Shown: positions 1 to 64,000 of the stretch, piece after piece
Layout of the letters: each line of letters opens with the position of its first letter
Position numbering within the stretch: position 1 is the stretch's first letter
Made by a program: the position numbers and the translations under genes
Source: Oricola cellulosilytica
GTDB taxonomy: Bacteria; Pseudomonadota; Alphaproteobacteria; Rhizobiales; Rhizobiaceae
Direction: 5' to 3'
NCBI RefSeq assembly: GCF_019966575.1
Contig: NZ_JAINFK010000009.1
Location: forward strand, 1-64,000
Length of the DNA stretch: 64,000 bases
Notes under the pieces: model-generated
Seen by the model: the letters and a program-made list of their open reading frames with translations, nothing else
What the model was told of the DNA's origin: nothing
Databases searched by the model: none

Positions 1-26
1 ACCGACCCTTCCCAGTCGAAACCCAT
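1..26 (-). CDS. 5' end of an unidentified gene cut by the window edge
   Basis: An ATG on the minus strand at 26-24 is preceded at 32-38 by a perfect AAGGAGG Shine-Dalgarno sequence with a 5-nt spacer, so translation very likely starts here and runs out of the window. Only eight complete codons are visible (MGFDWEGS), too few to name a product. The DnaA-box pair lies in its upstream region, so its identity would help decide what that region is. Confidence 0.5.
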
Positions 27-80
27 TCCCGCCTCCTTCGGCAACAAACACGGGACGGATTATCCGGGAGGTTTCGGAGG

Positions 81-163
81 TGTGGATAAAAATCGCGCGA
101 AAAAATTCCAATTGTGAATGGAAACAACAGGTTGGCGGGTCGCGGAGAAAAAACTTATCCACA
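81..163. promoter_or_regulatory. Inverted pair of consensus DnaA boxes
   Basis: Positions 81-89 read TGTGGATAA and 155-163 read TTATCCACA: two perfect nine-base DnaA boxes in opposite orientation, 65 bp apart. Between them is A/T-rich DNA (about 86-130) with runs of A. I saw no other perfect copy in the window. The pair lies between the 3' end of the MaoC-like gene and the start of the gene leaving the left edge. It could be part of a replication origin or a DnaA-controlled promoter; the rest of the context is outside the window. Confidence 0.5.
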
Positions 164-178
164 CCACCTGACAGCGGG

Positions 179-640
179 TTACGGCACCATGAGCGGGACG
201 GTGTAGACCATGGCACGGCCTTCAAGGCAGATATCGCCACTGTCGTCCCGGACACTGGTCTCCAGTTCGCAGATCGGCTTGTCAGGACGGACGCTCAGCA
301 CCTGAACCCGGCCGGTGATCGTTTCGCCGACTCCGACCGCCTTTCTGAACTTCCAGTTGACCTCGAGAAAGACAGTGCCCGGCCCCGGCAGATCCTCGGC
401 AACGAGCGCGTTGAGAATGCCCGAAGTCACGCCGCCCTGAACGATGAGCTTGCCGAAAATCGATTTCTCGGCGGCCAAGCGGTCGTAGTGGAGCGGGTTC
501 ATGTCGCCGGTCATGGCCGAAAAGGCCGATATGTCGTCGAAGCTGGTGGTGCGCGAGCGCTCGGCGGCGGCCCCCACTTCGGGGCGTCCCCGGATCGTTC
601 CGGCCCAGCCGTCCGCCAATGTCTTACCGGTCATCGGCAC
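179..640 (-). CDS. MaoC-like (R)-specific enoyl-CoA hydratase family protein
   Basis: A 153-residue single hot-dog-fold protein of the MaoC/PhaJ type, which hydrates trans-2-enoyl-CoA to (R)-3-hydroxyacyl-CoA or acts on related thioesters. The hydratase signature is clear: Asp46, Asn48, Pro49 and His51 in TGDMNPLHYD, with the five-residue Asp-His spacing of the catalytic dyad, followed by a glycine-rich turn (QGG, about 68-70). Length is normal for the single-domain family. The exact acyl substrate cannot be read from sequence. It stands apart from the yidD operon by about 115 bp. Initiation at Met3 instead of Met1 is possible. Confidence 0.85.
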   Translation of the reverse strand: MPMTGKTLADGWAGTIRGRPEVGAAAERSRTTSFDDISAFSAMTGDMNPLHYDRLAAEKSIFGKLIVQGGVTSGILNALVAEDLPGPGTVFLEVNWKFRKAVGVGETITGRVQVLSVRPDKPICELETSVRDDSGDICLEGRAMVYTVPLMVP

Positions 641-755
641 GTCTCCGGCGCCTCACCGGGAGGGATCCTATCACAGATGGATGGCGGCGGTCTCGCCTAT
701 CATTTCCTGCCAAGATACGCAAAAACACGGTCCGCCGGGGCGCCTGCGCCTGGCG

Positions 756-1076
756 CTAACGCAGGTTCTCCGGGACATTGTCGATGCCCGACGTGCCGCC
801 GGGACCGCAGCGCAGCACCCGGCGGAAGGTGAGCCACCCTCCCCACAGCAGTCCATGGCGGGCAATGGCCTCATAACCGTATTCGGAGCAGGTCGGCATG
901 TGCCGGCAGGAATTGCCGATAAAGCCGGACAAGGTGAGCTGATAGAGGCGGATCAGGCCGGTACCGAGCAAACGGCCGGGCGTGCGGGGCCAGTCGCCCT
1001 GCCAGTTGCGGCTTCGCGCCGTCGGCGGCGAATTCGGGACACCCCGCCCATGCTGCACCTTGCCGTCCGCGCACAT
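756..1076 (-). CDS. yidD: Membrane protein insertion efficiency factor YidD
   Basis: A small protein of about 106 residues with the YidD core: LIRLYQ, then two cysteines in NSCRHMPTCSEYGYEA, and FRRVLRCGP near the C-terminus. YidD is an inner-face membrane protein that helps YidC/Sec insert membrane proteins. I chose the ATG at 1076 because it follows the stop of the upstream scaffold gene by 4 nt. A longer reading to 1160 would only overlap that gene and adds non-conserved, arginine-rich sequence. It is normally next to rpmH-rnpA-yidC; here it is paired with an IscU-like gene, as in other rhizobial genomes. Confidence 0.9.
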   Translation of the reverse strand: MCADGKVQHGRGVPNSPPTARSRNWQGDWPRTPGRLLGTGLIRLYQLTLSGFIGNSCRHMPTCSEYGYEAIARHGLLWGGWLTFRRVLRCGPGGTSGIDNVPENLR

Positions 1077-1080
1077 GGCT

Positions 1081-1524
1081 TCAGGCCGCGCTCGCCCTGC
1101 GCGCGGCGATCTGGTCGAGCGCATCAACGACCGCATCGAAAACGAGCATGGTCGACGCATGGCGCGCCTTGTAGTCCTTAACCGGCATCAGGTATTTGAG
1201 GTCCAAGAACCGCCCGCCCGGCGCAGGACCATCCGATTTCAGCATGGCGAACATCTCATCTCGCACACTGCGCAACTCCCCGGCACTCGCGCCGACGACA
1301 TTCGCAGCCATGATGGAGGAGGCCGCCTGACCGAGCGCGCAGGCCTTCACCTCCTGGCCGTAATCGGAGACCGTGTCGCCATCCATCTTCAAGTCGATGG
1401 TGACGGTTGACCCGCATAGCTTGGAATGCGCCTTGGCCGACGCGTCGGGATCTTCCAGCCGTTGGGTGCGGCCGATATTTCCCGCATATTCCAGCAGTTT
1501 GGCGTTGTATATATCGTCGATCAA
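1081..1524 (-). CDS. IscU/NifU-like iron-sulfur cluster scaffold family protein
   Basis: This resembles the IscU/SufU N-terminal fold that assembles Fe-S clusters. It has the first two cluster cysteines (HSKLCGST and VKACALGQA). The third, normally in an HCS motif, is replaced by Ala in ARHASTML, a change I believe is usual in this alphaproteobacterial subfamily. The start is uncertain. A TTG at 1524 (followed by IDDIYNAKLLEYAG) has GGAG six nt upstream and begins where the conserved fold begins. An ATG at 1584 adds 20 unconserved residues with no Shine-Dalgarno. The stop is 4 nt before yidD, so the two are probably cotranscribed. Confidence 0.8.
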   Translation of the reverse strand: MIDDIYNAKLLEYAGNIGRTQRLEDPDASAKAHSKLCGSTVTIDLKMDGDTVSDYGQEVKACALGQAASSIMAANVVGASAGELRSVRDEMFAMLKSDGPAPGGRFLDLKYLMPVKDYKARHASTMLVFDAVVDALDQIAARRASAA

Positions 1525-1608
1525 GGGTGGCTCCGGCGTCTGTCCGTGCGGCGCGCAATGACAACCGAACGGCGCGTTCATCATCCGAACTGTTTTTTGG
1601 CGTCCGGT

Positions 1609-1620
1609 AACATATATGTT
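1609..1620. promoter_or_regulatory. Palindrome AACATATATGTT in the scaffold-folE divergent region
   Basis: A perfect 12-bp A/T-only-core palindrome sits in the intergenic region between the divergently transcribed Fe-S scaffold gene and folE. Its position fits an operator for either gene. It does not match an operator consensus I can name with confidence, so the regulator is unknown. Confidence 0.3.
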
Positions 1621-1724
1621 TTAACGCAACGCGAAAACAGGGCATAAGCTGCCTTGCGCGAATGACACGCAAATGGTCCGTTCAACTCGTTCCGGCATAG
1701 ATCGGAACTACGGGAGACGTCTTC

Positions 1725-2363
1725 ATGGACGCAGTCATCACCTCCTTCGCCAAACGCTCGGAGGAAAACAAACGCCGGGACCTCGAGCGCCCGACACAGG
1801 AAGAGGCTGAAGCAGCCGTCCGCACGCTGCTGCTTTGGGCTGGCGACGACCCTGACCGCGAAGGTCTTCTGGAAACACCCGCGCGCGTCGCCAAGGCTTA
1901 TCAGGAAATGTTTGCCGGATACGGCATGGATCCGGACGAGGTCCTCGGCCGCACGTTCGAGGAAGTCGCGGGGTATGACGACATCGTATTGGTGAAGGAC
2001 ATCGCGTTCCATTCGCACTGCGAGCACCACATGGTGCCGATCATCGGCAAGGCGCATGTCGCCTACCTGCCCGACGGCCGCGTTCTCGGGCTTTCGAAGA
2101 TCGCCCGGGTCGTCGACATCTACGCGCAACGCTTGCAGACGCAGGAAGCGATGACGGCGCAGATTGCCGGTGCCATCGATGACGCGCTGCAGCCGCGCGG
2201 CGTGGCGGTGATGATCGAGGCCGAGCACATGTGCATGGCGATGCGTGGCATTCGGAAACAGGGTTCGACCACGCTGACGACGACCTTCACGGGTGCCTTC
2301 CTGGATGACGTGCAGGAGCAGGGGCGCTTCATGTCGATGCTGCGCGGAAGCGGGGCCGCTTGA
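1725..2363 (+). CDS. folE: GTP cyclohydrolase I (type IA)
   Basis: Converts GTP to 7,8-dihydroneopterin triphosphate, the first step of folate (and queuosine) synthesis. The 212-residue protein has the zinc site Cys99 and His102 in [10 protein letters not shown] and Cys170 in EAEHMCM. It also carries the highly conserved [17 protein letters not shown] segment and the C-terminal TFTGAF region. GGGAG lies 8 nt before the ATG. hisI follows 31 nt downstream, so the two probably share a transcript; this pairing is frequent in rhizobia. Confidence 0.97.
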
Positions 2364-2394
2364 TCGCCGGCCCGCAGCCGCGTAGAGCGGCGGC

Positions 2395-2865
2395 ATGGAA
2401 AAATCCCCGAAAAATCCCTTCCCCGCTCCCGGGTCCAAATACGAGCTGGAAACGGGCTCCGTTCTCTCGCCACGGTTTTCCGCCGACGGGCTGATCACGG
2501 CCGTGACCGTGGCCGCCGCCGATAACGCCGTGCTGATGGTCGCCCATATGAACGCCGAGGCGCTGCAGCTGACACTCGACACGGGGATCGCGCATTACTG
2601 GTCGCGCTCGCGCGGAGAAATCTGGAAGAAGGGCGAAACGTCCGGAAACCGTCAGGCTGTGCGGGAGATCAGCATCGACTGCGATCAGGACGCCGTGGTG
2701 CTGAAAGTCGAGACGGCGGGCAACGGCGCCAACTGCCACACCGGCCGGCGAAGCTGCTTTTACCGGATCATCGAGAAAACCGGAACCGGCGGGGCCTCGC
2801 TGGCGTTTGACAAGAACGATCAACCGCGCTTCGATCCTGACGAAAGTGATGTGCAAGAGGACTGA
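2395..2865 (+). CDS. hisI: Phosphoribosyl-AMP cyclohydrolase
   Basis: Opens the adenine ring of phosphoribosyl-AMP in histidine biosynthesis. The stand-alone HisI domain fills the 156 residues. The metal-binding acidic motif DCDQD (about 95-99) and the zinc cysteines Cys114 and Cys121 in [11 protein letters not shown] are present, as is the TSGNRQAV segment. It is not fused to HisE, as is normal in alphaproteobacteria. It is encoded just downstream of folE, away from the main his genes. Confidence 0.96.
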
Positions 2866-2944
2866 GAGGGCAGGTTCACGGATTGGATACCAATTCGACG
2901 CACACTTCCAATGGGACAGCCGCAAACGGCTTGGGTGATGCGAC

Positions 2945-3925
2945 ATGAACATGACAACTCTCTCCTGGAGGAAATCCATCAAGAAGGCGCCGCCGATCGA
3001 CCTTGCCGATGAGCTCGACAAGCGCGCGAAGCCGGGAATCGCCGTGGCGCTCGGCGGCGGATCGGCCCGCGGCTGGGCGCATATCGGCGTCTTGCGGGCG
3101 CTGGACGAAATGGGCCTCAAGATCGACATGATCGCCGGCACCTCGATCGGCGCGCTGGTCGGCGGATGCTACCTTGCCGGAAAGCTCGACGAACTGGAGC
3201 GATTTGCCCGCTCGCTCACGCGCCGGCGGGTGCTCGGCCTCCTCGACATCCAGTTCGCCGGAAGCGGCCTGTTCGGCGGCATGCGCCTCAACCGCGAAAT
3301 GCAGGAACACATGCGGGACGTGCAAATTGAATCGCTGCCGAAACCTTTCGTGGCAGTTGCCACCGAGATTGCCACGGGACATGAGATCTGGCTGACCCAT
3401 GGCGAATTGATCGCCGCAATGCGCGCCTCCTATTCGCTGCCGGGAATTTTCGAACCGGTGGACTGCCACGGCAAGATCCTGGTCGATGGCGCGCTGGTCA
3501 ATCCGGTTCCGGTGTCGGTGTGCCGCGCCTACGAGCAGCCGCGCGTCGTCGCAGTCAATCTCAACTACGACCTGTTCGGGCGTTCGGGCGTGGTCAAGCA
3601 CGGCGCGCCGCGCGCCGAGATGAACGTCAAAGCGACGGACGACAAGGCCGAACTGGACACCCGCAGGCCGCCCGCGCACCAGGTTCCGACACCGCAGCAG
3701 GTGCGTGTCGGAATTACCAGCGTGATGGTTGAATCGTACAACATCATCCAGGACAGGATCTCGCGCGCCCGGCTTGCCGGCGACCCGCCGGACTATGCCC
3801 TTCATCCGCGTCTCGCGGATATCGGAATGGCCGAATTTCACAGAGCGTCAGAAGCGATCGACCGCGGATACGAGGCCGCGATGGCGAGAATGACCGACCT
3901 GAAACGTATTACGGAACTGGCCTAG
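2945..3925 (+). CDS. Patatin-like phospholipase (RssA/NTE type)
   Basis: A 326-residue serine lipase-family protein. The oxyanion-hole GGGSARG (about 37-43), nucleophile Ser67 in GTSIG and catalytic Asp181 in DGALVNPVPV form the complete Ser-Asp dyad of patatins. The N-terminus has no signal peptide or membrane segment, so it is probably cytoplasmic. Substrate is likely a phospholipid or other acyl ester, but nothing in the sequence fixes it. It may be cotranscribed with hisI, about 80 nt upstream, and converges on the CBS gene. Confidence 0.9.
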   Translation: MNMTTLSWRKSIKKAPPIDLADELDKRAKPGIAVALGGGSARGWAHIGVLRALDEMGLKIDMIAGTSIGALVGGCYLAGKLDELERFARSLTRRRVLGLLDIQFAGSGLFGGMRLNREMQEHMRDVQIESLPKPFVAVATEIATGHEIWLTHGELIAAMRASYSLPGIFEPVDCHGKILVDGALVNPVPVSVCRAYEQPRVVAVNLNYDLFGRSGVVKHGAPRAEMNVKATDDKAELDTRRPPAHQVPTPQQVRVGITSVMVESYNIIQDRISRARLAGDPPDYALHPRLADIGMAEFHRASEAIDRGYEAAMARMTDLKRITELA

Positions 3926-3940
3926 AGCCCCTTCCCGCGG

Positions 3941-4372
3941 TCACGCAGAAGCGATGTAGGACCGAATCTCCTCGGCCTCCCGCTCGATTTCCTGAATGCG
4001 CCGCTTGACGATATCGCCGATCGAGACAACGCCGATCAAACGGCCGTCGCGTTCCACCGGCAGGTGACGAAAGCGACCTGTCGTCATCGTTTCCATCAAT
4101 TCCGGGACCGTCGATTCCTCGGTGCAGGTGCGCACCTTGCTTGTCATCAGTTCCGCAACGGATCTGTCGAGCGCCGCGCGGCCGTGACGGCTGATAGCCC
4201 GGACGATGTCGCGTTCAGAAAGGATGCCCTTTACCGCCATATCCGCGTCGGTAACAATCAACGCGCCGACATTGTGCTCCGCGAGGGAACTAAGGGCATC
4301 CATGATCGTGGCGTCGGGCCGCAGGGTGAAGACGTCCTGTCCCTTGTCGGCGAGAATATGCTTGACCATCAT
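3941..4372 (-). CDS. Tandem CBS-domain protein
   Basis: A 143-residue protein made of a CBS pair: domain 1 at about 1-65 and domain 2 at about 70-130, each with the typical G-V/I-L-S-ERD or GVVSIGDI ends. CBS pairs bind adenosine nucleotides such as AMP, ATP or SAM and act as sensors. No effector domain is attached, so it probably works in trans or by oligomerising. It ends 16 bp from the patatin gene, which converges on it. Confidence 0.9.
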   Translation of the reverse strand: MMVKHILADKGQDVFTLRPDATIMDALSSLAEHNVGALIVTDADMAVKGILSERDIVRAISRHGRAALDRSVAELMTSKVRTCTEESTVPELMETMTTGRFRHLPVERDGRLIGVVSIGDIVKRRIQEIEREAEEIRSYIASA

Positions 4373-4425
4373 GGGCGGTTACTCCTGCTTGCTCGTCGCC
4401 CACGCAGAATGCTCTGCACGTCCGG

Positions 4426-5187
4426 CTAATGCAAGAATGGAGTTCCCCTGCTCCGGCGGACGGCCGGATCGAAGAACGGCACGAGCAGGAATCCGGCGAT
4501 CAATCCCCCGATATGGGCCTCCCAGGCAATTCCGCGGCCCCCAGCCAGCCCAAACAGGTCAGCGCCGATGGCGACATTCATGAAGATCCAGACGAGGAGA
4601 AACGGCACGACGCCGCGCTGCGCGAAGGTCTGGCGAACCGAGAGCAGCGGCCCGTCGAAGCCGCGGCGCGGATGGGCGCGGTTGGCGCGAAGTCCGTACC
4701 GGGCGGCGGCCCCCATGAAGCCGGAGACAGCGCCGGACGCTCCGAGTACCGGAACGGCGTCACCGAAATAGATCGCCAGATGGGTGGCGGCGGCGAGCGC
4801 CGCAGTCACGAGCCAGAACAGCACGCTGCGCGCCCAGCCAATCCGGAAGGCGAGCGGTGAACCGAAAATTGCCAGCCAGATCAGGTTGATAGCAAGGTGC
4901 ACCCAGTCGCCATGCAGGAATGCGTAGGTGAACGGGGAGAAGATCGTGGGCAGGTCCAGCGTGAACATGCCCGGCATGTAGCGGATCGGGAAGAAGGCCG
5001 TGGCGACCAGGAGCCTGGTGTCGGCCGCCTCAGACAAGAGCGAGGTGCGAACAAGGTGGACCGCGATGCAGAGTACCGACAACAGGACGATAGAACCGTG
5101 CAGGTTGAAGGCCGGCGCGCGTGCCGGCGGAACATTTCCGCCCTTGGCCGGGCCCTGCGGGGACGAGTGGTCGGGCTGGGTGTTCAT
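4426..5187 (-). CDS. Rhomboid-family intramembrane serine protease
   Basis: About 253 residues with roughly six membrane segments. The rhomboid active site is visible: catalytic Ser in GASGAVSGF, catalytic His in AHIGGLIAGF, and the HGDWVHLAINLIWL segment supplying the oxyanion His/Asn. The first 28 residues are Pro/Gly-rich and cytosolic. The ATG at 5187 (MNTQPDHS) is preferred over a GTG four codons upstream. Its substrates are unknown. A hairpin with a short U-tract lies 60-90 nt upstream in its possible leader. Confidence 0.9.
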   Translation of the reverse strand: MNTQPDHSSPQGPAKGGNVPPARAPAFNLHGSIVLLSVLCIAVHLVRTSLLSEAADTRLLVATAFFPIRYMPGMFTLDLPTIFSPFTYAFLHGDWVHLAINLIWLAIFGSPLAFRIGWARSVLFWLVTAALAAATHLAIYFGDAVPVLGASGAVSGFMGAAARYGLRANRAHPRRGFDGPLLSVRQTFAQRGVVPFLLVWIFMNVAIGADLFGLAGGRGIAWEAHIGGLIAGFLLVPFFDPAVRRSRGTPFLH

Positions 5188-5247
5188 CGAACTCCGCACT
5201 GATGCGAGGGAAAGGAACGGCGAAGAACCGGATATCGGTCAGAAAAG

Positions 5248-5277
5248 AGGCCATTCAAGTTCTGACTTGAATGGCCT
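5248..5277 (-). terminator. Perfect 12-bp hairpin plus U-rich tail; attenuator or sRNA terminator
   Basis: AGGCCATTCAAG (5248-5259) and its exact complement (5266-5277) enclose a 6-nt loop. Reading on the minus strand the hairpin is followed by CTCTTTTC, as in an intrinsic terminator. No protein gene on that strand lies upstream before the divergent PAS gene, so it would end either a small RNA or the rhomboid leader. The 5187-5514 intergenic stretch (about 326 bp) also holds a second small hairpin, CGGAG-TTCA-CTCCG (5322-5335), and otherwise no recognisable gene. Confidence 0.45.
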
Positions 5278-5513
5278 GCCGGGTCCCAAATCCCATCCCC
5301 GAAATTTCTGCGCTGCTGGACCGGAGTTCACTCCGTTGCCGCGACGATGGCAGATCGGCCCCGGCCTGACAATCTAAACCACTCATTAACCTTAACGGCA
5401 CCCCGGCCCGAACTGGCCCGCCGTCTGCATCGTCCTCCCATGAAAGGGAAATTGGCGACCCTTCGTCCCGTTTCGGGACGCTGGGATTGCATTCGGGGCC
5501 GAGGCGTTAAGAA

Positions 5514-6161
5514 ATGCGTCACAAGAATACACTGGAATTGTACCGTTACTGGAACGGGCTTCGCGCCGGGAAGAGCGCGCCCCTGCGTTCGCAGGTCGCC
5601 CCGGCCGCGCTCGCCAACATTCTGCCCGCGGTGATGCTGCTGGAATCCACCACGGACGGAGATGCGGTCTTCCGGGTGGCAGGCACACGCGTTTGTGCGA
5701 TCCCCGGCCGCGAACTGCGTGGCGACCCGCTTAGCGGCATGTTCGACGAAGCCGACCGCAAGACGGTCCGTTCCTTTATCCGGTCGGTGGAGCGGGATCA
5801 TTCGGTCGCCCTGCTCGACGCACTGGGCGCGGGAGCCAGCGGACGGACGGTGACGTTCGAACTGGCCTTCTTTCCGCTCGCCGGCAGCGACACCAACCTC
5901 ATCGGGATATGCAACCCGCTTTCACTGCCGATCTGGCTCGGCGCCGAGCGAATTTCTCTCGCCTTGCGTGGGGTGCGAACCATCGACCCTGAGGCGGACC
6001 TCGTCTTCCTGCAGAATCGCCCGTCGATCCCCGTCAAGCGCAGCAGACTGGCGGTGGGTGCAGCTCCGGCACCGTCATTGTCGGTAATTGCAGGCGAAGG
6101 CGAACGTCGACACAACCGGCCCCTGCACGGGTTTCGCGTCTATGATGGCGGAAAAAAATAG
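5514..6161 (+). CDS. PAS-domain protein of the PF07310 (DUF1457/MopJ-like) type
   Basis: A 215-residue soluble protein. The first about 150 residues match the PAS variant common in alphaproteobacteria, opening with LELYRYWNGLRAG and including VFRVAGTRVCAIPGREL. The C-terminal 60 residues are basic and low in predicted structure. Such proteins (for example Caulobacter MopJ) act as single-domain sensors linked to motility or cell-cycle control; that role here is inference. GAGG lies about 9 nt before the ATG. A c-di-GMP-receptor-type PilZ gene follows on the same strand. Confidence 0.8.
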   Translation: MRHKNTLELYRYWNGLRAGKSAPLRSQVAPAALANILPAVMLLESTTDGDAVFRVAGTRVCAIPGRELRGDPLSGMFDEADRKTVRSFIRSVERDHSVALLDALGAGASGRTVTFELAFFPLAGSDTNLIGICNPLSLPIWLGAERISLALRGVRTIDPEADLVFLQNRPSIPVKRSRLAVGAAPAPSLSVIAGEGERRHNRPLHGFRVYDGGKK

Positions 6162-6270
6162 CTTCCCGAAACGTGCGCGTGATCGCGATCCGGAACCGCC
6201 GGGGAATAACCGGGCATTAACCAGCCAATCCGTATGCTGCGCAGATATGGCCCCTTAACCGGACGACTCC

Positions 6271-6870
6271 ATGCTTGGCGCACAAGACCCGCACCTCGAT
6301 CACGACCGCCGACAATTCCAGCGGGTGAAGGTCATCCTGCATGGCCGTCTGATGCTCGCTGATCGCTCTGAGCACCGGTGCCAGGTTAACAACATGTCGC
6401 CCGGCAGCGCCTGGGTCGCCACTGAAGGCGCGGCGGAGGTGGGCGAACGAGTGATCGCCTATATCGATCACATCGGCCGGATCGAAGGCACTGTCTCACG
6501 ACTCATGCCCGAGGGATTCGCCCTCGAACTGAACACGACGCCTCGCAAGAAGGCGAAGCTGGCGGCGCAACTGACCTGGTTCGCCAACAAACGCGAACTC
6601 GACCTGCCGGAAGACCGCCGGCACGAGCGCATCGCCCCGCGCAACTCCGCGGGCGTGGTTACGCTCGACGACGGACGGCAATATCGCTGCAGGATCATCG
6701 ACCTGTCGCTCTCGGGCGCAGCCGTTGAGATCAACGTGCGTCCCGCGATCGGTGCGCAGATCACGCTCGGAAACATGCGGGGCCAGGTGGTCCGTCATTT
6801 CGAAGAGGGCATCGCGATCGAGTTCGCCGTCGTTCAGCGGCGCGAGTCGCTCAAAGAGTATCTCGGTTAG
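6271..6870 (+). CDS. Double PilZ-domain protein
   Basis: A 199-residue protein with two PilZ domains. The second (about 108-199) has an intact c-di-GMP site: RRHER (RxxxR) and DLSLSG (D/NxSxxG). The first (about 8-100) keeps RRQFQR but has NMSPGS, where the final Gly of the motif is Ser, so its binding may be weaker. Likely a soluble c-di-GMP receptor acting on motility, polysaccharide or cell-cycle targets. It lies 110 bp after the PAS gene and is followed by a strong intrinsic terminator. Confidence 0.9.
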   Translation: MLGAQDPHLDHDRRQFQRVKVILHGRLMLADRSEHRCQVNNMSPGSAWVATEGAAEVGERVIAYIDHIGRIEGTVSRLMPEGFALELNTTPRKKAKLAAQLTWFANKRELDLPEDRRHERIAPRNSAGVVTLDDGRQYRCRIIDLSLSGAAVEINVRPAIGAQITLGNMRGQVVRHFEEGIAIEFAVVQRRESLKEYLG

Positions 6871-6900
6871 CACCACACAAAAAAGCCACGTGCTCCAGAC

Positions 6901-6926
6901 GCCCCGCATCCCGCGGGGCTTTTTTT
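6901..6926 (+). terminator. Rho-independent terminator after the PilZ gene
   Basis: GCCCCGC (6901-6907), a 5-nt loop and GCGGGGC (6913-6919) are followed by seven T residues. It lies 30 nt past the PilZ stop codon and should end the PAS-PilZ transcripts. Confidence 0.85.
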
Positions 6927-7039
6927 GCTCGCCTGATGGGCGGGAGAGCCAACCGGCAGTGGCGGCCACAGGCGCGAGAATGAAATTCCAAGATCTTCAG
7001 GCGCACCGGCGGACAACCACCGCGATCGGCGACTCTCGC

Positions 7040-7160
7040 AAACCGCCGAATTGGATCAAATTTTCGGTACATTTTACTCAATCTTTTATAAGTATTGATC
7101 TATATTTGATCTTTCTTTGAGCCAAATACAAGTTCATTACTTCGCGATGACTCAAGTATT
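7040..7160. other. A/T-rich intergenic island upstream of the BTLCP gene
   Basis: Within the 326-bp gap between the PilZ and BTLCP genes, roughly 7045-7160 is strikingly A/T-rich compared with the surrounding high-GC DNA. It contains short repeats (ACTCAA twice; TCAAT...ATTGA; GATC...GATC) and many TA steps. No coding frame with plausible features runs through it. It probably holds the promoter of the downstream gene and may bind an A/T-preferring regulator. Confidence 0.4.
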
Positions 7161-7195
7161 GTATGCCACTGTTCTCCCATTGGGGAGACGATGGC

Positions 7196-7795
7196 ATGAC
7201 CACCTTCAAGAAAAAATTCAGTCTTATATCCGCTGCAACCGCCGGGCTTCTTCTGGTTGCCGGTTCAGCACAGGCCTCACCGATGCAAATCGGGAACCTG
7301 ACCAGCCAGCCGGTCGGTCACTACGAATTCTGTCAACAGGTTCCGCTCGAATGCAATCCAATAACCGGGAAGTCGGCGCCGGGTCGCCTGACCCAGGACA
7401 CCTGGCGCAAGATGGTGCAGGTCAACGCAACGATCAATCGGGCGATCGCGCCGCGCACCGATAAGGAGATGTGGGGCATCGAGGAGCTCTGGTCCTACCC
7501 GCTCAAGTATGGCGACTGTGAGGACTATGTTCTTCTCAAGCGATATGAACTGATAAAGGCAGGCTTCAGCCCTTCAAATCTGCTCATCACAGTCGTTCTG
7601 CAACCGAATGGAGAGGGCCATGCGGTACTGACCGTCCGAACCGACAAGGGCGACTTCATCCTCGACAATCTCGTAGGCGAGGTGCTCGACTGGCGCGACA
7701 CGCGATACCGCTATCTCAAGCGCCAGGCATCAGAACATGCGGGCCGCTGGGTTTCCATTATCGACGAAAGGACAACCGTCGCCCACAATTTCTAA
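7196..7795 (+). CDS. Secreted transglutaminase-like cysteine peptidase (BTLCP family)
   Basis: About 199 residues starting at MTTFKKK, chosen because GGGGAG lies 8 nt upstream. A classical signal peptide ends near AQASP. The papain-like/transglutaminase triad is visible: Cys in KYGDCEDYV, His in GEGHAVLTV and Asp in FILDNL. These bacterial transglutaminase-like cysteine proteinases (PF06035) are periplasmic; some (LapG-like) cleave surface adhesins in c-di-GMP-controlled biofilm dispersal. The neighbouring PilZ gene makes such a link tempting, but no adhesin or LapD is encoded nearby. Confidence 0.88.
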   Translation: MTTFKKKFSLISAATAGLLLVAGSAQASPMQIGNLTSQPVGHYEFCQQVPLECNPITGKSAPGRLTQDTWRKMVQVNATINRAIAPRTDKEMWGIEELWSYPLKYGDCEDYVLLKRYELIKAGFSPSNLLITVVLQPNGEGHAVLTVRTDKGDFILDNLVGEVLDWRDTRYRYLKRQASEHAGRWVSIIDERTTVAHNF

Positions 7796-7855
7796 CCGTT
7801 TCACGGGTTCCCGGTCGGGTCCCCAAACCATCCCATCCCCAACGACCGGGTCCGG

Positions 7856-7890
7856 AGCCGGCCATCCCAGATGGCCGGCTTCTTTTTTTC
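7856..7890 (+). terminator. Rho-independent terminator after the BTLCP gene
   Basis: AGCCGGCCAT (7856-7865), loop CCCAG and ATGGCCGGCT (7871-7880) form a perfect 10-bp stem followed by TCTTTTTTTC. It lies about 60 nt past the stop codon, just before the convergent carbonic anhydrase gene. Confidence 0.9.
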
Positions 7891-7908
7891 CTCAGGGGAT
7901 GCAGCGTG

Positions 7909-8430
7909 TCACTCCAGTCCAGCAGCGAAACGCTTCGCGTTGGCGACATAATGCTCCGCCGACATTCGCAAACCCGCGATCGCCGCATCGTCCAGTTCCC
8001 GGACCGCGCGCGCCGGCGAGCCGACAATCAGGCTTCCATCAGGAAATTCCTTGCCTTCGGTGACGAGCGCACCCGCTCCGACGAGGGAATTTCTGCCTAT
8101 TCGGGCGCCATTCATGACAATGGCGCCAATTCCGATCAAGGTGTTGTCGCCGATCGTGCAGCCATGAAGCATCGCCCTGTGGCCGATCGTGCACCCTTCC
8201 CCGACCTCCAGCGGAAATCCGGGATCGGTATGGAAAACGCAGTGTTCCTGCACATTGCTCCGCGCACCGATGGTAATGCGTTCGCCGTCGCCGCGCAGGA
8301 CGCACCCGAACCAGATTCCCGAATCCTCGCCGAGCGTGACCTTGCCGATGACCTTGGCGTCGTCGGCAACGAAAGCCGGACCCGCGCCAAGCCGTTCCGG
8401 CGCCACCCCGTCGAGTTTCATCATCGCCAT
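7909..8430 (-). CDS. Gamma-class carbonic anhydrase family protein
   Basis: A 173-residue left-handed beta-helix (hexapeptide-repeat) protein of the CaiE/PaaY/YrdA group. The three metal-binding histidines of gamma-carbonic anhydrases are in place: His63 (QEHCV), His84 (IGHRA) and His89 (MLHGC), with the expected five-residue spacing of the last pair. Many members of this short subgroup lack strong carbonic anhydrase activity, so the reaction is not certain. Monocistronic, bounded by a terminator on one side and a small membrane-protein gene about 50 bp upstream. Confidence 0.9.
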   Translation of the reverse strand: MAMMKLDGVAPERLGAGPAFVADDAKVIGKVTLGEDSGIWFGCVLRGDGERITIGARSNVQEHCVFHTDPGFPLEVGEGCTIGHRAMLHGCTIGDNTLIGIGAIVMNGARIGRNSLVGAGALVTEGKEFPDGSLIVGSPARAVRELDDAAIAGLRMSAEHYVANAKRFAAGLE

Positions 8431-8481
8431 TATCCGGTCCCTCCGTCCAGCATGATATTCACGCTGTCATGCGGAGGTTCC

Positions 8482-8790
8482 CTACAGCAAGAGGGCGCTT
8501 CCGCTTTCCACCGCGACAATGCCGAGAGCAACCGTCCACACGGACAAGATTACTGCCGTGCCAGCCGCCATTGCTGGCCCGATGCCCGACTTTTCGCGCA
8601 CGGCCCGATCGAAAACCCGAACGACAAGGACAGGCCCGGCACAGCAATAGGCGAGGAAAGCACCTGTAACCCCAAGTGCTTCCACCGTGCGCCGGTCGAA
8701 ATCCAGAGCCAGACCAGCGATTTCCGATGCCAAAAACCAGGAAGAGAGCGCAACGGCTGCGCCCGTCAAGATAACCAAGAACCACGCCAT
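8482..8790 (-). CDS. Small membrane protein of unknown function
   Basis: A 102-residue protein with about three hydrophobic segments (roughly 1-25, 41-62 and 72-98). A charged loop, RVFDRAVREKSG, lies between the second and third. I do not recognise a functional family beyond conserved rhizobial hypotheticals. It is transcribed in the same direction as the gamma-carbonic anhydrase and may be cotranscribed with it. It is divergent from the membrane-anchored gene starting at 8891. Confidence 0.65.
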   Translation of the reverse strand: MAWFLVILTGAAVALSSWFLASEIAGLALDFDRRTVEALGVTGAFLAYCCAGPVLVVRVFDRAVREKSGIGPAMAAGTAVILSVWTVALGIVAVESGSALLL

Positions 8791-8890
8791 AACTCACCTG
8801 CTTAACGGATTATTCACCCTAACGATATCCAGTGATGCATAATGGATGCCAGATCTGGTGTGCCGTTATGGGTCGATGGAGCGGATGAAA

Positions 8891-9685
8891 ATGGCAAATG
8901 CTGCGGCAGCGGCCGACCAAGAGTTCAATTTCGAGCGCGGGCTGCCGATTTTTGCCTACCGGATCCTCGCGGGCCTCGCCGTTCTGACGTTCTTGTCGAT
9001 CGCCATTGTCGTTGCCGGCAAATATTACGGCTCAACACTGATCCTGGCCGGTCACACGGCGTCACGGGAACCTTTCGAAATCATCATCGGAAATGACACC
9101 GTTTCGGTGCCAGCAAACATGATCCGCAAAAAGGAGCAGCGCGCCAACGGCCCCGCCGCCTCGCTGGATCTCTACATGTATTGGCCGACACGTTCGGGTT
9201 TCGAGCGCGACCTTGCGCCTGCCTTTAACGACATCGCACCCGAGACGAATGCCATCATTTTCGTAACATTAGTCCCGAGAACTACCCTGCACGACATGAC
9301 CGGGCGGTTCGATGCCGTCTACCGCAAGATCATGACTGGCCCCGCAACCAGCTTCGGCGCGGGTCTCGAGGGCAAATTGTTGTCACGCGACCACGGCTAT
9401 ATCGGCGAACATCTCGTCTATGGTCCCTCCGACACGGGGACGGAAGGCCGGTTCGTGGCGAGGTGCCAGGACGCAACCACGCTGGAAAAGACCCTGCTCG
9501 CGCCATGCGAAACGGATATTCACCTCGGCGAAACCCTGACCGCACGGATACGGTTTCCCGGGCGGCTGCTCGCAGAATGGAAGGACCTGAATCGCGCGCT
9601 TCCGAGAGTTCTTTCGGGAATGCTGGTGAAAAGTGAGGATCAGTCCTCGAGGTCAAAATCCAGGATCGACATCGAGAGATCGTAG
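8891..9685 (+). CDS. Membrane-anchored protein of unknown function
   Basis: About 264 residues: a short cytosolic N-terminus, one transmembrane helix (about 24-47, AGLAVLTFLSIAIVVAG) and a large presumably periplasmic domain with two cysteines. I chose the ATG at 8891 because GGAG lies 9 nt before it; in-frame ATGs at 8846, 8876 and 8885 are alternatives. I recognise no catalytic motif. The last 46 bp overlap, tail to tail, the 3' end of the DUF3126 gene on the other strand. Confidence 0.7.
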   Translation: MANAAAAADQEFNFERGLPIFAYRILAGLAVLTFLSIAIVVAGKYYGSTLILAGHTASREPFEIIIGNDTVSVPANMIRKKEQRANGPAASLDLYMYWPTRSGFERDLAPAFNDIAPETNAIIFVTLVPRTTLHDMTGRFDAVYRKIMTGPATSFGAGLEGKLLSRDHGYIGEHLVYGPSDTGTEGRFVARCQDATTLEKTLLAPCETDIHLGETLTARIRFPGRLLAEWKDLNRALPRVLSGMLVKSEDQSSRSKSRIDIERS

Positions 9686-9852
9686 GAAACCTCACCTTCG
9701 TCCTCGATCTTGGTCACAATGCCGAGGAATTCATCGCCGGCGTAAAGTTCGGCGGAGTCGGCAATGCGTGGACGCGCCTTTACTGCAAGCGTCTGATTTT
9801 CAAAGGTTTTGCGAAAAAATCGCGTGAGTTGCGACAGTTCTTCGGATGTCAC
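9640..9852 (-). CDS. DUF3126 family protein
   Basis: A 70-residue protein that fills the DUF3126 family, small alphaproteobacterial proteins of unknown role with an acidic C-terminus (SILDFDLED). The start is a GTG at 9852. No signal or membrane segment is seen. It overlaps the end of the convergent membrane-anchored gene by 46 bp, so the two coding frames constrain each other there. Confidence 0.85.
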   Translation of the reverse strand: MTSEELSQLTRFFRKTFENQTLAVKARPRIADSAELYAGDEFLGIVTKIEDEGEVSYDLSMSILDFDLED

Positions 9853-9956
9853 CTAGAGCCCCTCTGTTCGTATCTGTCTTTCGGATCGCATGCGCCGAGC
9901 CAAATCATGATTGCCCGATACGCGCAAGGCGCGTGTCGCCAGCGCAATCAGAAAAA

Positions 9957-10793
9957 TCACTCATCCCCGGCAGGGCGGGCGCCGATCAGCTGATCCATCG
10001 CGCGCGAGGGCTCACTGCAGCCGGAATCGCCGACCACCCTCGCCGGGACGCCGGCAACCGTCTTCATTTGCGGGACCGCGTCCAATACGACCGAACCTGC
10101 GGCGACCTTGCTGCACTTGCCGACGACAATGTTGCCGAGAATCTTGGCTCCGGCGCCGATCAATACTCCGTCGGCGATTTTCGGATGCCGGTCGCTGCCC
10201 TCCTTTCCGGTTCCGCCAAGGGTCACCGAGTGAAGGATCGAGACATTGTCGCCGATGACGGCGGTCTCGCCCACAACCAGACCCGTTGCGTGATCGAGGA
10301 AAATCCCCTTCCCTATCCGGGCCGCCGGATTGATGTCCGTCTGGAAAACCGAGGATGACCGGCTCTGAAGGTAGAACGCGAAGTCGCGTCTTCCGGCGGT
10401 GTAGAGCCAGTGCGCGAGACGATGAGTCTGGATGGCGTGAAAACCCTTGAAGTAAAGCAGGGGCTCGAGAAAACGCGTGCATGCAGGGTCGCGGTCAAAG
10501 ACGGCCTGGAGATCGACACGGACGACCGCGCCCCAGGACGGATCATCGTCCAGCATCGCCCTGAAGGCCTGGCGGATGAGATCGGATCGCAGGTCCGGAT
10601 GATCGAGACGCTCCGAAATACGGTGAATTATGGCATCCTCGAGCGTCGACTGGTTGAGAATCGTCGACAACATGAACGCTCCGAGCGCCCTGTCGTTGCC
10701 GATGGCCGCCTCCGCCTCGCGCCGCACTTCCCGCCAGATCGGATCAACTGTCTCCAGCGGTGCGGGAGTCGGTGTTCCCAAGTGTTGCGGCAT
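9957..10793 (-). CDS. cysE: Serine O-acetyltransferase
   Basis: Acetylates L-serine with acetyl-CoA to O-acetylserine, the committed step of cysteine synthesis. The 278-residue protein has the alpha-helical N-terminal SAT domain (about 10-140). A left-handed beta-helix follows (about 155-245) with the FLDHATGLVVGETAVIG active-site region and the HSVTLGGTGK turn. The C-terminal tail normally carries the Ile that docks in cysteine synthase. Here the tail ends GARPAGDE without a terminal Ile, so complex formation may differ. Confidence 0.96.
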   Translation of the reverse strand: MPQHLGTPTPAPLETVDPIWREVRREAEAAIGNDRALGAFMLSTILNQSTLEDAIIHRISERLDHPDLRSDLIRQAFRAMLDDDPSWGAVVRVDLQAVFDRDPACTRFLEPLLYFKGFHAIQTHRLAHWLYTAGRRDFAFYLQSRSSSVFQTDINPAARIGKGIFLDHATGLVVGETAVIGDNVSILHSVTLGGTGKEGSDRHPKIADGVLIGAGAKILGNIVVGKCSKVAAGSVVLDAVPQMKTVAGVPARVVGDSGCSEPSRAMDQLIGARPAGDE

Positions 10794-10895
10794 GATATTC
10801 TCCGTCTGCCGGTTCGGTCATCGGCCTAACATAGGGCATTAGGGGTTCGATTTAAATGAATCCCCGCCAACGGCCGCAATTTGCGCGCCGGGCGC

Positions 10896-11645
10896 TCAGC
10901 CCAGAAACTCCAGGACACCCTTCTTGAAGACCCGGTCGCCAACGGCAAGCATGTGATCGCGATTCGGAATATCGAGCACACGGGCATCGCGCATGAGCCG
11001 GGCGAGTTCCCCCGCCGAGCCGGCAATATCGTCGCGCGTGCCGATCGCGATCAGTGCCGGCGCGTCGATGCTGCCGACCTGCTCTTCCGTTAATTTCTTG
11101 CGGGACGTGCGGATGCAGGCGGCAAGCGCGACGCGATCGCTGCCGGTCTGGTCGGCGAACGCGCGAAACATGCGACCGCGTGGATGGGTGACGTCGTCGA
11201 TGGACTCGGCGAGCAACGCATCCGCGATGCCTTCCCATCCGCCCAGACCCTCGACCATTCCGATGCCAAGCCCGCCCAAGACCACCGAGCGCACCATTTC
11301 CGGCGACTGCAATGCCAGAAACGCGGAAATCCGGGCGCCCATCGAATAGCCCATCACGTGAGCGCTGGCGATCTCCAGATGGCGCAGCAGCGCGGCCGCG
11401 TCGCCGGCCATTTTCTCCGGCACATAGGCTGCCCCGTCGTGCGGCTTGTCGCTCTCCCCGTGTCCGCGATTGTCGAACGCAATTACCCGGTAGCCGGCTT
11501 CGCCAAGCGTCTTGACCCAACCCGGCCCGATCCAGTTGACCGTCTTGCTGGAGGCAAAGCCGTGAATGAGAAGCACAGGCGCGCCGGCCGGGTCGCCCTC
11601 GTCCAGATAGGAGAGGGTCAGGTTCTCGTTCTCAAATGAGGGCAT
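10896..11645 (-). CDS. Alpha/beta hydrolase
   Basis: About 249 residues starting at MPSFENENL; an upstream ATG at 11681 would add 12 unconserved residues. The fold shows the HGF oxyanion motif (29-31), the DNRGHGES strand-turn and nucleophile Ser101 in MGYSMGA. The acid is probably in GTRDDIAG and the catalytic His in NRDHML. No signal peptide is present. The substrate is unknown; such proteins in rhizobia are annotated as generic esterases. It is divergent from the zinc-finger gene. Confidence 0.85.
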   Translation of the reverse strand: MPSFENENLTLSYLDEGDPAGAPVLLIHGFASSKTVNWIGPGWVKTLGEAGYRVIAFDNRGHGESDKPHDGAAYVPEKMAGDAAALLRHLEIASAHVMGYSMGARISAFLALQSPEMVRSVVLGGLGIGMVEGLGGWEGIADALLAESIDDVTHPRGRMFRAFADQTGSDRVALAACIRTSRKKLTEEQVGSIDAPALIAIGTRDDIAGSAGELARLMRDARVLDIPNRDHMLAVGDRVFKKGVLEFLG

Positions 11646-11777
11646 GGCGGATACCCGGACGTGCTGCGCCGCGAACGGCATTTTTGGTCAGCGCTGGCTA
11701 CCAATTCCGGCCGCGAGGCGCTAGACCGATCTCGCGGCGGACCGCGCCGTATCTCAGTTGTCTTCACGGGAATTACA

Positions 11778-12029
11778 ATGGCAGGCCATCCGACACCCCA
11801 CTTCCACAACGATGCCGGGCACGCGAAGATCGAGATCGGCGTAAAGGAGTTCATGTGCGTCGGCGCGAATCCACCCTTCGATCACCCACATGTCTTTCTC
11901 GACATGGGCGACGACAGCGAGAAGGTCTGCCCGTATTGCTCCACGCTGTACGTGTACAACGCCGCACTCGGCGCGTTCGAAACAAAACCCGAGGGCTGTG
12001 CTTACCATGCCACCACGACCTGGGCCTGA
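11778..12029 (+). CDS. Zinc-finger protein related to complex I subunit NDUFS6
   Basis: An 83-residue protein with the zf-CHCC pattern: Cys27, His36 or His38, Cys51 and Cys54 (VCPYCSTLY). In mitochondria the homologous zinc subunit NDUFS6 (13 kDa) is an accessory of respiratory complex I, and alphaproteobacteria carry short versions. The ATG at 11778 is the first that gives only the conserved domain. The next gene starts 13 nt after its stop. The protein is probably associated with NADH dehydrogenase; that is family knowledge, not seen directly. Confidence 0.85.
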   Translation: MAGHPTPHFHNDAGHAKIEIGVKEFMCVGANPPFDHPHVFLDMGDDSEKVCPYCSTLYVYNAALGAFETKPEGCAYHATTTWA

Positions 12030-12041
12030 CGCGGCCTTCTT

Positions 12042-13223
12042 TTGGGCGAACACCAAGACATCCTGATCGCCGGCGCGGGGATCGCCGGCCTCACAACCGC
12101 ATTGGCGCTAGCGCAGCGCGGTCTCGCGGTGACCGTTGTCGACTCCTTCGAGAAGCCGTCCGAGGTGGGCGCCGGTTTGCAGCTCGCGCCCAACGCGTCG
12201 CGGCTGCTCGCGAAGCTCGGCGTGCTCGACGCCCTTGCCGGACGCGCTATCGCGCCTGAAGCGATCCGGCTCGGCAATGCGGCAAGCGGCGAGATACTCC
12301 TCGACATGCCGATCACGACCGCGTGGCTGGAACGGATGGGCGCGCCCTATCTGACCGCGCAGCGCGCCGCACTGCACGGCGTTCTCTACGATGCGGCCAT
12401 TGCAGATCCGGCGATCACGCTGAAGACCGGACATCGGCTGACCGGCGGCAAGGAGAACGGCGGACGGATCGAGCTTGCGCTCGAAACCGGTGACGGTGAA
12501 AGGGCGATCACTACCGGAATTCTCATCGGCGCTGATGGAATATGGTCGCGGGCCCGCGAACTGGTCCGCGGTTCCGCCCGCCCTCGCCCGACCGGACGCA
12601 TCGCCTGGCGCGCCACGGGGCCCGCCACCGGCGGCGCGGCCGCGCGTGTCACCGCATGGATGGCGCCGAACAGCCACATCATCACCTACCCGGTCCGCAA
12701 CATGTCGACGGTGAACATCGTCGCCATCACATCGGGCAATGCGGGTCCGCAAAGCTGGGACCAACAGGCGGATGCAAAGGCACTGCAGCGGCTCATCGAA
12801 GGCGAAAGCACGGTTATCGATCCAATCGCGCTGAAGAGGGCGGACTGGACGATGTGGCCGCTCTACCGAATGGACCCATCGGCGGCCTGGCATAGTGAGC
12901 GGGTGCTGCTGATCGGTGACGCGGCGCACGGAATGGAGCCGTTTGCCGCCCAGGGCGCGGCCATGGCGATCGAGGATGGATACGCCGCGGCGGCTTGCCT
13001 TGCGGAACATACCAGTGACCCTGGCCAGGCGTTCGAGCGCTTCATGGCGATGCGCATCGACCGAATCCGGCGTGTTGCGCGCCGCACTTCCCTTAACCGC
13101 TGGACCTACCACCAGTCCGGCCCCGGACGCTGGGCGCGCGACCGGCTGATGCGCCTGCGCTCCGGCGAAGCATTCCTCAGGGATCTGGACTGGCTGTATG
13201 GCTACTGCATGGACGGGGTCTGA
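12042..13223 (+). CDS. FAD-dependent aromatic monooxygenase (salicylate hydroxylase-like)
   Basis: A 393-residue class A flavoprotein monooxygenase. It has the Rossmann GxGxxG (GAGIAGL, 10-16), the GADGIWSRARELV (DG) motif and the GDAAHGMEPFAAQG motif for FAD ribityl binding. It hydroxylates an aromatic ring using NAD(P)H and O2; the substrate is not evident. The only start between the previous stop (12027-12029) and the conserved N-terminus is a TTG at 12042. The gene probably reads from the zinc-finger transcript 12 nt upstream and ends 22 bp inside the convergent TIGR02117 gene. Confidence 0.88.
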   Translation: MGEHQDILIAGAGIAGLTTALALAQRGLAVTVVDSFEKPSEVGAGLQLAPNASRLLAKLGVLDALAGRAIAPEAIRLGNAASGEILLDMPITTAWLERMGAPYLTAQRAALHGVLYDAAIADPAITLKTGHRLTGGKENGGRIELALETGDGERAITTGILIGADGIWSRARELVRGSARPRPTGRIAWRATGPATGGAAARVTAWMAPNSHIITYPVRNMSTVNIVAITSGNAGPQSWDQQADAKALQRLIEGESTVIDPIALKRADWTMWPLYRMDPSAAWHSERVLLIGDAAHGMEPFAAQGAAMAIEDGYAAAACLAEHTSDPGQAFERFMAMRIDRIRRVARRTSLNRWTYHQSGPGRWARDRLMRLRSGEAFLRDLDWLYGYCMDGV

Positions 13224-13885
13224 GTTGCGGTCCTCTCAAGCCCGAATTCGAGTGACTGGGCAAACGGCGTCCAAAGACCCACGCCGATTCCAGTCGCGCG
13301 GAGTTGCTCGCCGGTCCAGACATTGCACGCCCGCCACGGCGAGAACCTGCCACTGCCAAGATAGAACCGGTCTCCGAACCCCTGGGTGATATCGGGGATG
13401 ATTTGCGCGTTCTCGCCGAACGCCTCGCGGATGCGCTCCAGCAAGGCTGCATAGGCGTCGCCCGTCAGATCGTAAGCGTAGACGCCGGGGCCGACCTCAA
13501 GGTCCTTGAGCGGCAGAACATGCATCACCGTTTCGTCGAAGGCCAAGGCGCGCAGCGCGATTCCGATAGACAGGTCGCTTAGTTCACGCAGGCTGGTGTA
13601 GGCGGTGCGAGAACCCCATCCGAACGCCCAATATCGCACGCGTTCGATCTCGACCGGATAATCGGATCCGTTCAAGCCAAGGCTCCCGAGCGTCTCGCCG
13701 CCGTCCGCAGGCAGTGCGATGTCGGAATGAAACCCGTTGGACAAGACATAAATGCGCACCACCTCCCCGCCGGGTCGCCCGTCTACCGATGATGAGGCGG
13801 CGGGAACCGGGATGGCGCCGGCGATCACGACCGCGACGAACAGGGCAAGCACCGCAACAAGCACGCCAAACGTACGCCGAAGCAT
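13202..13885 (-). CDS. TIGR02117/DUF2459 family membrane-anchored protein
   Basis: About 227 residues starting at MLRRTFG. An N-terminal hydrophobic segment (about 5-27, signal anchor or signal peptide) precedes a domain typical of the TIGR02117 family, with YVLSNGFHSDIALP and YWAFGWGSRTAY. These proteins are sometimes encoded in urease regions but their activity is unknown. It lies 23 bp downstream of aapP on the same strand and may be carried on the tail of the aap transcript. Its 3' end overlaps the monooxygenase gene by 22 bp. Confidence 0.85.
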   Translation of the reverse strand: MLRRTFGVLVAVLALFVAVVIAGAIPVPAASSSVDGRPGGEVVRIYVLSNGFHSDIALPADGGETLGSLGLNGSDYPVEIERVRYWAFGWGSRTAYTSLRELSDLSIGIALRALAFDETVMHVLPLKDLEVGPGVYAYDLTGDAYAALLERIREAFGENAQIIPDITQGFGDRFYLGSGRFSPWRACNVWTGEQLRATGIGVGLWTPFAQSLEFGLERTATQTPSMQ

Positions 13886-13907
13886 CAACCGGGCTGATCC
13901 GAAGGCG

Positions 13908-14708
13908 TCAGTGAAGAATCTGGCTGAGGAACAGCTTGGTGCGCTCGTGCTGCGGATTGTCAAAGAACTGGTCCGGTTCGTTCTGCTCGACGATCTGGCC
14001 CTGATCCATGAAGATAACGCGATTGGCGACCTGGCGCGCAAACCCCATCTCGTGGGTCACGCAGACCATCGTCATGCCTTCCTCGGCCAGGCTCACCATG
14101 GTGTCGAGCACTTCCTTGATCATCTCCGGGTCGAGCGCGGAGGTCGGCTCGTCGAACAGCATGATGCGCGGGTTCATGCACAGCGACCGCGCGATCGCGA
14201 CGCGCTGCTGCTGGCCGCCAGAGAGCTGCCCCGGATATTTGTGCGCCTGTTCGGGAATCTTGACGCGCGTGAGGAAGTGCATCGCCCGCTCCTCCGCCTC
14301 CTTCTTGGGCATCTTGCGGACCCAGATCGGCGCCAGCGTGCAGTTTTCCAGGATGGTCAGGTGCGGAAACAGATTGAAGTGTTGGAAGACCATGCCGACT
14401 TCGCGACGAATTTCGTCGATCTTCTTGAGATCGTTAGTCAATTCGATCCCGTCGACGATTATCTTGCCCTTCTGGTGCTCCTCCAGGCGGTTGACGCAGC
14501 GGATCAGCGTCGACTTGCCCGAGCCCGACGGCCCGCAGACCACGATCCGCTCGCCACGCATCACCTTGAGATTGATGTCGCGCAGCACGTGAAAATCACC
14601 GTACCATTTGTGCATGCCGATGATCTCGACGGCGACCTCGGTTTCCGAGACCTTCATCTTGCTGCGGTCGGCGTGGATATCCTCCGCGGTGACGGCGTTT
14701 TCTGTCAT
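13908..14708 (-). CDS. aapP: General L-amino acid ABC transporter ATP-binding protein
   Basis: The ATPase of the Aap (general amino acid permease) uptake system. Of 266 residues, those visible include Walker [10 protein letters not shown], the ABC signature LSGGQQQR, Walker [16 protein letters not shown] and the H-loop VTHEMGFA. The protein powers import of glutamate and a wide range of L-amino acids, and in Rhizobium also affects efflux. It is the last gene of aapJQMP, 11 bp after aapM. Confidence 0.96.
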
Positions 14709-14719
14709 GATTTTATTCC

Positions 14720-16057
14720 TTACCGTTTGTGCCCGGTGTCAAGGCGGCGCTCCATGTACATCGAATAGCGCGACATGCCGAAGCAGAAGATGAAATAGAC
14801 GATGGCGGCGAAGAAGTAGCCGGTCAGCGACTGCACAGGCGAAGACCAGGCCGGATCCGAAAAGGATGACTGGATCTGGCCGAGGAAGTCGAACAGACCA
14901 ATGATGAGGACGAGCGTGGTGTCCTTGAACAGACCGATGAAGGTATTGACGATGCCCGGGATCACGAGCTTCAGCGCCTGCGGCAGGATGATCATGCGCA
15001 TCATCTGCGTCCAGTTCAGGCCGAGCGCCATCGCGCCCTCGTATTGCCCCTTGGGCAGTGCCTGCAACCCGCCGCGCACGACCTCGGCCATGTAGGCCGA
15101 CGAGAAAAGCGCAACGCCGATCAATGCCCGCAAAAGCTTGTCGAAGGTGACACCTTCGGGAAGGAACAACGGCAGCATCACCGAGGACATGAACAGGACC
15201 GTGATCAGCGGCACACCGCGCCAGAACTCGATGAAAACGATCGAAAAGAAGCGCACGATGGGAAGCGCCGAGCGGCGTCCGAGCGCAAGCGCGATGCCGA
15301 GCGGCAGCGATGCCGCAATGCCCGTCACCGCAATGACAAGCGTCACGAGCAGACCGCCCCACACTTCGGTTTCCACGTGTCGGAGGCCGAAATCAAAGCC
15401 GAGAACGAAAAGCATGACAAACAAGCCGGCGAAGATGGCCGCGGTGGTCTTCAAGCCCGGAAGCGGATCGGACTCCGAGCCTTTCGCGAACGCATAGACC
15501 ACACCAAGAGCGATCACCGCCAGAACGGCGAGCGGGATGTAGAGGTGGCTGACAGCGATGTCGCCGCCCGTGAGGAGCACCACGGCAACCAGCGGGAAGA
15601 CGAACACCATGAAGAGCATGTTCTCACGCTTGAACGGAGCGGCCGGTATCAACAGGGGTGCAAGGCCACCAAAGAACAGCAGGGCTACAATATTGACGCG
15701 CCACTGTTCGGCGTCGGGATAGCGACCGTAAATGAACTGGTTCGCGTAAGCGTCGACATAGGCCCAGCACGCGCCAAACCAGCCGTTGGGCTGGATGCCG
15801 CCCTGAGCCTCCGTGGCGCAGACCGCCCGATCGCTCCCGGTCCAGACCGCATTTGTGACCATGAAGTCCACGACCGGCGGGATAATCACGTAAAGAATAT
15901 AGATGCAGAGCAGTGTCAGGATCGTATAGGGAATCGACGAAAACAGACTCTCACGGAGCCAGGCCACCGGGCCCCGGGACGACGCCGGGGCCGGCTCCTC
16001 ATTCAGCAGTTCGCGGCGGACATAGGCCACCTGCAGGGTGTTCGGCTGGTCACTCAT
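14720..16057 (-). CDS. aapM: General L-amino acid ABC transporter permease AapM
   Basis: A 445-residue inner-membrane permease, long for a HisM-type subunit but normal for AapM/BztC. An N-terminal region with several extra helices and a periplasmic loop (about 60-240) is followed by the conserved permease core. That core carries the EAA-type loop ([19 protein letters not shown]) that contacts AapP. It starts 3 bp after aapQ and is followed closely by aapP. Confidence 0.95.
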
Positions 16058-16060
16058 CGA

Positions 16061-17284
16061 TTATCTCTCCACCAGCGCGACGCGGCTGTTGTACCAGTTC
16101 ATGAACAGCGACGTGAGAAGCGAGATCGTCAGGTAGGTCAGCATAGTCAGAGAAATGATCTCGACAGCCTGACCGGTCTGGTTAAGGGCCGTTCCGGCAA
16201 ACACGGACGTTAGTTCGGGATAGGCGATGGCGACCGCCAGCGACGAGTTCTTGGTCAGATTAAGATACTGGCTCGTCAAGGGCGGAATGATGATTCTGAG
16301 GGCCTGCGGAATGACCACGAGCCGCAGGGTCGGTCCGCTGCGAAGCCCGAGGGCATTCGCCGCTTCTGTCTGGCCCCGGCTGACGGCGAGAATGCCGGCT
16401 CGCACGATTTCAGCGATAAAAGCGGCGGTATACATCGCCAACGCCACCAGCATTGCGATGAATTCCGGAATGACCGTCATGCCGCCGGAAGGCCGGAAAC
16501 CGCCCATAACCGGAATATCCCAGCTCAACGGCGAACCGGTAATGACGAAGACGGCGAGCGGCAGGAAAACAATCATTCCGAACCCCGTCCAGAATGCCGG
16601 GAATGTCTGGCCGGTCGCCATCTGACGAGCGCGTGCCCAGCGCCCCAGCGCCCATGCGGCGATACAAGCAATGATAAATGCGTAGAGCGTAAATTCCGCC
16701 CCATCCCCCCAGACGGGTTTCGGCGCAAAATAGCCACGATTGTTCAGGAGGCCCAGAAAGCCGAAATCGAACCCTTGGCGCGGCTGCGGCAGCAGGCGCA
16801 GGACACCAAAATACCAGATGAATATCTGCAAAAGCAGCGGGATGTTTCGCAGTGCTTCGACATAGACGGTCGCCAACCGGCTCACCAGCCAGTTCTTGGA
16901 AAGGCGCGCAACGCCCATGAGAAACCCGATAATCGTCGCGAAGATAATGCCGAAAAACGCAATGATCAGCGTATTAAGCAACCCGATCACGTAGACCCGG
17001 CCATAGGACGACGATGCCTGGCTGTATTCGATCAGCGACTGGCTGATCGCGAAGCCCGCATTATTGCCGAGAAACGCCCAACCGGACGCGATTCCCGCAG
17101 CTTGCAGGTTCGCGTTCATGTTCGACCACCCGGCATACACCAGATAGACAATCAGGATCGCCAGAACGATCTGAAATATCCAGCCACGAATTTCGGGGTT
17201 GTTAAGAAGCGCTACTCGAGGGGCCTGGTCGTCGTCCCCCCCGGCGCCATTCGGTGTCACGTCAGTAACAGCCATATCGCCCAT
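16061..17284 (-). CDS. aapQ: General L-amino acid ABC transporter permease AapQ
   Basis: A 407-residue permease partner of AapM, with about eight membrane segments. The EAA loop reads ANALGLRSGPTLRLVVIPQAL, and an N-terminal extension is typical of AapQ/BztB. It forms the transmembrane channel with AapM. The gene is separated from aapJ by about 140 bp holding an intrinsic terminator, and is tightly linked to aapM. Confidence 0.95.
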   Translation of the reverse strand: MGDMAVTDVTPNGAGGDDDQAPRVALLNNPEIRGWIFQIVLAILIVYLVYAGWSNMNANLQAAGIASGWAFLGNNAGFAISQSLIEYSQASSSYGRVYVIGLLNTLIIAFFGIIFATIIGFLMGVARLSKNWLVSRLATVYVEALRNIPLLLQIFIWYFGVLRLLPQPRQGFDFGFLGLLNNRGYFAPKPVWGDGAEFTLYAFIIACIAAWALGRWARARQMATGQTFPAFWTGFGMIVFLPLAVFVITGSPLSWDIPVMGGFRPSGGMTVIPEFIAMLVALAMYTAAFIAEIVRAGILAVSRGQTEAANALGLRSGPTLRLVVIPQALRIIIPPLTSQYLNLTKNSSLAVAIAYPELTSVFAGTALNQTGQAVEIISLTMLTYLTISLLTSLFMNWYNSRVALVER

Positions 17285-17377
17285 TCACCTGATGCGCATG
17301 ATTGCCGCGCGCGCCCAAGTATCCGGCCAAGAGGCCGTCAACGGCAAGAGCCCACCCGCGATTTTCACACGAAGATC

Positions 17378-17410
17378 AAAAACCGCCCGGCCGCATACAT
17401 GCGGCCGGGC
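17378..17410 (-). terminator. Intercistronic terminator between aapJ and aapQ
   Basis: On the minus strand GCCCGGCCGC and GCGGCCGGGC form a 10-bp GC stem (17385-17394 with 17401-17410) with a 6-nt loop, followed by GGTTTTTG. It lies 14 nt past the aapJ stop. It should stop most transcripts after aapJ and protect the message, giving more binding protein than permease. Confidence 0.8.
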
Positions 17411-17424
17411 AGAGGAAGTTTCCG

Positions 17425-18444
17425 TTAGCGGATCGGCGGACCGTACATCAGACCGCCCTTCGACCAGAGGGCGTTCACGCCGCGCGCAATGCCAAGCGGG
17501 GTGTCGGGACCGACGTTGCGATCAAAGATCTCGCCGTAGTTGCCGACAGCCTTGATAACGTTGGCACCCCAGTCATTTTCGAGACCAATGGCAGATCCGA
17601 ATTCACCCTCGGAACCGAGCAGACGCTTCACGGACGGATTGTCCCCAGCCATCATCTCGTCGACATTGGCCTGGGTGACGCCGAGTTCTTCAGCGTTCAC
17701 GGTGGCGATGTGCACCCACTTCACGAGGTTGAACCACTGGTCGTCGCCCTGGCGAACGACCGGGCCAAGCGGCTCCTTGGAAATGATCTCCGGAAGGACC
17801 TTGTGCTCGCCGGGATCGGTGAGCTTGAGGCGCTGGGCATACAGACCCGACTGGTCGGTCGTGTAGACGTCGCAACGGCCTGCATCATACGCGGCAACCA
17901 CCTCGTCGGCCTTTTCAAAGGCGACAAGCTCATACTCCATGTTGTTGGCACGGAAGTAGTCGGCAACGTTGAGTTCGGTCGTCGTACCGGTGTTGGTGCA
18001 GACCGATGCGCCGGACAGTTCGAGCGCAGAGTTGATGTTCATGGACGTGCGGACCATGAAGCCCTGACCGTCATAGTAGTTCACGCCAGCAAAGTTCAGG
18101 CCGAGTTGCGTGTCGCGGCTCATCGTCCAGGTGGTGTTGCGCGAGAGCACATCAATTTCGCCCGACTGAAGGGCCGTGAAGCGCTCCTTGGCGGACAGCG
18201 GGGTGAACTTGACTGCTTCGCCGTCGCCGAAAATCGCCGCGGCGACACCGCGGCAAAGGTCAACGTCGAGACCACTCCAGTTGCCATCGGCATCAGGATT
18301 CGAGAAGCCCGGGAGCCCCTGGCTCACGCCGCACTGCACGAATCCCTTCGCCTTCACATCGTCGAGCGTTGCCGCAAATGCCGCGCTGCCGGCGAATGCC
18401 ACTGCAGCCGCGCCAAGCGCGCTCGTAAGGATAAGTTTCTTCAT
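17425..18444 (-). CDS. aapJ: General L-amino acid-binding periplasmic protein
   Basis: A 339-residue family-3 solute-binding protein. The start at MKKLILTS has AGAGG 8 nt upstream and gives a textbook signal peptide ending AFAATLDDV; longer starts disrupt it. The domain begins VKAKGFVQCGVSQGLPGFS and contains the GLDVDLCRGVAAAIFGD ligand-binding motif. It captures amino acids for AapQMP. Upstream DNA has a CTTGAC -35-like element near 18598-18603 but a poor -10, so the promoter is only tentative. A terminator separates it from aapQ. Confidence 0.96.
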   Translation of the reverse strand: MKKLILTSALGAAAVAFAGSAAFAATLDDVKAKGFVQCGVSQGLPGFSNPDADGNWSGLDVDLCRGVAAAIFGDGEAVKFTPLSAKERFTALQSGEIDVLSRNTTWTMSRDTQLGLNFAGVNYYDGQGFMVRTSMNINSALELSGASVCTNTGTTTELNVADYFRANNMEYELVAFEKADEVVAAYDAGRCDVYTTDQSGLYAQRLKLTDPGEHKVLPEIISKEPLGPVVRQGDDQWFNLVKWVHIATVNAEELGVTQANVDEMMAGDNPSVKRLLGSEGEFGSAIGLENDWGANVIKAVGNYGEIFDRNVGPDTPLGIARGVNALWSKGGLMYGPPIR

Positions 18445-18675
18445 TGAGTAAACCTCTTTGTTGCTCACGTTTCGTCAGATGGGCATGAGCATCGGCTCAC
18501 GGAGATACAGGTAAACCTCCACAAGGCGGCATCCCATTGCAGGATGTCACCGACGCCTCCCTCCACGCGGGCCAGACAAGGCCAAAACGCCTGCAGCGTC
18601 AAGGCCAAATGAAAGATTTGTCGCGAGCAGGATGAATCGGAAAAGTTAACGTAAATGAACGTTAGGGAAACCGCC

Positions 18676-19458
18676 TCATCCTATCATGAGCGGGAGCAAA
18701 CCCGACTTCCGGAAGACGAAGACCGCTCGGCGACGCGCCAGCCAACGCGCGATCAGCAATGCTCCGATGGCACCCACCGAAAATCCCGCGACGACATCCG
18801 ACGGATAGTGGGCGCCTGCGGGAACGCGGGCGAAAGCCAGCACACCCATGACGATCAAGGAGAGCCACCAATGTCGCGGGTGCCAAAGCATGAGGATGAC
18901 CGCAAGCGAGCCTGCCGTGGTCGCGTGACCGGATGGGAACCCCTGGAACAGGGAGTCAAACTCGAACGGCGAAAAACCGTACACTCCGGCTTCGTCCATG
19001 GCGCGCGGGCGCGCGCGGCCAACGAATTGCTTGATGATGTTCGTGACGATGCCGGGAATCACGATGGCCGCCAGAATGTAGGCGGCTCGTCCGTAAGCGA
19101 GCATCAGGGTTCTGCGGGAACCGCGCTGAATCGCCGTCCAGTCCATCAATCCGATGATGGCGATGATGACGATAGCCGGAACGATGTACCATCCCGACTG
19201 CGCGGCATCGGTAACGTTGCCGAGAAAACGCAAAAACGCATTTTGTGATTGAAGGGCGAACGGCTGGACCAGCGGGTCGAATACGCCTGCCGCGATCGTG
19301 AGCAACACTGCGACAGCAAAAAGCGCGCTCATCTGCGACGACCATACCGGGGGCGCGGCCGGACCGACGGGCCGGCGAAGCCGAAAGATCAGCCGTTGCG
19401 TCGTCGCTGAGCCCCGGCTGTAAAGACCGTGACGCCGCGTTTTTTCCGAGTCATTCAT
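18676..19458 (-). CDS. PAP2-family membrane phosphatase
   Basis: About 260 residues with roughly six transmembrane helices and the three acid-phosphatase motifs: KQFVGRARP (KxxxxxxRP type), FPSGHATTAG (PSGH) and ARVPAGAHYPSDVVAG. It probably dephosphorylates a lipid such as undecaprenyl-PP, phosphatidate or a lipid A intermediate on the periplasmic side. The start is uncertain: ATG at 19458 (MNDSEK) is favoured, ATG at 19509 is an alternative. It is divergent from metC. Confidence 0.87.
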   Translation of the reverse strand: MNDSEKTRRHGLYSRGSATTQRLIFRLRRPVGPAAPPVWSSQMSALFAVAVLLTIAAGVFDPLVQPFALQSQNAFLRFLGNVTDAAQSGWYIVPAIVIIAIIGLMDWTAIQRGSRRTLMLAYGRAAYILAAIVIPGIVTNIIKQFVGRARPRAMDEAGVYGFSPFEFDSLFQGFPSGHATTAGSLAVILMLWHPRHWWLSLIVMGVLAFARVPAGAHYPSDVVAGFSVGAIGALLIARWLARRRAVFVFRKSGLLPLMIG

Positions 19459-19603
19459 ACTTCCCGGTCCGTCATCGTACTCAGCAGGCAAGATGCTCGC
19501 CCGCGCCATGATGTCGGCGACTAGCGCCTTCCTTGTTTTTGCGCAAGAATTCGGCCACCCATGCGGCTCAAATCGCAGGAACAAACGATTGCAGGAGTAG
19601 CGA

Positions 19604-20779
19604 ATGGCCGCCGGGCACGACCCCGCAACGACGGGTATCAACACGCGACTGACCCATTCAGGAAACAACCCGCGGGATTTCCACGGCTTCGTCAACCCGC
19701 CGGTCGTGCATGCCTCCACGGTTCTGTTTCCAGACGCGCAGACGATGAAGGACCGCGCGCAGAAATACACCTATGGAACGCGCGGGACGCCGACCTCTGA
19801 CGCGCTTTGCGCAGCGGTCGACGCGCTGGAAGGCAGCGCCGGGACGATTGCGGTGCCGTCCGGGCTGGCGGCAGTAACCGTGCCGCTGCTCTCGTTTCTT
19901 TCGGCGGGCGATCACGCGTTGTTCGTCGACACGATCTACAATCCGACCCGCCGTTTCGCCGACTCGATGCTGGCGCGCCTTGGCGTCGAGGTCGAATATT
20001 ACCGGCCTGACGCCGGAGCGCAGATCGCCGATCTGGTTAGGCCGAACACGAAGGTCATCTTCACCGAGACGCCCGGGTCGAACACGTTCGAGATGCAGGA
20101 CATTCCGGCAATCGTAAAGGTCGCGCGTGATTCGGGTATCATCACGATGCTCGACAACACATGGGCGACGCCGGTGTTCTACAAGCCATTGGAGCACGGC
20201 GTCGATATCTCGATCCATGCCTCGACCAAATACCCTGCCGGCCATTCAGACGTGCTCCTCGGCACCGTTTCGGCCAATGCGGGCTGCTGGAAGAAGTTGT
20301 GGGACGGCTATCTTACGCTTGGCGCATGCGCGGCGCCCGACGACGCGTACCAGGTGCTCCGGGGCCTTCGCACCATGGGCGTCCGCCTCGACCGGCACCA
20401 GGCGTCGGCGCTTGAGATTGCGGGTGCGCTGGAAAATCATCCGCAGGTCGCGGAGGTCCTTCACCCTGCGCTGGAAAGCCATCCCGGCCATGCGATCTGG
20501 AAGCGCGACTTCCGGGGCGCGAGCGGCATCTTCTCCATCGTGCTGCAAGGCGGCGGTGAACGCGAAGCACATGCCTTCCTCGACGCGCTGTCGATTTTCG
20601 GCCTCGGTTATTCCTGGGGCGGTTTCGAAAGCCTCGCTGTCCACGTCGATCTTTCCGACCGGACCGTCTCGGCGCGAGACTATGCAGGACCGGTGATCAG
20701 GCTGCAGATCGGTCTCGAAGACGTCGCCGACCTCATGGCCGACATCGAACGGGGGCTGGCGGCGGCGAAAGACGCGTAG
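19604..20779 (+). CDS. metC: Cystathionine beta-lyase
   Basis: A PLP enzyme of the Cys/Met metabolism family, 391 residues. It would cleave cystathionine to homocysteine, pyruvate and ammonia in methionine synthesis. The PLP lysine lies in HASTKYPAGHSDV. The SGLAAVTVPLLSF, DTIYNPTRRFADS and DNTWATPVFYKPLEHG segments are typical of the MetC branch rather than MetB or MetZ. GGAG precedes the ATG by about 8 nt. It ends 10 bp from the convergent tRNA-Arg. A related lyase activity on cystine is possible. Confidence 0.92.
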   Translation: MAAGHDPATTGINTRLTHSGNNPRDFHGFVNPPVVHASTVLFPDAQTMKDRAQKYTYGTRGTPTSDALCAAVDALEGSAGTIAVPSGLAAVTVPLLSFLSAGDHALFVDTIYNPTRRFADSMLARLGVEVEYYRPDAGAQIADLVRPNTKVIFTETPGSNTFEMQDIPAIVKVARDSGIITMLDNTWATPVFYKPLEHGVDISIHASTKYPAGHSDVLLGTVSANAGCWKKLWDGYLTLGACAAPDDAYQVLRGLRTMGVRLDRHQASALEIAGALENHPQVAEVLHPALESHPGHAIWKRDFRGASGIFSIVLQGGGEREAHAFLDALSIFGLGYSWGGFESLAVHVDLSDRTVSARDYAGPVIRLQIGLEDVADLMADIERGLAAAKDA

Positions 20780-20789
20780 GCCCGGGTAA

Positions 20790-20866
20790 TGGCGATCCCG
20801 GCAGGACTCGAACCTGCAACATCCTGATTAGAAGTCAGGTGCTCTATCCAGTTGAGCTACGGGACC
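20790..20866 (-). tRNA. tRNA-Arg (anticodon TCT)
   Basis: A 77-nt cloverleaf on the minus strand. The 7-bp acceptor stem GGTCCCG pairs with CGGGATC; the anticodon loop is CTTCTAA with anticodon TCT; the T-loop TTCGAGT lies in a GC-rich stem; and the 3' CCA is encoded. It reads AGA/AGG arginine codons. It lies about 50 bp downstream of the complex I subunit gene on the same strand and could be cotranscribed with it. Confidence 0.97.
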
Positions 20867-20913
20867 ACGGCCCACCCCTTCTGCTGACATGGGCTGTTGC
20901 CGTCAAGAGACGG

Positions 20914-21219
20914 TCAATGAGTCCAGGGCGTCTTGCGGTTGAACTTGAAATTGTCCGAATAGGCCATGGCGCGACGTTTCGGATCGGTTTTTTCCTCGAT
21001 GCGGAAGGCGATGCCGTTCTTGCGGGCATAGGCGACGGCGGCTTCCTGCGTATCGAATCTCAAAGATACCTGGGCCAGCGGATCGCTGGAGGAGGTGTAC
21101 CCCATCAGCGGATCGATCGTGCGGGCCGTTGCGCGGTCGAACTCGAGGACCCAGTAGTCGGTCTTCGCCTTTCCCGACTGCATCGGCGTTTTCGAGGGGC
21201 TGTAGATACGGGCTGACAA
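20914..21219 (-). CDS. NADH dehydrogenase (complex I) accessory subunit, NDUFS4-like
   Basis: A 101-residue ETC complex I subunit conserved-region protein (PF04800), the bacterial counterpart of mitochondrial NDUFS4. Typical segments are ARIYSPSKTPMQSG, YWVLEF and the C-terminal DNFKFNRKTPWTH. The start is a TTG at 21219 with a perfect AGGAGG 5 nt upstream. A longer frame reaching 21372 only translates the neighbouring tRNA-Pro. It lies between two tRNA genes on the same strand. Confidence 0.9.
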   Translation of the reverse strand: MSARIYSPSKTPMQSGKAKTDYWVLEFDRATARTIDPLMGYTSSSDPLAQVSLRFDTQEAAVAYARKNGIAFRIEEKTDPKRRAMAYSDNFKFNRKTPWTH

Positions 21220-21253
21220 CGCGGCCTCCTCTGCATTGGCCAAGAACCGAATG

Positions 21254-21330
<77 letters not shown>

Positions 21331-21363
21331 TTCTTCGACCCCCGACACGAGGCGAACGCCGAC

Positions 21364-21392
21364 CGCATACAACGGCTCTTTGCGAACGGCAA
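21364..21392 (-). promoter_or_regulatory. Sigma-70-like promoter of tRNA-Pro
   Basis: On the minus strand TTGCCG (21387-21392) and TATGCG (21364-21369) are separated by 17 bp. Transcription would start about 25 bp before the tRNA and could continue into the complex I subunit gene. Confidence 0.4.
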
Positions 21393-21397
21393 CCTAA

Positions 21398-21904
21398 TCA
21401 ATCGGCAATAGCTGAAATAACCGGATGAAGAAGGACATCGCCGACCCGAAGACCGAGGCGGTCGGCCGCGCCGGCGTTGATTTCAAGCGCAAAGCGTACC
21501 GGCGCCCCGGAAGGGATCGGCCTGTCGGAGAAGGGTGTCGTGTCCCTGGCGATCGTCTTCACCGTTCCATCCGATGTGGCATAAAGTATATCGAGCGGAC
21601 GGGGCGTATTGCGCATCCAGAAATAGAGCGGCCGCTCGTTCTCGAAAACGAACAGCATGGCACGGTCGTCGGGAAAGTCGTCGCGGAACATTAGGCCCCT
21701 CGCCCGCTCGTCCGGGCTGTCGGCGACCTCAACATCGAATGACGTCACAGGTTCGGAGTCGCGCACTATTTGCAACGCCGCGGGATCGACGCCGAGCAGC
21801 ATCGGGGAGCCGGATCGCTCCTGCGAGATCACGGGCGCGGCAGCAACCACGCCGAGAATGACCACGACAAGCGGGGCGACGAATTTGCGGAGGAGATGCG
21901 GCAT
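21398..21904 (-). CDS. DUF192 family secreted protein
   Basis: About 168 residues starting at MPHLLRKF, with a signal peptide ending near PVISQERSG. The DUF192 fold is visible (TSFDVEVADSPDERARGLMFR, FVFENERPLYFWMRNT, LDILYA, LEINAGAADRLGLRVGD). The family is widespread and its function is unsettled; it is exported in many bacteria. An upstream ATG at 21925 would put seven extra residues before the signal peptide and is less likely. It lies 13 bp after the cold-shock gene on the same strand and is probably cotranscribed. Confidence 0.88.
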   Translation of the reverse strand: MPHLLRKFVAPLVVVILGVVAAAPVISQERSGSPMLLGVDPAALQIVRDSEPVTSFDVEVADSPDERARGLMFRDDFPDDRAMLFVFENERPLYFWMRNTPRPLDILYATSDGTVKTIARDTTPFSDRPIPSGAPVRFALEINAGAADRLGLRVGDVLLHPVISAIAD

Positions 21905-21937
21905 GGTCACGCTGTTCGGGTTCAACGGACCGCAGGA

Positions 21938-22516
21938 TCAATGGGATGATGGCATTTGTGTGCCGAGGTCGGGATATATCTCCGCGGCCATCAGCCCTTT
22001 GTCGCCGTCGCCAAAACGGATGATGACGATCTGGCCAGCGCGCAACTCGGTCAATCCGAACCGCCGCAGCGTCTCCATGTGGATGAAGATGTCTTCGGTC
22101 CCCTCGCCGCGCGTCAGGAAGCCGAAGCCCTTTGTGCGATTGAACCATTTGACAATCACCCGTTCGAGGCCGCTGGTCGGCGTGACCTGAACGTGGGTTT
22201 TCTGTTCAACCTCCCCCGGGTGAACGGCAGTCGTGTTGTCCATTGAAACAACGTGAAAGGCCTGAAGCCCGCGCTCGCCCTGCTTAGCCTGGCAAACGAT
22301 TCGTGCACCTTCAAGTGCCGTCTGGAAGCCGTCGCGGCGCAAACAGGTCACATGCAGCATCACGTCGCCCGTGCCCTCCTGATCCGGAACGATGAAGCCG
22401 AACCCCTTGGAAACGTCGAACCATTTGATCGTGCCGGAAATCTCGAGGACATCGGTCGCCTGGGACTGCGCCTCGGCGCTTTCCAGCCTCTTCTCAGGCA
22501 ACTCTCTTTCCCCCAT
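21938..22516 (-). CDS. Two-domain cold shock protein
   Basis: About 192 residues starting at MGERELPEK, with two cold-shock domains. Domain 1 (about 25-90) has GTIKWFDVSKGFGFIV and DVMLHV. Domain 2 (about 118-185) has VIVKWFNRTKGFGFL and DIFIHM. These carry RNP1 (KGFGF) and RNP2-like RNA-binding motifs. Tandem-CSD proteins of this length are characteristic of rhizobia. It probably acts as an RNA chaperone or antiterminator. Longer frames to 22654 lack conservation. DUF192 follows at 13 bp. Confidence 0.9.
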   Translation of the reverse strand: MGERELPEKRLESAEAQSQATDVLEISGTIKWFDVSKGFGFIVPDQEGTGDVMLHVTCLRRDGFQTALEGARIVCQAKQGERGLQAFHVVSMDNTTAVHPGEVEQKTHVQVTPTSGLERVIVKWFNRTKGFGFLTRGEGTEDIFIHMETLRRFGLTELRAGQIVIIRFGDGDKGLMAAEIYPDLGTQMPSSH

Positions 22517-22713
22517 GACGCACGCTTTTTCCAATGGACAGGACACTGATTCTGTTCCGAAGGATAACACTGGCTGTCCCGAAAACCACAAGGCACTTAT
22601 CCGGTTTTGCACACATCGTTCTCGCCCGACGGGCAAGACCCTGCCGCGCGGCATCTTTGCGAGACGGTTGCCATAGCGGCGTACCGCGTTAGAAGCATGC
22701 CAACGCAGGGAGT

Positions 22714-23163
22714 ATGACCGAAATGCGCTATTTGCATACCATGGTAAGGGTCAAGGACGTCGACGAGTCACTCGACTTCTATTGCAAGAAGCTCGGACTC
22801 GAGGAGATACGCCGTCACGAAAACGAGGGCGGCCGCTTCACGCTGATCTTCCTCGCCGCGCCGGATGACAAGGAGCGCGCGCTGGCCGATCAGGCACCGA
22901 TGGTTGAGCTCACTTATAATTGGGACCCGGAGGATTATTCGGGCGGCCGGAACTTCGGTCACCTGGCCTATGCCGTCGACGATATCTACGAGACATGTGC
23001 GCGCCTCCAAAAGAGCGGAGTCACGATCAACAGGCCTCCGCGCGATGGCCGGATGGCGTTCGTGCGGTCTCCGGACGGTATTTCGATCGAACTTCTTCAG
23101 AAGGGCGAACCGCTGGAGAAAACGGAACCCTGGGCGTCAATGGAGAACACCGGCACCTGGTGA
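22714..23163 (+). CDS. gloA: Lactoylglutathione lyase (glyoxalase I)
   Basis: Converts the methylglyoxal-glutathione hemithioacetal to S-lactoylglutathione. The 149-residue protein has all four metal ligands: His8, Glu65 (VELTYNW), His83 (FGHLAYAV) and Glu126 (SIELLQK). It also has the GRFTLIFLA and YSGGRNFGH segments of the glyoxalase I fold. Likely nickel- or cobalt-dependent like other short bacterial enzymes. It stands alone, divergent from the cold-shock operon. Confidence 0.95.
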
Positions 23164-23312
23164 ACCGATTGAAAATCGGGCAAGAATCATGTTTTGGCCC
23201 TATTTGACGGTTAGCCGCGGTCAGGGGTTTAGCATTTGTGCGTAATCGTTTCTTTACGATGAAGGGCTAGCAGCGGACTTTTCGCATACAGCCAGGGGAT
23301 CGAGGCGGGGCA

Positions 23313-24560
23313 TTGATTAAAGTCAGCCGGGACCAATTTACACGCAGCGCACCGCGCATTGCGATTTTGCTATTGGCGGCCACGGCTCTATCAGGATGTG
23401 TCGCTTCCGCCCTCGATTCCGCCGCAACTTTCGATGAGGCCGACAGCGGAGGTTTCGCGCTGGCGTCAAATGAGACATCAGCGGTTCCCCGTCCGGCAAA
23501 CGACCTTGTCGCCGAGGCGGAGGAAATCGCGGAGAGTGACTATAACGGAAGCGATCCGTCCACGCCGTCAGCTCTCGTGGCGACACCCTCAGCGGGATCG
23601 ACGGAGCCGCTGGTCGACAGCGATGCTACAGCCAATGCGCTGATCGCGATCGAGGGCACGTCCTCGGCACAAGCCGAAATGACCATGGCAGCCATCGGGT
23701 CCGTGCAAGAAAGCGACGAGCATCCCATCACCGATCTCGAGGAGAATCTTGAAACCGCTTCGATCGGAGTAAGCGATTCGGCCACCGATGCCCCCCCCGA
23801 CCCGGCCACTGCGCGCATCGACGCAGCGTCAGGCGTCCTCCCCGCGAGGCAGCCGCCGGTTGCATCTAAAATTACGACTGTCACGGACGAGAAACGCCCT
23901 GGCGGCCTACTTTCTCTTTTTGGCAACAACCGATCGGGCGCCGCGCGCGCTGCCCCGCGCCCGAAGGCAGCCGTCACGGACAGCGAACCCCGCCGTGCCG
24001 GGGTCACTGCGCCACGGACCGAGACCGCATCCCCACGTCCTGTCGTGGCGGTCGCATCGGCGGGTGGAACAAAAGACGCCCTCCCGGGAGTCGATCGCGA
24101 ACGCGCACTTGGATTCGGGCTCAATGGCAGTCCCGCACCTAGCGCGTCCTTGATCGATGCCGGGACGCCCTTTCGTGTCGCGTCCGCCGCGGGACTTGCC
24201 CGCCTTGCCCCCAACGGCCTCGGAGTTCAGAACGAAGGCGTGGACGTCAAATGCCTGAAGCCCGCTTTGGTGCGTGTGCTCAAGCAGATCGAGGGCCATT
24301 ATGGCCGTAGGGTCGTCGTGACCTCCGGGTTCCGCAGCCCGTCACGCAACAAGCGCGCGCGGGGGGCGAAGAACTCGCTCCATATGTACTGTTCGGCGGC
24401 CGACATTCAGGTCGAAGACGTGTCGAAGTGGGAGCTTGCCGAGTTTGTCCGGTCGATGCCCGGCCGCGGCGGCGTCGGAACCTACTGCCATACCGAGTCA
24501 GTGCATGTGGATGTCGGCCCCCAGCGCGACTGGAACTGGCGTTGCCGCCGCAGAAAGTGA
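23313..24560 (+). CDS. Lipoprotein with C-terminal peptidase M15-type domain
   Basis: A 415-residue protein beginning at a TTG (23313) after GAGGCGGGG. The signal peptide ends in a lipobox (ALSGC), so it is probably lipid-anchored. Residues about 30-300 are an Ala/Ser/Pro-rich, poorly ordered linker. The C-terminal about 110 residues form a YcbK-like M15 domain with TSGFRSPSRN, a metal site in SLHMYCSAADI and a second His in SVHVDVG. It probably trims or binds peptidoglycan peptide. Function is inferred from the fold. Confidence 0.87.
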   Translation: MIKVSRDQFTRSAPRIAILLLAATALSGCVASALDSAATFDEADSGGFALASNETSAVPRPANDLVAEAEEIAESDYNGSDPSTPSALVATPSAGSTEPLVDSDATANALIAIEGTSSAQAEMTMAAIGSVQESDEHPITDLEENLETASIGVSDSATDAPPDPATARIDAASGVLPARQPPVASKITTVTDEKRPGGLLSLFGNNRSGAARAAPRPKAAVTDSEPRRAGVTAPRTETASPRPVVAVASAGGTKDALPGVDRERALGFGLNGSPAPSASLIDAGTPFRVASAAGLARLAPNGLGVQNEGVDVKCLKPALVRVLKQIEGHYGRRVVVTSGFRSPSRNKRARGAKNSLHMYCSAADIQVEDVSKWELAEFVRSMPGRGGVGTYCHTESVHVDVGPQRDWNWRCRRRK

Positions 24561-24685
24561 CTACAAGCTTTTGATTTCTTTTACCTGCCGTTGCCTTCGC
24601 AGGGAGTGGTACAGAGCGTGTTGGAAACGTGCGCCAACGCATTTCAGCCTGTTGAAAAAAAGCGAGAAAAGTCCGTCTTCACGTC

Positions 24686-24714
24686 TTGCGGTCGGCAGGG
24701 AATATTTCTATAGA
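24686..24714 (+). promoter_or_regulatory. Sigma-70 promoter of tRNA-Glu
   Basis: TTGCGG (24686-24691), a 17-bp spacer and TATAGA (24709-24714) make a good housekeeping promoter. The predicted start is near 24721, about 11 bp before the tRNA. Confidence 0.6.
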
Positions 24715-24731
24715 CCCGTTCACTCGGCTAC

Positions 24732-24806
24732 GCGCCCTTCGTCTATCGGTTAGGACGCCAGATTTTCATTCTGGAAAGAGGGGTTCGATTCCCCTAGGGC
24801 GTGCCA
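24732..24806 (+). tRNA. tRNA-Glu (anticodon TTC)
   Basis: A 75-nt cloverleaf with acceptor GCGCCCT pairing with AGGGCGT (first pair a G-U), D-arm containing TCGGTTAGGA, anticodon stem CCAGA/TCTGG with TTC, T-arm GGTTCGATTCC and encoded CCA. A strong promoter precedes it. Confidence 0.97.
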
Positions 24807-24831
24807 CTTCCCCCATTATCGATTTTGGGCT

Positions 24832-25761
24832 TCAGCCCGCGCGAAGCATCCAGTTGATCATGTCGCGCCAATCCGTCATGCGAATGGGCGTACCGTGCCC
24901 GCCAGTCTCGAAGCGGACGAGGCGCACCGGATATCCGGGGGTCTTCTGCACCCGCTCGTAGAATGCGGCGATTCCCTCGAACGAAATGACAGAATCGGCG
25001 CTGCCGTGGGCGAGAAACAGCGGGACCTCACGGCGGTAGGCGGCAGAGTCGAAATAGCTGTCGAGACCGTAGGAGCCAAGAAAGGCGATTCCCTCCATGC
25101 GGCCTACAAGCGACGCGTCGTCGGCGAGCGCGTGGCAGACCGCTCCACCGGCGGATGCACAAGCCAGCACCAAGCGCGCCTCGCCCGCCTGGCGCAACAC
25201 AGCGGCTATGAGATAGCGCACGCGCTCTACCGCCGCCTCGTCCAGAGCGCCGGCGTCCGGCGACACGTACAACGACGAATTGCGGACCATCAGATTCTTG
25301 ATCCGATTGAAATTGCCGCCAAACGTGTAATCGTTGACGCCCTGCTTCTGATCACCTCCGCGTCCATGGATATAGAACGTCACCAGCCTTGCACCGGTCG
25401 CCCGACCGACGGACACAAAGCTGATTTCTCCATGGGGTGTATCGATGCTGTTAGGGTTCTCCTGGCGGCGGGGAGCGAAATCCACGTAATGCCGCTTGAC
25501 CCGCCGCTCTGGCACTTGATCCCGGCCGTTGATGTCCCGCATTTCCCGATAATCGACGACCAGACGGTCGCCACCATCACGGCTGTCAATGATCCCCGGA
25601 TAGGCGAACAGATGATCCTTGAACGGTGCGAGTTCAAAAGCCCAGGCCGGTGATGCCAAACACAGAACCCCAACCGCAGCGGCTATGCTTCGCGCGTATG
25701 GGAAAGAACGCTTCTGCGGACGTCCATTTCCTCGCCGAGTTCTTCGATCATGATTCGCCAT
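24832..25761 (-). CDS. Secreted alpha/beta hydrolase-like protein
   Basis: A 309-residue protein with a basic N-terminus and signal peptide (cleavage near SPAWAFEL). It has an alpha/beta hydrolase layout: FYIHGRGGD for the oxyanion region, probable nucleophile Ser in LACASAGGAVCH, FLAHGSADSVI for the acid strand, and catalytic His in TGGHGTP. The nucleophile elbow ACASAG is slightly atypical. Probably periplasmic; the substrate is unknown. It converges on tRNA-Glu 25 bp away. Confidence 0.75.
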   Translation of the reverse strand: MANHDRRTRRGNGRPQKRSFPYARSIAAAVGVLCLASPAWAFELAPFKDHLFAYPGIIDSRDGGDRLVVDYREMRDINGRDQVPERRVKRHYVDFAPRRQENPNSIDTPHGEISFVSVGRATGARLVTFYIHGRGGDQKQGVNDYTFGGNFNRIKNLMVRNSSLYVSPDAGALDEAAVERVRYLIAAVLRQAGEARLVLACASAGGAVCHALADDASLVGRMEGIAFLGSYGLDSYFDSAAYRREVPLFLAHGSADSVISFEGIAAFYERVQKTPGYPVRLVRFETGGHGTPIRMTDWRDMINWMLRAG

Positions 25762-25849
25762 GCACCATTTCTGACACAGGGTCGATCAATATCCCAACCT
25801 GCCGGCGGAGAATCGAAAACAGGATCTGAAATCCCCGCTGGAATCGTCC

Positions 25850-26470
25850 TCACGTCAGGGTGCCGATAGCGTCTCTGTAGTCATCCACCGTATCAAGATC
25901 GACGGAGGCGGAGGCGGGGACCTCGACGTTAACGACGTTGTCCCCTTCGCCCGCGATCAAGGCGCGGGCACCGCTGTCTCCCTCAAGCCGGTCAATCGCT
26001 AGCTTGATCCGCTTCGGAAGCCATACCGGGTGGGCGGGCATTCCCTCCGCTACGGGCTGGACCAGGCATTCGGGATTTGCGGCAGCGGCTTCGATCACGC
26101 GTCCGATCACCGCAGCGGTGACCAGCGGCATGTCGCCGAGCAGGATCAACGCTCCGGGGGCACCCGAACCGATGGCCGCGTTGAAACCCGCCTTCAGGGA
26201 TGAAGCGAGCCCATCACGATAGCTCGGATTGTCGACAAATGTGCATTCCATGCACTCGAGCGCCCGCTTCACGCGTTCGGCCTCATGGCCGGTCACGACG
26301 ATCAGATCGTCAACGCCGGCGGCCCTGGCGTTTTCCGCAACCTCGCGGACAATCGTCCCCCCCTGCCCCCATTCGAGCAGAAGTTTGTTCATCGCGCCCA
26401 TCCGATTCGATTGGCCTGCTGCGAGGATAATCGCAGAAAGGGCGGCCCTCGATGGCGAAGGCGCGGTCAT
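25850..26470 (-). CDS. MobA/MocA-like molybdenum cofactor nucleotidyltransferase
   Basis: A 206-residue GT-A-fold nucleotidyltransferase with the LAAGQSNRMG signature, Lys in NKLLLEW, ILLGDMP for metal binding and the MPAHPVWLPK loop. It is closest to MocA/MobA enzymes, which attach CMP or GMP to molybdopterin. Its ATG overlaps the stop of the MoCF gene by 4 bp (ATGA), so translation is coupled. In many rhizobia these two domains are fused in one protein; here they are split. It is the last gene of the cox/xdh accessory cluster. Confidence 0.88.
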   Translation of the reverse strand: MTAPSPSRAALSAIILAAGQSNRMGAMNKLLLEWGQGGTIVREVAENARAAGVDDLIVVTGHEAERVKRALECMECTFVDNPSYRDGLASSLKAGFNAAIGSGAPGALILLGDMPLVTAAVIGRVIEAAAANPECLVQPVAEGMPAHPVWLPKRIKLAIDRLEGDSGARALIAGEGDNVVNVEVPASASVDLDTVDDYRDAIGTLT

Positions 26471-27501
26471 TCAACGACCGGCCGTTTACGGGTCTCGCGT
26501 GGATGGGGTCGCAAGGGAATCTCGGTCAACAGCCCTCCGACGCCCATTGCCACAATATCGCTGCTGTCGACATCAAGCCCGGCGCACAGCCGCTGCAACA
26601 CCCAGTCGAAGCCGTTCTCCTTCGGGCTGCGGGCGCATCCCGGAGCGCCGATCACCGGCTTGCCGCCGATCTCGGCGAGAACGAGGAGATTGCCCGGGTC
26701 GACCGGCATTCCGAGGTGACGAACCGTCCCGCCGGCAAGTTCAATGGCTCGCGGGACGACGTCGCCGCGGTCCGTGACCGCCGATGCACCGAACACGAGG
26801 ACAAGGTCGGATCCGTGCACGTCCCGCTTCAGGACTTCCGCTACAGCACCAACAGTGTGGTCGACGCGCGTCTCTGAGGCGAGCACCGCGTGCAGCTCGG
26901 AGAGCCGACCGCCGGTGACGCGAACCGTCTTGTCGAGTACACTTTCCCTCGTTCCCGCCACGCGGGTCTGGACAAGCGACACACGCAGCCCATCGCGAAG
27001 GGGATGGACAACCATCAAATTCGGCGCAGCCACCTTCGCCGCAGCGCCCTCGGCCACAAAGCGCGAAATCGCGAATGGAATGATCTTGACCGTGGCAACC
27101 ATCTGTCCGGCCTTGACGAGCGCTTGATTGGGAAGCGTGGCGACTGTTACCGCTGGGTCGACTCCGTTGAGCGCGTCAATGGCCGCCTGATTGACAACCA
27201 TCACACCATCGGCAACTGCGTGGAAATTGACCCGTCCCGTGCCCACATCGTCGCGGCGGAGGCTGTAATGCTGCAGCGCGGTCGCAATCAGGGCAGCGCC
27301 CACATCCTCGGAAAGATCGTCATCACCGGTAATGGCAACGGTGATCTCGACGATTCCGGCCTGGCGCAACGCATCGAGATCTCCATCGGTCAGCACGTGT
27401 CCTTTTTTCATGCGGCGGCCGTCGGCAAGTCTCAGGGAGTGGGCGAGGATCGCGCCGGCAAGCTCCGTCGAATCGTCAAGTTTCCGTTCTCCAAACCACA
27501 C
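26467..27501 (-). CDS. Molybdopterin-binding (MoCF-domain) protein
   Basis: A 344-residue protein whose C-terminal half carries a MoCF (MoaB/MogA/MoeA C-domain) fold, with VFGASAVTDRGDVVPRAIE and APGCARSPKENGFDWV. The N-terminal half resembles a MoeA-like module. It probably binds molybdopterin or adenylyl-MPT and hands it to the following nucleotidyltransferase. The start is a GTG at 27501, 3 nt after the XdhC C-domain gene; the 3' end overlaps the nucleotidyltransferase start (ATGA). It belongs to a molybdoenzyme maturation operon. Confidence 0.87.
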   Translation of the reverse strand: MWFGERKLDDSTELAGAILAHSLRLADGRRMKKGHVLTDGDLDALRQAGIVEITVAITGDDDLSEDVGAALIATALQHYSLRRDDVGTGRVNFHAVADGVMVVNQAAIDALNGVDPAVTVATLPNQALVKAGQMVATVKIIPFAISRFVAEGAAAKVAAPNLMVVHPLRDGLRVSLVQTRVAGTRESVLDKTVRVTGGRLSELHAVLASETRVDHTVGAVAEVLKRDVHGSDLVLVFGASAVTDRGDVVPRAIELAGGTVRHLGMPVDPGNLLVLAEIGGKPVIGAPGCARSPKENGFDWVLQRLCAGLDVDSSDIVAMGVGGLLTEIPLRPHPRETRKRPVVE

Positions 27502-27504
27502 GTT

Positions 27505-28209
27505 TCAGGCGGCCCTTTCCGCGCTGACGGCTGAGCGGGTACGTAATGCCTTGATGATTTCGGCGAGAATTGCGACGGCGATCTCGGCGGGGCTCGATGC
27601 ACCGATATCCAACCCGATCGGTGAAGCGATCCGCTCGATCCGGTCAGCCGAAACTCCCATGGATGTCAGGCGTTCAACGCGCTTTGCGTGGGTTTTCCGG
27701 CTTCCGAGCGCGCCGACGTAGAAGCAGCCCGCCACCAGCGCCGCCTTGAGCGGAATATCGTCGATCTTGGGGTCATGCGTAACCGCGGCAAGCGCGCAAT
27801 AGGGGTCGAGCGGACGCCCGGACAGCACGGCCTCCGGCCATTCGGCATCCAGCCTGACTCCGGAGAACCGCTCCGGCGTGGCGAAGGCCGTGCGGGGATC
27901 GATCACTTCAATGTCAAATCCCGCCAGTTTCGCCATCGGCGCGAGCGCCTGGCTAATATGAACAGCGCCGATAACGACAAGGCGAGGCGGCGGAATATGC
28001 ACATTGATGAAATAGCTGCGGTTTTCGAGTTCCAGCACACCCGACTTGCCGGACCTGAACGCCTTGGCCACCGAATCGCCGAGCGCCGCGGCCACCTCAT
28101 CGCCTTCGACCACCACCCGATCGCGTCCGTCGCCCAGATCGGTGACGAGAGCGACAGCGCGTCGGCCGGCGCGAGCGGCGTTGAGTTTCTTAAGGGATGC
28201 GGGGTCCAC
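27505..28209 (-). CDS. XdhC family protein, C-terminal Rossmann-domain part
   Basis: A 234-residue protein carrying the XdhC_C domain (LVVIGAVHISQALAPMAKL, VIDPRTAFATPERF, ALGSRKTHAKRVERL). XdhC/CoxI proteins bind and sulfurate molybdenum cofactor and insert it into xanthine dehydrogenase or CO-dehydrogenase-type enzymes. The short N-terminal XdhC_CoxI domain is encoded by the preceding gene, 3 nt upstream, so the protein is split into two subunits as in many Hyphomicrobiales. Confidence 0.9.
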   Translation of the reverse strand: MDPASLKKLNAARAGRRAVALVTDLGDGRDRVVVEGDEVAAALGDSVAKAFRSGKSGVLELENRSYFINVHIPPPRLVVIGAVHISQALAPMAKLAGFDIEVIDPRTAFATPERFSGVRLDAEWPEAVLSGRPLDPYCALAAVTHDPKIDDIPLKAALVAGCFYVGALGSRKTHAKRVERLTSMGVSADRIERIASPIGLDIGASSPAEIAVAILAEIIKALRTRSAVSAERAA

Positions 28210-28212
28210 GGC

Positions 28213-28554
28213 TCAGCCAAGCCTTTCCACGTAGACGCGGATCTTGCCGCCGCAACTCAATCCGACCTGCCAGGCGGTTTCGTCCGCGACGCCGAATTCC
28301 AACATCTTCGGCTCGCCGGTCTCGATCACGTCGAGCGCGTCGGAGATGACCGCACCTTCGACGCAACCGCCGGACACGGAGCCTTCGAAATTGCTGTCAC
28401 CGTCAATTACAAGATGACTGCCGACGGGGCGCGGCGCCGAGCCCCAGGTTTCCACTACGGTGGCGATCGCCACGTCCCGGCCCTCCCCCATCCATTCTTC
28501 CGCTACAGTAAGCGGATCGTTGTCGGGCATCGTTTTCTGAGGCATCGTCTCCAT
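28213..28554 (-). CDS. XdhC/CoxI N-terminal domain protein
   Basis: A 113-residue protein made of the XdhC_CoxI domain, with TWGSAPRPVGSHLVI, SVSGGCVEGAVI and the SCGGKIRVYVE end. It should pair with the Rossmann-domain subunit encoded next to mature a molybdenum hydroxylase. GGGAG lies about 9 nt before the ATG. It lies 18 nt after the VWA gene and 3 nt before the XdhC C-domain gene. Confidence 0.9.
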   Translation of the reverse strand: METMPQKTMPDNDPLTVAEEWMGEGRDVAIATVVETWGSAPRPVGSHLVIDGDSNFEGSVSGGCVEGAVISDALDVIETGEPKMLEFGVADETAWQVGLSCGGKIRVYVERLG

Positions 28555-28572
28555 GTCAGTCGCTCCCTGCGA

Positions 28573-29832
28573 TCACGCCGCGCTATCGAGTTCACGCAAC
28601 CAATCCATCGGCGGTCTCGGGCGATGATATGGCGCTCCGCCCTCGCCCAGCGCAAGGCACAAATCCGCGATGCTGTTTAACGAATGAACCGGACGGAACT
28701 CGTCGACATGCGGCAGCATGGCTCTGACGCCCTTGGCTTTCGCCCGGAACCCTTCATAGCGCAGTAGTGGATTGAGCCAGATCAGCCGGCGGCAAGACTT
28801 GTGCAGCCGCTCCATCTCGTGATCAAGACCCTCTACCGCGTCCCGCTCCAGCCCGTCGGTGATCAGCAGCAAGACGGCGCCCTGGGATAGCACCCGGCGC
28901 GACCATTGGCGGTTGAATGTCGCCAGCGTCTCGCCGATCCGGGTGCCGCCCGACCAATCCTCGACAGCCCTGGCTGCGCCGTCGATGGCGGCGTCGATGT
29001 CGCGGCCGCGCATCTGCCGCGTCACGTTGGTGAGCCGGGTCCCGAACAGGAAGGTATGCACGCGCCTGCGTTTTTCGGTCACCGCATGCAGGAAATGCAG
29101 AAAAACGCGCGAGTACTGGCTCATCGAACCGGAGATATCGGCCAGAATGACAAGCGGCGGCTGCACCATCCGGGGTTCGCGAAACTGCGGAATGACAAGA
29201 TCGCCACCGGTGCGCATGGCGCTGCGCATCGTCCGCCGCGGATCGACCGTGCGCTTGCGGTTCGACGGCTTCTGGCGGCGGGTCCGCACCTGGTCGGCGG
29301 GCAAGCGCAGCTCCGAGATCGCTCGTTTAGCCTCAGCGATCTCGGCGGCCGACATCTGCGAGAAGTCCTTGTCACGAAGGATTTCGCGCTCCGAAAAGGT
29401 CATTCTCGCGTCGACCTCGATTTCGGGTGCCTGTTCCTGTTGTTTCCGCTTCTTATGGCCCTCGAACATCGCATCGGCGACCCGAGACTCGCCGGCCCGC
29501 TTCTTTTCGCGTTCGCGAGTGTCCGGCGCCATCGGAGAAAACATCGCCAGCATCTTTTCGATCAGTTCGCGCGAACGCCAGAACAGCCGGAAAGCCTCAT
29601 CGAACACGACCGTATCCTCGTGCCGCGTCACGAGCACGGAGTGCAATGTCCAGTAGAAATCGTCGCGTGTACCGATCCCCGCCGACATCACTGCCTCGAT
29701 CGCGTCGTTGACCGCAGCGGGTCCGATCTTGAGGCCGGCCTTGCGCAAGGTGCGGGCGAAATAGACGATGTTATCCGCCAGCCGGCCCTCCGGATGCGGG
29801 TCGCTTCGGGAAGTCGAAGAGACGGTTTTCAT
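28573..29832 (-). CDS. CoxE-like VWA-domain protein
   Basis: A 419-residue protein of the CoxE family. The N-terminal half is helical and charged. The C-terminal half has a von Willebrand A domain with a MIDAS motif (DISGSMS) followed by LLLITDGLERD. In Oligotropha, CoxE works with the MoxR-type AAA ATPase CoxD to build the Cu-S-Mo centre of CO dehydrogenase. It lies 2 nt after the MoxR gene, so the pair is coupled. Confidence 0.92.
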   Translation of the reverse strand: MKTVSSTSRSDPHPEGRLADNIVYFARTLRKAGLKIGPAAVNDAIEAVMSAGIGTRDDFYWTLHSVLVTRHEDTVVFDEAFRLFWRSRELIEKMLAMFSPMAPDTREREKKRAGESRVADAMFEGHKKRKQQEQAPEIEVDARMTFSEREILRDKDFSQMSAAEIAEAKRAISELRLPADQVRTRRQKPSNRKRTVDPRRTMRSAMRTGGDLVIPQFREPRMVQPPLVILADISGSMSQYSRVFLHFLHAVTEKRRRVHTFLFGTRLTNVTRQMRGRDIDAAIDGAARAVEDWSGGTRIGETLATFNRQWSRRVLSQGAVLLLITDGLERDAVEGLDHEMERLHKSCRRLIWLNPLLRYEGFRAKAKGVRAMLPHVDEFRPVHSLNSIADLCLALGEGGAPYHRPRPPMDWLRELDSAA

Positions 29833-29834
29833 GG

Positions 29835-30764
29835 TCAGGCCGCGTCGAGTTCGGCTTTGACGTCATCGAGAATACGCTTGCCGTCGCTGCCCTGAAGCCG
29901 GGCGATGTCGTCCTGGTATTTCAGCAACACCCCGATCGTGTCCGAAACTGTCGCCGGATCGAGCGCAACCTTGTCGAGCTCGGTCAGCGCCGTTGCCCAA
30001 TCGATCGTCTCGGCGATACCGGGAACCTTGAACAGTTCCATCTCGCGTAATCTCTGCACGTAGCGAACCACCTCCTCCGACAGCCTCTCATTGGCTTGGG
30101 GCGCCTTGCGGCTGACGATCTCCAACTCCCGCTCGGCGGTCGGATAGTCCACCCAGTGATAGAGGCAGCGCCGCTTCAGCGCGTCGTGGATCTCGCGCGT
30201 CCGGTTCGTCGTGATGATGACGGCCGGGCGCTCCGCGGCGGTAATGGTGCCGTATTCGGGAATCGTGACCTGAAAATCCGACAGTACCTCGAGCAGAAAC
30301 GCCTCGAAGGCTTCATCCGTCCGATCCAGTTCGTCGATCAAGAAGACCGCCGCCTTCCCCGGCTTGCCCGAAAGCGCTTCAAGCACCGGCCGGCGGATCA
30401 GATATTCATCGGAAAAGATGTCGCGGTGCAATTTCTCGCGGCTCGTCTCGCCGCTCGCCTCGGCAATGCGAATGTCGATCATCTGGGCGGCGTAGTTCCA
30501 TTCGTACACCGCCGACGAGACGTCGAGACCCTCGTAACACTGCAACCGAATGAGCGGACGGTCGAGGGCCTTCGCCAGCACCTTCGCGATCTCCGTCTTC
30601 CCGACACCGGCTTCGCCCTCGAGGAACAGCGGACGTCCCATCTTGAGGCTGAGGTAGAGCACCGTCGCGAGCGGCCGATCGGCGACGTAGTCCTGACTGT
30701 TCAGGAGCGACAGGGTCTCGTCGATCGACTCCGGCAAGGACGTGTCGGGCGTTGGATCGGGCAT
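29835..30764 (-). CDS. MoxR-family AAA ATPase (CoxD-like)
   Basis: About 309 residues with Walker A GEAGVGKTE, Walker B AVFLIDELDRTDE and sensor 1 AVIITTNRTREIHDAL. MoxR ATPases partner with VWA proteins to remodel or insert metal centres. The start at MPDPTPD (30764) gives the family-typical N-terminus; ATGs at 30770 and 30773 are close alternatives, while the 30830 start adds unconserved residues. It is the first gene of the minus-strand molybdoenzyme accessory cluster. Confidence 0.92.
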   Translation of the reverse strand: MPDPTPDTSLPESIDETLSLLNSQDYVADRPLATVLYLSLKMGRPLFLEGEAGVGKTEIAKVLAKALDRPLIRLQCYEGLDVSSAVYEWNYAAQMIDIRIAEASGETSREKLHRDIFSDEYLIRRPVLEALSGKPGKAAVFLIDELDRTDEAFEAFLLEVLSDFQVTIPEYGTITAAERPAVIITTNRTREIHDALKRRCLYHWVDYPTAERELEIVSRKAPQANERLSEEVVRYVQRLREMELFKVPGIAETIDWATALTELDKVALDPATVSDTIGVLLKYQDDIARLQGSDGKRILDDVKAELDAA

Positions 30765-30881
30765 GGTCATCATCTTTTTGCGGCGGCAGCGCCAGACCAC
30801 GAACATAGGCAGGCACCCGGACGAGGCCAAGCTGATATTTAGGAGAAGAAAAGCTCGCTCGTGCCCGCCAAGCCACGCAGC

Positions 30882-31937
30882 TCAGATCACCTCATCCTCG
30901 TCGAACAGCGGGTGGCTGTCCATTTCATCGGTTATGGCCTCGATCTTGCCGCCGGCCTGCGCAAGACGACCAGTGCGGGCGATATGAAAAAGGGCATCTC
31001 CCATGTTGACCGTCGGCAGATTGGTCCGGCCGATAATCACACCTGCAGCTTCCGCGGTGATCGTAACCTCGTATTCGCCAAAGGGGTCGCTCAGCACGGC
31101 GATCGCCTCGCCCGTCTCCACCAGATCACCGGTCGTCCTGTTCATTCGGAGGATGCCGCCCTCGGGCGCACGGACCCAGTAGCTAGATTTGGATCGGACC
31201 GGCTTTCGTCTGGGAGGGGAGACGCTCTTTGCGGGGAACATGCCAAGTTGCTGCATCACCGACATCACGCCCCGAACCCCGATTCGGATAGAGAATTCAT
31301 CGAAACGCAGCGCCTCACCTGCCTCGTAAAGCAGCATCTCTACCCCGTTTCTCTTCGCCGTCTCGCGCAGAGAACCGGTGCGCAGGGACGATTCAATGGT
31401 GACCGGAGCTCCAAAGGCGTCTGCAAGCGCGCGAAGGCGCTCCGTCGCGGAATTGTCGAACCGCAATTGCGGAAAGTTGGTTCGATGTAGAGCTGCCGTG
31501 TGGAGGTCGATGCCCGTCTCGCAGCGCAGCACAATCTCGCGCAGGAAGGTGTCCGCAAGGCGCGCAGCCATGGACCCGCGTTCCGATCCGGGAAACGAGC
31601 GGTTCAGATCACGCCGATCCGGCAGATAGCGAGAATGGGCAATGAAGCCCGGACCGTTGACAATCGGCACGGCGATGAGTGTACCGCGCAGCTTTTCCAT
31701 CAGCGGCGATTGCAGCACCCGCCTGATGATCTCGATGCCGAGAATTTCGTCCCCGTGAACAGCCGCCGAGACAAAAAAGGTCGGACCGGGGCGCTTGCCG
31801 TGAATGACCCGGATCGGCAATTCCATCGGGACATGGTTGGACAACATCCCAAGCGAGATTCCGATCGTGGCGCGCTGCCCCGGCCCGATTACTGTATCTG
31901 CGATCTCGAAAGGTTCACGCTGGTTTTTCTGCAGCAT
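30882..31937 (-). CDS. Succinylglutamate desuccinylase/aspartoacylase-family zinc hydrolase
   Basis: About 351 residues of the AstE/ASPA branch of M14 zinc carboxypeptidases. Zinc ligands are His61 and Glu64 (VHGDE) and His146 (DLHTA). Substrate residues appear in DRRDLNRSFPG. The C-terminal about 100 residues form a biotinyl/lipoyl-like barrel (ILRMNRTTGDLVETGEAIA), common in the bacterial subfamily. It starts 8 nt after the RimK-like gene. Coexpression with a glutamate ligase suggests it removes an acyl or glutamyl group added by that ligase; this is inference. Confidence 0.88.
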   Translation of the reverse strand: MLQKNQREPFEIADTVIGPGQRATIGISLGMLSNHVPMELPIRVIHGKRPGPTFFVSAAVHGDEILGIEIIRRVLQSPLMEKLRGTLIAVPIVNGPGFIAHSRYLPDRRDLNRSFPGSERGSMAARLADTFLREIVLRCETGIDLHTAALHRTNFPQLRFDNSATERLRALADAFGAPVTIESSLRTGSLRETAKRNGVEMLLYEAGEALRFDEFSIRIGVRGVMSVMQQLGMFPAKSVSPPRRKPVRSKSSYWVRAPEGGILRMNRTTGDLVETGEAIAVLSDPFGEYEVTITAEAAGVIIGRTNLPTVNMGDALFHIARTGRLAQAGGKIEAITDEMDSHPLFDEDEVI

Positions 31938-31945
31938 GCCGGCGG

Positions 31946-32851
31946 TCAACCTTTCCCCTTGGTTCGGGTGTTGCCCTTGGCGGCGTTGGATTCGATCAGG
32001 TTGATGATCTTGCCCGCGACGTCGACGCCCGTGGCCTTCTCGACACCTTCGAGGCCCGGCGACGAATTCACTTCCATCACCACAGGGCCGTGATTGGACC
32101 GCAGCATATCGACGCCGCAAACGTTCAATCCCATGGCTTTTGCGGCGCGAACTGCGGTCGAGCGCTCCTCCGGCGTGAGTTTCAGGGTCTTTGCGCTGCC
32201 TCCCCGGTGCAGATTGGAACGGAACTCGCCCTCCGCGCCCGTGCGCATCATGGATGCAACGACCTTTCCGCCGACGACGAATGCGCGGATATCGGTACTT
32301 CCTGCTTCCTTGATAAATTCCTGAACCAGGATATTTACATTGGCACCGCGAAAAGCCTCAATGACTGATTTCGCCGATCGGCGGGTGTCACCCAGTACCA
32401 CGCCGATACCCTGTGTTCCCTCGATAAGCTTGATGATGACCGGCTCGCCCCCAACGAGATCCAGCAGCGCATCGGTCTGCTTGGCGTCATGCGAAAACGC
32501 GGTCACCGGCAGCCCGATACCGTCCCGGGCAAGGATCTGCATCGAGCGCAACTTGTCGCGCGAACGACCGATGGCCACCGATTCATTCAGCGGCCATACG
32601 CCCATCATCTCAAACTGGCGAAGCACCGCCGTGCCATAATAGGTAACCGACGCGCCGATACGCGGGATGACGGCGTCGTAACGGGGCAGTTTCTGGCCAT
32701 TGTGATAGAGCGCCGGCCGATGCGATGTAATGTCCATGTAGCAGTGCGTGTGATTCACGATGTCGATCTCGTGCCCACGGCTTTCCGCCGCTTCCACAAT
32801 TCGCTTATGGGAATACAATCCGGCATTACGGGCCATCATCACAAGCTTCAT
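31946..32851 (-). CDS. rimK: RimK-like ATP-grasp amino-acid ligase
   Basis: A 301-residue ATP-grasp ligase of the RimK family, which adds glutamate residues to a protein C-terminus (ribosomal protein S6 in E. coli and Pseudomonas). Visible are the N-terminal domain, [19 protein letters not shown] for ATP binding, and the Mg site [13 protein letters not shown]. Length matches RimK. Its ATG overlaps the stop of the RimB-like gene by 4 bp (ATGA). The target may be S6 or another protein or metabolite. Confidence 0.92.
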
Positions 32852-33369
32852 TGTTTTTCTCCAGTGGAAACGTTTTCGCCGCGCTTGTCCGCAGCCGAAA
32901 GGTAAGCGTGGCTGCTGTCGACCAGGAAACCCCGTCGAAGCAGATTGCGCCCGATCAACATCGGGAATTCCATGCTGTCCCGGTTGGTCAGCGTTATCTC
33001 GACTGTGTTCCGGTGTCCGGCAAGCCTGATCGGCGTCTTCACGACGACACGTTCTTCCGCATGACCGGACGACGACTTAACTGTGCGCTTGTCTACGACC
33101 GGCGCCTGGAAGAGCCGAGCAGCCGGATCGCGGGCCGGAAGAATCGAGAACTCAACCCACCGCCTGTTCTCTTTCTCCAGGATCTTCATTGTCTCGACGT
33201 GAAGCGCACATGTGCGGGCGCCGGAATCGATCTTAGCGTGAACCGTCAAGTCGCCGAAATCCGGTAAACGCACGACCTCTTTCCAGCCGACGACTGTCTT
33301 CTTGCGTTCGCTCGTCTTCTTGCGCGCGCGCTCTGGCTGCTCGCCACGCGCCTGATTTTCGTTTCTCAT
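32848..33369 (-). CDS. RimB-like retropepsin-type aspartic protease
   Basis: A 173-residue protein of the DUF785/RimB family ('ATP-dependent zinc protease' in older annotation). The aspartyl motif DSGA (Asp48-Ala51) and the second conserved segment [10 protein letters not shown] mark a single-domain retropepsin fold; a basic N-terminal tail precedes it. In Pseudomonas RimB modulates or trims RimK products. The gene is flanked by 4-bp ATGA overlaps on both sides, making a very tight operon. Confidence 0.88.
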
Positions 33370-33638
33370 TCACTCACCGCCCCAATGGCCGCGTCATTGA
33401 CACGCCGGTAACTCGTGAAGGTGCGATGACTTAAGACGACAAAGAACGTCTCCATATCGATCAGCGCGAACCCCAACTCGTTCAATGCTCTCGACAAGTC
33501 ATTGATATCGCTTTCATACAGCCGCTTGCGGCCAGTGACCTCGCGCAAGTGCTTCATCGATATTCGGAACCGGCCGCGCGGCTTGCCGCCGAAAGGCTGT
33601 TCATAGAGTTCGACGATTTGCGACGCCGCAGCCTGCAT
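33366..33638 (-). CDS. Small protein of unknown function heading the rim cluster
   Basis: A 90-residue protein (MQAAASQIVELYEQPF...) rich in charged residues, with FRISMKHLREVTGRKRLYES and a C-terminal FVVLSHRTFTSYRRVND. No signal peptide or membrane segment is seen; it may be a small winged-helix-like or adaptor protein, but I recognise no family. Its stop overlaps the protease start (ATGA), so it is the first gene of the four-gene rim unit. Longer frames reaching 33947 cover the A/T-rich promoter region and are unlikely. Confidence 0.65.
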   Translation of the reverse strand: MQAAASQIVELYEQPFGGKPRGRFRISMKHLREVTGRKRLYESDINDLSRALNELGFALIDMETFFVVLSHRTFTSYRRVNDAAIGAVSE

Positions 33639-33862
33639 TTGCAATGATGTTCTCCACCCGCTCGCCGCCCTGAATATCCATCGGACGGATTTTTGCAATA
33701 TTTTTTTGGCTATAGATGAATTTATTTTCCCAAATGGGGATATCAAACCAATGTGACGCGGAGCGAGTTGTCGACAAGGTAAGGTTTCATCTTGCCCTCT
33801 TTCAGTCACCCGTGCATCACGGATACATGAAGAGAACGATGGACGAGACGGGAGCCACGGCA

Positions 33863-34975
33863 ATGACCGCGCGGATCGCGGGTCGCTTGTCCGTATGTGC
33901 CCTCCTTCTCGCGGCTGCACCCGCCCCGGCGCAAGAGAGCGCAACACCGGTGATCGGGATCGCCGGTCCGTTGAGCGGCTATTTCACGGTTCTCGGCGAA
34001 CAGATCGAGGCCGGCGTGAAGGCCGCAGTGGCCAAGCGCGATGACATCAAGACCCGGACCTCCGACGACGGCTGTAGCGCAGAAGGCGGAGAACGCTCGG
34101 CGCGCGATCTCGCCGACGCCCGTGTTGCGGTGGTAGTTGGTTATCCCTGCATAGAGGCGTTTGATGCTGCCATGCCGATCCTTGCCGAGGCAGGCATCCC
34201 AGTCATGGCCGTCGGTATTCAGGCGGAAGGCATCACGCAGGATAGCGCTCCCGACGCAGCGCGCATTCTCCGCTTCGGGCCGAAATCCTCAGACGAGGCG
34301 GAGGCGCTTGCCGACTATCTGAAGGAGCGTTGGCGAGCGGTGAACTTCGCCATAATTGATGACGGGACCTTGTATGGGCGGCAATTCGCGGAGGCGGTGC
34401 GCTTTCTGCTGGAAGAAGACAATCTACAACCGGTCTTCACCGACAACTATCGTCCACAGCTCGAAAACCAGATGGGGCTGGTGCGGCGTCTGCAGCGGTC
34501 GGGCGCAACGCATGTGCTGATCGGCGGCGACGCCTACGATGCCGCCGTGATCGCGGACAATGCGGCTACCATCGATGTGCCGCTGACACTTGCCGGCGGA
34601 AGCGCGCTCGTCGCCGCTCCCGAGAACGGCAGGCTGGTGGATGGAACGATTGTCGCGGCGCAACCGGATTATGCAGTCCGCGAACCAGCAGCGGAACTGC
34701 GCCGAAGAACCGAAGGGTCGGGAATTCCCCAGATCGGCTACATAGCGCCCGCCTATGCGGCCACAGAGGTGGCGCTGTTCGGGCTGGATATAGGCGCGTT
34801 CGAGAGCCCTGCCTCCTTCGGGCCGATGCTTTCCAGGACATTCCGTACCGCCCTAGGGCCGCTCAGTTTCGACGCGAATGGCGACCCGGAAAGCAACCTG
34901 TTCGAGGTTTTCGTCGTCGATGACGGTCGGCTGGTTCCGGACCAGAACGGCGGCAGCCAAGAACGGATTCAATGA
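33863..34975 (+). CDS. Periplasmic binding protein, Leu/Ile/Val-type (orphan)
   Basis: About 370 residues. The ATG at 33863 (MTARIAGRL) gives a signal peptide ending APAQES, with GGGAG 8 nt upstream; ATGs at 33827 and 33839 are alternatives. The body is a type I periplasmic fold of the Peripla_BP_6 family: VIGIAGPLSGYFTVLG, a Cys pair (DDGCSAEGG and VGYPCIEAF), IIDDGTLYGRQF and GGDAYDAAVI. No permease or ATPase is nearby. It overlaps the DmpA gene by 4 bp, hinting at a shared function. Confidence 0.87.
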   Translation: MTARIAGRLSVCALLLAAAPAPAQESATPVIGIAGPLSGYFTVLGEQIEAGVKAAVAKRDDIKTRTSDDGCSAEGGERSARDLADARVAVVVGYPCIEAFDAAMPILAEAGIPVMAVGIQAEGITQDSAPDAARILRFGPKSSDEAEALADYLKERWRAVNFAIIDDGTLYGRQFAEAVRFLLEEDNLQPVFTDNYRPQLENQMGLVRRLQRSGATHVLIGGDAYDAAVIADNAATIDVPLTLAGGSALVAAPENGRLVDGTIVAAQPDYAVREPAAELRRRTEGSGIPQIGYIAPAYAATEVALFGLDIGAFESPASFGPMLSRTFRTALGPLSFDANGDPESNLFEVFVVDDGRLVPDQNGGSQERIQ

Positions 34976-35991
34976 CGATGTGGCCGAGCGGCAACCGGAA
35001 CCTCATAACCGATGTCACCGGTATTCGGGTCGGCAATGCGAGTGACACGACCGTAAAGACGGGCGTCACGGCGGTGCTTTGCGAGAGTCCGGCGACAGCA
35101 GCGGTGCAGGTTCTGGGCGGTGCGCCGGGCACGCGGGAAACCGATCTTCTGGAGCCGCACAACGCCGTCGAGACGGTCGATGCGCTCATTCTGTCCGGTG
35201 GATCGGCGTTTGGGCTGGATGCGGCATCGGGCGCGCAGGCGGCGCTCGTGGAGATTGGGCGCGGATTCGATGTCGGGGGACACCGCATTCCGATCGTTCC
35301 TGCGGCGATCCTGTTTGATATGATCAACGGGGGCGAAAAGAACTGGGGGCGTTTCCCGCCCTACCGGGAACTCGGCTACAAAGCGCTCAAGGCCGCGAGT
35401 GCCGATTTCGAGATCGGTACGCATGGCGCCGGAACCGGCGCACTGACTGCAAACCTGAAGGGGGGGCTCGGATCGGCTTCCTCCGTCATGGAGGCCGGCA
35501 ACGCCACGGTCGGTGCGCTCGTCGCGGTCAATCCCCTCGGCGCCACAACGGTCGGCACGAGCCGCCATTTCTGGGCGGCGCCTTTCGAGCAGAACGGCGA
35601 GTTCGGCGGCATTGGGGTCGCCTCGCCCTTCCCCGACGACGCCTCATGCGTTCGTCTGAAACACCGCGAGACGGACGGACCGGCGATCGCCAATACCACC
35701 ATCGGGGTCATCGCGACGGACGCCACGCTGACAAAGGCGGAATGCAAACGTCTTGCGATAGCGGCCCATGACGGTTTCGCGCGGGCGATCTGGCCGTGCC
35801 ACACGCCGCACGACGGCGACCTGGTTTTCGCGCTTGCGACCGGGCGGCGCAAGCTCAGCGAGGACCCGGATTCGTTCATTCAGCTGTGCGCCGCTGCGGC
35901 GAGTACGATGGCGCGGGCAATCGCGCGAGGGGTATATGCGGCGATATCCGCCGATGGGGATATCATGCCGACATGGAGCCAGAAACATTGA
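34972..35991 (+). CDS. DmpA-type P1 peptidase (L-aminopeptidase/D-esterase family)
   Basis: A 339-residue S58-family enzyme that matures by self-cleavage. The cleavage site is the Gly167-Ser168 bond in LKGGLGSASS, giving Ser168 as N-terminal nucleophile. NLITDVTGIRVGN, LILSGGSAFGLDAASG and NLKGG are typical. It hydrolyses N-terminal residues, amides or beta-peptides. No signal peptide is seen, so it is cytosolic, while the coupled upstream gene is periplasmic. The start (ATG) overlaps the upstream stop by 4 bp. Confidence 0.9.
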   Translation: MTMWPSGNRNLITDVTGIRVGNASDTTVKTGVTAVLCESPATAAVQVLGGAPGTRETDLLEPHNAVETVDALILSGGSAFGLDAASGAQAALVEIGRGFDVGGHRIPIVPAAILFDMINGGEKNWGRFPPYRELGYKALKAASADFEIGTHGAGTGALTANLKGGLGSASSVMEAGNATVGALVAVNPLGATTVGTSRHFWAAPFEQNGEFGGIGVASPFPDDASCVRLKHRETDGPAIANTTIGVIATDATLTKAECKRLAIAAHDGFARAIWPCHTPHDGDLVFALATGRRKLSEDPDSFIQLCAAAASTMARAIARGVYAAISADGDIMPTWSQKH

Positions 35992-36039
35992 CACTGGCCC
36001 GCCGAACGGTCACCGAACACCAAAAACATGCAGGAAAAC

Positions 36040-36720
36040 ATGGCTGACCGTCCGATCAAGATTGCGCCCTCGATTCTGGCATCCGATTTCTCCAAACTCG
36101 GCCAAGAGGTTCGGGATGTCGTCGAAGCAGGCGCCAACTGGATTCATCTGGACGTAATGGATGGGCATTTCGTGCCCAACATCTCCTACGGGCCTGACAT
36201 AATCGCGAAATTGCGGCCGCACACCGAAGCGACCTTCGACTGCCACCTGATGATCGCACCATGCGATCCGTACCTGGAAGCCTTCGCCAAGGCCGGGTGC
36301 GACATTATTACCGTTCATACGGAAGCGGGGCCGCATCTGCACAGATCGCTGCAGGCGATCCGTGGGCTCGGAAAGAAGGCTGGGGTATCGCTCAACCCGG
36401 GCACACCTGAAAGCGCAATCGAATATGTGCTCGACGATGTCGACCTGATCCTCGTCATGAGCGTCAATCCGGGGTTTGGCGGCCAGAAATTCATTCCCGG
36501 CGCACTTGAAAAGATTCGCCGCCTGAACGCCATGATCGGCGAACGTCAGATCGAGATCGAGGTCGATGGCGGCGTGACGGCGGATACAGCGGGTCCGTGC
36601 GCCGCAGCCGGGGCCAATGCCTTCGTTGCGGGTTCCGCTGTTTTCAGGGGCGGTACGGTTGAAAGCTACCGCGCGAACATTCAGGCTATCCGCCAGGCCG
36701 CAGAGGAACACCGCCCCTGA
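36040..36720 (+). CDS. rpe: Ribulose-phosphate 3-epimerase
   Basis: A TIM-barrel enzyme interconverting ribulose 5-phosphate and xylulose 5-phosphate in the pentose phosphate pathway. Motifs include [24 protein letters not shown] with metal ligands His/Asp, [12 protein letters not shown] and EVDGGVT. About 226 residues starting at MADRPIK, preferred because AGGAAA lies 4-5 nt upstream; the ATG at 36028 adds four residues. DUF2259 follows 11 bp downstream. Confidence 0.96.
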
Positions 36721-36731
36721 GGAGTATCGCC

Positions 36732-37466
36732 ATGGGAGCACGGCAGTCGCTGATCGCCCTATTCGGAAGCATGGTGCTCACGGCCCCTTCCGTGGCCGGC
36801 GACATAGCCGCGCTCAACGTGCTTGGATTCAGCGACGATGGGGCGACGTTCGCGTTCGAGGAATACGGCGTTCAGGACGGTTCGGGCTTTCCCTATGCGA
36901 ACCGTTTCTACATCGACACGGCATCGGACAGCTTTATGCCCGGATCGCCTATCCGTGTCCGGCTGGACGACGAGAACGCCACACTGGAGGATGCCCGGGT
37001 CCAGGCGAAACTAAGCGGCGAAGCCATCGTTCCCGACGGCAGCCTCGTGCCCGGATCTCAGGCCGGGTGGAACCCAATTACGGAGCTGTCCGCAGATCCG
37101 GCGCGAATGGTCGTCAATCCGCGGCCCGTCTTTCCACCTGTCGATGCGCCCCTGGAGATCAGGCTCGAAGAGGTTTTCTTTCCGGTCTTGGAAAATTGCC
37201 AAGACATCAGCGAGCGCGACGTCGGCTTCCGACTTCTCTCGGTAGACGCAAGCGCCGGTGGACGTACCACCATCCTTCACGAAGACCACTCCGTTCCGGC
37301 GAGCCGCGGTTGTCCTATCGGCTACCGTTTCGGCGGGGTGCAGACCTATATATCCCACCGGGGACCATCAGTCATCGCGGTCCTGATTGCGATTGAGAGC
37401 TTTGGCTTCGAAGGACCGGATTTTCGCTGGATGGCGGTAACGAAAAACTTTGCCGATCGACCGTGA
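36732..37466 (+). CDS. DUF2259 family secreted protein
   Basis: A 244-residue protein with a signal peptide (cleavage near SVAGDIA) followed by the DUF2259 fold (NVLGFSDDGATFAFEEYGVQDG). Two cysteines (ENCQDIS and SRGCPIGY) may form a disulfide. Function is unknown. It is 11 bp after rpe and overlaps the next gene by 4 bp (GTGA), so the three are likely one transcription unit. Confidence 0.88.
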   Translation: MGARQSLIALFGSMVLTAPSVAGDIAALNVLGFSDDGATFAFEEYGVQDGSGFPYANRFYIDTASDSFMPGSPIRVRLDDENATLEDARVQAKLSGEAIVPDGSLVPGSQAGWNPITELSADPARMVVNPRPVFPPVDAPLEIRLEEVFFPVLENCQDISERDVGFRLLSVDASAGGRTTILHEDHSVPASRGCPIGYRFGGVQTYISHRGPSVIAVLIAIESFGFEGPDFRWMAVTKNFADRP

Positions 37467-37975
37467 TGTGCCGGTCGGAGGGCAAGCCCATTTCTGCGGG
37501 ATCGCTCGTTACCGGCTTGGGAAAGCCGGTGGCGGGCGCTTTCGTCTGGGGCTCGATGATGGCGGTGAGCGCCTACGTTGCGCTGCGTTTCGGTCTCGGG
37601 CGTTCCGGTGGACCGAGCATCGGCGTCATACTGGCGATCTATTTTCTCGGCGGCGCGTGCGGATTCGCGCTCGCCTACCCGTTCCTGTGGTTTGCGCACC
37701 GGATATCGCGCCCGCTCCTGCGGACGCTTCTGGTTATTTTATTGCTGGGAATCTTCACGCTCGGTGCGACCGCGCTCATCCTGCTTCTCCAGTATCGGAC
37801 CTACTACGCGCAATGGCACGGTCCGGCCTTAAGCAGGATCTGGTTCTGGCAGCAATTCTACACGGCGCTCGGCTCCACATATCAGTATGCGGTTATCGGC
37901 ACGCGTCTCTACTGGCCCCTCGGTGCGCTGTTCCTTTTGGCAACAAGCTGGTGGTTGAGTCGCCAGAGACGTTGA
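37463..37975 (+). CDS. Membrane protein of unknown function
   Basis: A 170-residue protein with about four transmembrane segments (roughly 25-45, 52-75, 88-110 and 147-163). It starts at a GTG that overlaps the DUF2259 stop (GTGA). The third helix is leucine-rich and the C-terminal end is basic (LSRQRR). I recognise no family. Coupling to DUF2259 suggests the two act together at the envelope. Confidence 0.65.
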   Translation: MMCRSEGKPISAGSLVTGLGKPVAGAFVWGSMMAVSAYVALRFGLGRSGGPSIGVILAIYFLGGACGFALAYPFLWFAHRISRPLLRTLLVILLLGIFTLGATALILLLQYRTYYAQWHGPALSRIWFWQQFYTALGSTYQYAVIGTRLYWPLGALFLLATSWWLSRQRR

Positions 37976-38040
37976 GACCGACGGAACGGTCTGATATCTG
38001 CCCGACATCCTCTCCTTGATCCCCGCAAAGGTGTTTTCAC

Positions 38041-39348
38041 ATGGTACCCCGCTATTCACGGCCGGATATGGTCGCCATCTGGTCGCCGGAAACCAAGTTC
38101 CGCATCTGGTTTGAAATCGAGGCACATGCATGCGATGCGCTGGCAAAGCTCGGCGTCATTCCGGAAAGCGCGGCAAAGACCATCTGGGCAAAGGGCGGCG
38201 CGGCTACATTTGATGTCGAGCGGATCGACGAAATCGAGCGCGAAACAAAGCACGACGTTATCGCATTTCTGACGCATCTCGCCGAGATCGTCGGGCCGGA
38301 CGCCCGTTTCGTGCATCAGGGAATGACCTCTTCCGACGTTCTGGACACCTGCTTCAGCGTCCAGCTTGCACGGGCGTCCGATATCCTCCTGGCTGACATG
38401 GACGCGCTTCTTGACGCGTTGAAAAAGCGGGCGTTCGAGCACAAGGAAACGATCACGATCGGCCGCAGCCACGGCATCCATGCAGAGCCGACGACATTCG
38501 GCGTAAAGCTGGCGCAGGCATATGCCGAGTTCTCGCGCTGCCGTGACCGGCTGGTCAACGCGCGCGAGGAGATCGCTACCTGCGCGATCTCCGGCGCCGT
38601 CGGCACCTTCGCGAATATCGACCCCACCGTAGAGGAGCATGTGGCCGATGCGCTCGGCCTGAAGCCCGAACCCGTTTCAACGCAGGTGATTCCGCGTGAC
38701 CGGCATGCAATGTACTTCGCGACCCTCGGCGTAATCGCGTCTTCGGTCGAGCGTCTGGCGACCGAGATCCGGCATCTGCAGCGGACCGAAGTGCTGGAGG
38801 TCGAGGAATATTTCTCGCCGGGCCAGAAGGGATCGTCGGCGATGCCCCACAAGCGCAATCCGGTGCTCACGGAGAATCTGACGGGTCTGGCGCGCATGGT
38901 CCGGTCGTTCGCCATGCCGGCGATGGAAAACGTGGCGCTGTGGCATGAGCGCGACATTTCCCATTCCTCGGTCGAACGGATGATCGGGCCGGACGCGACG
39001 ATCACACTCGATTTTGCGTTGGCGCGGCTGACCGGCGTGATCGAGAAACTCGTCGTCTATCCGGACAACATGATGACGAACCTCAACAAGTTCCGGGGCC
39101 TGGTCCATTCGCAGCGGGTCCTTCTTGCCCTGACACAAGCCGGTGTCAGCCGCGAGGATGCCTATCGGCTCGTTCAGCGCAATGCGATGAAGGTCTGGAA
39201 CGAGGGCAAGGATTTCCTCGAGGAACTTCTGGGTGACGCGGAGGTGTGCGCCGCACTTTCGGAAGACACGCTACGCGAAAAATTCGATCTTGGTTATCAC
39301 ACCAAACACGTGGACACGACGTTCAAACGGGTGTTCGGAGAGTCGTAA
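38041..39348 (+). CDS. purB: Adenylosuccinate lyase
   Basis: Cleaves SAICAR and adenylosuccinate in purine synthesis. The 435-residue protein belongs to the fumarase/aspartase superfamily. It has the signature GSSAMPHKRNPV, the catalytic region GRSHGIHAEPTTFG and MTSSDVLDT. It lies 65 bp after the small membrane-protein gene and 54 bp before the EamA transporter. The other pur genes follow on the same strand from about 42.8 kb. Confidence 0.97.
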   Translation: MVPRYSRPDMVAIWSPETKFRIWFEIEAHACDALAKLGVIPESAAKTIWAKGGAATFDVERIDEIERETKHDVIAFLTHLAEIVGPDARFVHQGMTSSDVLDTCFSVQLARASDILLADMDALLDALKKRAFEHKETITIGRSHGIHAEPTTFGVKLAQAYAEFSRCRDRLVNAREEIATCAISGAVGTFANIDPTVEEHVADALGLKPEPVSTQVIPRDRHAMYFATLGVIASSVERLATEIRHLQRTEVLEVEEYFSPGQKGSSAMPHKRNPVLTENLTGLARMVRSFAMPAMENVALWHERDISHSSVERMIGPDATITLDFALARLTGVIEKLVVYPDNMMTNLNKFRGLVHSQRVLLALTQAGVSREDAYRLVQRNAMKVWNEGKDFLEELLGDAEVCAALSEDTLREKFDLGYHTKHVDTTFKRVFGES

Positions 39349-39402
39349 GATACATCTCTCCAGCGCCACAGGCCGGCCATTCCGCCGGCCGGGACCATAT
39401 TC

Positions 39403-40281
39403 ATGCCACCAGGCCATATCCTGCTCGCGATTCTCGTGAGCGCTGTCTACGGAACGGCCTTTGTCGCGATCAAGGTGGCCGTCACGGACATTCCGCCGTT
39501 GCTGGCCACGGGGTACCGGTTCCTGTTTGCCGCGATACCGCTGGTGTTCTTCGTCAGGCGCCCGGCGATACCGGCGGCCTATCTTATCGCTTACGGCCTC
39601 GTCCAGGGGGGCGTCATGTTCGGGTTGATCTTCACTGCCATAGGACTCGGCATGCCGCCCGGCCTCGCCTCGCTGGTTGTCCAGTTGCAGGTGTTCTTCA
39701 CGGTGTTCTTCGCCTTTCTGGCATTCGGCGAAAAGCCGACGCGCGCGGAAGTCGCCGGCGCGACCATTGCGCTGTGCGGTATCGTGCTGATCGGATGGTC
39801 CAATGCATCGGTATCGCCGGTGATCCCGTTCCTGCTCGTAATCGCCTCGGGGGCAGCGTGGGGCGTCGCGAACATCATCGCCAAGGCGGCAAAACCGGAC
39901 TCCATGCTCGGTTTCATAGGCTGGTCAAGCCTCGTGGCACCGGTTCCCTTGTTCCTTCTTTCGATGCTGGTCGAGGGGACCGCCTTCGGTTTGCCGCCAA
40001 GCGCACCTTCCGGCGCAACCGTTTTGTCGGTCGCCTATCTCGCGTATCCGACAACGGTGTTCGCGTTCGCCGCGTGGGTCTTTCTCCTGCGGCGGCACTC
40101 GGCCGCCGCCGTGACGCCCTATGCCCTGCTCATTCCGGTGTTCGGGATGACGTCCACGGCCTTGGTTTTCGGGGAACGGCTAACGCCCCTGTCCATGACC
40201 GGGTCCCTGTTGGTTTTCGCCGGATTGGCGGTTCACGTTTTCGCCGTGCGATTCCTGAAACGCAGATCCCGGAGTGTTTAG
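39403..40281 (+). CDS. EamA/DMT-family transporter
   Basis: A 292-residue integral membrane protein with ten predicted helices in two EamA repeats (about 5-135 and 145-285). It carries the repeat-ending motif GEKPTRAEVAGATIALCGIVLIG and its partner FGERLTPLSMTGSLLVFAGL. Such drug/metabolite transporters usually export amino acids or metabolites; the substrate is unknown. It may be cotranscribed with purB. Confidence 0.9.
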   Translation: MPPGHILLAILVSAVYGTAFVAIKVAVTDIPPLLATGYRFLFAAIPLVFFVRRPAIPAAYLIAYGLVQGGVMFGLIFTAIGLGMPPGLASLVVQLQVFFTVFFAFLAFGEKPTRAEVAGATIALCGIVLIGWSNASVSPVIPFLLVIASGAAWGVANIIAKAAKPDSMLGFIGWSSLVAPVPLFLLSMLVEGTAFGLPPSAPSGATVLSVAYLAYPTTVFAFAAWVFLLRRHSAAAVTPYALLIPVFGMTSTALVFGERLTPLSMTGSLLVFAGLAVHVFAVRFLKRRSRSV

Positions 40282-40511
40282 CAAAAGGCGTCAGCATGGA
40301 GCTTGGCGATCACGTATCGTTTCGCTCGAATAACGGGATTGAACGGCAGAAACATGTAGACAACGTGTTGTTTTAATGTGGGAAAACGACCCGTTCACGC
40401 CGTTCTAGAAGATGGTAACGAACGGAAAAGCGATGTGATTGAAAACGGTCTGCAACCGCCGCTTTTCGTGCCCAGATTCCTTTGATCCGCAGACGGATAA
40501 GGAGCACGATC

Positions 40512-40784
40512 ATGACCGACTACAAGGATCAGTACGATACCAACCCGAACAGGCCTTACGGGGACACGGGAAACAGGGGTTACACGGGCCCGACAATCGC
40601 GTTGGCCGTCATCGCGCTGTTGATCGGTGGCGTCTTCTTCATGTCGAATGGCCCTAGCAACGTCGACATCAACTCGACTGCAAGCGTTCCCGCCGCAACG
40701 GAGACCGCGCCGACCGCCGAACCGGCCGCTCCCGTGGCGCCCATCGAAGAGCCGCAAACCCCCGCGCCGGCAACCGCTCAGTAA
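40512..40784 (+). CDS. Small single-pass membrane protein, unknown function
   Basis: A 90-residue protein starting at MTDYKDQYD, with AAGGAG 8 nt upstream. The N-terminal 26 residues are polar and Gly/Asn-rich. One transmembrane helix follows (about 27-45, TIALAVIALLIGGVFFM), then a Pro/Ala/Thr-rich tail (about 55-90) probably in the periplasm. It resembles small rhizobial hypotheticals. The preceding 230 bp after the EamA gene holds nothing else I recognise. Confidence 0.7.
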   Translation: MTDYKDQYDTNPNRPYGDTGNRGYTGPTIALAVIALLIGGVFFMSNGPSNVDINSTASVPAATETAPTAEPAAPVAPIEEPQTPAPATAQ

Positions 40785-40869
40785 AAACTCGGCTTCCAAC
40801 GCGCGATCGAGCCAAAAGAATTCATGCGCCGGATTGACATCGCGGGTCCGAGACCCGACTTCCCGGCGC

Positions 40870-41418
40870 ATGAAAATCAAAGACGCCGAAATTCTAATTG
40901 TACCCGGATACACGAAGCCGCATCTCGACCATTGGCAATCGCGATGGCTGCAAAAAATGCCGACCGCCCGCCGGGTCGAGCAGGAGCACTGGTCAAAGCC
41001 TGTTCGGGAGGATTGGGTGGAACGGGTTCGCGATGAAATTGCACGCGCCCAAAAGCCGATCGTGCTCGTCGCCCATTCCCTTGGCGTGGCCTCCGCGGTT
41101 CACGCCACGCAGGATTCGACGCCGAACGTCGTGGGCGGGTTTTTCGTCGCGCCTCCGGACCTAGAGAACGGAAACATCCGCCCGAAACACTTTAAGACAT
41201 TCGGCCCCTATCCGCGTGACCCGCTCCCCTTTCCGTCTTTTGTCATTGCAAGCCGCAACGATCCCTTTTCGGCATTCGAACCGGCCGAAGAAATCGCTGC
41301 GAGTTGGGGTTCGTTCTTCGTCGATGCGGGCGAGTCAGGCCACATCAACGCCGAATCCGGCCACGGCCCCTGGCCCGAAGGCCTAATGGTTTTCGCGGAA
41401 TTCATGAAGCGGCTCTGA
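40870..41418 (+). CDS. RBBP9/YdeN-type serine hydrolase
   Basis: A 182-residue cytosolic alpha/beta hydrolase. It opens with ILIVPGYTKPHLDHWQSRW, the nucleophile Ser is in VAHSLGVA, the acid probably in SRNDPFSA and the His in AGESGHINAESGHGPW. The PGYxxxxxxHW start is typical of RBBP9-like hydrolases (PF06821). The substrate is unknown. It is bounded by the small membrane-protein gene upstream and the convergent aldolase gene 14 bp away. Confidence 0.88.
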   Translation: MKIKDAEILIVPGYTKPHLDHWQSRWLQKMPTARRVEQEHWSKPVREDWVERVRDEIARAQKPIVLVAHSLGVASAVHATQDSTPNVVGGFFVAPPDLENGNIRPKHFKTFGPYPRDPLPFPSFVIASRNDPFSAFEPAEEIAASWGSFFVDAGESGHINAESGHGPWPEGLMVFAEFMKRL

Positions 41419-41432
41419 GCGAGTCGGGCAGC

Positions 41433-42239
41433 TCAATATCCAGCCGAGCTGCCGTTATCGCCGGACGCTTCCTCGGCCATCGCAAGAATGGCCTTTTGAC
41501 CCTCCGCGACGATTGCCACGTCGAAGCCGAGCGCCATGAAACGGAAGCCCATCTGGTGGTATTTCCGCGCCATGGCCGGATTGGCGACGAAGATTCCGGC
41601 ATGCTTGCCGGCATCTCGCGCCGCTGCAGCGATGCTGGCGACAGCCTCATCCATTTCCGGCAATCCGGGATCCACCGATTTTCCGCCGGTCCACGCAATC
41701 GAAAAATCCGCCGGTCCGACGAACAAACCGTCAATTCCGTCAATTGCGGCGATTTCGCTTACCCGGTCGAACGCTTCCCGCGTTTCGATCATCGCGAATG
41801 AAACGGTACGAACATTTGAGGTCGCAAGGTATTCGTTTCCACCGGCAATGCCGCGAACGGCGACCGCCCGCGAAGCCCCCCAAGAGCGTCCACCAAGGGG
41901 CGGAAACTTCACCGCGTCGCGGAATGCGACCGCGTCCTGTACCGAATTGATCATCGGGGCGATGATGGCGTCGGCGCCCATGTCGAGTGCGCGGGACGCC
42001 ATATCCATGCGACCAAGCGGAACCCGGACGACAGCCGCCTTGCCTGAATGAATGACCGTGCTCAGCCCGCTCAGGACGCTATGCTCGTGATGACCGCCAT
42101 GCTGCATGTCGAGCGTGACGGCGCCGAACGGCCCCTGAGCGAACAGTTCAACAAGGCCATTCTCGGGTACCGAGGACCATACGGTATATACAGTCTCGCC
42201 AGCGATCAGCCGCGCCTGAAGCGTGTAGTCGAACATCAA
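41433..42239 (-). CDS. HpcH/HpaI-family class II aldolase
   Basis: A 268-residue pyruvate aldolase-type TIM barrel. It shows the early TLDMQHGGHH motif (Glu/Asp-Gln-His region), RVPLG, AMIETREAFD for metal-binding Glu, and VGPADFSIA. Related enzymes cleave 2,4-dihydroxyhept-2-ene-1,7-dioate or 2-keto-3-deoxy sugars. No degradation cluster surrounds it, so the natural substrate is open. Initiation at Met1 or Met2. Confidence 0.9.
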   Translation of the reverse strand: MMFDYTLQARLIAGETVYTVWSSVPENGLVELFAQGPFGAVTLDMQHGGHHEHSVLSGLSTVIHSGKAAVVRVPLGRMDMASRALDMGADAIIAPMINSVQDAVAFRDAVKFPPLGGRSWGASRAVAVRGIAGGNEYLATSNVRTVSFAMIETREAFDRVSEIAAIDGIDGLFVGPADFSIAWTGGKSVDPGLPEMDEAVASIAAAARDAGKHAGIFVANPAMARKYHQMGFRFMALGFDVAIVAEGQKAILAMAEEASGDNGSSAGY

Positions 42240-42267
42240 TCGTTGACCCGCCGCGGCCCTGATTGCG

Positions 42268-42585
42268 TCAACTGTTCTTAACCTGCTCGATGGCTTCGGC
42301 CATCAGTTCTTGCATGGTACGGCGAATCTGATGATCGGATTGATCGACGCCCGCGGCGTCAAAGTCGCGGCGCACCTTGCGGAAAACGTCTTCCTCGCCG
42401 GCTTCCTCGATATCGGCGATAATCACCTCCTTCGCATACGCCTCGGCATCGTCGCCCGATTTTCCGAGTTTCTCCGCGGCCCAGAGGCCAAGCAGCTTGT
42501 TACGGCGGGCTTCCGCCTTAAAGCGAAGCTGCTCGTCATGGACGAACTTGTTCTCGTAAGCGTCCTCACGGTCCTTCATCGACAT
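42268..42585 (-). CDS. DUF1476 protein, ATP synthase zeta-type inhibitor
   Basis: A 105-residue, highly charged, mostly helical protein of the DUF1476 family. In Paracoccus the homologous zeta subunit inhibits F1-ATPase, working like mitochondrial IF1. The N-terminus (MSMKDREDAYENKFVHDEQL) matches the inhibitory segment. The start at 42585 has GGAG about 6 nt upstream; the ATG at 42597 is less likely. It is divergent from purC, with about 240 bp between them. Confidence 0.9.
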   Translation of the reverse strand: MSMKDREDAYENKFVHDEQLRFKAEARRNKLLGLWAAEKLGKSGDDAEAYAKEVIIADIEEAGEEDVFRKVRRDFDAAGVDQSDHQIRRTMQELMAEAIEQVKNS

Positions 42586-42828
42586 GCCAGTCTCCATTCG
42601 CAGGTTTCGTCAGCGGCCTAACGCTCCGAAAAACAATTGTGAATTTATCCTGTCTAAATCAAATGGCCGTCGAAAGATCAACTCGCTTCCAGCGAACGGA
42701 AGGGCACTAACCCAAAATGGCGGGATATTGCACTGCAACGTTTGTGCTTGACCGCCGATTGGAGTAAACGGCGCGAAACGCAGGGTGCCGAATTCACGGC
42801 ATCATTCATCCGGGCAGAGCAGATATTC

Positions 42829-43593
42829 ATGAAACAGCGCCGCCGAATTTATGAAGGCAAAGGGAAAATTCTCTATGAAGGTCCCGAACCAGGCACTCTG
42901 GTGCAATTCTTTAAGGACGACGCGACCGCGTTCAACAAGAAAAAGCACGATGTGGTCGAGGGCAAGGGTGTCCTGAACAACCGGATCTCCGAGCACATAT
43001 TCACGCATCTAAATCGAGTGGGCATTCCGACCCATTTCATCAAGCGTTTGAATATGCGCGAGCAGTTGATCCGCGAAGTAGAGATCATTCCGCTGGAAGT
43101 GGTAGTGCGCAATGTCGCCGCAGGATCAATGTCGCAGCGCCTCGGCATCGAGGAAGGCACCGTTCTGCCGCGCTCGATCATCGAGTTTTATTACAAGGCC
43201 GATGCGCTGGATGATCCGATGGTGTCGGAAGAGCACGTCACAGCGTTCGGCTGGGCCAGCCCGCAGGAAATCGATGACATCATGGCGCTCGCCATTCGCG
43301 TCAATGATTTTCTCACCGGCCTTTTCCTGGGGATTGGAATACAACTGGTCGATTTCAAGATCGAATGCGGTCGGCTCTTCGAGGGCGAAACCATGCGTGT
43401 GGTAATCGCCGACGAGATCTCGCCGGATAGTTGCCGCCTTTGGGATATCAAGACCAACGAGAAGCTGGACAAAGACCGCTTTCGCCGGGATATCGGTGGA
43501 CTTGTCGAAGCCTATCAGGAAGTCGCGCGCCGACTGGGAATCATGAACGAGAACGACGCACCGCGCCCGAAAGGCCCGGTATTGGTGAAGTGA
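42829..43593 (+). CDS. purC: SAICAR synthetase
   Basis: Joins CAIR and aspartate with ATP to make SAICAR. The 254-residue enzyme, starting [13 protein letters not shown], has [33 protein letters not shown] and [10 protein letters not shown] longer frame from 42742 adds an unconserved N-terminus. purS begins 4 nt after its stop. This is the first gene of purC-purS-purQ. Confidence 0.97.
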
Positions 43594-43597
43594 GCCG

Positions 43598-43846
43598 ATG
43601 ACAACCGCACGCATAGTGGTGACGCTGAAGAACGGCGTACTGGACCCGCAAGGGAAGGCGATCGAGGGAGCGCTCGGCACACTGAATTTCCAGGGCGTCG
43701 GCAAGGTGCGCCAGGGAAAGGTTTTCGATGTCGAACTGGACACCAAGGACCGCGCCAAGGCCGAGAGCGATCTCAACGCGATGTGCGAAAAGCTTCTGGC
43801 CAACACGGTAATCGAGGATTACGCGGTGGAGATAGTCGAAGAATGA
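43598..43846 (+). CDS. purS: FGAM synthase subunit PurS
   Basis: An 82-residue scaffold subunit that joins PurL and PurQ in the three-subunit FGAM synthase. It begins [24 protein letters not shown] and contains the [17 protein letters not shown] segment typical of PurS. It overlaps purQ by 4 bp (ATGA). Confidence 0.96.
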
Positions 43847-44526
43847 GGACTGCCGTAATCCTTCTTCCCGGCCTCAACCGCGATCGTGACATGATCGCGG
43901 CAATCACCAAGATTTCCGGCAAGCCTCCGGTGACGGTCTGGCAGACTGAAACCGAGATCCCGAATGTCGACCTGATCGTGATTCCCGGCGGGTTTTCCTA
44001 TGGCGATTACCTGCGTTGCGGTGCAATCGGCGCGCGGATGCCGGTGATGGAAGCGCTGCGCAAAAAAGCCGAGGCGGGCGTGCGGGTCATCGGCGTTTGC
44101 AACGGATTTCAGATCCTGCTTGAAACGGGCTTGCTGCCGGGTGCGTTGATGCGCAACGCCTCACTAAAGTTCGTGTGCCGGGAGGTGAAACTGGAAGTCA
44201 CGAACGCCGGTACGCCTTTCACCGCGTCATATCGCCAAGGTGAAATCATTCGGTGTCCCGTTGCCCATCATGATGGCAACTATTTCGCTGACGGCGAGAC
44301 GCTCGCCCGTCTGAACGGAAACGGGCAGGTTGTCTTCCGCTATGCCGAGGGGAGCAATCCCAACGGCTCCATCGAGGATATCGCCGGGATCGTCAGCGAA
44401 GCAGGCAATGTGCTCGGACTGATGCCCCATCCGGAAAACCTGATCGAAACCGCCCATGGCGGCACTGACGGGCGCGGAATATTCGAGAACGCGCTCGGCT
44501 TGTCCGACCTCGCCGGCGCCGCGTGA
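43843..44526 (+). CDS. purQ: FGAM synthase glutaminase subunit PurQ
   Basis: Class I glutamine amidotransferase supplying ammonia to PurL. About 227 residues starting at MRTAVILL. The nucleophile Cys is in [11 protein letters not shown], the His/Glu pair in MPHPENLI, and [14 protein letters not shown] is typical. The start overlaps purS (ATGA) and the end overlaps the following lipoprotein gene by 4 bp (GTGA). Confidence 0.97.
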
Positions 44527-44924
44527 CTCGCAACAGACTTTGGGCGTCAGCCGCGCTGGCCGTATTTGTCGCCGGCTGTGCCGGAGGCGAACGCATCGGA
44601 GGGCCGCTCTCTCTGGAAGTGGACGCAGCGAGCCCGGTCGCGGTGCTGTCGGCGATCAACGAAAACGGACAGCGCTGCTGGTTTCGCGCAAAGTCAAAGG
44701 ATTTTGCGCGCCTGGCCCTTGTGCCCGAACTCGACACAAGGGTGGGCAACCCGCGCCTGCTCGTTGTGGAGAGAGGCAAGGCAAGCGGGCTGCCCAAACT
44801 GGTGATCGAAGCTTCTGGCGAGCCTGTGAAGATCACGACCTATGGACCACTCAGTGATCAGAGCGTTTCGGCCCGTATCAACGACGATGTTATCGCATGG
44901 TCCACGGGCCGGAAGGACTGCTAG
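44523..44924 (+). CDS. Small lipoprotein of unknown function
   Basis: A 133-residue protein starting at a GTG that overlaps the purQ stop (GTGA). The signal peptide ends in a lipobox (VFVAGC), so the mature protein is probably lipid-anchored. The mature part is beta-rich, with [19 protein letters not shown]. No function is recognised. Its strict coupling to purQ looks like operon position, not a purine role. It converges with the DUF1127 gene 2 nt downstream. Confidence 0.72.
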
Positions 44925-44926
44925 GA

Positions 44927-45181
44927 TCAGGTCCGGTACCACCAGAAGGGCTTATCCGCCTCGAATCGCGCTTGCTGGCGCGTGACCCCGATATCGCGAA
45001 GCTGGTCGTCGGTCAGTTCCAGCAGTCGTTTTCGGCTGCGTTGCTTGACGAGACGCGCACGAATAATGACCACGAACACCTTGAACCAAACATGCAGTGG
45101 CACTGCGCCAATGCCGGCAAATGTCCTGTAGCCGATGCGTACAGGGCCATTGTGCGGCACAATTGTATCGATTGACACCAT
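44927..45181 (-). CDS. DUF1127 domain small protein
   Basis: An 84-residue protein starting at ATG 45181, with AGGAAGGG about 8 nt upstream. The C-terminal DUF1127 motif is RLLELTDDQLRDIGVTRQQA, ending in a short aromatic tail FWWYRT. Alphaproteobacterial DUF1127 proteins affect RNA turnover, phosphate and surface traits. It is divergent from the MocR-type regulator gene, with only 82 bp between the starts, suggesting that the regulator controls it. Confidence 0.85.
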   Translation of the reverse strand: MVSIDTIVPHNGPVRIGYRTFAGIGAVPLHVWFKVFVVIIRARLVKQRSRKRLLELTDDQLRDIGVTRQQARFEADKPFWWYRT

Positions 45182-45263
45182 CGTACTGACCCTTCCTGTT
45201 GGAGATTGATACATTGCCTCCCTACATTGACTCGGATTGCCTCTCAATATTAACATTGTCACC

Positions 45264-46694
45264 ATGACAAATTGGCTACCCGATCTGAAAAACGGAGACG
45301 GCCCCCTGTACTTGCGGTTGGCCGGGCGCATTGAAGATGCGATCGAAACAGGCACCCTGCCCTCCGGATCCAAGCTGCCCCCACAGCGCAATCTCGCCTT
45401 CGATCTCGGCGTCACCGTCGGCACAGTGAGCCGCGCATATTCGATTGTGCGAGAGCGCGGCCTGGTTTCAGGCGAAGTCGGGCGCGGCACCTACGTTTCG
45501 GAGCGCGATTCGGGCGATATTCGCCACTCGACGACGAAATACCTTCCCGCGATGCCGGGCAGCGAAAGACCGGCCACACCCCAAGCCGCAATCCCAATGA
45601 CATCGACGGCAGCTGCCGATGTGGGCCAAGGCCGGCTGATTACCGAAATGTTCAGCGCCGCGAGCGTCGATACCGGCTACGCGGGCATCGATTACATCCG
45701 GTCGGTCCCGCCGTCATGGCAAACAGCGGGAAGCGTCTGGCTGGCCCATGGCGGATGGACGCCCGACCCGTCGCTCGTAGTCCCGGTCCTGGGCGTACAT
45801 GCCGGAATCATGGCCGTCGTTTCCGCGGTTTCCGCCATCGGTGACCGAATCGCGTTCGAGGAACTGTGTTATCCCGCCACGCCACGTGCCGTAGCGATGA
45901 CCGGACGCCGCATCGCCCGGCTCAAGTCGACGCCCGACGGCATCGACCCAGAGAACTTCGAGCATGTCTGTGCGCAGCAGCACCCCAAGGCCGTCGTCCT
46001 TGTCGCGACGTTGAACAACCCGACGCTGGGCACGATCCCTGACGAGAACCGTCGCCGGATCATCGAGATCTCCCGCAGATACAATGTCTGGATTATCGAG
46101 GACAACATTTTCGGCGGGCTAAAGAACGATTCCCCGACACCGCTCGCCTCGCTGGCACCGGAACGCACATTCACGCTCGATGGCCTTTCGAAATCGGTAT
46201 CGGCGGGTTTACGATCCGGCTGGGTCTCCTGCCCTCCTGGCTATGTCACGCGCGTGGTGAATGCGCACCGGTTGCTGACGGGGGGCGGACCCTTCCTTCT
46301 CAAGGAGACCTCCACCCGGCTCGTCCTTTCACGGGAGGCGCACAAGATTCGCGACAATGTGCGTCGGGTGATAGCGACACGCGCCAAACTCGCCACCGAA
46401 ACGCTGTCGAATGCGCATCCGGAAGCCGGAGTGCGGAGCGACCCTGACTGCCCGTTCGTCTGGCTCACCGTGCCGGAACCGTGGCTGCCCGGCACATTCT
46501 GCAAAGCGGCGCAGGAAGCCGGAGTTATTGTCGAGGGTGCCGACGAATACAAGGTGGCCTCGCTCGACTATCCATGCCCGAACGTGCGTGTTTCCCTGAC
46601 CGGTCCGCTGACCGACATCAAATTCGAGCGCGGCCTGTCGGTACTGGCGGACCTGCTCTCCTCGCCGGCACTGAATTTCGATTCGATCGAATAG
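45264..46694 (+). CDS. MocR/PdxR-family transcriptional regulator
   Basis: About 476 residues: an N-terminal GntR-type winged helix (about 10-80, LYLRLAGRIEDAIETG and TVGTVSRAYSIV) joined to a fold-type I aminotransferase domain. The PLP lysine is in DGLSKSVSAGLRSGW and the AspAsn region in VVLVATLNNPTLG. MocR proteins sense PLP-linked metabolites and regulate the adjacent gene. An upstream TTG start at 45237 is possible. It sits between purQ and purL, divergent from the DUF1127 gene. Confidence 0.92.
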   Translation: MTNWLPDLKNGDGPLYLRLAGRIEDAIETGTLPSGSKLPPQRNLAFDLGVTVGTVSRAYSIVRERGLVSGEVGRGTYVSERDSGDIRHSTTKYLPAMPGSERPATPQAAIPMTSTAAADVGQGRLITEMFSAASVDTGYAGIDYIRSVPPSWQTAGSVWLAHGGWTPDPSLVVPVLGVHAGIMAVVSAVSAIGDRIAFEELCYPATPRAVAMTGRRIARLKSTPDGIDPENFEHVCAQQHPKAVVLVATLNNPTLGTIPDENRRRIIEISRRYNVWIIEDNIFGGLKNDSPTPLASLAPERTFTLDGLSKSVSAGLRSGWVSCPPGYVTRVVNAHRLLTGGGPFLLKETSTRLVLSREAHKIRDNVRRVIATRAKLATETLSNAHPEAGVRSDPDCPFVWLTVPEPWLPGTFCKAAQEAGVIVEGADEYKVASLDYPCPNVRVSLTGPLTDIKFERGLSVLADLLSSPALNFDSIE

Positions 46695-46813
46695 CACCGC
46701 GCAAGGGAGGAATCCCCACCTATCCTCCGGCGAGTCCACTGCGGCGCTTGTGCACCGCACGGACCGGATGGTAGCAGGAAATTTCTCCGAAAAACCCGAG
46801 ACGCCCAGTCATC

Positions 46814-49051
46814 ATGACAATTCGAAATTCGATTCCCATTACGCCGGAACTCGTTGAAGCCCATGGCATCACCCCGGAAGAGTACGAACGCATTAGAGAC
46901 CTGACCGGTCGCGAGCCGACGTTCACCGAACTGGGTATCTGGTCGGCGATGTGGAACGAGCACTGTTCGTACAAATCGTCAAAGAAATGGCTGAAGACGC
47001 TACCGACGACCGGGCCCCAAGTCATCCAGGGCCCCGGAGAGAATGCTGGTGTCGTCGATATCGGCGACGGCGAATGTGTTGTCTTCAAGATGGAGAGCCA
47101 TAACCACCCCTCCTATATCGAGCCCTATCAGGGAGCGGCGACCGGCGTCGGCGGTATCCTGCGCGACGTGTTCACCATGGGCGCACGTCCGGTGGCGGCA
47201 ATGAACGCACTGCGGTTCGGCGAGCCGGAACATCCCAAGACCCGCCATCTCGTATCCGGCGTCGTTTCAGGCGTGGGCGGATATGGCAACTCGTTTGGCG
47301 TACCGACCGTTGGCGGCGAGGTCGAGTTCGACGCCCGCTACAACGGCAACTGCCTCGTCAATGCGTTTGCGGCAGGCATCGCCCGAACGGATGCGATCTT
47401 CCTATCGGAAGCCAAGGGCGTGGGCCTGCCGGTGGTCTACCTCGGCGCCAAGACCGGCCGCGACGGGGTTGGTGGCGCCACCATGGCATCAGCGGAATTC
47501 GGCGACGACATCGATCAGAAGCGGCCTACCGTACAGGTCGGCGATCCGTTCACGGAGAAATGCCTGCTCGAAGCCTGCCTAGAACTGATGACGTCCGGCG
47601 CGGTCATCGCCATCCAGGACATGGGCGCCGCCGGCCTGACCTGCTCGGCGGTCGAGATGGGCGCAAAGGGCGATCTTGGCATCGAACTTGATCTCGACAA
47701 GGTGCCGGTGCGCGAAGAACGGATGAGCGCCTACGAGATGATGCTGTCCGAAAGCCAGGAGCGTATGCTCATGGTGCTGCGCCCGGAAAAGGAAAACGAG
47801 GCGAAAGCGATCTTCGCGAAATGGGGCCTCGATTTCGCCATTGTCGGAAGAACAACGGACGACCTCCGGTTCCGGATACTGCATCAGGGCGAGGAGGTCG
47901 CCAACCTGCCGATCAAGGAACTGGGCGACGAAGCACCCGAATATGACCGTCCCTGGATCGAGCCCGGCGCGTGGCAGGCGATCGACGCCTCCCAGTTCCC
48001 CGAACCCGACGATTATGCAGATGCTATCCTGCAAGTTCTCGGATCGGCCAATATGTGTTCGAAGCGCTGGGTCTGGGAGCAGTACGATACCCTGATCCAA
48101 GGGAACTCGCTGCAACTGCCCGGAGGCGATGCCGGTGTGGTGCGGGTTGACGGACACGAGACGAAAGCTCTGGCTTTCTCTTCCGACGTCACGCCCCGCT
48201 ACTGCGAGGCCGACCCCTTTGAGGGCGGCAAGCAGGCAGTGGCGGAATGCTGGCGAAACCTGACGGCGGTCGGTGCCGAACCTCTCGCTTCGACCGACAA
48301 TCTCAATTTCGGCAATCCCGAACGCCCGGAAATCATGGGGCAACTGGTCCGCGCGATCGCGGGGATCGGCGAAGCATGTGAAGCGCTTGGTTTTCCGATC
48401 GTGTCCGGGAACGTGTCGCTCTACAACGAGACCAATGGCGAAGCGATCTTGCCGACGCCCACCATTGCCGGCGTCGGACTTCTGCCGGATTATTCGGTAA
48501 TGGCGCGCATATCGGCGATGCAGGAGGGCGACGCGATCTTCCTGCTCGGCGGCGCCGGCAGCCATCTCGGCCAGTCGATTTACAACCGCATCGTCAACGG
48601 TCGTGCCGACGGCCCGCCCCCGCCGGTCGATCTTTTCGCCGAGAGACATAACGGCGACTTCGTTCGTTCGGCGATCCGTAACGGACAAGTCACTGCCTGC
48701 CATGACATTTCAGACGGCGGCATGGTTATCGCCTTGGCCGAGATGTGCATCGCTTCCGGCAAGGGAGCCGTCATCGACGCCGGAGAGACGGCGCCGCCGC
48801 ATGCTCTCCTTTTCGGGGAAGATCAGGCCCGCTATCTTGTCACGGTGAAGGCGGAAAACGCCGGGTTTTTCGCGCTGAATGCCGAAGGCGCCGGCGTCCG
48901 TTTTCGGCAACTCGGAACGGTCGGCGGCGAGAGCCTGTCATTGACGGCGCCGGTCGCCATCGCCATATCTGTCACAGAACTGGCCGCCGCGCACGAATCC
49001 TGGTTTCCGGCCTACATGGACCCCGCCGTCCATGCCGAAGCGGCCGAATAG
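46814..49051 (+). CDS. purL: FGAM synthase large subunit PurL
   Basis: The 745-residue synthetase subunit that makes FGAM using ammonia from PurQ. This is the short (PurS/PurQ-dependent) form. Motifs include [35 protein letters not shown]-like GGILRDVF and GNVSLYNET with metal sites. The gene follows MocR by 120 bp and is followed 13 nt later by bolA. Confidence 0.97.
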
Positions 49052-49064
49052 GAGAACCATTCCG

Positions 49065-49298
49065 ATGCCCATGAACGCCGCCGACATCGAACGCATGATC
49101 AAGGAAGCGATCCCTGACGCTACGGTGACGATCCGCGATCTGGCGGGAGACGGAGACCACTATGCCGCGGAGGTGGTTTCGGCGAGCTTCGAGGGAAAAT
49201 CGCGGGTTCAGCAGCACCAGATGGTCTACCAGGCGTTGCAGGGCAACATGGGTGGTGTGTTGCACGCGCTTGCCCTGCAAACATCCGCCCCCAAATGA
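49065..49298 (+). CDS. bolA: BolA-family protein
   Basis: A 77-residue BolA/IbaG-type protein starting MPMNAADIE, with AGGAG about 10 nt upstream. The conserved class II BolA helix-turn includes FEGKSRVQQHQMVYQAL. BolA proteins form [2Fe-2S]-bridged heterodimers with monothiol glutaredoxins to traffic or sense iron-sulfur clusters. Its partner GrxD is encoded 61 bp downstream, an arrangement usual in rhizobia. Confidence 0.95.
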   Translation: MPMNAADIERMIKEAIPDATVTIRDLAGDGDHYAAEVVSASFEGKSRVQQHQMVYQALQGNMGGVLHALALQTSAPK

Positions 49299-49359
49299 CA
49301 GCCAACACCCACGAGACGAAATGCCGGGCCATTGATCCGGATGCGAAAAGGAAGAAAAG

Positions 49360-49695
49360 ATGAGCGGAATCAAAGATTTCATAGATCAGGAAGTTAAGGC
49401 GAACGACGTCGTTCTCTTCATGAAAGGCACGCCAGGCTTTCCGCAGTGCGGCTTTTCAGGCCAAGTGGTCCAGATCCTCGACTATCTCGGGGTGGACTAC
49501 AAGGGCGTGAACGTGCTCGCTGACGATGAAATCCGTCAGGGTATCAAGGAATACTCGAACTGGCCCACCGTACCTCAGCTCTATGTAAAGGGGGAGTTCG
49601 TAGGCGGCTGCGATATCGTCCGCGAAATGTTCCAGGCAGGTGAGTTGCAAGGGCATTTCGAGGAAAAGGGCGTCTCGGTCAAAGGCGCGGCCTGA
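49360..49695 (+). CDS. grxD: Monothiol glutaredoxin (Grx4)
   Basis: A 111-residue CGFS-type glutaredoxin. The active site is in PQCGFSGQ, followed by [18 protein letters not shown] for glutathione binding. With BolA it probably carries a bridging [2Fe-2S] cluster and reports iron status. AAGGAAG precedes the ATG. It ends the purL-bolA-grxD run. Confidence 0.97.
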
Positions 49696-49698
49696 CTT

Positions 49699-50799
49699 TT
49701 GAGAGCGGTCTCACACCTGAGACCCCTCCCCGCTCCAATTGCCGTCGCCTTCCAGCGGCAAGCAAAATCCTGCACCGATCTTGGGTCGCCCTTCACGGCG
49801 GCCCTCTGCAGTCTAATCGCCTCTCGCGGACTTCCCGACTGTGCCACAAGAGACTGCATTGCCGGATGGCCACCGGAACGCGCGGATTCGCGCTTCGATG
49901 CCCTACCTCTGCGTCTTTGCGGCGCACTTCATTTTCTCGTGCTCTGCGACGCCGACCCGGAACTCGCAGCCGTTTACCCGCCTACGAACGCATCACAGGA
50001 AGACCTCTTCGACGCGGTCGCGGCCGCCATCACCCGACAAGATGTTCCGGTCGCCAGGTTTCTCCGAAGCCCGCCGCAGACCAATGAAGCGGCGCGCTCG
50101 GCTGTGCTGCTGCCGGGTTTTCTGCGGTTGGCGCAGGACCATCCCATGCCACTCGTGCTGTCGGAACTCGGTTCCAGCGCGGGCCTCAACCAGAACTGGC
50201 ACCGCTTCCGATACGACTATGGCTCCTGGGCCTGGGGTGATCCGTCATCTCCCGTGAGGATAAGGTGCGACTGGCCCGGACCGCCGGGAAACTATCTTCA
50301 AAAGGTGGACGTGCGGGCGAGCCGGGGCTGCGACATTGCCACCTTTCCCATCGATCGTGGCGCCGACCGCATGAAACTCAGATCGTACGTGTGGCCAGAC
50401 CAGCCGGCACGTCACCAACGCCTCAACGGCGCGCTTCGGATAGCGGCCGACCACCCACCGAAAGTCGATCGGGCGAGGGCGTGCGATTGGATAGGAAAGC
50501 GGCTGGCAGAGCGAAAGCAGGGGCGGCTGCACGTCATCTTTCACACAATCATGTGGCAATACATGCCGGCCGAGGAGCAACTGTGGGTTGAGGACCTGAT
50601 CAGGGAAGCCGGCGCACGGGCTAGTCGCGACGCGCCATTGGCATGGCTGCGGCTCGAAACCGATGGCGATCCGGACGGAGCAGCGCTGCACGTCACCACA
50701 TGGTCAGGCCTCCCAGATGACGGGAAGACCCGGCTTCTGGCGCGCGCCGATTTTCATGGCCGATGGATCAAACCGGCGATCGGTCTTGCTGCCGAATAG
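49699..50799 (+). CDS. DUF2332 family protein
   Basis: A 366-residue protein of the DUF2332 family (proteins of about 350 residues, function unknown). The family-typical segments GSPFTAALC, LVLSELGSSAGLNQNWHRF and HVIFHTIMWQYM are visible. The ELGSSAGLN motif resembles an AdoMet-binding loop, so a methyltransferase-like fold is possible; that is inference. It starts at a TTG 3 nt after the grxD stop. No signal peptide. Confidence 0.82.
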   Translation: MRAVSHLRPLPAPIAVAFQRQAKSCTDLGSPFTAALCSLIASRGLPDCATRDCIAGWPPERADSRFDALPLRLCGALHFLVLCDADPELAAVYPPTNASQEDLFDAVAAAITRQDVPVARFLRSPPQTNEAARSAVLLPGFLRLAQDHPMPLVLSELGSSAGLNQNWHRFRYDYGSWAWGDPSSPVRIRCDWPGPPGNYLQKVDVRASRGCDIATFPIDRGADRMKLRSYVWPDQPARHQRLNGALRIAADHPPKVDRARACDWIGKRLAERKQGRLHVIFHTIMWQYMPAEEQLWVEDLIREAGARASRDAPLAWLRLETDGDPDGAALHVTTWSGLPDDGKTRLLARADFHGRWIKPAIGLAAE

Positions 50800-50867
50800 A
50801 ACTCGCGCCGGTAGACATCACCATCTGCAGAGCCTTATCTGCGGCCAGCAGAAGAGGAGTTAGCGCG

Positions 50868-51332
50868 ATGAACTGGACCGTCTATCTTTCCGGGGAGATT
50901 CACACTGACTGGCGCGATCAGATAGAATCCGGCGTCAGGAAGGCCGGGTTGACGGTCACACTTACCGGTCCCGTCACCCACCATGAAGCCTCCGACGACT
51001 GCGGGGTCGCAATTCTGGGTGCGGAGGCCGACAAATTCTGGCACGATCACAAGGGAGCGCAGATCAACGCAATTCGCACGCGTTCGCTTCTCGCGGAAGC
51101 AGACATCGTCGTCGTGCGCTTCGGCGAGAAGTACAAACAGTGGAACGCAGCATTCGATGCCGGCTATGCCAGCGCTCTCGGCAAGCCGTTGATCGTCATG
51201 CATCAAGACGAGCACGCGCACGCGCTGAAGGAGGTCGACGCGGCCGCACTGGCCGTCACCAAGACACCGGATCAGGTGGTTGAAATCCTGCGCTATGTCA
51301 CAAACGGCAAATTGGCGGGTTACACCGATTAA
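50868..51332 (+). CDS. YtoQ family protein
   Basis: A 154-residue protein of the YtoQ family. WTVYLSGEIHTDWR begins the fold and VRFGEKYKQWNAAFDAGYAS follows. It resembles nucleoside 2-deoxyribosyltransferase-like folds, but the reaction is unproven. GAGGAG lies 9 nt before the ATG. It precedes the dioxygenase gene by 130 bp. Confidence 0.85.
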   Translation: MNWTVYLSGEIHTDWRDQIESGVRKAGLTVTLTGPVTHHEASDDCGVAILGAEADKFWHDHKGAQINAIRTRSLLAEADIVVVRFGEKYKQWNAAFDAGYASALGKPLIVMHQDEHAHALKEVDAAALAVTKTPDQVVEILRYVTNGKLAGYTD

Positions 51333-51462
51333 TCGCGGGCACCAGGCGATCGCGTCGTTTCAACGTTATGTCGATGGCGTCATGTCCCGTGTCGCCGTTG
51401 TTCTACCCTCTGGCTGCAATTTCGCTATCGTCCTTGCCGTGAAGAAACGAACGGGAGGATAA

Positions 51463-52650
51463 ATGGGTACCCTTGATATACGTCTTTTCGGGATGGACCC
51501 AGCGCGGGGCTTTCTGGGAGCGCCGGGCTTAGCCGAGACTCCGCTGCCAGAGGTCTGCGAAGCGGTCGTCGAGGCGGGACAGGTGTTGCCGGATCTCCTG
51601 GTTTCGGACCAATTGCGGGCGAGACTGGCCGCGCTGCCCGATCCTGTCTCCGACTCCCTGCTGCGCGAAGCACCGGAGGACAAACTCCGGGCACTAATGG
51701 TGCGCTATTCCTTCCTTGTGCAAGCCTACGTCTGGGCCGACGCGGAAGATCCGGCACACGCACTTCCGGCCAGTCTAGCCGTGCCCATCTGGCGGCTGGC
51801 GGGCCGGCTGGGACGCAAGCCGCTCCTGCTCTATGCCGGCTACGTTCTGGACAATTGGGCAATGATTGATGAAGCGGGACCCTCGGAACTCGGCAACATT
51901 CGCATGGTGCAGAAATTCCTCGCCGGCAAGGATGAAGCGTGGTTCGTTCTCGTTCACGTCGCGATCGAAGCCGAGGCCGGACGCGCATTGGGGTTGTTCG
52001 ATCCGATTGTGGAAGCGGCGCGCGACGGCGACGCCACGCGCCTGGAAACCCTGTTTGCCGACATGGACAGGATCTGGACCGAGATCAACTCGATCTTCGA
52101 TCGGATGCCGGAAGCTTGCGACCCTTACATCTATTTCAACCGCGTGCGCCCCTACATTCATGGGTGGAAAGACAATCCGGCTCTGCCCGGTGGTATCGTC
52201 TATGAGGGTGTCCATGAGTCCGGTGGAAGGCCGATGGCCTTTCGCGGCCAAACGGGCTCGCAATCCTCGATCGTACCTGCGATGGACGCATTGTTGCAGA
52301 TCGGACACGAGGACGATCCCCTCAAAGCATTTCTCGACGACCTTCACGCATACAGGCCGCCGGAACACCGCCGGTTCATAGAAACAGCGCGAGCTGTCAG
52401 CACGGTTCGCGAAGCAGTGATGACCGCGCGATCTGCGCCCCTTACAGAAGGCTACAATCAGATTGTACGGCAAGTTGTGCGGTTCCGAACCCGGCACCTC
52501 GAATATGCCGCCTCCTACATTCACAAGCAATCGCGTACGGGCTCGGGGAACGACACGGAAGTCGGCACCGGCGGAACGCCGTTCATGAAGTATCTGAAGA
52601 AACACCGCGACGAGTCGGAAAAGCATCTGCTTGCCACTGGCACGCAATAG
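51463..52650 (+). CDS. Indoleamine 2,3-dioxygenase-like heme protein
   Basis: A 395-residue protein matching the IDO fold. A helical N-terminal third is followed by VYEGVHESGG and GQTGSQSSIV near the substrate pocket. The proximal heme ligand is probably His345 in RTRHLEYAASYI, and GTGGTPFMKYLKK is the C-terminal active-site loop. IDO opens the indole ring of tryptophan with O2 to N-formylkynurenine. GGGAGG precedes the ATG. No kynurenine pathway gene is nearby, so a non-tryptophan indole is also possible. Confidence 0.85.
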   Translation: MGTLDIRLFGMDPARGFLGAPGLAETPLPEVCEAVVEAGQVLPDLLVSDQLRARLAALPDPVSDSLLREAPEDKLRALMVRYSFLVQAYVWADAEDPAHALPASLAVPIWRLAGRLGRKPLLLYAGYVLDNWAMIDEAGPSELGNIRMVQKFLAGKDEAWFVLVHVAIEAEAGRALGLFDPIVEAARDGDATRLETLFADMDRIWTEINSIFDRMPEACDPYIYFNRVRPYIHGWKDNPALPGGIVYEGVHESGGRPMAFRGQTGSQSSIVPAMDALLQIGHEDDPLKAFLDDLHAYRPPEHRRFIETARAVSTVREAVMTARSAPLTEGYNQIVRQVVRFRTRHLEYAASYIHKQSRTGSGNDTEVGTGGTPFMKYLKKHRDESEKHLLATGTQ

Positions 52651-52723
52651 TCCCGGCGGTTACCCAGGGGTTGGCCGGAGTTACCCTTTCCGGCGCGGCC
52701 CCGGTCAACAATGAGAGAGCGCG

Positions 52724-53965
52724 ATGAAAGAGACGGTGACGCCGATAACGATACCGCGCGCCGAGTTCATCGCAATGATGGCTGGCCTCATGGCGTTGAA
52801 CGCGCTGGCAATCGACATCATTCTACCCGCTTTTCCCAACATCACGGCCGACTACGCCATCGAGGGAAACTCCATCCAATACACCCTGCTTTCCTATATC
52901 CTCGGTTTCGGAGCGGCGCAGCTGTTCTTCGGACCGATTGCGGACCGCTTTGGACGGCGACTTCCCTTGTTCGCAGGACTTGCCATCTACATCGCATGCT
53001 CGTTCGCCGGAGCGTTCGCTCCGACATTCGGAGCGCTTTTGCTGTTGCGTTTTATCCAAGGTATTGGCGCGGCCGGAACGCGCGTGATTGCGTTGGCCGT
53101 TGTGCGCGACACCCATGCAGGCCGAGACATGGCAGCGACGATGTCCCTGGTTATGATGGTGTTTATGATCGTTCCGATCATCGCGCCAATGACCGGACAA
53201 GGCATCATCCTCCTCGCTCCCTGGCCCTACATCTTCACCTTCATGGCGGCTCTTGCGACTTTCATGTCGCTGTGGTGCGCCATGCGCCTGAGAGAGACGC
53301 TGAACCCGTCTAACCGGCGGGAGTTAACAGTCAGCACCGTGCTACAGGGGTTCATGCTCGTCGTGTCGAACCGCATTTCGCTTTTCTACACGCTCGCAAC
53401 CGCCTTCTTCTTCGGATCGCTGTTCGCATTTCTCAACACCGCGCAGCCAATCTACGTCGAGATCTACAACCTCGGAGCGAGGTTTCCGTTCGTCTTCGCG
53501 GTGGTCGCGGTCCTGATGGCTATCACATCCTTTTCCAATGCCCGTTTTGTCGGACGATTCGGCATGCGCCGCCTCTCGCACGCAGCGCTCGTCGCGCATT
53601 TCGTCCTGAGCGTAGCGGCGACGCTGATCTTTTCGACCGGACCCGTTCCGCTATGGCTGTTTCTCACCACGATCGCCCTGATCATGCCGCTATTCGGGCT
53701 GGTGGGCGCGAACTTTAACTCCATCGCAATGGAGCCGCTCGGCCGAGTCGCCGGAACGGCATCCTCCGTTCTCGGTTTCACGCAGACCGTCGGCGGCGGA
53801 ATCATCGGCGCAGTGATCGGACAGGCGTATAACGGCACGGTCTTTCCCTTGATGGCCGGGATTACTGCCGTGTCTTTCATCTCTCTCGCTCTGGTGTTCG
53901 TCGCCGAAAATGGTCGATTGTTCGGCGTCGCCCAGGACGGTGCGGCCACGAAAGCGGCTGAATAA
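52724..53965 (+). CDS. MFS drug-resistance exporter (Bcr/CflA-like)
   Basis: A 413-residue major facilitator with about twelve helices. The loop 2-3 motif appears as GPIADRFGRRLPLFAG, and IDIILPAFPNITADY at the first helix is typical of the Bcr/CflA (DHA1) branch. It probably exports a drug, amino acid or catabolite by proton antiport. It lies 73 bp after the dioxygenase gene on the same strand, so it may move a substrate or product of that enzyme; this is inference. Confidence 0.9.
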   Translation: MKETVTPITIPRAEFIAMMAGLMALNALAIDIILPAFPNITADYAIEGNSIQYTLLSYILGFGAAQLFFGPIADRFGRRLPLFAGLAIYIACSFAGAFAPTFGALLLLRFIQGIGAAGTRVIALAVVRDTHAGRDMAATMSLVMMVFMIVPIIAPMTGQGIILLAPWPYIFTFMAALATFMSLWCAMRLRETLNPSNRRELTVSTVLQGFMLVVSNRISLFYTLATAFFFGSLFAFLNTAQPIYVEIYNLGARFPFVFAVVAVLMAITSFSNARFVGRFGMRRLSHAALVAHFVLSVAATLIFSTGPVPLWLFLTTIALIMPLFGLVGANFNSIAMEPLGRVAGTASSVLGFTQTVGGGIIGAVIGQAYNGTVFPLMAGITAVSFISLALVFVAENGRLFGVAQDGAATKAAE

Positions 53966-54184
53966 AGCGCCCGATCCGCTTAAACTGCGAAATCTCGCAG
54001 GACCGATTTACGATCGCTTAAAGTCACCCGGCGAGAGTTCGCCTATCAAGCATGTCCCGCAATCCGCCTAGGAAAGGCCGGTTGCCGCATGAGCACAGGG
54101 GGCATGGCGCGCGCAGCCGCATGTCTTCCGAATGCTTTCGGCGAACCTGATGGCGCCGACATGTCTCAAAGGACACGCTCCTCG

Positions 54185-56719
54185 ATGATTTTCGACAAAA
54201 CGCTCGCCGGACTTTCCATCCAGTCGAAAGTGTTCGTATTCGTCCTGCCGCTTGTCGTGGGAATCGTTGGCCTCGCTGCCGTGAACTACTACGCCGGTTC
54301 TATGCTGAGCCGGGGCTTGGGCGGGACGAACGCCAGCATTTCATCCCTCAGTGGCTTCAAGTCAGCCTATTCGCGCATGAATACGTTCCTGACATCGACG
54401 AACGAAGAAAGCCGCGACGCCGTGATCGAACGCCTCGACGAACAGGTGGCGGCGATGGACCGGGCGATGGACTTTGCTGCCAACGAAACCGAAACCAGCG
54501 CGCTGACCGCAGCTCGTGAAACCGCTAAACGGATCCAGGCGGGCATGGCCAGCTTATGGACCATGCATGAAACGGATGCGGCGACGCGAGCCGATATGAA
54601 CGCGCATATCCAGCATCTGCTGTCGGTCAAGATGCGAATGACCGACGAAACCACGAAGCTCAAGCGAGGCGTGGAAAAAGACGAAGCCGACGCGAAGGAC
54701 CTTCTGCGGCTGGCGGAGCGGTTCGCCGCCGGAGCAGATGATATCACCACATACGTACGGGAACTGAACAAGGCCAGCGTTCCGCAGGCCATGCTGGATC
54801 TGATTGGCGAACGAAAGTCAAAATACGCCCGCGTCAAACGCAAGCTTATCAAGGCCATTCCGGACGAACGGGCGGCTCTGGCACAAACGATCGACGAGAA
54901 TCTCGACGCAATATTGGACCTGGGCAAGGCAAGGGTCGCGACCGACGCGACCGTCAACCGAATTCACCGTCACGCAAACGCGCTCCGTCCAGCCGGCATC
55001 CAGCTGCGCGGCCTCGCTACGCAGACTGCCCGGCAGGCAACCACCCGCTTCGCCACGCTCGACCGGTCAGTAGTCCGCGCCCGAGCACTCTACGACGAAA
55101 CGCAGCGCCTCCTGCACATCATCAATTCGATACAGCTCGCCACGACCGAGTTGCTCGGGAACCCGGCACCGGCCGTCCAGGCCAAGCTCGCCAATGACCT
55201 GTCCGTCCTTGCCTCCGATCTCGATACCTTTGCGCTCAGCGCCATCGACAACCCGGACTTTCTTCCATTCGTTGACGAGTTGAGGACAATCGGCAAGCGT
55301 CTGCTTGCCAGTTCCGACCAACTGGTCGAAATCGCGACGGCAAAGACGAAGGCCTTTGAGGAGGCTGCCGATGAAGTCGACCATGCATGGGCGAATATCA
55401 TCGCCTTCGCCGACAGTCAGAGCAGCAATGCCGAACATGCCCAAGGAAAGGCGCGCGGCCTCTCGGTTTCAGCGGCAGTGCTCTTTGGTCTGTTCGGCGC
55501 ATTCGCCGCTGTCATGCTAATCGCGGCACTGAAACGTCCGATCAGTGCACTGACCAGCGCAATGCGCGATCTGGCGTCCGGTAATCTCGAAACCGATGTC
55601 ACGGGAGTCGAAAGGGGCGACGAAATCGGCGAGATGGCGCGGGCGCTTGGCGTGTTCAAGACAAACGCGGTGGAGAAAGTGCGGATCGAGACCGAAAGCG
55701 AACGCGCTCGTGAAAGAGCGGCAGCCGAAACGCAGGCGGCCGAACGGGAGAAGCAGCGGGCACAGCAGGAGCTTCAGTCAGCAGTCAATGCAATGGAAGG
55801 GGCCCTCGACCGTCTCGCACACGGCGACCTTACCGAAACGATCGAAACGCCGTTCGCGGGCGATCTGGACAGACTGAGACTGAACCTCAACACGTCGATG
55901 GACCGCATGCGTCATACGCTATCCCGGATCCGCGACAATGCGCACACCATCCGGGACGGAAGCGATCAATTGCGCGCAGGTGCAGACGACCTGTCGCGCC
56001 GAACGGAAAGTCAGGCTGCCTCGCTGGAGGAAACGGCCGCGGCGGTCGAACAGATCTCCGCAACCGTGGCGGCGTCGACGGGACGGACCCAGGAAACAGA
56101 CGGCCTGACCGCCGAGACGCGGCGCGACGCCGCCGATTCCGCCGACACTGTTGCGGACGCAGTCAAGGCCATGCATCGCATTGCAACTTCGTCCGGCGAG
56201 ATCAGCCAGATCATCAGCGTCATCGAAGACATCGCATTCCAGACGAATCTCCTAGCTCTGAACGCCGGCGTCGAGGCAGCGCGCGCCGGGGAGGCCGGAC
56301 GCGGGTTCGCTGTTGTCGCGCAAGAGGTTCGCGAGCTTGCCAGCCGTTCCGGGTCCGCCGCGAAAGAGATTAAGGATCTCATCGGCCGCTCGGGCGAGGA
56401 AGTGAAACATGGCGTTGAACTCGTCGACAAAACCGGCGAAGCGATCAAGCGGATCGCCTCCCGCGTGGACGAGATTGGGGAGCATATAAGCGCGATAAAC
56501 AGTGCCGGCATCGAGCAGTCGACCGGCCTTAAGGAGATCAGCGCATCGGTCGGGCAGATGGACCGGACAACGCAGCAAAATGCAGCCATGGTCGAACAGA
56601 CCAATGCGGCAACTCACGGGCTCGCCGAGGAGGCGTTGGCCCTGTTCGAGCTCATCGCGGAGTTCAAGCTCGAGGCGGACGGCACCCGGCTGGAAACGGC
56701 GACTTCCGCAGCCGCCTAG
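54185..56719 (+). CDS. Methyl-accepting chemotaxis protein
   Basis: About 844 residues starting at MIFDKTLAG (ATGs at 54089 and 54161 are alternatives). One helix (about 17-37) opens a long helical sensor region (about 40-420, HBM-like). A second helix (about 450-472) follows, then HAMP modules (about 475-620) and the MCP signalling domain. The hairpin tip of that domain includes [37 protein letters not shown]. There is no C-terminal CheR-binding pentapeptide. The ligand is unknown. The 219-bp gap upstream holds only a hairpin (53985-54000) without a T-run. The end overlaps the convergent ttcA stop by 4 bp. Confidence 0.9.
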
Positions 56720-57564
56720 GTTCCTGCAGAAAGAACAGCAAAATCGAACAGCGAGCGGTCCAGCAGATGGCTGGGCCGCACATTTGTCAGGGCGCGGATC
56801 ATCGTGTCCTTGCGGCCCGGCATGCGTGTCTCGAGATCGGTCAGCATCGCTTTCATGGCATTGCGCTGCAGCCCTTCCTGCGCCCCGCAGAGGTCGCAGG
56901 GAATGATGGGAAATCGCATCGCCGATGCGAATTTCTCTAGATCGCGCTCGGCGCAATAAGAGAGCGGGCGCAGCACCAACAAGTCGCCCTCGTCGTTGAG
57001 CAGTTTCGGCGGCATTGCAGCCAGCCTGCCGCCATGGAAAAGGTTCATGAAGAAAGTTTCGAGAATATCCTCACGGTGATGGCCAAGCACCAGGGCGGAG
57101 CAGCCTTCCTCCCGCGCAATGCGATACAGGTGCCCCCGCCGCAACCGCGAGCACAGGGAGCAGTAGGTGCGGTCCTTCGCGATCTTCTCGGTCACAATCG
57201 AATAGGTGTCCTGATACTCGATCCGATGATCAATGCCGTGGCGTTTGAGCCATTGCGGGAGGACGTCTTTCGGAAAGTTCGGTTGCCCCTGATCCAGATT
57301 GCAGGCGAGCAGTTCCACCGGGAGCAGCCCGCGGAATTTCAGATCCGAAAGCAGCGCGAGCAGACCATAGGAGTCCTTGCCGCCTGAAAGGCCGATAAGC
57401 CAGCGCTCACCGGGCGTGACCATGGCGAACTCCTCGATCGCCTGCCGCGTGTTGCGCAGCAAGCGCTTGCGCAGCTTGTTGAATTCCACGCTTCCTGGCG
57501 TCTCGGCGAAGAGCGGATGGACCCGGGTCGAGATTTCATCCTGTCGGGGAGCGTTGACATTCAT
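56716..57564 (-). CDS. ttcA: tRNA 2-thiocytidine(32) synthetase TtcA
   Basis: Thiolates cytidine 32 of tRNAs using ATP and a [4Fe-4S] cluster. About 282 residues starting MNVNAPR. The PP-loop is SGGKDSYG and the cluster cysteines are CSLC and CDLCG. The [19 protein letters not shown] motif is TtcA-typical. A longer frame to 57627 is unsupported. It lies downstream of rpsD on the same strand but behind a terminator. Its stop overlaps the chemoreceptor stop region by 4 bp. Confidence 0.94.
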
Positions 57565-57621
57565 GATGGCCGGTCTCGTGGTGTGGGTCCAGGCATGAAA
57601 GACATTGCCCGTGCCGGGGGT

Positions 57622-57655
57622 CAACAAAAAGCCGCCCGGGAAGACCAGGGCGGCT
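57622..57655 (-). terminator. Rho-independent terminator of rpsD
   Basis: On the minus strand AGCCGCCC (57648-57655) and GGGCGGCT (57630-57637) enclose a 10-nt loop, followed by TTTTG. It lies 26 nt after the rpsD stop codon. Confidence 0.75.
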
Positions 57656-57681
57656 TGGCTTTGAAACGCTGTTGCGTTGAA

Positions 57682-58299
57682 TTACCGCGAGTAGAACTCG
57701 ACCACGAGGTTGGGTTCCATCTGCACCGGGTAAGGCACGTCGCCAAGCGACGGCACGCGCGAGAAGGTCGCAACCATCTTGTTGTGGTCGGCCTCGATAT
57801 AGTCCGGCACGTCGCGTTCCGCGAGCTGGGTCGCCTCGATGACCAGCGCCATCTGCTTCGACTTCTCGCGAACCTCGATCACGTCGCCGGGCTTGCAGCG
57901 GTAGGAGGGAATGTTGACGCGCTTGCCGTTGACCTTGACATGGCCGTGGTTGACGAACTGACGCGCAGCAAAGATCGTGGGAACGAATTTCGCGCGATAG
58001 ACGGCTGCGTCCAGACGGCTTTCGAGAAGACCGATCAGAAGATCGGGCGTGTCGCCCTTGCGGCGCTGCGCCTCGTCATAGGTCTTGCGGAACTGCTTTT
58101 CGGATATGTCGCCGTAATAGCCCTTGAGCTTCTGTTTGGCGCGCAGCTGCACGCCGAAGTCCGAAAGCTTGCCCTTGCGGCGCTGACCGTGCTGACCCGG
58201 GCCATATTCGCGGCGGTTGACCGGCGACTTCGGACGGCCCCAGATATTTTCGCCAAGACGGCGGTCGATTTTGTATTTTGACGATTCGCGCTTGCTCAT
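57682..58299 (-). CDS. rpsD: 30S ribosomal protein S4
   Basis: A 205-residue primary 16S rRNA-binding protein that nucleates 30S assembly. It has the S4 N-terminal domain ([35 protein letters not shown]) and an S4 RNA-binding domain ([26 protein letters not shown]). Starts at MSKRESS with GAAAGGA upstream. It is monocistronic, outside the large ribosomal operons, as in other rhizobia. A hairpin in its leader may serve autoregulation. Confidence 0.98.
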
Positions 58300-58323
58300 C
58301 GCATTTCCTTTCACAACGTTGCA

Positions 58324-58342
58324 CGCGAAACCGAGTTTCGCG
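58324..58342 (-). promoter_or_regulatory. Stem-loop in the rpsD leader
   Basis: On the minus strand CGCGAAAC (58342-58335) and GTTTCGCG (58331-58324) form a perfect 8-bp stem with a 3-nt loop, about 25 nt before the rpsD ATG. Its position just upstream of the Shine-Dalgarno sequence suits translational control. S4 autoregulates its own operon in other bacteria, but nothing here proves that. Confidence 0.35.
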
Positions 58343-58435
58343 CAAAGGAAACGCACCCTCCTCTGCCGGCCGTTTTCGCCGACTGACAGGACGGGCCGCG
58401 CACGCTTTGCGGCCATGTCCACGGGATACGTCTAA

Positions 58436-58460
58436 GAAAAATGCGAGGCAAAGCCCCGCA
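58436..58460 (-). terminator. Rho-independent terminator of murI
   Basis: Minus-strand TGCGGGGC (58460-58453) pairs with GCCTCGCA (58449-58442) around a TTT loop, with one G-U pair, and is followed by a T-tract. It lies 12 nt after the murI stop and overlaps the likely rpsD promoter region. Confidence 0.7.
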
Positions 58461-58472
58461 CAGGCGATGCTG

Positions 58473-59297
58473 TTACGGCACGCGCTCCGGATTGTCAATG
58501 TCGGCTAAATGCAATCCGAAACCACGCATGAGGCGAACAACGGAGGATTGTGGATGGCCTGAGGTAAAGACCGCAAGATCAACTCCATCGGCTGCCCGGA
58601 GAACTCCAAGGGTTCCCTGGAGCGACGCCGCTCGGCGCGCAATCGCCTCGGCCGGGTCGATCCAGTCCACGGGCCACGGGGCGGTCTTGCGCATGCGATT
58701 GACGAGGAACGGATAGTGCGTGCACGCCAAGACCACAATGTCGGTGGCCCGGCCGTCCATCTTGACAAAACATGGGGCGATCTCGCGACGGACCGCGGCT
58801 TCATCGACGTATCCTTCGCGGACATACTCCTCGGCAAGCCGGGCGAGATGTTCACTTCCGACAAGCCGCACGTGGCACTTGCCCGCATACTGGCGGATTA
58901 GTTCGCGGGTGTATTGCCGCTTCACCGTCCCCGGTGTGGCGAGCACCGAAACAAGACCCGACCTCGTCCGTTCTGCTGCGGGCTTGATGGCGGGGACAGT
59001 GCCGACGAATGTCTCGCCGGGAAATACCTCGCGCAAGTGATTGATCGCCAGCGTGGAAGCCGTGTTGCAGGCGATCACCGTCATTGCGGGACGATGCACC
59101 TCGAGCAGATCTCGAAAAAGCCCCGTCAGATGGGCACGGAGCCTGTCTTCGTCCCATCCCCCAAACGGAAAGGCCGCGTCGTCGGCGACGTAGACATATC
59201 GCCAGTCCGGCATCAGCACGCGCGCTTCGCGTAGGACACCAAGCCCGCCAATGCCGCTGTCAAAGAACAGGACCGTGCGTGATCGGGTCTCACCCAT
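58473..59297 (-). CDS. murI: Glutamate racemase
   Basis: Supplies D-glutamate for peptidoglycan. About 274 residues starting MGETRSRTV, preferred because it begins just before [12 protein letters not shown] at 59312 is an alternative. The two catalytic cysteines are in VIACNTAS and [10 protein letters not shown], with acids in FDSG. It overlaps the end of the upstream methyltransferase gene by 8 bp and is followed by its own terminator. Confidence 0.95.
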
Positions 59298-60153
59298 CAG
59301 AGTCGCTCGCATCGCCCATCTTGCCGGATCGCTGACCGTTTGCGGATCGCCGGCGTGGATCATCACCCGGCGATCCCGATCCGCGTGGACTTGCCGGTGA
59401 GAATCGATCGAGACTCGAGATAATTCCACGCAGCACACGAATTTCCTCGCTGGAAAATCCCGGACGCGTCAACACCGCCCGAAGGCTCTCGGTCATGACC
59501 GGCTTGCGCTCGGGGGGACGAAAGTACCCCCGGCTTTCCAGGGCAGTCTCCAGCTGCGCAAACATGCCGAACAATTCTTTCTTGGGTGCCGACAGAAATT
59601 CGGGACCCGCGAATTGGGTTGCCGTCTCGCTTGCGAGTCCGGATTTCATCCATTCGTAGCTCATCAGAAGAACGGCCTGTGCGAGATTGAGCGATGCGAA
59701 TGCGGGGTTGACGGGAAATGTCACTATGTCGTCGGCAAGGCCAACCTCTTCATTGTCCAGTCCGAAACGTTCCCGCCCGAACACGATCGCGCCGGGTTCG
59801 GACCGTGCATGCATCGACCTAAGCCTGCGCGCCGCCTCGACCGGTCCGAGCACGGTTTTGAATCCGTCGCGCTGGCGCGCCGTGGTGGCGACGACGTATC
59901 GCGCGCCTGCCAACGCTTCGGCGAGGGTGTCGTGGACGCTGGTGCGCTCGATGACATGCGAAGCTCCACTTGCCGCCGCTTGCGCCTTGGAATTGGGCCA
60001 GCCGTCACGCGGGTTGACGAGCCGAAGATCAGCCAACCCGAAATTCGCCATGGCCCGCGCCACCATGCCGATGTTCTCGCCGAGTTGCGGTTCGACGAGC
60101 ACGATCGAGGGGCCTTCTGCGATCAAATCGCGCTGTCTGTCGGTGCCTGCCAT
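59290..60153 (-). CDS. TrmH/SpoU-family RNA methyltransferase (TrmJ-like)
   Basis: A 287-residue SPOUT methyltransferase with the three trefoil-knot motifs: [35 protein letters not shown] and [14 protein letters not shown]. The pattern resembles TrmJ, which makes 2'-O-methyl at tRNA position 32, but rRNA targets are possible. The C-terminal 40 residues are Ser/Gly/Asp-rich. murI overlaps its last 8 bp. Confidence 0.9.
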
Positions 60154-60198
60154 GCTCAGCCTGTCATTTATTCGGCAGCACCTGCCACAACTGCCCTC

Positions 60199-62325
60199 TC
60201 AATGGAACAACGCATCCCTGATAAAATCCGGAATGCGTTGGACTGCCGCGAGTGCTCGCTTGAGACGCGACTGCGCCCGCCGGTCGAGGCGAGAAATATC
60301 AACCCTGTTGGAAACCGGGATTCCCGTAGAAATGTCAATCGTCTGCTGTTCGAGCATCATCGTCATCAGCAGGCCATGCGCCTGCGCCACCGCCTTCATA
60401 TCGCTGACCGGCATTCTGTCGAGTTTGCAAAGTTCGTCGAGCCGCTCCGCAGTCGAGCGAACGGATATCCCGTGGCGGATGGCCATCGCGCGTGCCGCGG
60501 ACACGACCGGGAAGAGCCCGTACTTCTTCAGATCTATCCGGCCATTGTCGGTCCTGAAGCCGCCGAGCACGCCGGTGGCCGCCGGAACGGCACGGGCGCC
60601 CTCGCCGAGCAGCTTGGCAAACGTGGGCGACATGGCACCCTTTTCATAGGCATATCGGCGCAGAATGGTCGCCGGTTCCGTTGCGCCATGAACATGCCGC
60701 ATATCGAAAAATATATCGATATTCAGCATGTCCTCGGGACGGGATCTTCCAACCCATTCGTCGACACGTTCCTTCCAGGTTTCAAGCGATCCGCGCCACG
60801 ATTTGTTGCGGGCCATCACCCCGCCCTGACACAGGGGTACGCCGGCGAGGTGGAGGTTGTCGCTCATGTGCCCCGCGAATATCGAGAACCAGCGGTCGGC
60901 GTTGCTCTCAGGATCGCCGTTCTCGAAAACGATGGCGTTGTCCTGATCGGCCGCAAGCAGGCTCTCGCCCCGGCCCGCCGAGCCCAGCACCAGCACGCTG
61001 TAAGCGCATGGCGCTTCTCCCTCACCTCCTTTGCGCATTGTCTCGGCCGCAAGTTCGGCGGAGCGCGCCGTGATGGCGCAAAGCTCATCGGACACTATCT
61101 CGGAAATATGCCGGGCCTCGAGCCCCTGCTGTAGAAGCGAAGAGGCGACGCCCGCCAACTTCGACCAGGCTTCCGCAAGTGTCGCCGGGGTTTCCGCGGT
61201 CTCGATCAGAAAATGCATGTCGGCCGCAGCGCTTGTGCGCAGTTTCAGGAAGTCGCGCGCAGAGACTACGCCGGTCAGCCTTCCGGTCGCATCGGTGACG
61301 GCGAGATGGCGAATTCGGTTCCGTCGCATCGCCGAAATCGCGCGGAAAACGAAGTCCTCTTCGAGGACAGACCTCAACGGGCGGTTCGCCAGTTCCCCGG
61401 CCGGCCGCGTCATTGCCGACGCGCCATCGCGATGGAGCGCCCGCAAAACATCGCGCTCGGTGAGGATCGCGTACTCGCCGACATCGGCGTCCTCCTCTCC
61501 CCTATCGTGCAGAAAAAGTGAACTGATCTGGCGCACCGCCATCTCTTCTATCGTTCGGGAAAGCGGCAGGTCGGACTTCCCGACTACCGGCGGCGAGGCC
61601 ATGGCGTCCCGGACCCGGTGTCTGAACGCGAAGGGATCGCCAATGCGCAACGAACTGAACCATCCGTTCGAAGGTGGCCGCTCGAAGGGTTCAGACCAGC
61701 CGGAACGGGCGTGCTCCTGAAGAACATGATCGAGCTTCGCGCAGGCGGCCTCAGCCTCCGCAAGCGTCCTGACGCCGCGAGCCGCGAGCCGCGCAGCCAG
61801 GACAATAAAGATTTCCGCCGCAGTGCGTGCGTCGCCGAGCGCATCATGCCGGCCGACCACGGGTACGCCGAGCCAATCCGCGATCGCGTCGAGCGAATAA
61901 TCAGGCAGGCGCGGATTGGCGAGTACCGTTAGCAGGCGGACACAGAGCGAGCGCGGTTGCCGCCACAAAAGGCCGTTGCGTTCGGCCTCCCGCTCCAGAA
62001 CCGCGAAATCGAAACCGAGCGAATATCCAACGACCAAACGGTCGCGCCGATAATTTTCAAAGGCATTCCAGCACTCGGTAAAGGGCTGGGATTCCTTTAC
62101 CGCCGCATCATCGATGGCATGAATGGCGGTAGCTTGGGGCGGAATGGCAATTCCCGGATTGACCAGAACCTCAAAGGTGTCCGTTTCATCGAGCACACCC
62201 TTGCGCAAGCCGACCCCACCAAGTTGAACGATCCGCGCGATCCTGGTGTCGAGGCCGGTCGTTTCGGAATCGAATCCGACCGCATCGACCGCGATCAGCG
62301 GCGTTGCGTCACTCAGTTTTGCCAT
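60199..62325 (-). CDS. DEDDh exonuclease-CBS-DUF294 nucleotidyltransferase-like fusion protein
   Basis: A 708-residue three-part protein. Residues about 8-190 form a DEDDh 3'-5' exonuclease with all catalytic residues (Asp19, Glu21, Asp106, His160, Asp165). A CBS pair follows at about 241-362 (ILTERDVL, VVSARDFL). About 385-708 is a DUF294 nucleotidyltransferase-like domain, with GSAGRGES (448-455) and Asp460/Asp462, and its helical C-domain. CBS-DUF294 proteins are GlnD-like, signalling-related; fusion to an exonuclease is unusual. Cytosolic. Divergent from icd. Confidence 0.88.
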   Translation of the reverse strand: MAKLSDATPLIAVDAVGFDSETTGLDTRIARIVQLGGVGLRKGVLDETDTFEVLVNPGIAIPPQATAIHAIDDAAVKESQPFTECWNAFENYRRDRLVVGYSLGFDFAVLEREAERNGLLWRQPRSLCVRLLTVLANPRLPDYSLDAIADWLGVPVVGRHDALGDARTAAEIFIVLAARLAARGVRTLAEAEAACAKLDHVLQEHARSGWSEPFERPPSNGWFSSLRIGDPFAFRHRVRDAMASPPVVGKSDLPLSRTIEEMAVRQISSLFLHDRGEEDADVGEYAILTERDVLRALHRDGASAMTRPAGELANRPLRSVLEEDFVFRAISAMRRNRIRHLAVTDATGRLTGVVSARDFLKLRTSAAADMHFLIETAETPATLAEAWSKLAGVASSLLQQGLEARHISEIVSDELCAITARSAELAAETMRKGGEGEAPCAYSVLVLGSAGRGESLLAADQDNAIVFENGDPESNADRWFSIFAGHMSDNLHLAGVPLCQGGVMARNKSWRGSLETWKERVDEWVGRSRPEDMLNIDIFFDMRHVHGATEPATILRRYAYEKGAMSPTFAKLLGEGARAVPAATGVLGGFRTDNGRIDLKKYGLFPVVSAARAMAIRHGISVRSTAERLDELCKLDRMPVSDMKAVAQAHGLLMTMMLEQQTIDISTGIPVSNRVDISRLDRRAQSRLKRALAAVQRIPDFIRDALFH

Positions 62326-62430
62326 CGTCGCGACCCTCTCCCGTTAGGCCTGCTAACCATGGGTACGTCGCTTCGACGCGGCCATGCGGTATGTCAATTC
62401 CCAGTCATCTTCACATACCGATCTGATGGT

Positions 62431-62459
62431 TTGCACCCCACTATCGGCTTTGCTATAGC
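62431..62459 (+). promoter_or_regulatory. Sigma-70 promoter of icd
   Basis: TTGCAC (62431-62436), a 17-bp spacer and TATAGC (62454-62459, within CTATAG) make a good housekeeping promoter. The predicted start is near 62466, about 45 bp before the icd ATG; a small GCTGCG/CGCAGC hairpin lies in the leader. Confidence 0.5.
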
Positions 62460-62510
62460 CACGCCACTCTCCCGGCTGCGTTCGCAGCGCACAATCATTC
62501 GAGGCAATTC

Positions 62511-63725
62511 ATGGCAAAGATAAAGGTCGACAATCCAGTCGTCGAACTCGACGGCGACGAAATGACCCGCATCATCTGGCAGTTCATCAAGGACAAGCTG
62601 ATCCACCCGTATCTGGATATCGATCTGAAATATTACGATCTCGGCATGGAGTCGCGTGACGCGACCGACGACCAGATCACCGTGGATGCGGCCAACGCCA
62701 TCAAAAAATATGGCGTCGGCGTCAAATGCGCGACCATTACACCAGACGAGGACCGGGTCGAGGAATTCGGCCTGAAGAAAATGTGGCGCTCCCCGAACGG
62801 TACGATCCGCAATATCCTCGGCGGCGTCATCTTCCGCGAACCGATCATCTGCAAAAATGTGCCGCGTCTGGTCCCGGGCTGGACACGGCCGGTCATCGTC
62901 GGCCGTCACGCGTTCGGCGATCAATATCGGGCGACGGACTTCAAGTTTCCCGGCAAGGGAAAACTGACGATGAAATTCGTCGGCGAGGACGGCACCGAGA
63001 TCGAACACGAGATATTCGACGCACCTGCCGCGGGCATCGCCATGGGCATGTATAATCTGGATGCCTCCATCGCCGATTTCGCACGCGCCTCGCTCAATTA
63101 TGGCCTGCAGCGCAAGGTGCCGGTCTATCTTTCGACCAAGAACACCATTCTCAAGGTCTATGATGGACGCTTCAAGGACATCTTCCAGGAGATCTACGAG
63201 GCCGAATTCGCAGACCAGTTCAAGGAAGCGGGTATCACCTACGAACACCGGCTGATCGACGACATGGTTGCCGCCAACCTCAAATGGTCGGGCGGCTACG
63301 TCTGGGCCTGCAAGAACTACGACGGTGACGTGCAGTCGGACACCGTTGCGCAAGGCTTCGGGTCACTCGGCCTGATGACCTCAGTGCTGATGACGCCTGA
63401 CGGCAAAACCGTCGAAGCTGAAGCCGCGCACGGCACGGTCACCCGCCACTACCGCCAGCACCAGAAGGGCGAGGAAACCTCCACAAATTCGATCGCGTCG
63501 ATCTTTGCTTGGACGCGCGGTCTGGCGCATCGCGCCAAGCTGGACGGCAACGACGCGCTCGCCAAGTTCGCATCGACCCTCGAAAGGGTCTGCGTCGACA
63601 CCGTGGAATCGGGCTTCATGACCAAAGACCTGGCACTTCTGATCGGCCCCGATCAGCCGTGGCTGTCCACGACCGGTTTCCTCGACAAGATCGACGAGAA
63701 CCTGCAGAAGGCGATGGCCGCCTAA
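62511..63725 (+). CDS. icd: NADP-dependent isocitrate dehydrogenase
   Basis: Oxidatively decarboxylates isocitrate to 2-oxoglutarate in the TCA cycle. The 404-residue enzyme is of the eukaryote-like homodimeric type found in rhizobia, beginning [20 protein letters not shown]. Isocitrate-binding SPNGTIRN and the metal/NADP segments YKNYDGDV-like [10 protein letters not shown] and [10 protein letters not shown] are present. Monocistronic, with a promoter upstream and a strong terminator after it. Confidence 0.97.
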
Positions 63726-63756
63726 GGGGCAGCCGATCCCTTCGAGAAAGCGAAAG

Positions 63757-63782
63757 GCCGCGGAGGTTTCCGCGGCTTTTTT
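63757..63782 (+). terminator. Rho-independent terminator of icd
   Basis: GCCGCGGA (63757-63764), loop GGTT and TCCGCGGC (63769-63776) are followed by six T residues. It lies about 30 nt after the icd stop. Confidence 0.88.
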
Positions 63783-63797
63783 CATTGACTGAAGACT

Positions 63798-64000
63798 TTA
63801 TCCAGCCAAAGCCGCCCGTACTGCCTCGATAGCCGCGTCGGCTCTGGCGCCATCAGGTCCACCCGCCTGGGCCATGTCCGGCCGTCCGCCGCCGCCCTTG
63901 CCGCCCAAGGCCTGTGAAGCCGCGCGCACCAGATCGACGGCATTGAACCGGTCGGTCAAGTCCTCGGTGACGGCAACGACGACGCTGCCCTTGCCGTCCT
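63798..64000 (-). CDS. alaS: Alanine--tRNA ligase, C-terminal fragment
   Basis: The minus strand encodes the last 67 residues of AlaS, cut by the right window edge. The reading frame ends at TAA (63798-63800) and contains [20 protein letters not shown], then [11 protein letters not shown], the typical DHHA1/C-Ala glycine-rich end. AlaS charges tRNA-Ala. It converges on icd behind the icd terminator. The start lies outside the window. Confidence 0.93.

Follow-up and report, generated by a model that had tools for sequence, protein, structure and literature searches.

A RimK–RimB operon with a RimK-dependent AstE-like hydrolase and a probable small autoregulator in Oricola cellulosilytica

Introduction

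RimB and RimK are known partners. In Pseudomonas, according to the available portions of one study, reversible glutamylation of a ribosomal protein shifts the set of proteins that are made, RimB leaves 4-5 glutamates on ribosomal protein S6, and the enzyme restoring unmodified S6 entered the 2020 model only as an "as-yet-unidentified protease" (PMC7343187). Excerpts from a second study add that five contiguous glutamates are enough for RimB to cut and that poly-glutamate synthesis by RimK is stimulated by RimB (PMC11957791).

The locus analysed here lies in a 64-kb stretch of Oricola cellulosilytica DNA (64,000 nucleotides, referred to below as the window), in which a rimK gene and a rimB-like gene are flanked by a gene for a 90-residue protein and one for a zinc hydrolase of the AstE/ASPA type. 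What would such a hydrolase do beside a glutamate ligase, and what is the small protein for? A preliminary description had proposed that the hydrolase might reverse or trim what the ligase adds, that the small protein might be a substrate or adaptor, and that the target might be S6, the small protein or a metabolite.

Layout of the operon

The features discussed below are as follows.

33366..33638, minus strand: small protein gene, 90 aa, product winged-helix-like (predicted), probable autoregulator
32848..33369, minus strand: RimB-like retropepsin gene, 173 aa, PF05618, motif KIDSGART
31946..32851, minus strand: RimK gene, ATP-grasp glutamate ligase, 301 aa, NF007764 at 428 bits
30882..31937, minus strand: AstE/ASPA-type zinc hydrolase gene, RimK-dependent subfamily, 351 aa, with H61, E64, H146, E205 and E208 invariant
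30885..30902, minus strand: codons of the AstE-like protein's C-terminal acidic peptide DEDEVI, with pLDDT <50 at residues 348-351
33705..33720, no strand: degenerate copy of the palindrome TTTGTCTATAGACAAA with 3 mismatches, putative operator of the small protein
33719..33746, minus strand: promoter-like hexamers TTGATA-16-TAAATT from a consensus scan, the second hexamer touching the putative operator

All four genes were recovered where they had been described, as were the two 4-nt ATGA overlaps (33369-33366 at the small protein/rimB junction and 32851-32848 at the rimB/rimK junction) and the AstE-like ATG 8 nt past the rimK stop, a layout that supports the single operon proposed previously. 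The hexamer pair is at chance level, with 1 found against 1.0 expected.

The same arrangement recurs elsewhere. Scanning two peptide patterns over genome contigs gave 73 named small-protein loci, a procedure that favours close relatives, and all four genes are present in 70 of these, so the arrangement is not a chance one. The exceptions are L279, which lacks AstE, L281, where the contig ends after rimB, and L322, where the small gene was not recovered; in L287, which shares its contig with L043, AstE is present as a fragment only. The operon is patchy, as a RimK search at E 1e-60 matched none of 13 additional genomes from the window's own family. Mirror-tree correlations among the four proteins were 0.70-0.82; these were calculated without a control and hence are not used as support.

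The RimK assignment is firm (PF08443, E 6e-67), and its 428 bits on NF007764 pass the curated equivalog cut-off of 331. The neighbouring protein matches PF05618 (E 7e-28) and contains the motif KIDSGART, whose Asp we take to be the catalytic residue; as its score with the NCBIfam model for RimB is 92.8 bits, below the 200-bit cut-off, we call it RimB-like only.

The AstE-like hydrolase and its active site

The fourth protein matches the AstE_AspA_cat family (PF24827, E 4e-37, 128 bits against a cut-off of 25). An identity as succinylglutamate desuccinylase AstE proper was considered and rejected, with 18.2 and 20.3 bits against NCBIfam cut-offs of 305.65 and 170, and on the DoeB model the protein reaches 82 bits against a cut-off of 402.7. 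H61, E64, H146, E205 and E208, which by comparison with aspartoacylase are presumably the zinc ligands and the catalytic Glu, are unchanged across 26 AstE-like copies and a 30-row alignment.

The structure is predicted with a pLDDT of 92.8 and a pTM of 0.91, and the top structural matches of this model are DoeB/EutE (E 3e-29, 25% identity) and 3cdx, with CphZ lower among them (E 4e-20). Since the closest solved relatives are small-molecule deacylases such as DoeB, a metabolite substrate is conceivable. Animal RIMKL enzymes and aspartoacylase act around N-acetylaspartate, and on that model RimK would couple a small acid to Glu, and a related N-acyl amino acid would be deacylated by the AstE-like enzyme. 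We hold such a metabolite cycle to be unlikely: although the nearest solved structures belong to DoeB, whose entry bears the title N-acetyl-diaminobutyric acid deacetylase, and to its relatives, R152, N154, R159, R191 and R256, all invariant in the RimK-linked set of the 30-row alignment, are replaced in both 3cdx and DoeB, as read off the printed pairwise alignments. These replacements suggest that the pocket of the AstE-like enzyme differs from those of 3cdx and DoeB and is more basic. Moreover, a RimB-type gene, which in relatives encodes a polyglutamate endopeptidase, lies beside 27 of the 30 stand-alone rimK genes of the order described below and would make little sense for a dipeptide.

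Association of the hydrolase with RimK

If the four genes form a working unit, they should seldom be separated in relatives. Within the order (Hyphomicrobiales), there are 43 RimK places in addition to that of the window. We read 40 of them, omitting G073, G190 and G141 (all three judged fused from frame length); of the 40, 30 hold a stand-alone rimK and 10 a fused RimBK. Beside the 30 stand-alone genes we found rimB in 27, an AstE-like gene in 26 (counting L043, with a 62-aa fragment only) and the small protein in 10 (counting L051, with fragments only); beside the fused genes, AstE was found in 0 of 10. Among 60 phylum loci, fetched out of 112 RimK places found, rimK stands alone in 55, with AstE adjacent in 28 (a 16-bit match at L151 is excluded, and L165 is truncated where its contig stops), and AstE adjoins 0 of the 5 fused genes. 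In L149, L159 and L189 the gene order is rearranged to rimK-astE-rimB, with the rimK-astE pair kept. AstE thus goes with stand-alone RimK in Hyphomicrobiales; the rule is not strict outside, as in the named locus L286 a fused RimBK adjoins both AstE and the small gene, and in G270 and G304 RimK is a fused RimBK and AstE lies elsewhere in the genome. The outcome for the order is split: the hydrolase gene mostly stays beside stand-alone rimK, and the small gene is mostly absent there. The core is three genes, and the small, probable regulator is optional.

The dependence is clearer at the level of whole genomes. A profile of 30 RimK-linked AstE proteins was run on 299 Pseudomonadota genomes, the same set as for RimK, with thresholds of E 1e-50 or better for AstE and E 1e-60 or better for RimK. 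AstE was found in 69 genomes and RimK in 107; there were 0 with AstE and no RimK and 38 with RimK and no AstE (Fisher p 2e-40, uncorrected for kinship). All 69 AstE-bearing genomes thus have RimK, and the idea that the fourth enzyme is tied to the ligase is borne out; as 38 of the 107 RimK genomes do without this AstE, such an eraser is not universal.

Building the profile from RimK-adjacent members only could have biased this result, and the unlinked copies speak against such a bias. In 23 of the 69 genomes, the two genes fail to lie within 5 kb of each other on a shared contig: in 8 they share a contig at a greater distance, and in 15 they are on different contigs, which in broken assemblies does not demonstrate distance. 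The 23 genomes, which include G270 and G304, span 8 families, one of which (f81) gives 13. The main AstE family scores at least 420 bits in this search. Six extra matches at 286-306 bits resemble a sister paralogue, and their hosts also carry the main copy.

Within the order, RimK is above the cut-off in 41 of 199 genomes and AstE is present in 30, all 30 of which have RimK above the cut-off. Conversely, an intact stand-alone RimK is present in 30 genomes, and 29 of these have AstE, G140 being the only exception; AstE is found in 0 of the 10 genomes with a fused RimBK only (G073, G190 and G141 being judged fused by frame length). In G192, AstE adjoins a stop-broken rimK, and a fused gene is also present in the genome. 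In the sampled genomes, then, the AstE-like hydrolase is a RimK-dependent subfamily. Because every one of the 69 genomes that carry the enzyme also has RimK, reversing or trimming the ligase's product appears, on these genomic grounds, to be the best available role for it.

A conserved acidic C-terminal tail

We compared the C-termini of 93 distinct AstE copies, drawn from the order, the 73 named loci and five phylum loci of the same class; by title nearly all are alphaproteobacterial (L261 is titled Woeseiaceae). Four acidic residues followed by two more residues form the C-terminus of 84 of the 93, and 78 match DEDE[IV][IL]. Mean identity over the 93 copies is 0.91 in the last six columns, 0.72 in the core and 0.54 in the linker. 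Copies from outside the class are without the acidic tail, L169 excepted. In the model of the window's protein, residues 348-351 have pLDDT values below 50. This conserved DEDEII tail is probably a docking peptide toward a partner.

Two other explanations of the tail were tried. A constraint at the DNA level is ruled out by synonymous codon variation and by unrelated downstream DNA, and a general genome-wide tag is ruled out by a search for the DEDEII coding pattern in 199 genomes of the order: it occurs 25 times, 23 of them coinciding with AstE places, and the reversed-pattern control matched in 6 of the 199. The remaining 2 matches end another protein, presumably ribose-5-phosphate isomerase.

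The target of glutamylation

The case for S6 as the target is weaker in this genome, whose S6 ends in ...RDENREGDK, that is, in Lys and not in the Glu expected of a C-terminal acceptor. In genomes hand-chosen from the larger sets, with the window's genome excluded from the order count, terminal Glu was found in the S6 of 10 of 29 order genomes with stand-alone RimK, 9 of the 23 that lack RimK and 3 of the 7 whose RimBK is fused, and terminal Glu and RimK are not associated in the order (Fisher p 0.78). Outside the class, by contrast, it was found in 15 of 29 genomes with RimK vs 3 of 23 without (p 0.007, uncorrected for kinship). Set apart from these counts were 7 other RimK-less alphaproteobacteria, 2 of them with Glu, and the RimK genome G259, which gave no S6 match.

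Because terminal Glu does not track RimK in the order and this genome has Lys at the end of its S6, we consider S6 a doubtful target and, for the order, a poor guess; the ligase family assignment holds, with S6 at most a candidate substrate. That terminal Glu is commoner with RimK outside the class makes a protein target likely, at least there. The Discussion section of PMC11957791, in the part available, describes some bacteria whose S6 lacks terminal Glu and suggests other targets.

A reading with no protein target at all would be turnover of free poly-alpha-glutamate, in which RimK and RimB make and cut the polymer and its short fragments are turned back into glutamate by the AstE-like enzyme. 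The boost that RimB gives to RimK's poly-glutamate synthesis (PMC11957791, in excerpt) and the failure of terminal Glu to follow RimK in the order both suit it, and enzymes annotated as AstE offer a precedent for finishing a polyamide: in the available part of PMC10206079, which cites a companion study, the breakdown of cyanophycin is completed by proteins that carry a succinylglutamate desuccinylase/aspartoacylase annotation. These are, we suggest, CphZ; the name is absent from that text and the link is ours. We nevertheless judge free polymer turnover improbable, since the window's unit has no transporter or storage gene (an MgtE-type gene joins some other loci) and since, outside the class, the S6 terminus does go with RimK.

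The small protein and its upstream palindrome

The 90-residue protein has no Pfam or NCBIfam match at E 0.1, and a PDB sequence search with it gave nothing significant. There is one weak phage-family match (phrog_26231, E 2e-4), to a family of unknown function. The protein family is rare: counting the window's genome, the 299 phylum genomes yielded 4 clear matches; a distant homologue occurs in the RimK-negative genome G201, and a marginal match in G326. In 22 of the 73 named loci the small gene and the operon are divergently oriented, and in 7 of the 11 divergent loci read, an MgtE-like transporter gene precedes rimB (checked with Pfam in L283 only).

A model from 13 sequences (pLDDT 85, pTM 0.70) predicts a helix-strand-helix-helix-hairpin-helix fold. 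Its fold matches are weak, with no Foldseek E <0.001 and a best Z of 6.6, and many of them are winged helices; we describe the protein as winged-helix-like, as predicted from this model. It is not RimA, an identity ruled out by the absence of an EAL domain (no Pfam family at E 0.1); in L144-L146, taken for Pseudomonas, no clear gene was found ahead of rimB for a comparison with RimA.

Of 83 stretches taken from upstream of the small gene, 51 contain the word ATAGACAA, against 0.8 expected. The consensus TTTGTCTATAGACAAA, a perfect palindrome, was derived from the same small-gene loci, and 50 of the 72 distinct ones match it with no more than 3 mismatches, compared with 0.1 expected in single-base shuffles; in the other 22 the site is weaker or absent. 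At the same tolerance, it is present in 5 of the 10 order loci with the small gene and in 0 of the 20 without (L057 has one with 4 mismatches), and among the 60 phylum loci it was found only at L175, one of the 3 that carry the small gene, and at none of the 57 that lack it. Searching 198 genomes from the family of G412 at no more than 1 mismatch gave 8 sites, 6 at a small gene and 2 elsewhere; a reversed control matched in 2 of the 198 genomes. The window's copy at 33705-33720 is the only match with up to 3 mismatches in the 64 kb (0.04 expected; 4 of 100 shuffles have one), and its position relative to the small gene resembles that at other loci, if a little more distant on the upstream side.

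The fold, the site and the linkage together suggest that the small protein is probably an autoregulator and not a substrate or adaptor. The earlier idea that RimK acts on or through it, with the palindrome belonging to another factor, draws on the protein's ending in Glu in the window and its translational coupling to rimB. Relatives' C-termini end in many different residues, which rules out a RimK acceptor role by way of the C-terminal Glu; in the order, the palindrome at up to 3 mismatches is found only at loci with the small gene; and the divergent orientation in 22 of 73 loci is hard to square with an adaptor. We thus think a substrate or adaptor role quite improbable: the unconserved C-terminus, the winged-helix-like model and the locus-specific upstream palindrome would better fit a transcription regulator.

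Discussion

We put at about one in two the reading in which this unit serves glutamylation by RimK and brings along a dedicated hydrolase for the final step and a dedicated transcription switch. In it, RimK would add glutamates to a protein C-terminus and/or make free poly-alpha-glutamate, as its relatives are known to do, and RimB would trim long chains to about 4-5 residues, as published for S6 in Pseudomonas. The AstE-like zinc enzyme would then hydrolyse the remainder after RimB has cut, be it the last Glu residues at the C-terminus or the short oligo-Glu set free, so that target and glutamate could return to the ground state, and its acidic tail may dock it to a partner. The 90-residue putative winged-helix regulator, judging from its predicted fold, the site and their linkage, would bind TTTGTCTATAGACAAA at its own promoter and set expression of the operon. 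A narrower proposal, that the AstE-like enzyme is the ground-state deglutamylase of RimK systems, that the alphaproteobacterial cycle has a target other than the S6 C-terminus and that the DEDEII tail holds or marks the enzyme, is speculative, and as a whole we would bet against it.

An AstE subfamily never found without RimK in the sampled genomes is nonetheless a concrete candidate for the missing S6-restoring enzyme; the conserved tail offers a handle on its docking partner, and the palindrome with its small putative regulator a handle on when the system switches on.

None of the papers listed by our literature searches connects RimK to a partner of the AstE type. Such a pairing may already have been noted in a 2009 survey of amidoligases, and we therefore do not claim priority. 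In the available parts of PMC10092738, PMC11957791 and PMC7343187, the words aspartoacylase and succinylglutamate are absent.

Comparison with known systems

One of the closest known systems is RimABK of Pseudomonas fluorescens, which likewise combines a RimK ligase and a RimB retropepsin in one operon with a co-transcribed gene in front, whereas the AstE-like hydrolase of the window's unit is undescribed for that three-gene operon. RimA carries an EAL c-di-GMP phosphodiesterase domain (PMC4741518, in the part available), in contrast to the window's small protein, which has no Pfam domain. The fused RimBK hybrid of the Desulfotalea type, as described in the accessible part of PMC11957791, also brings RimB and RimK domains together in one locus; in the window these are two separate genes, and no AstE adjoins the fused gene at any of the 10 order loci or the 5 phylum loci, though it does at the named locus L286.

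For the hydrolase itself, the N-acetyl-diaminobutyrate deacetylase DoeB/EutE is the best structural match, at 25% identity and with the HGDE motif common to both, but several invariant arginines of the AstE-like set are absent from it and the window's protein remains at 82 bits of the required 402.7. The cyanophycin polymerase CphA belongs to the ATP-grasp class. The cyanophycin cycle (CphA, cyanophycinase, CphZ) resembles the proposed one in having a polymerase, an endopeptidase and an AstE-annotated finisher of short products (PMC10206079, in part); its polymer and the class of its endopeptidase are different, so that the window's unit is alike in working at most and is not a member. Against this background, the chemistry of RimK and RimB was already known, and the present additions are an AstE subfamily dependent on RimK, the tail of that subfamily, and a small, probable regulator with its palindrome.

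Variant arrangements of the rim genes

Several loci fetched from other genomes carry additional genes at the rim operon or variants of its components, with the following features (locus, coordinates, strand, gene):

L283, 2534-3961 (-), MgtE-type magnesium transporter gene (Pfam)
L258, 6765-7277 (+), second PF05618 retropepsin (Pfam)
L272, 4827-5390 (+), second PF05618 retropepsin (the Pfam check covered the L258 copy)
L067, 5419-5967 (-), macro-domain protein (PF01661, E 9e-31)
L286, 1387-3836 (-), fused RimBK (RimB and RimK domains in one gene)
L327, 3886-4386 (+), distant homologue of the 90-residue small protein

In L283, L277, L291, L292, L294, L298 and L305, the first gene of the operon encodes an MgtE-type magnesium transporter (assigned by Pfam for L283 and by eye for the other loci) and overlaps or abuts rimB, with the probable small regulator divergent from the operon so headed. 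The AstE-like gene of L258 and L272 is followed by a second retropepsin gene, giving a five-gene cluster. The distant small-protein homologue in L327 bears a very acidic C-terminal extension; its host, G201, is a genome without RimK.

For five of the ten fused RimBK loci from the window's order, a macro-domain ORF lies at most about 270 nt upstream of the fused gene (L067, matched by Pfam, and L063, L064, L065 and L068, whose similar ORFs were judged by eye). Genome G192 has a fused RimBK as well as a stand-alone rimK, the latter broken by a stop codon and adjoined by an AstE-like gene (contig 56, L329); its stand-alone system looks to be decaying. Only in L286, among the loci seen, do AstE and the divergent small gene directly adjoin a fused RimBK, an arrangement that may represent a bridge between the fused and separate forms of the rim system.
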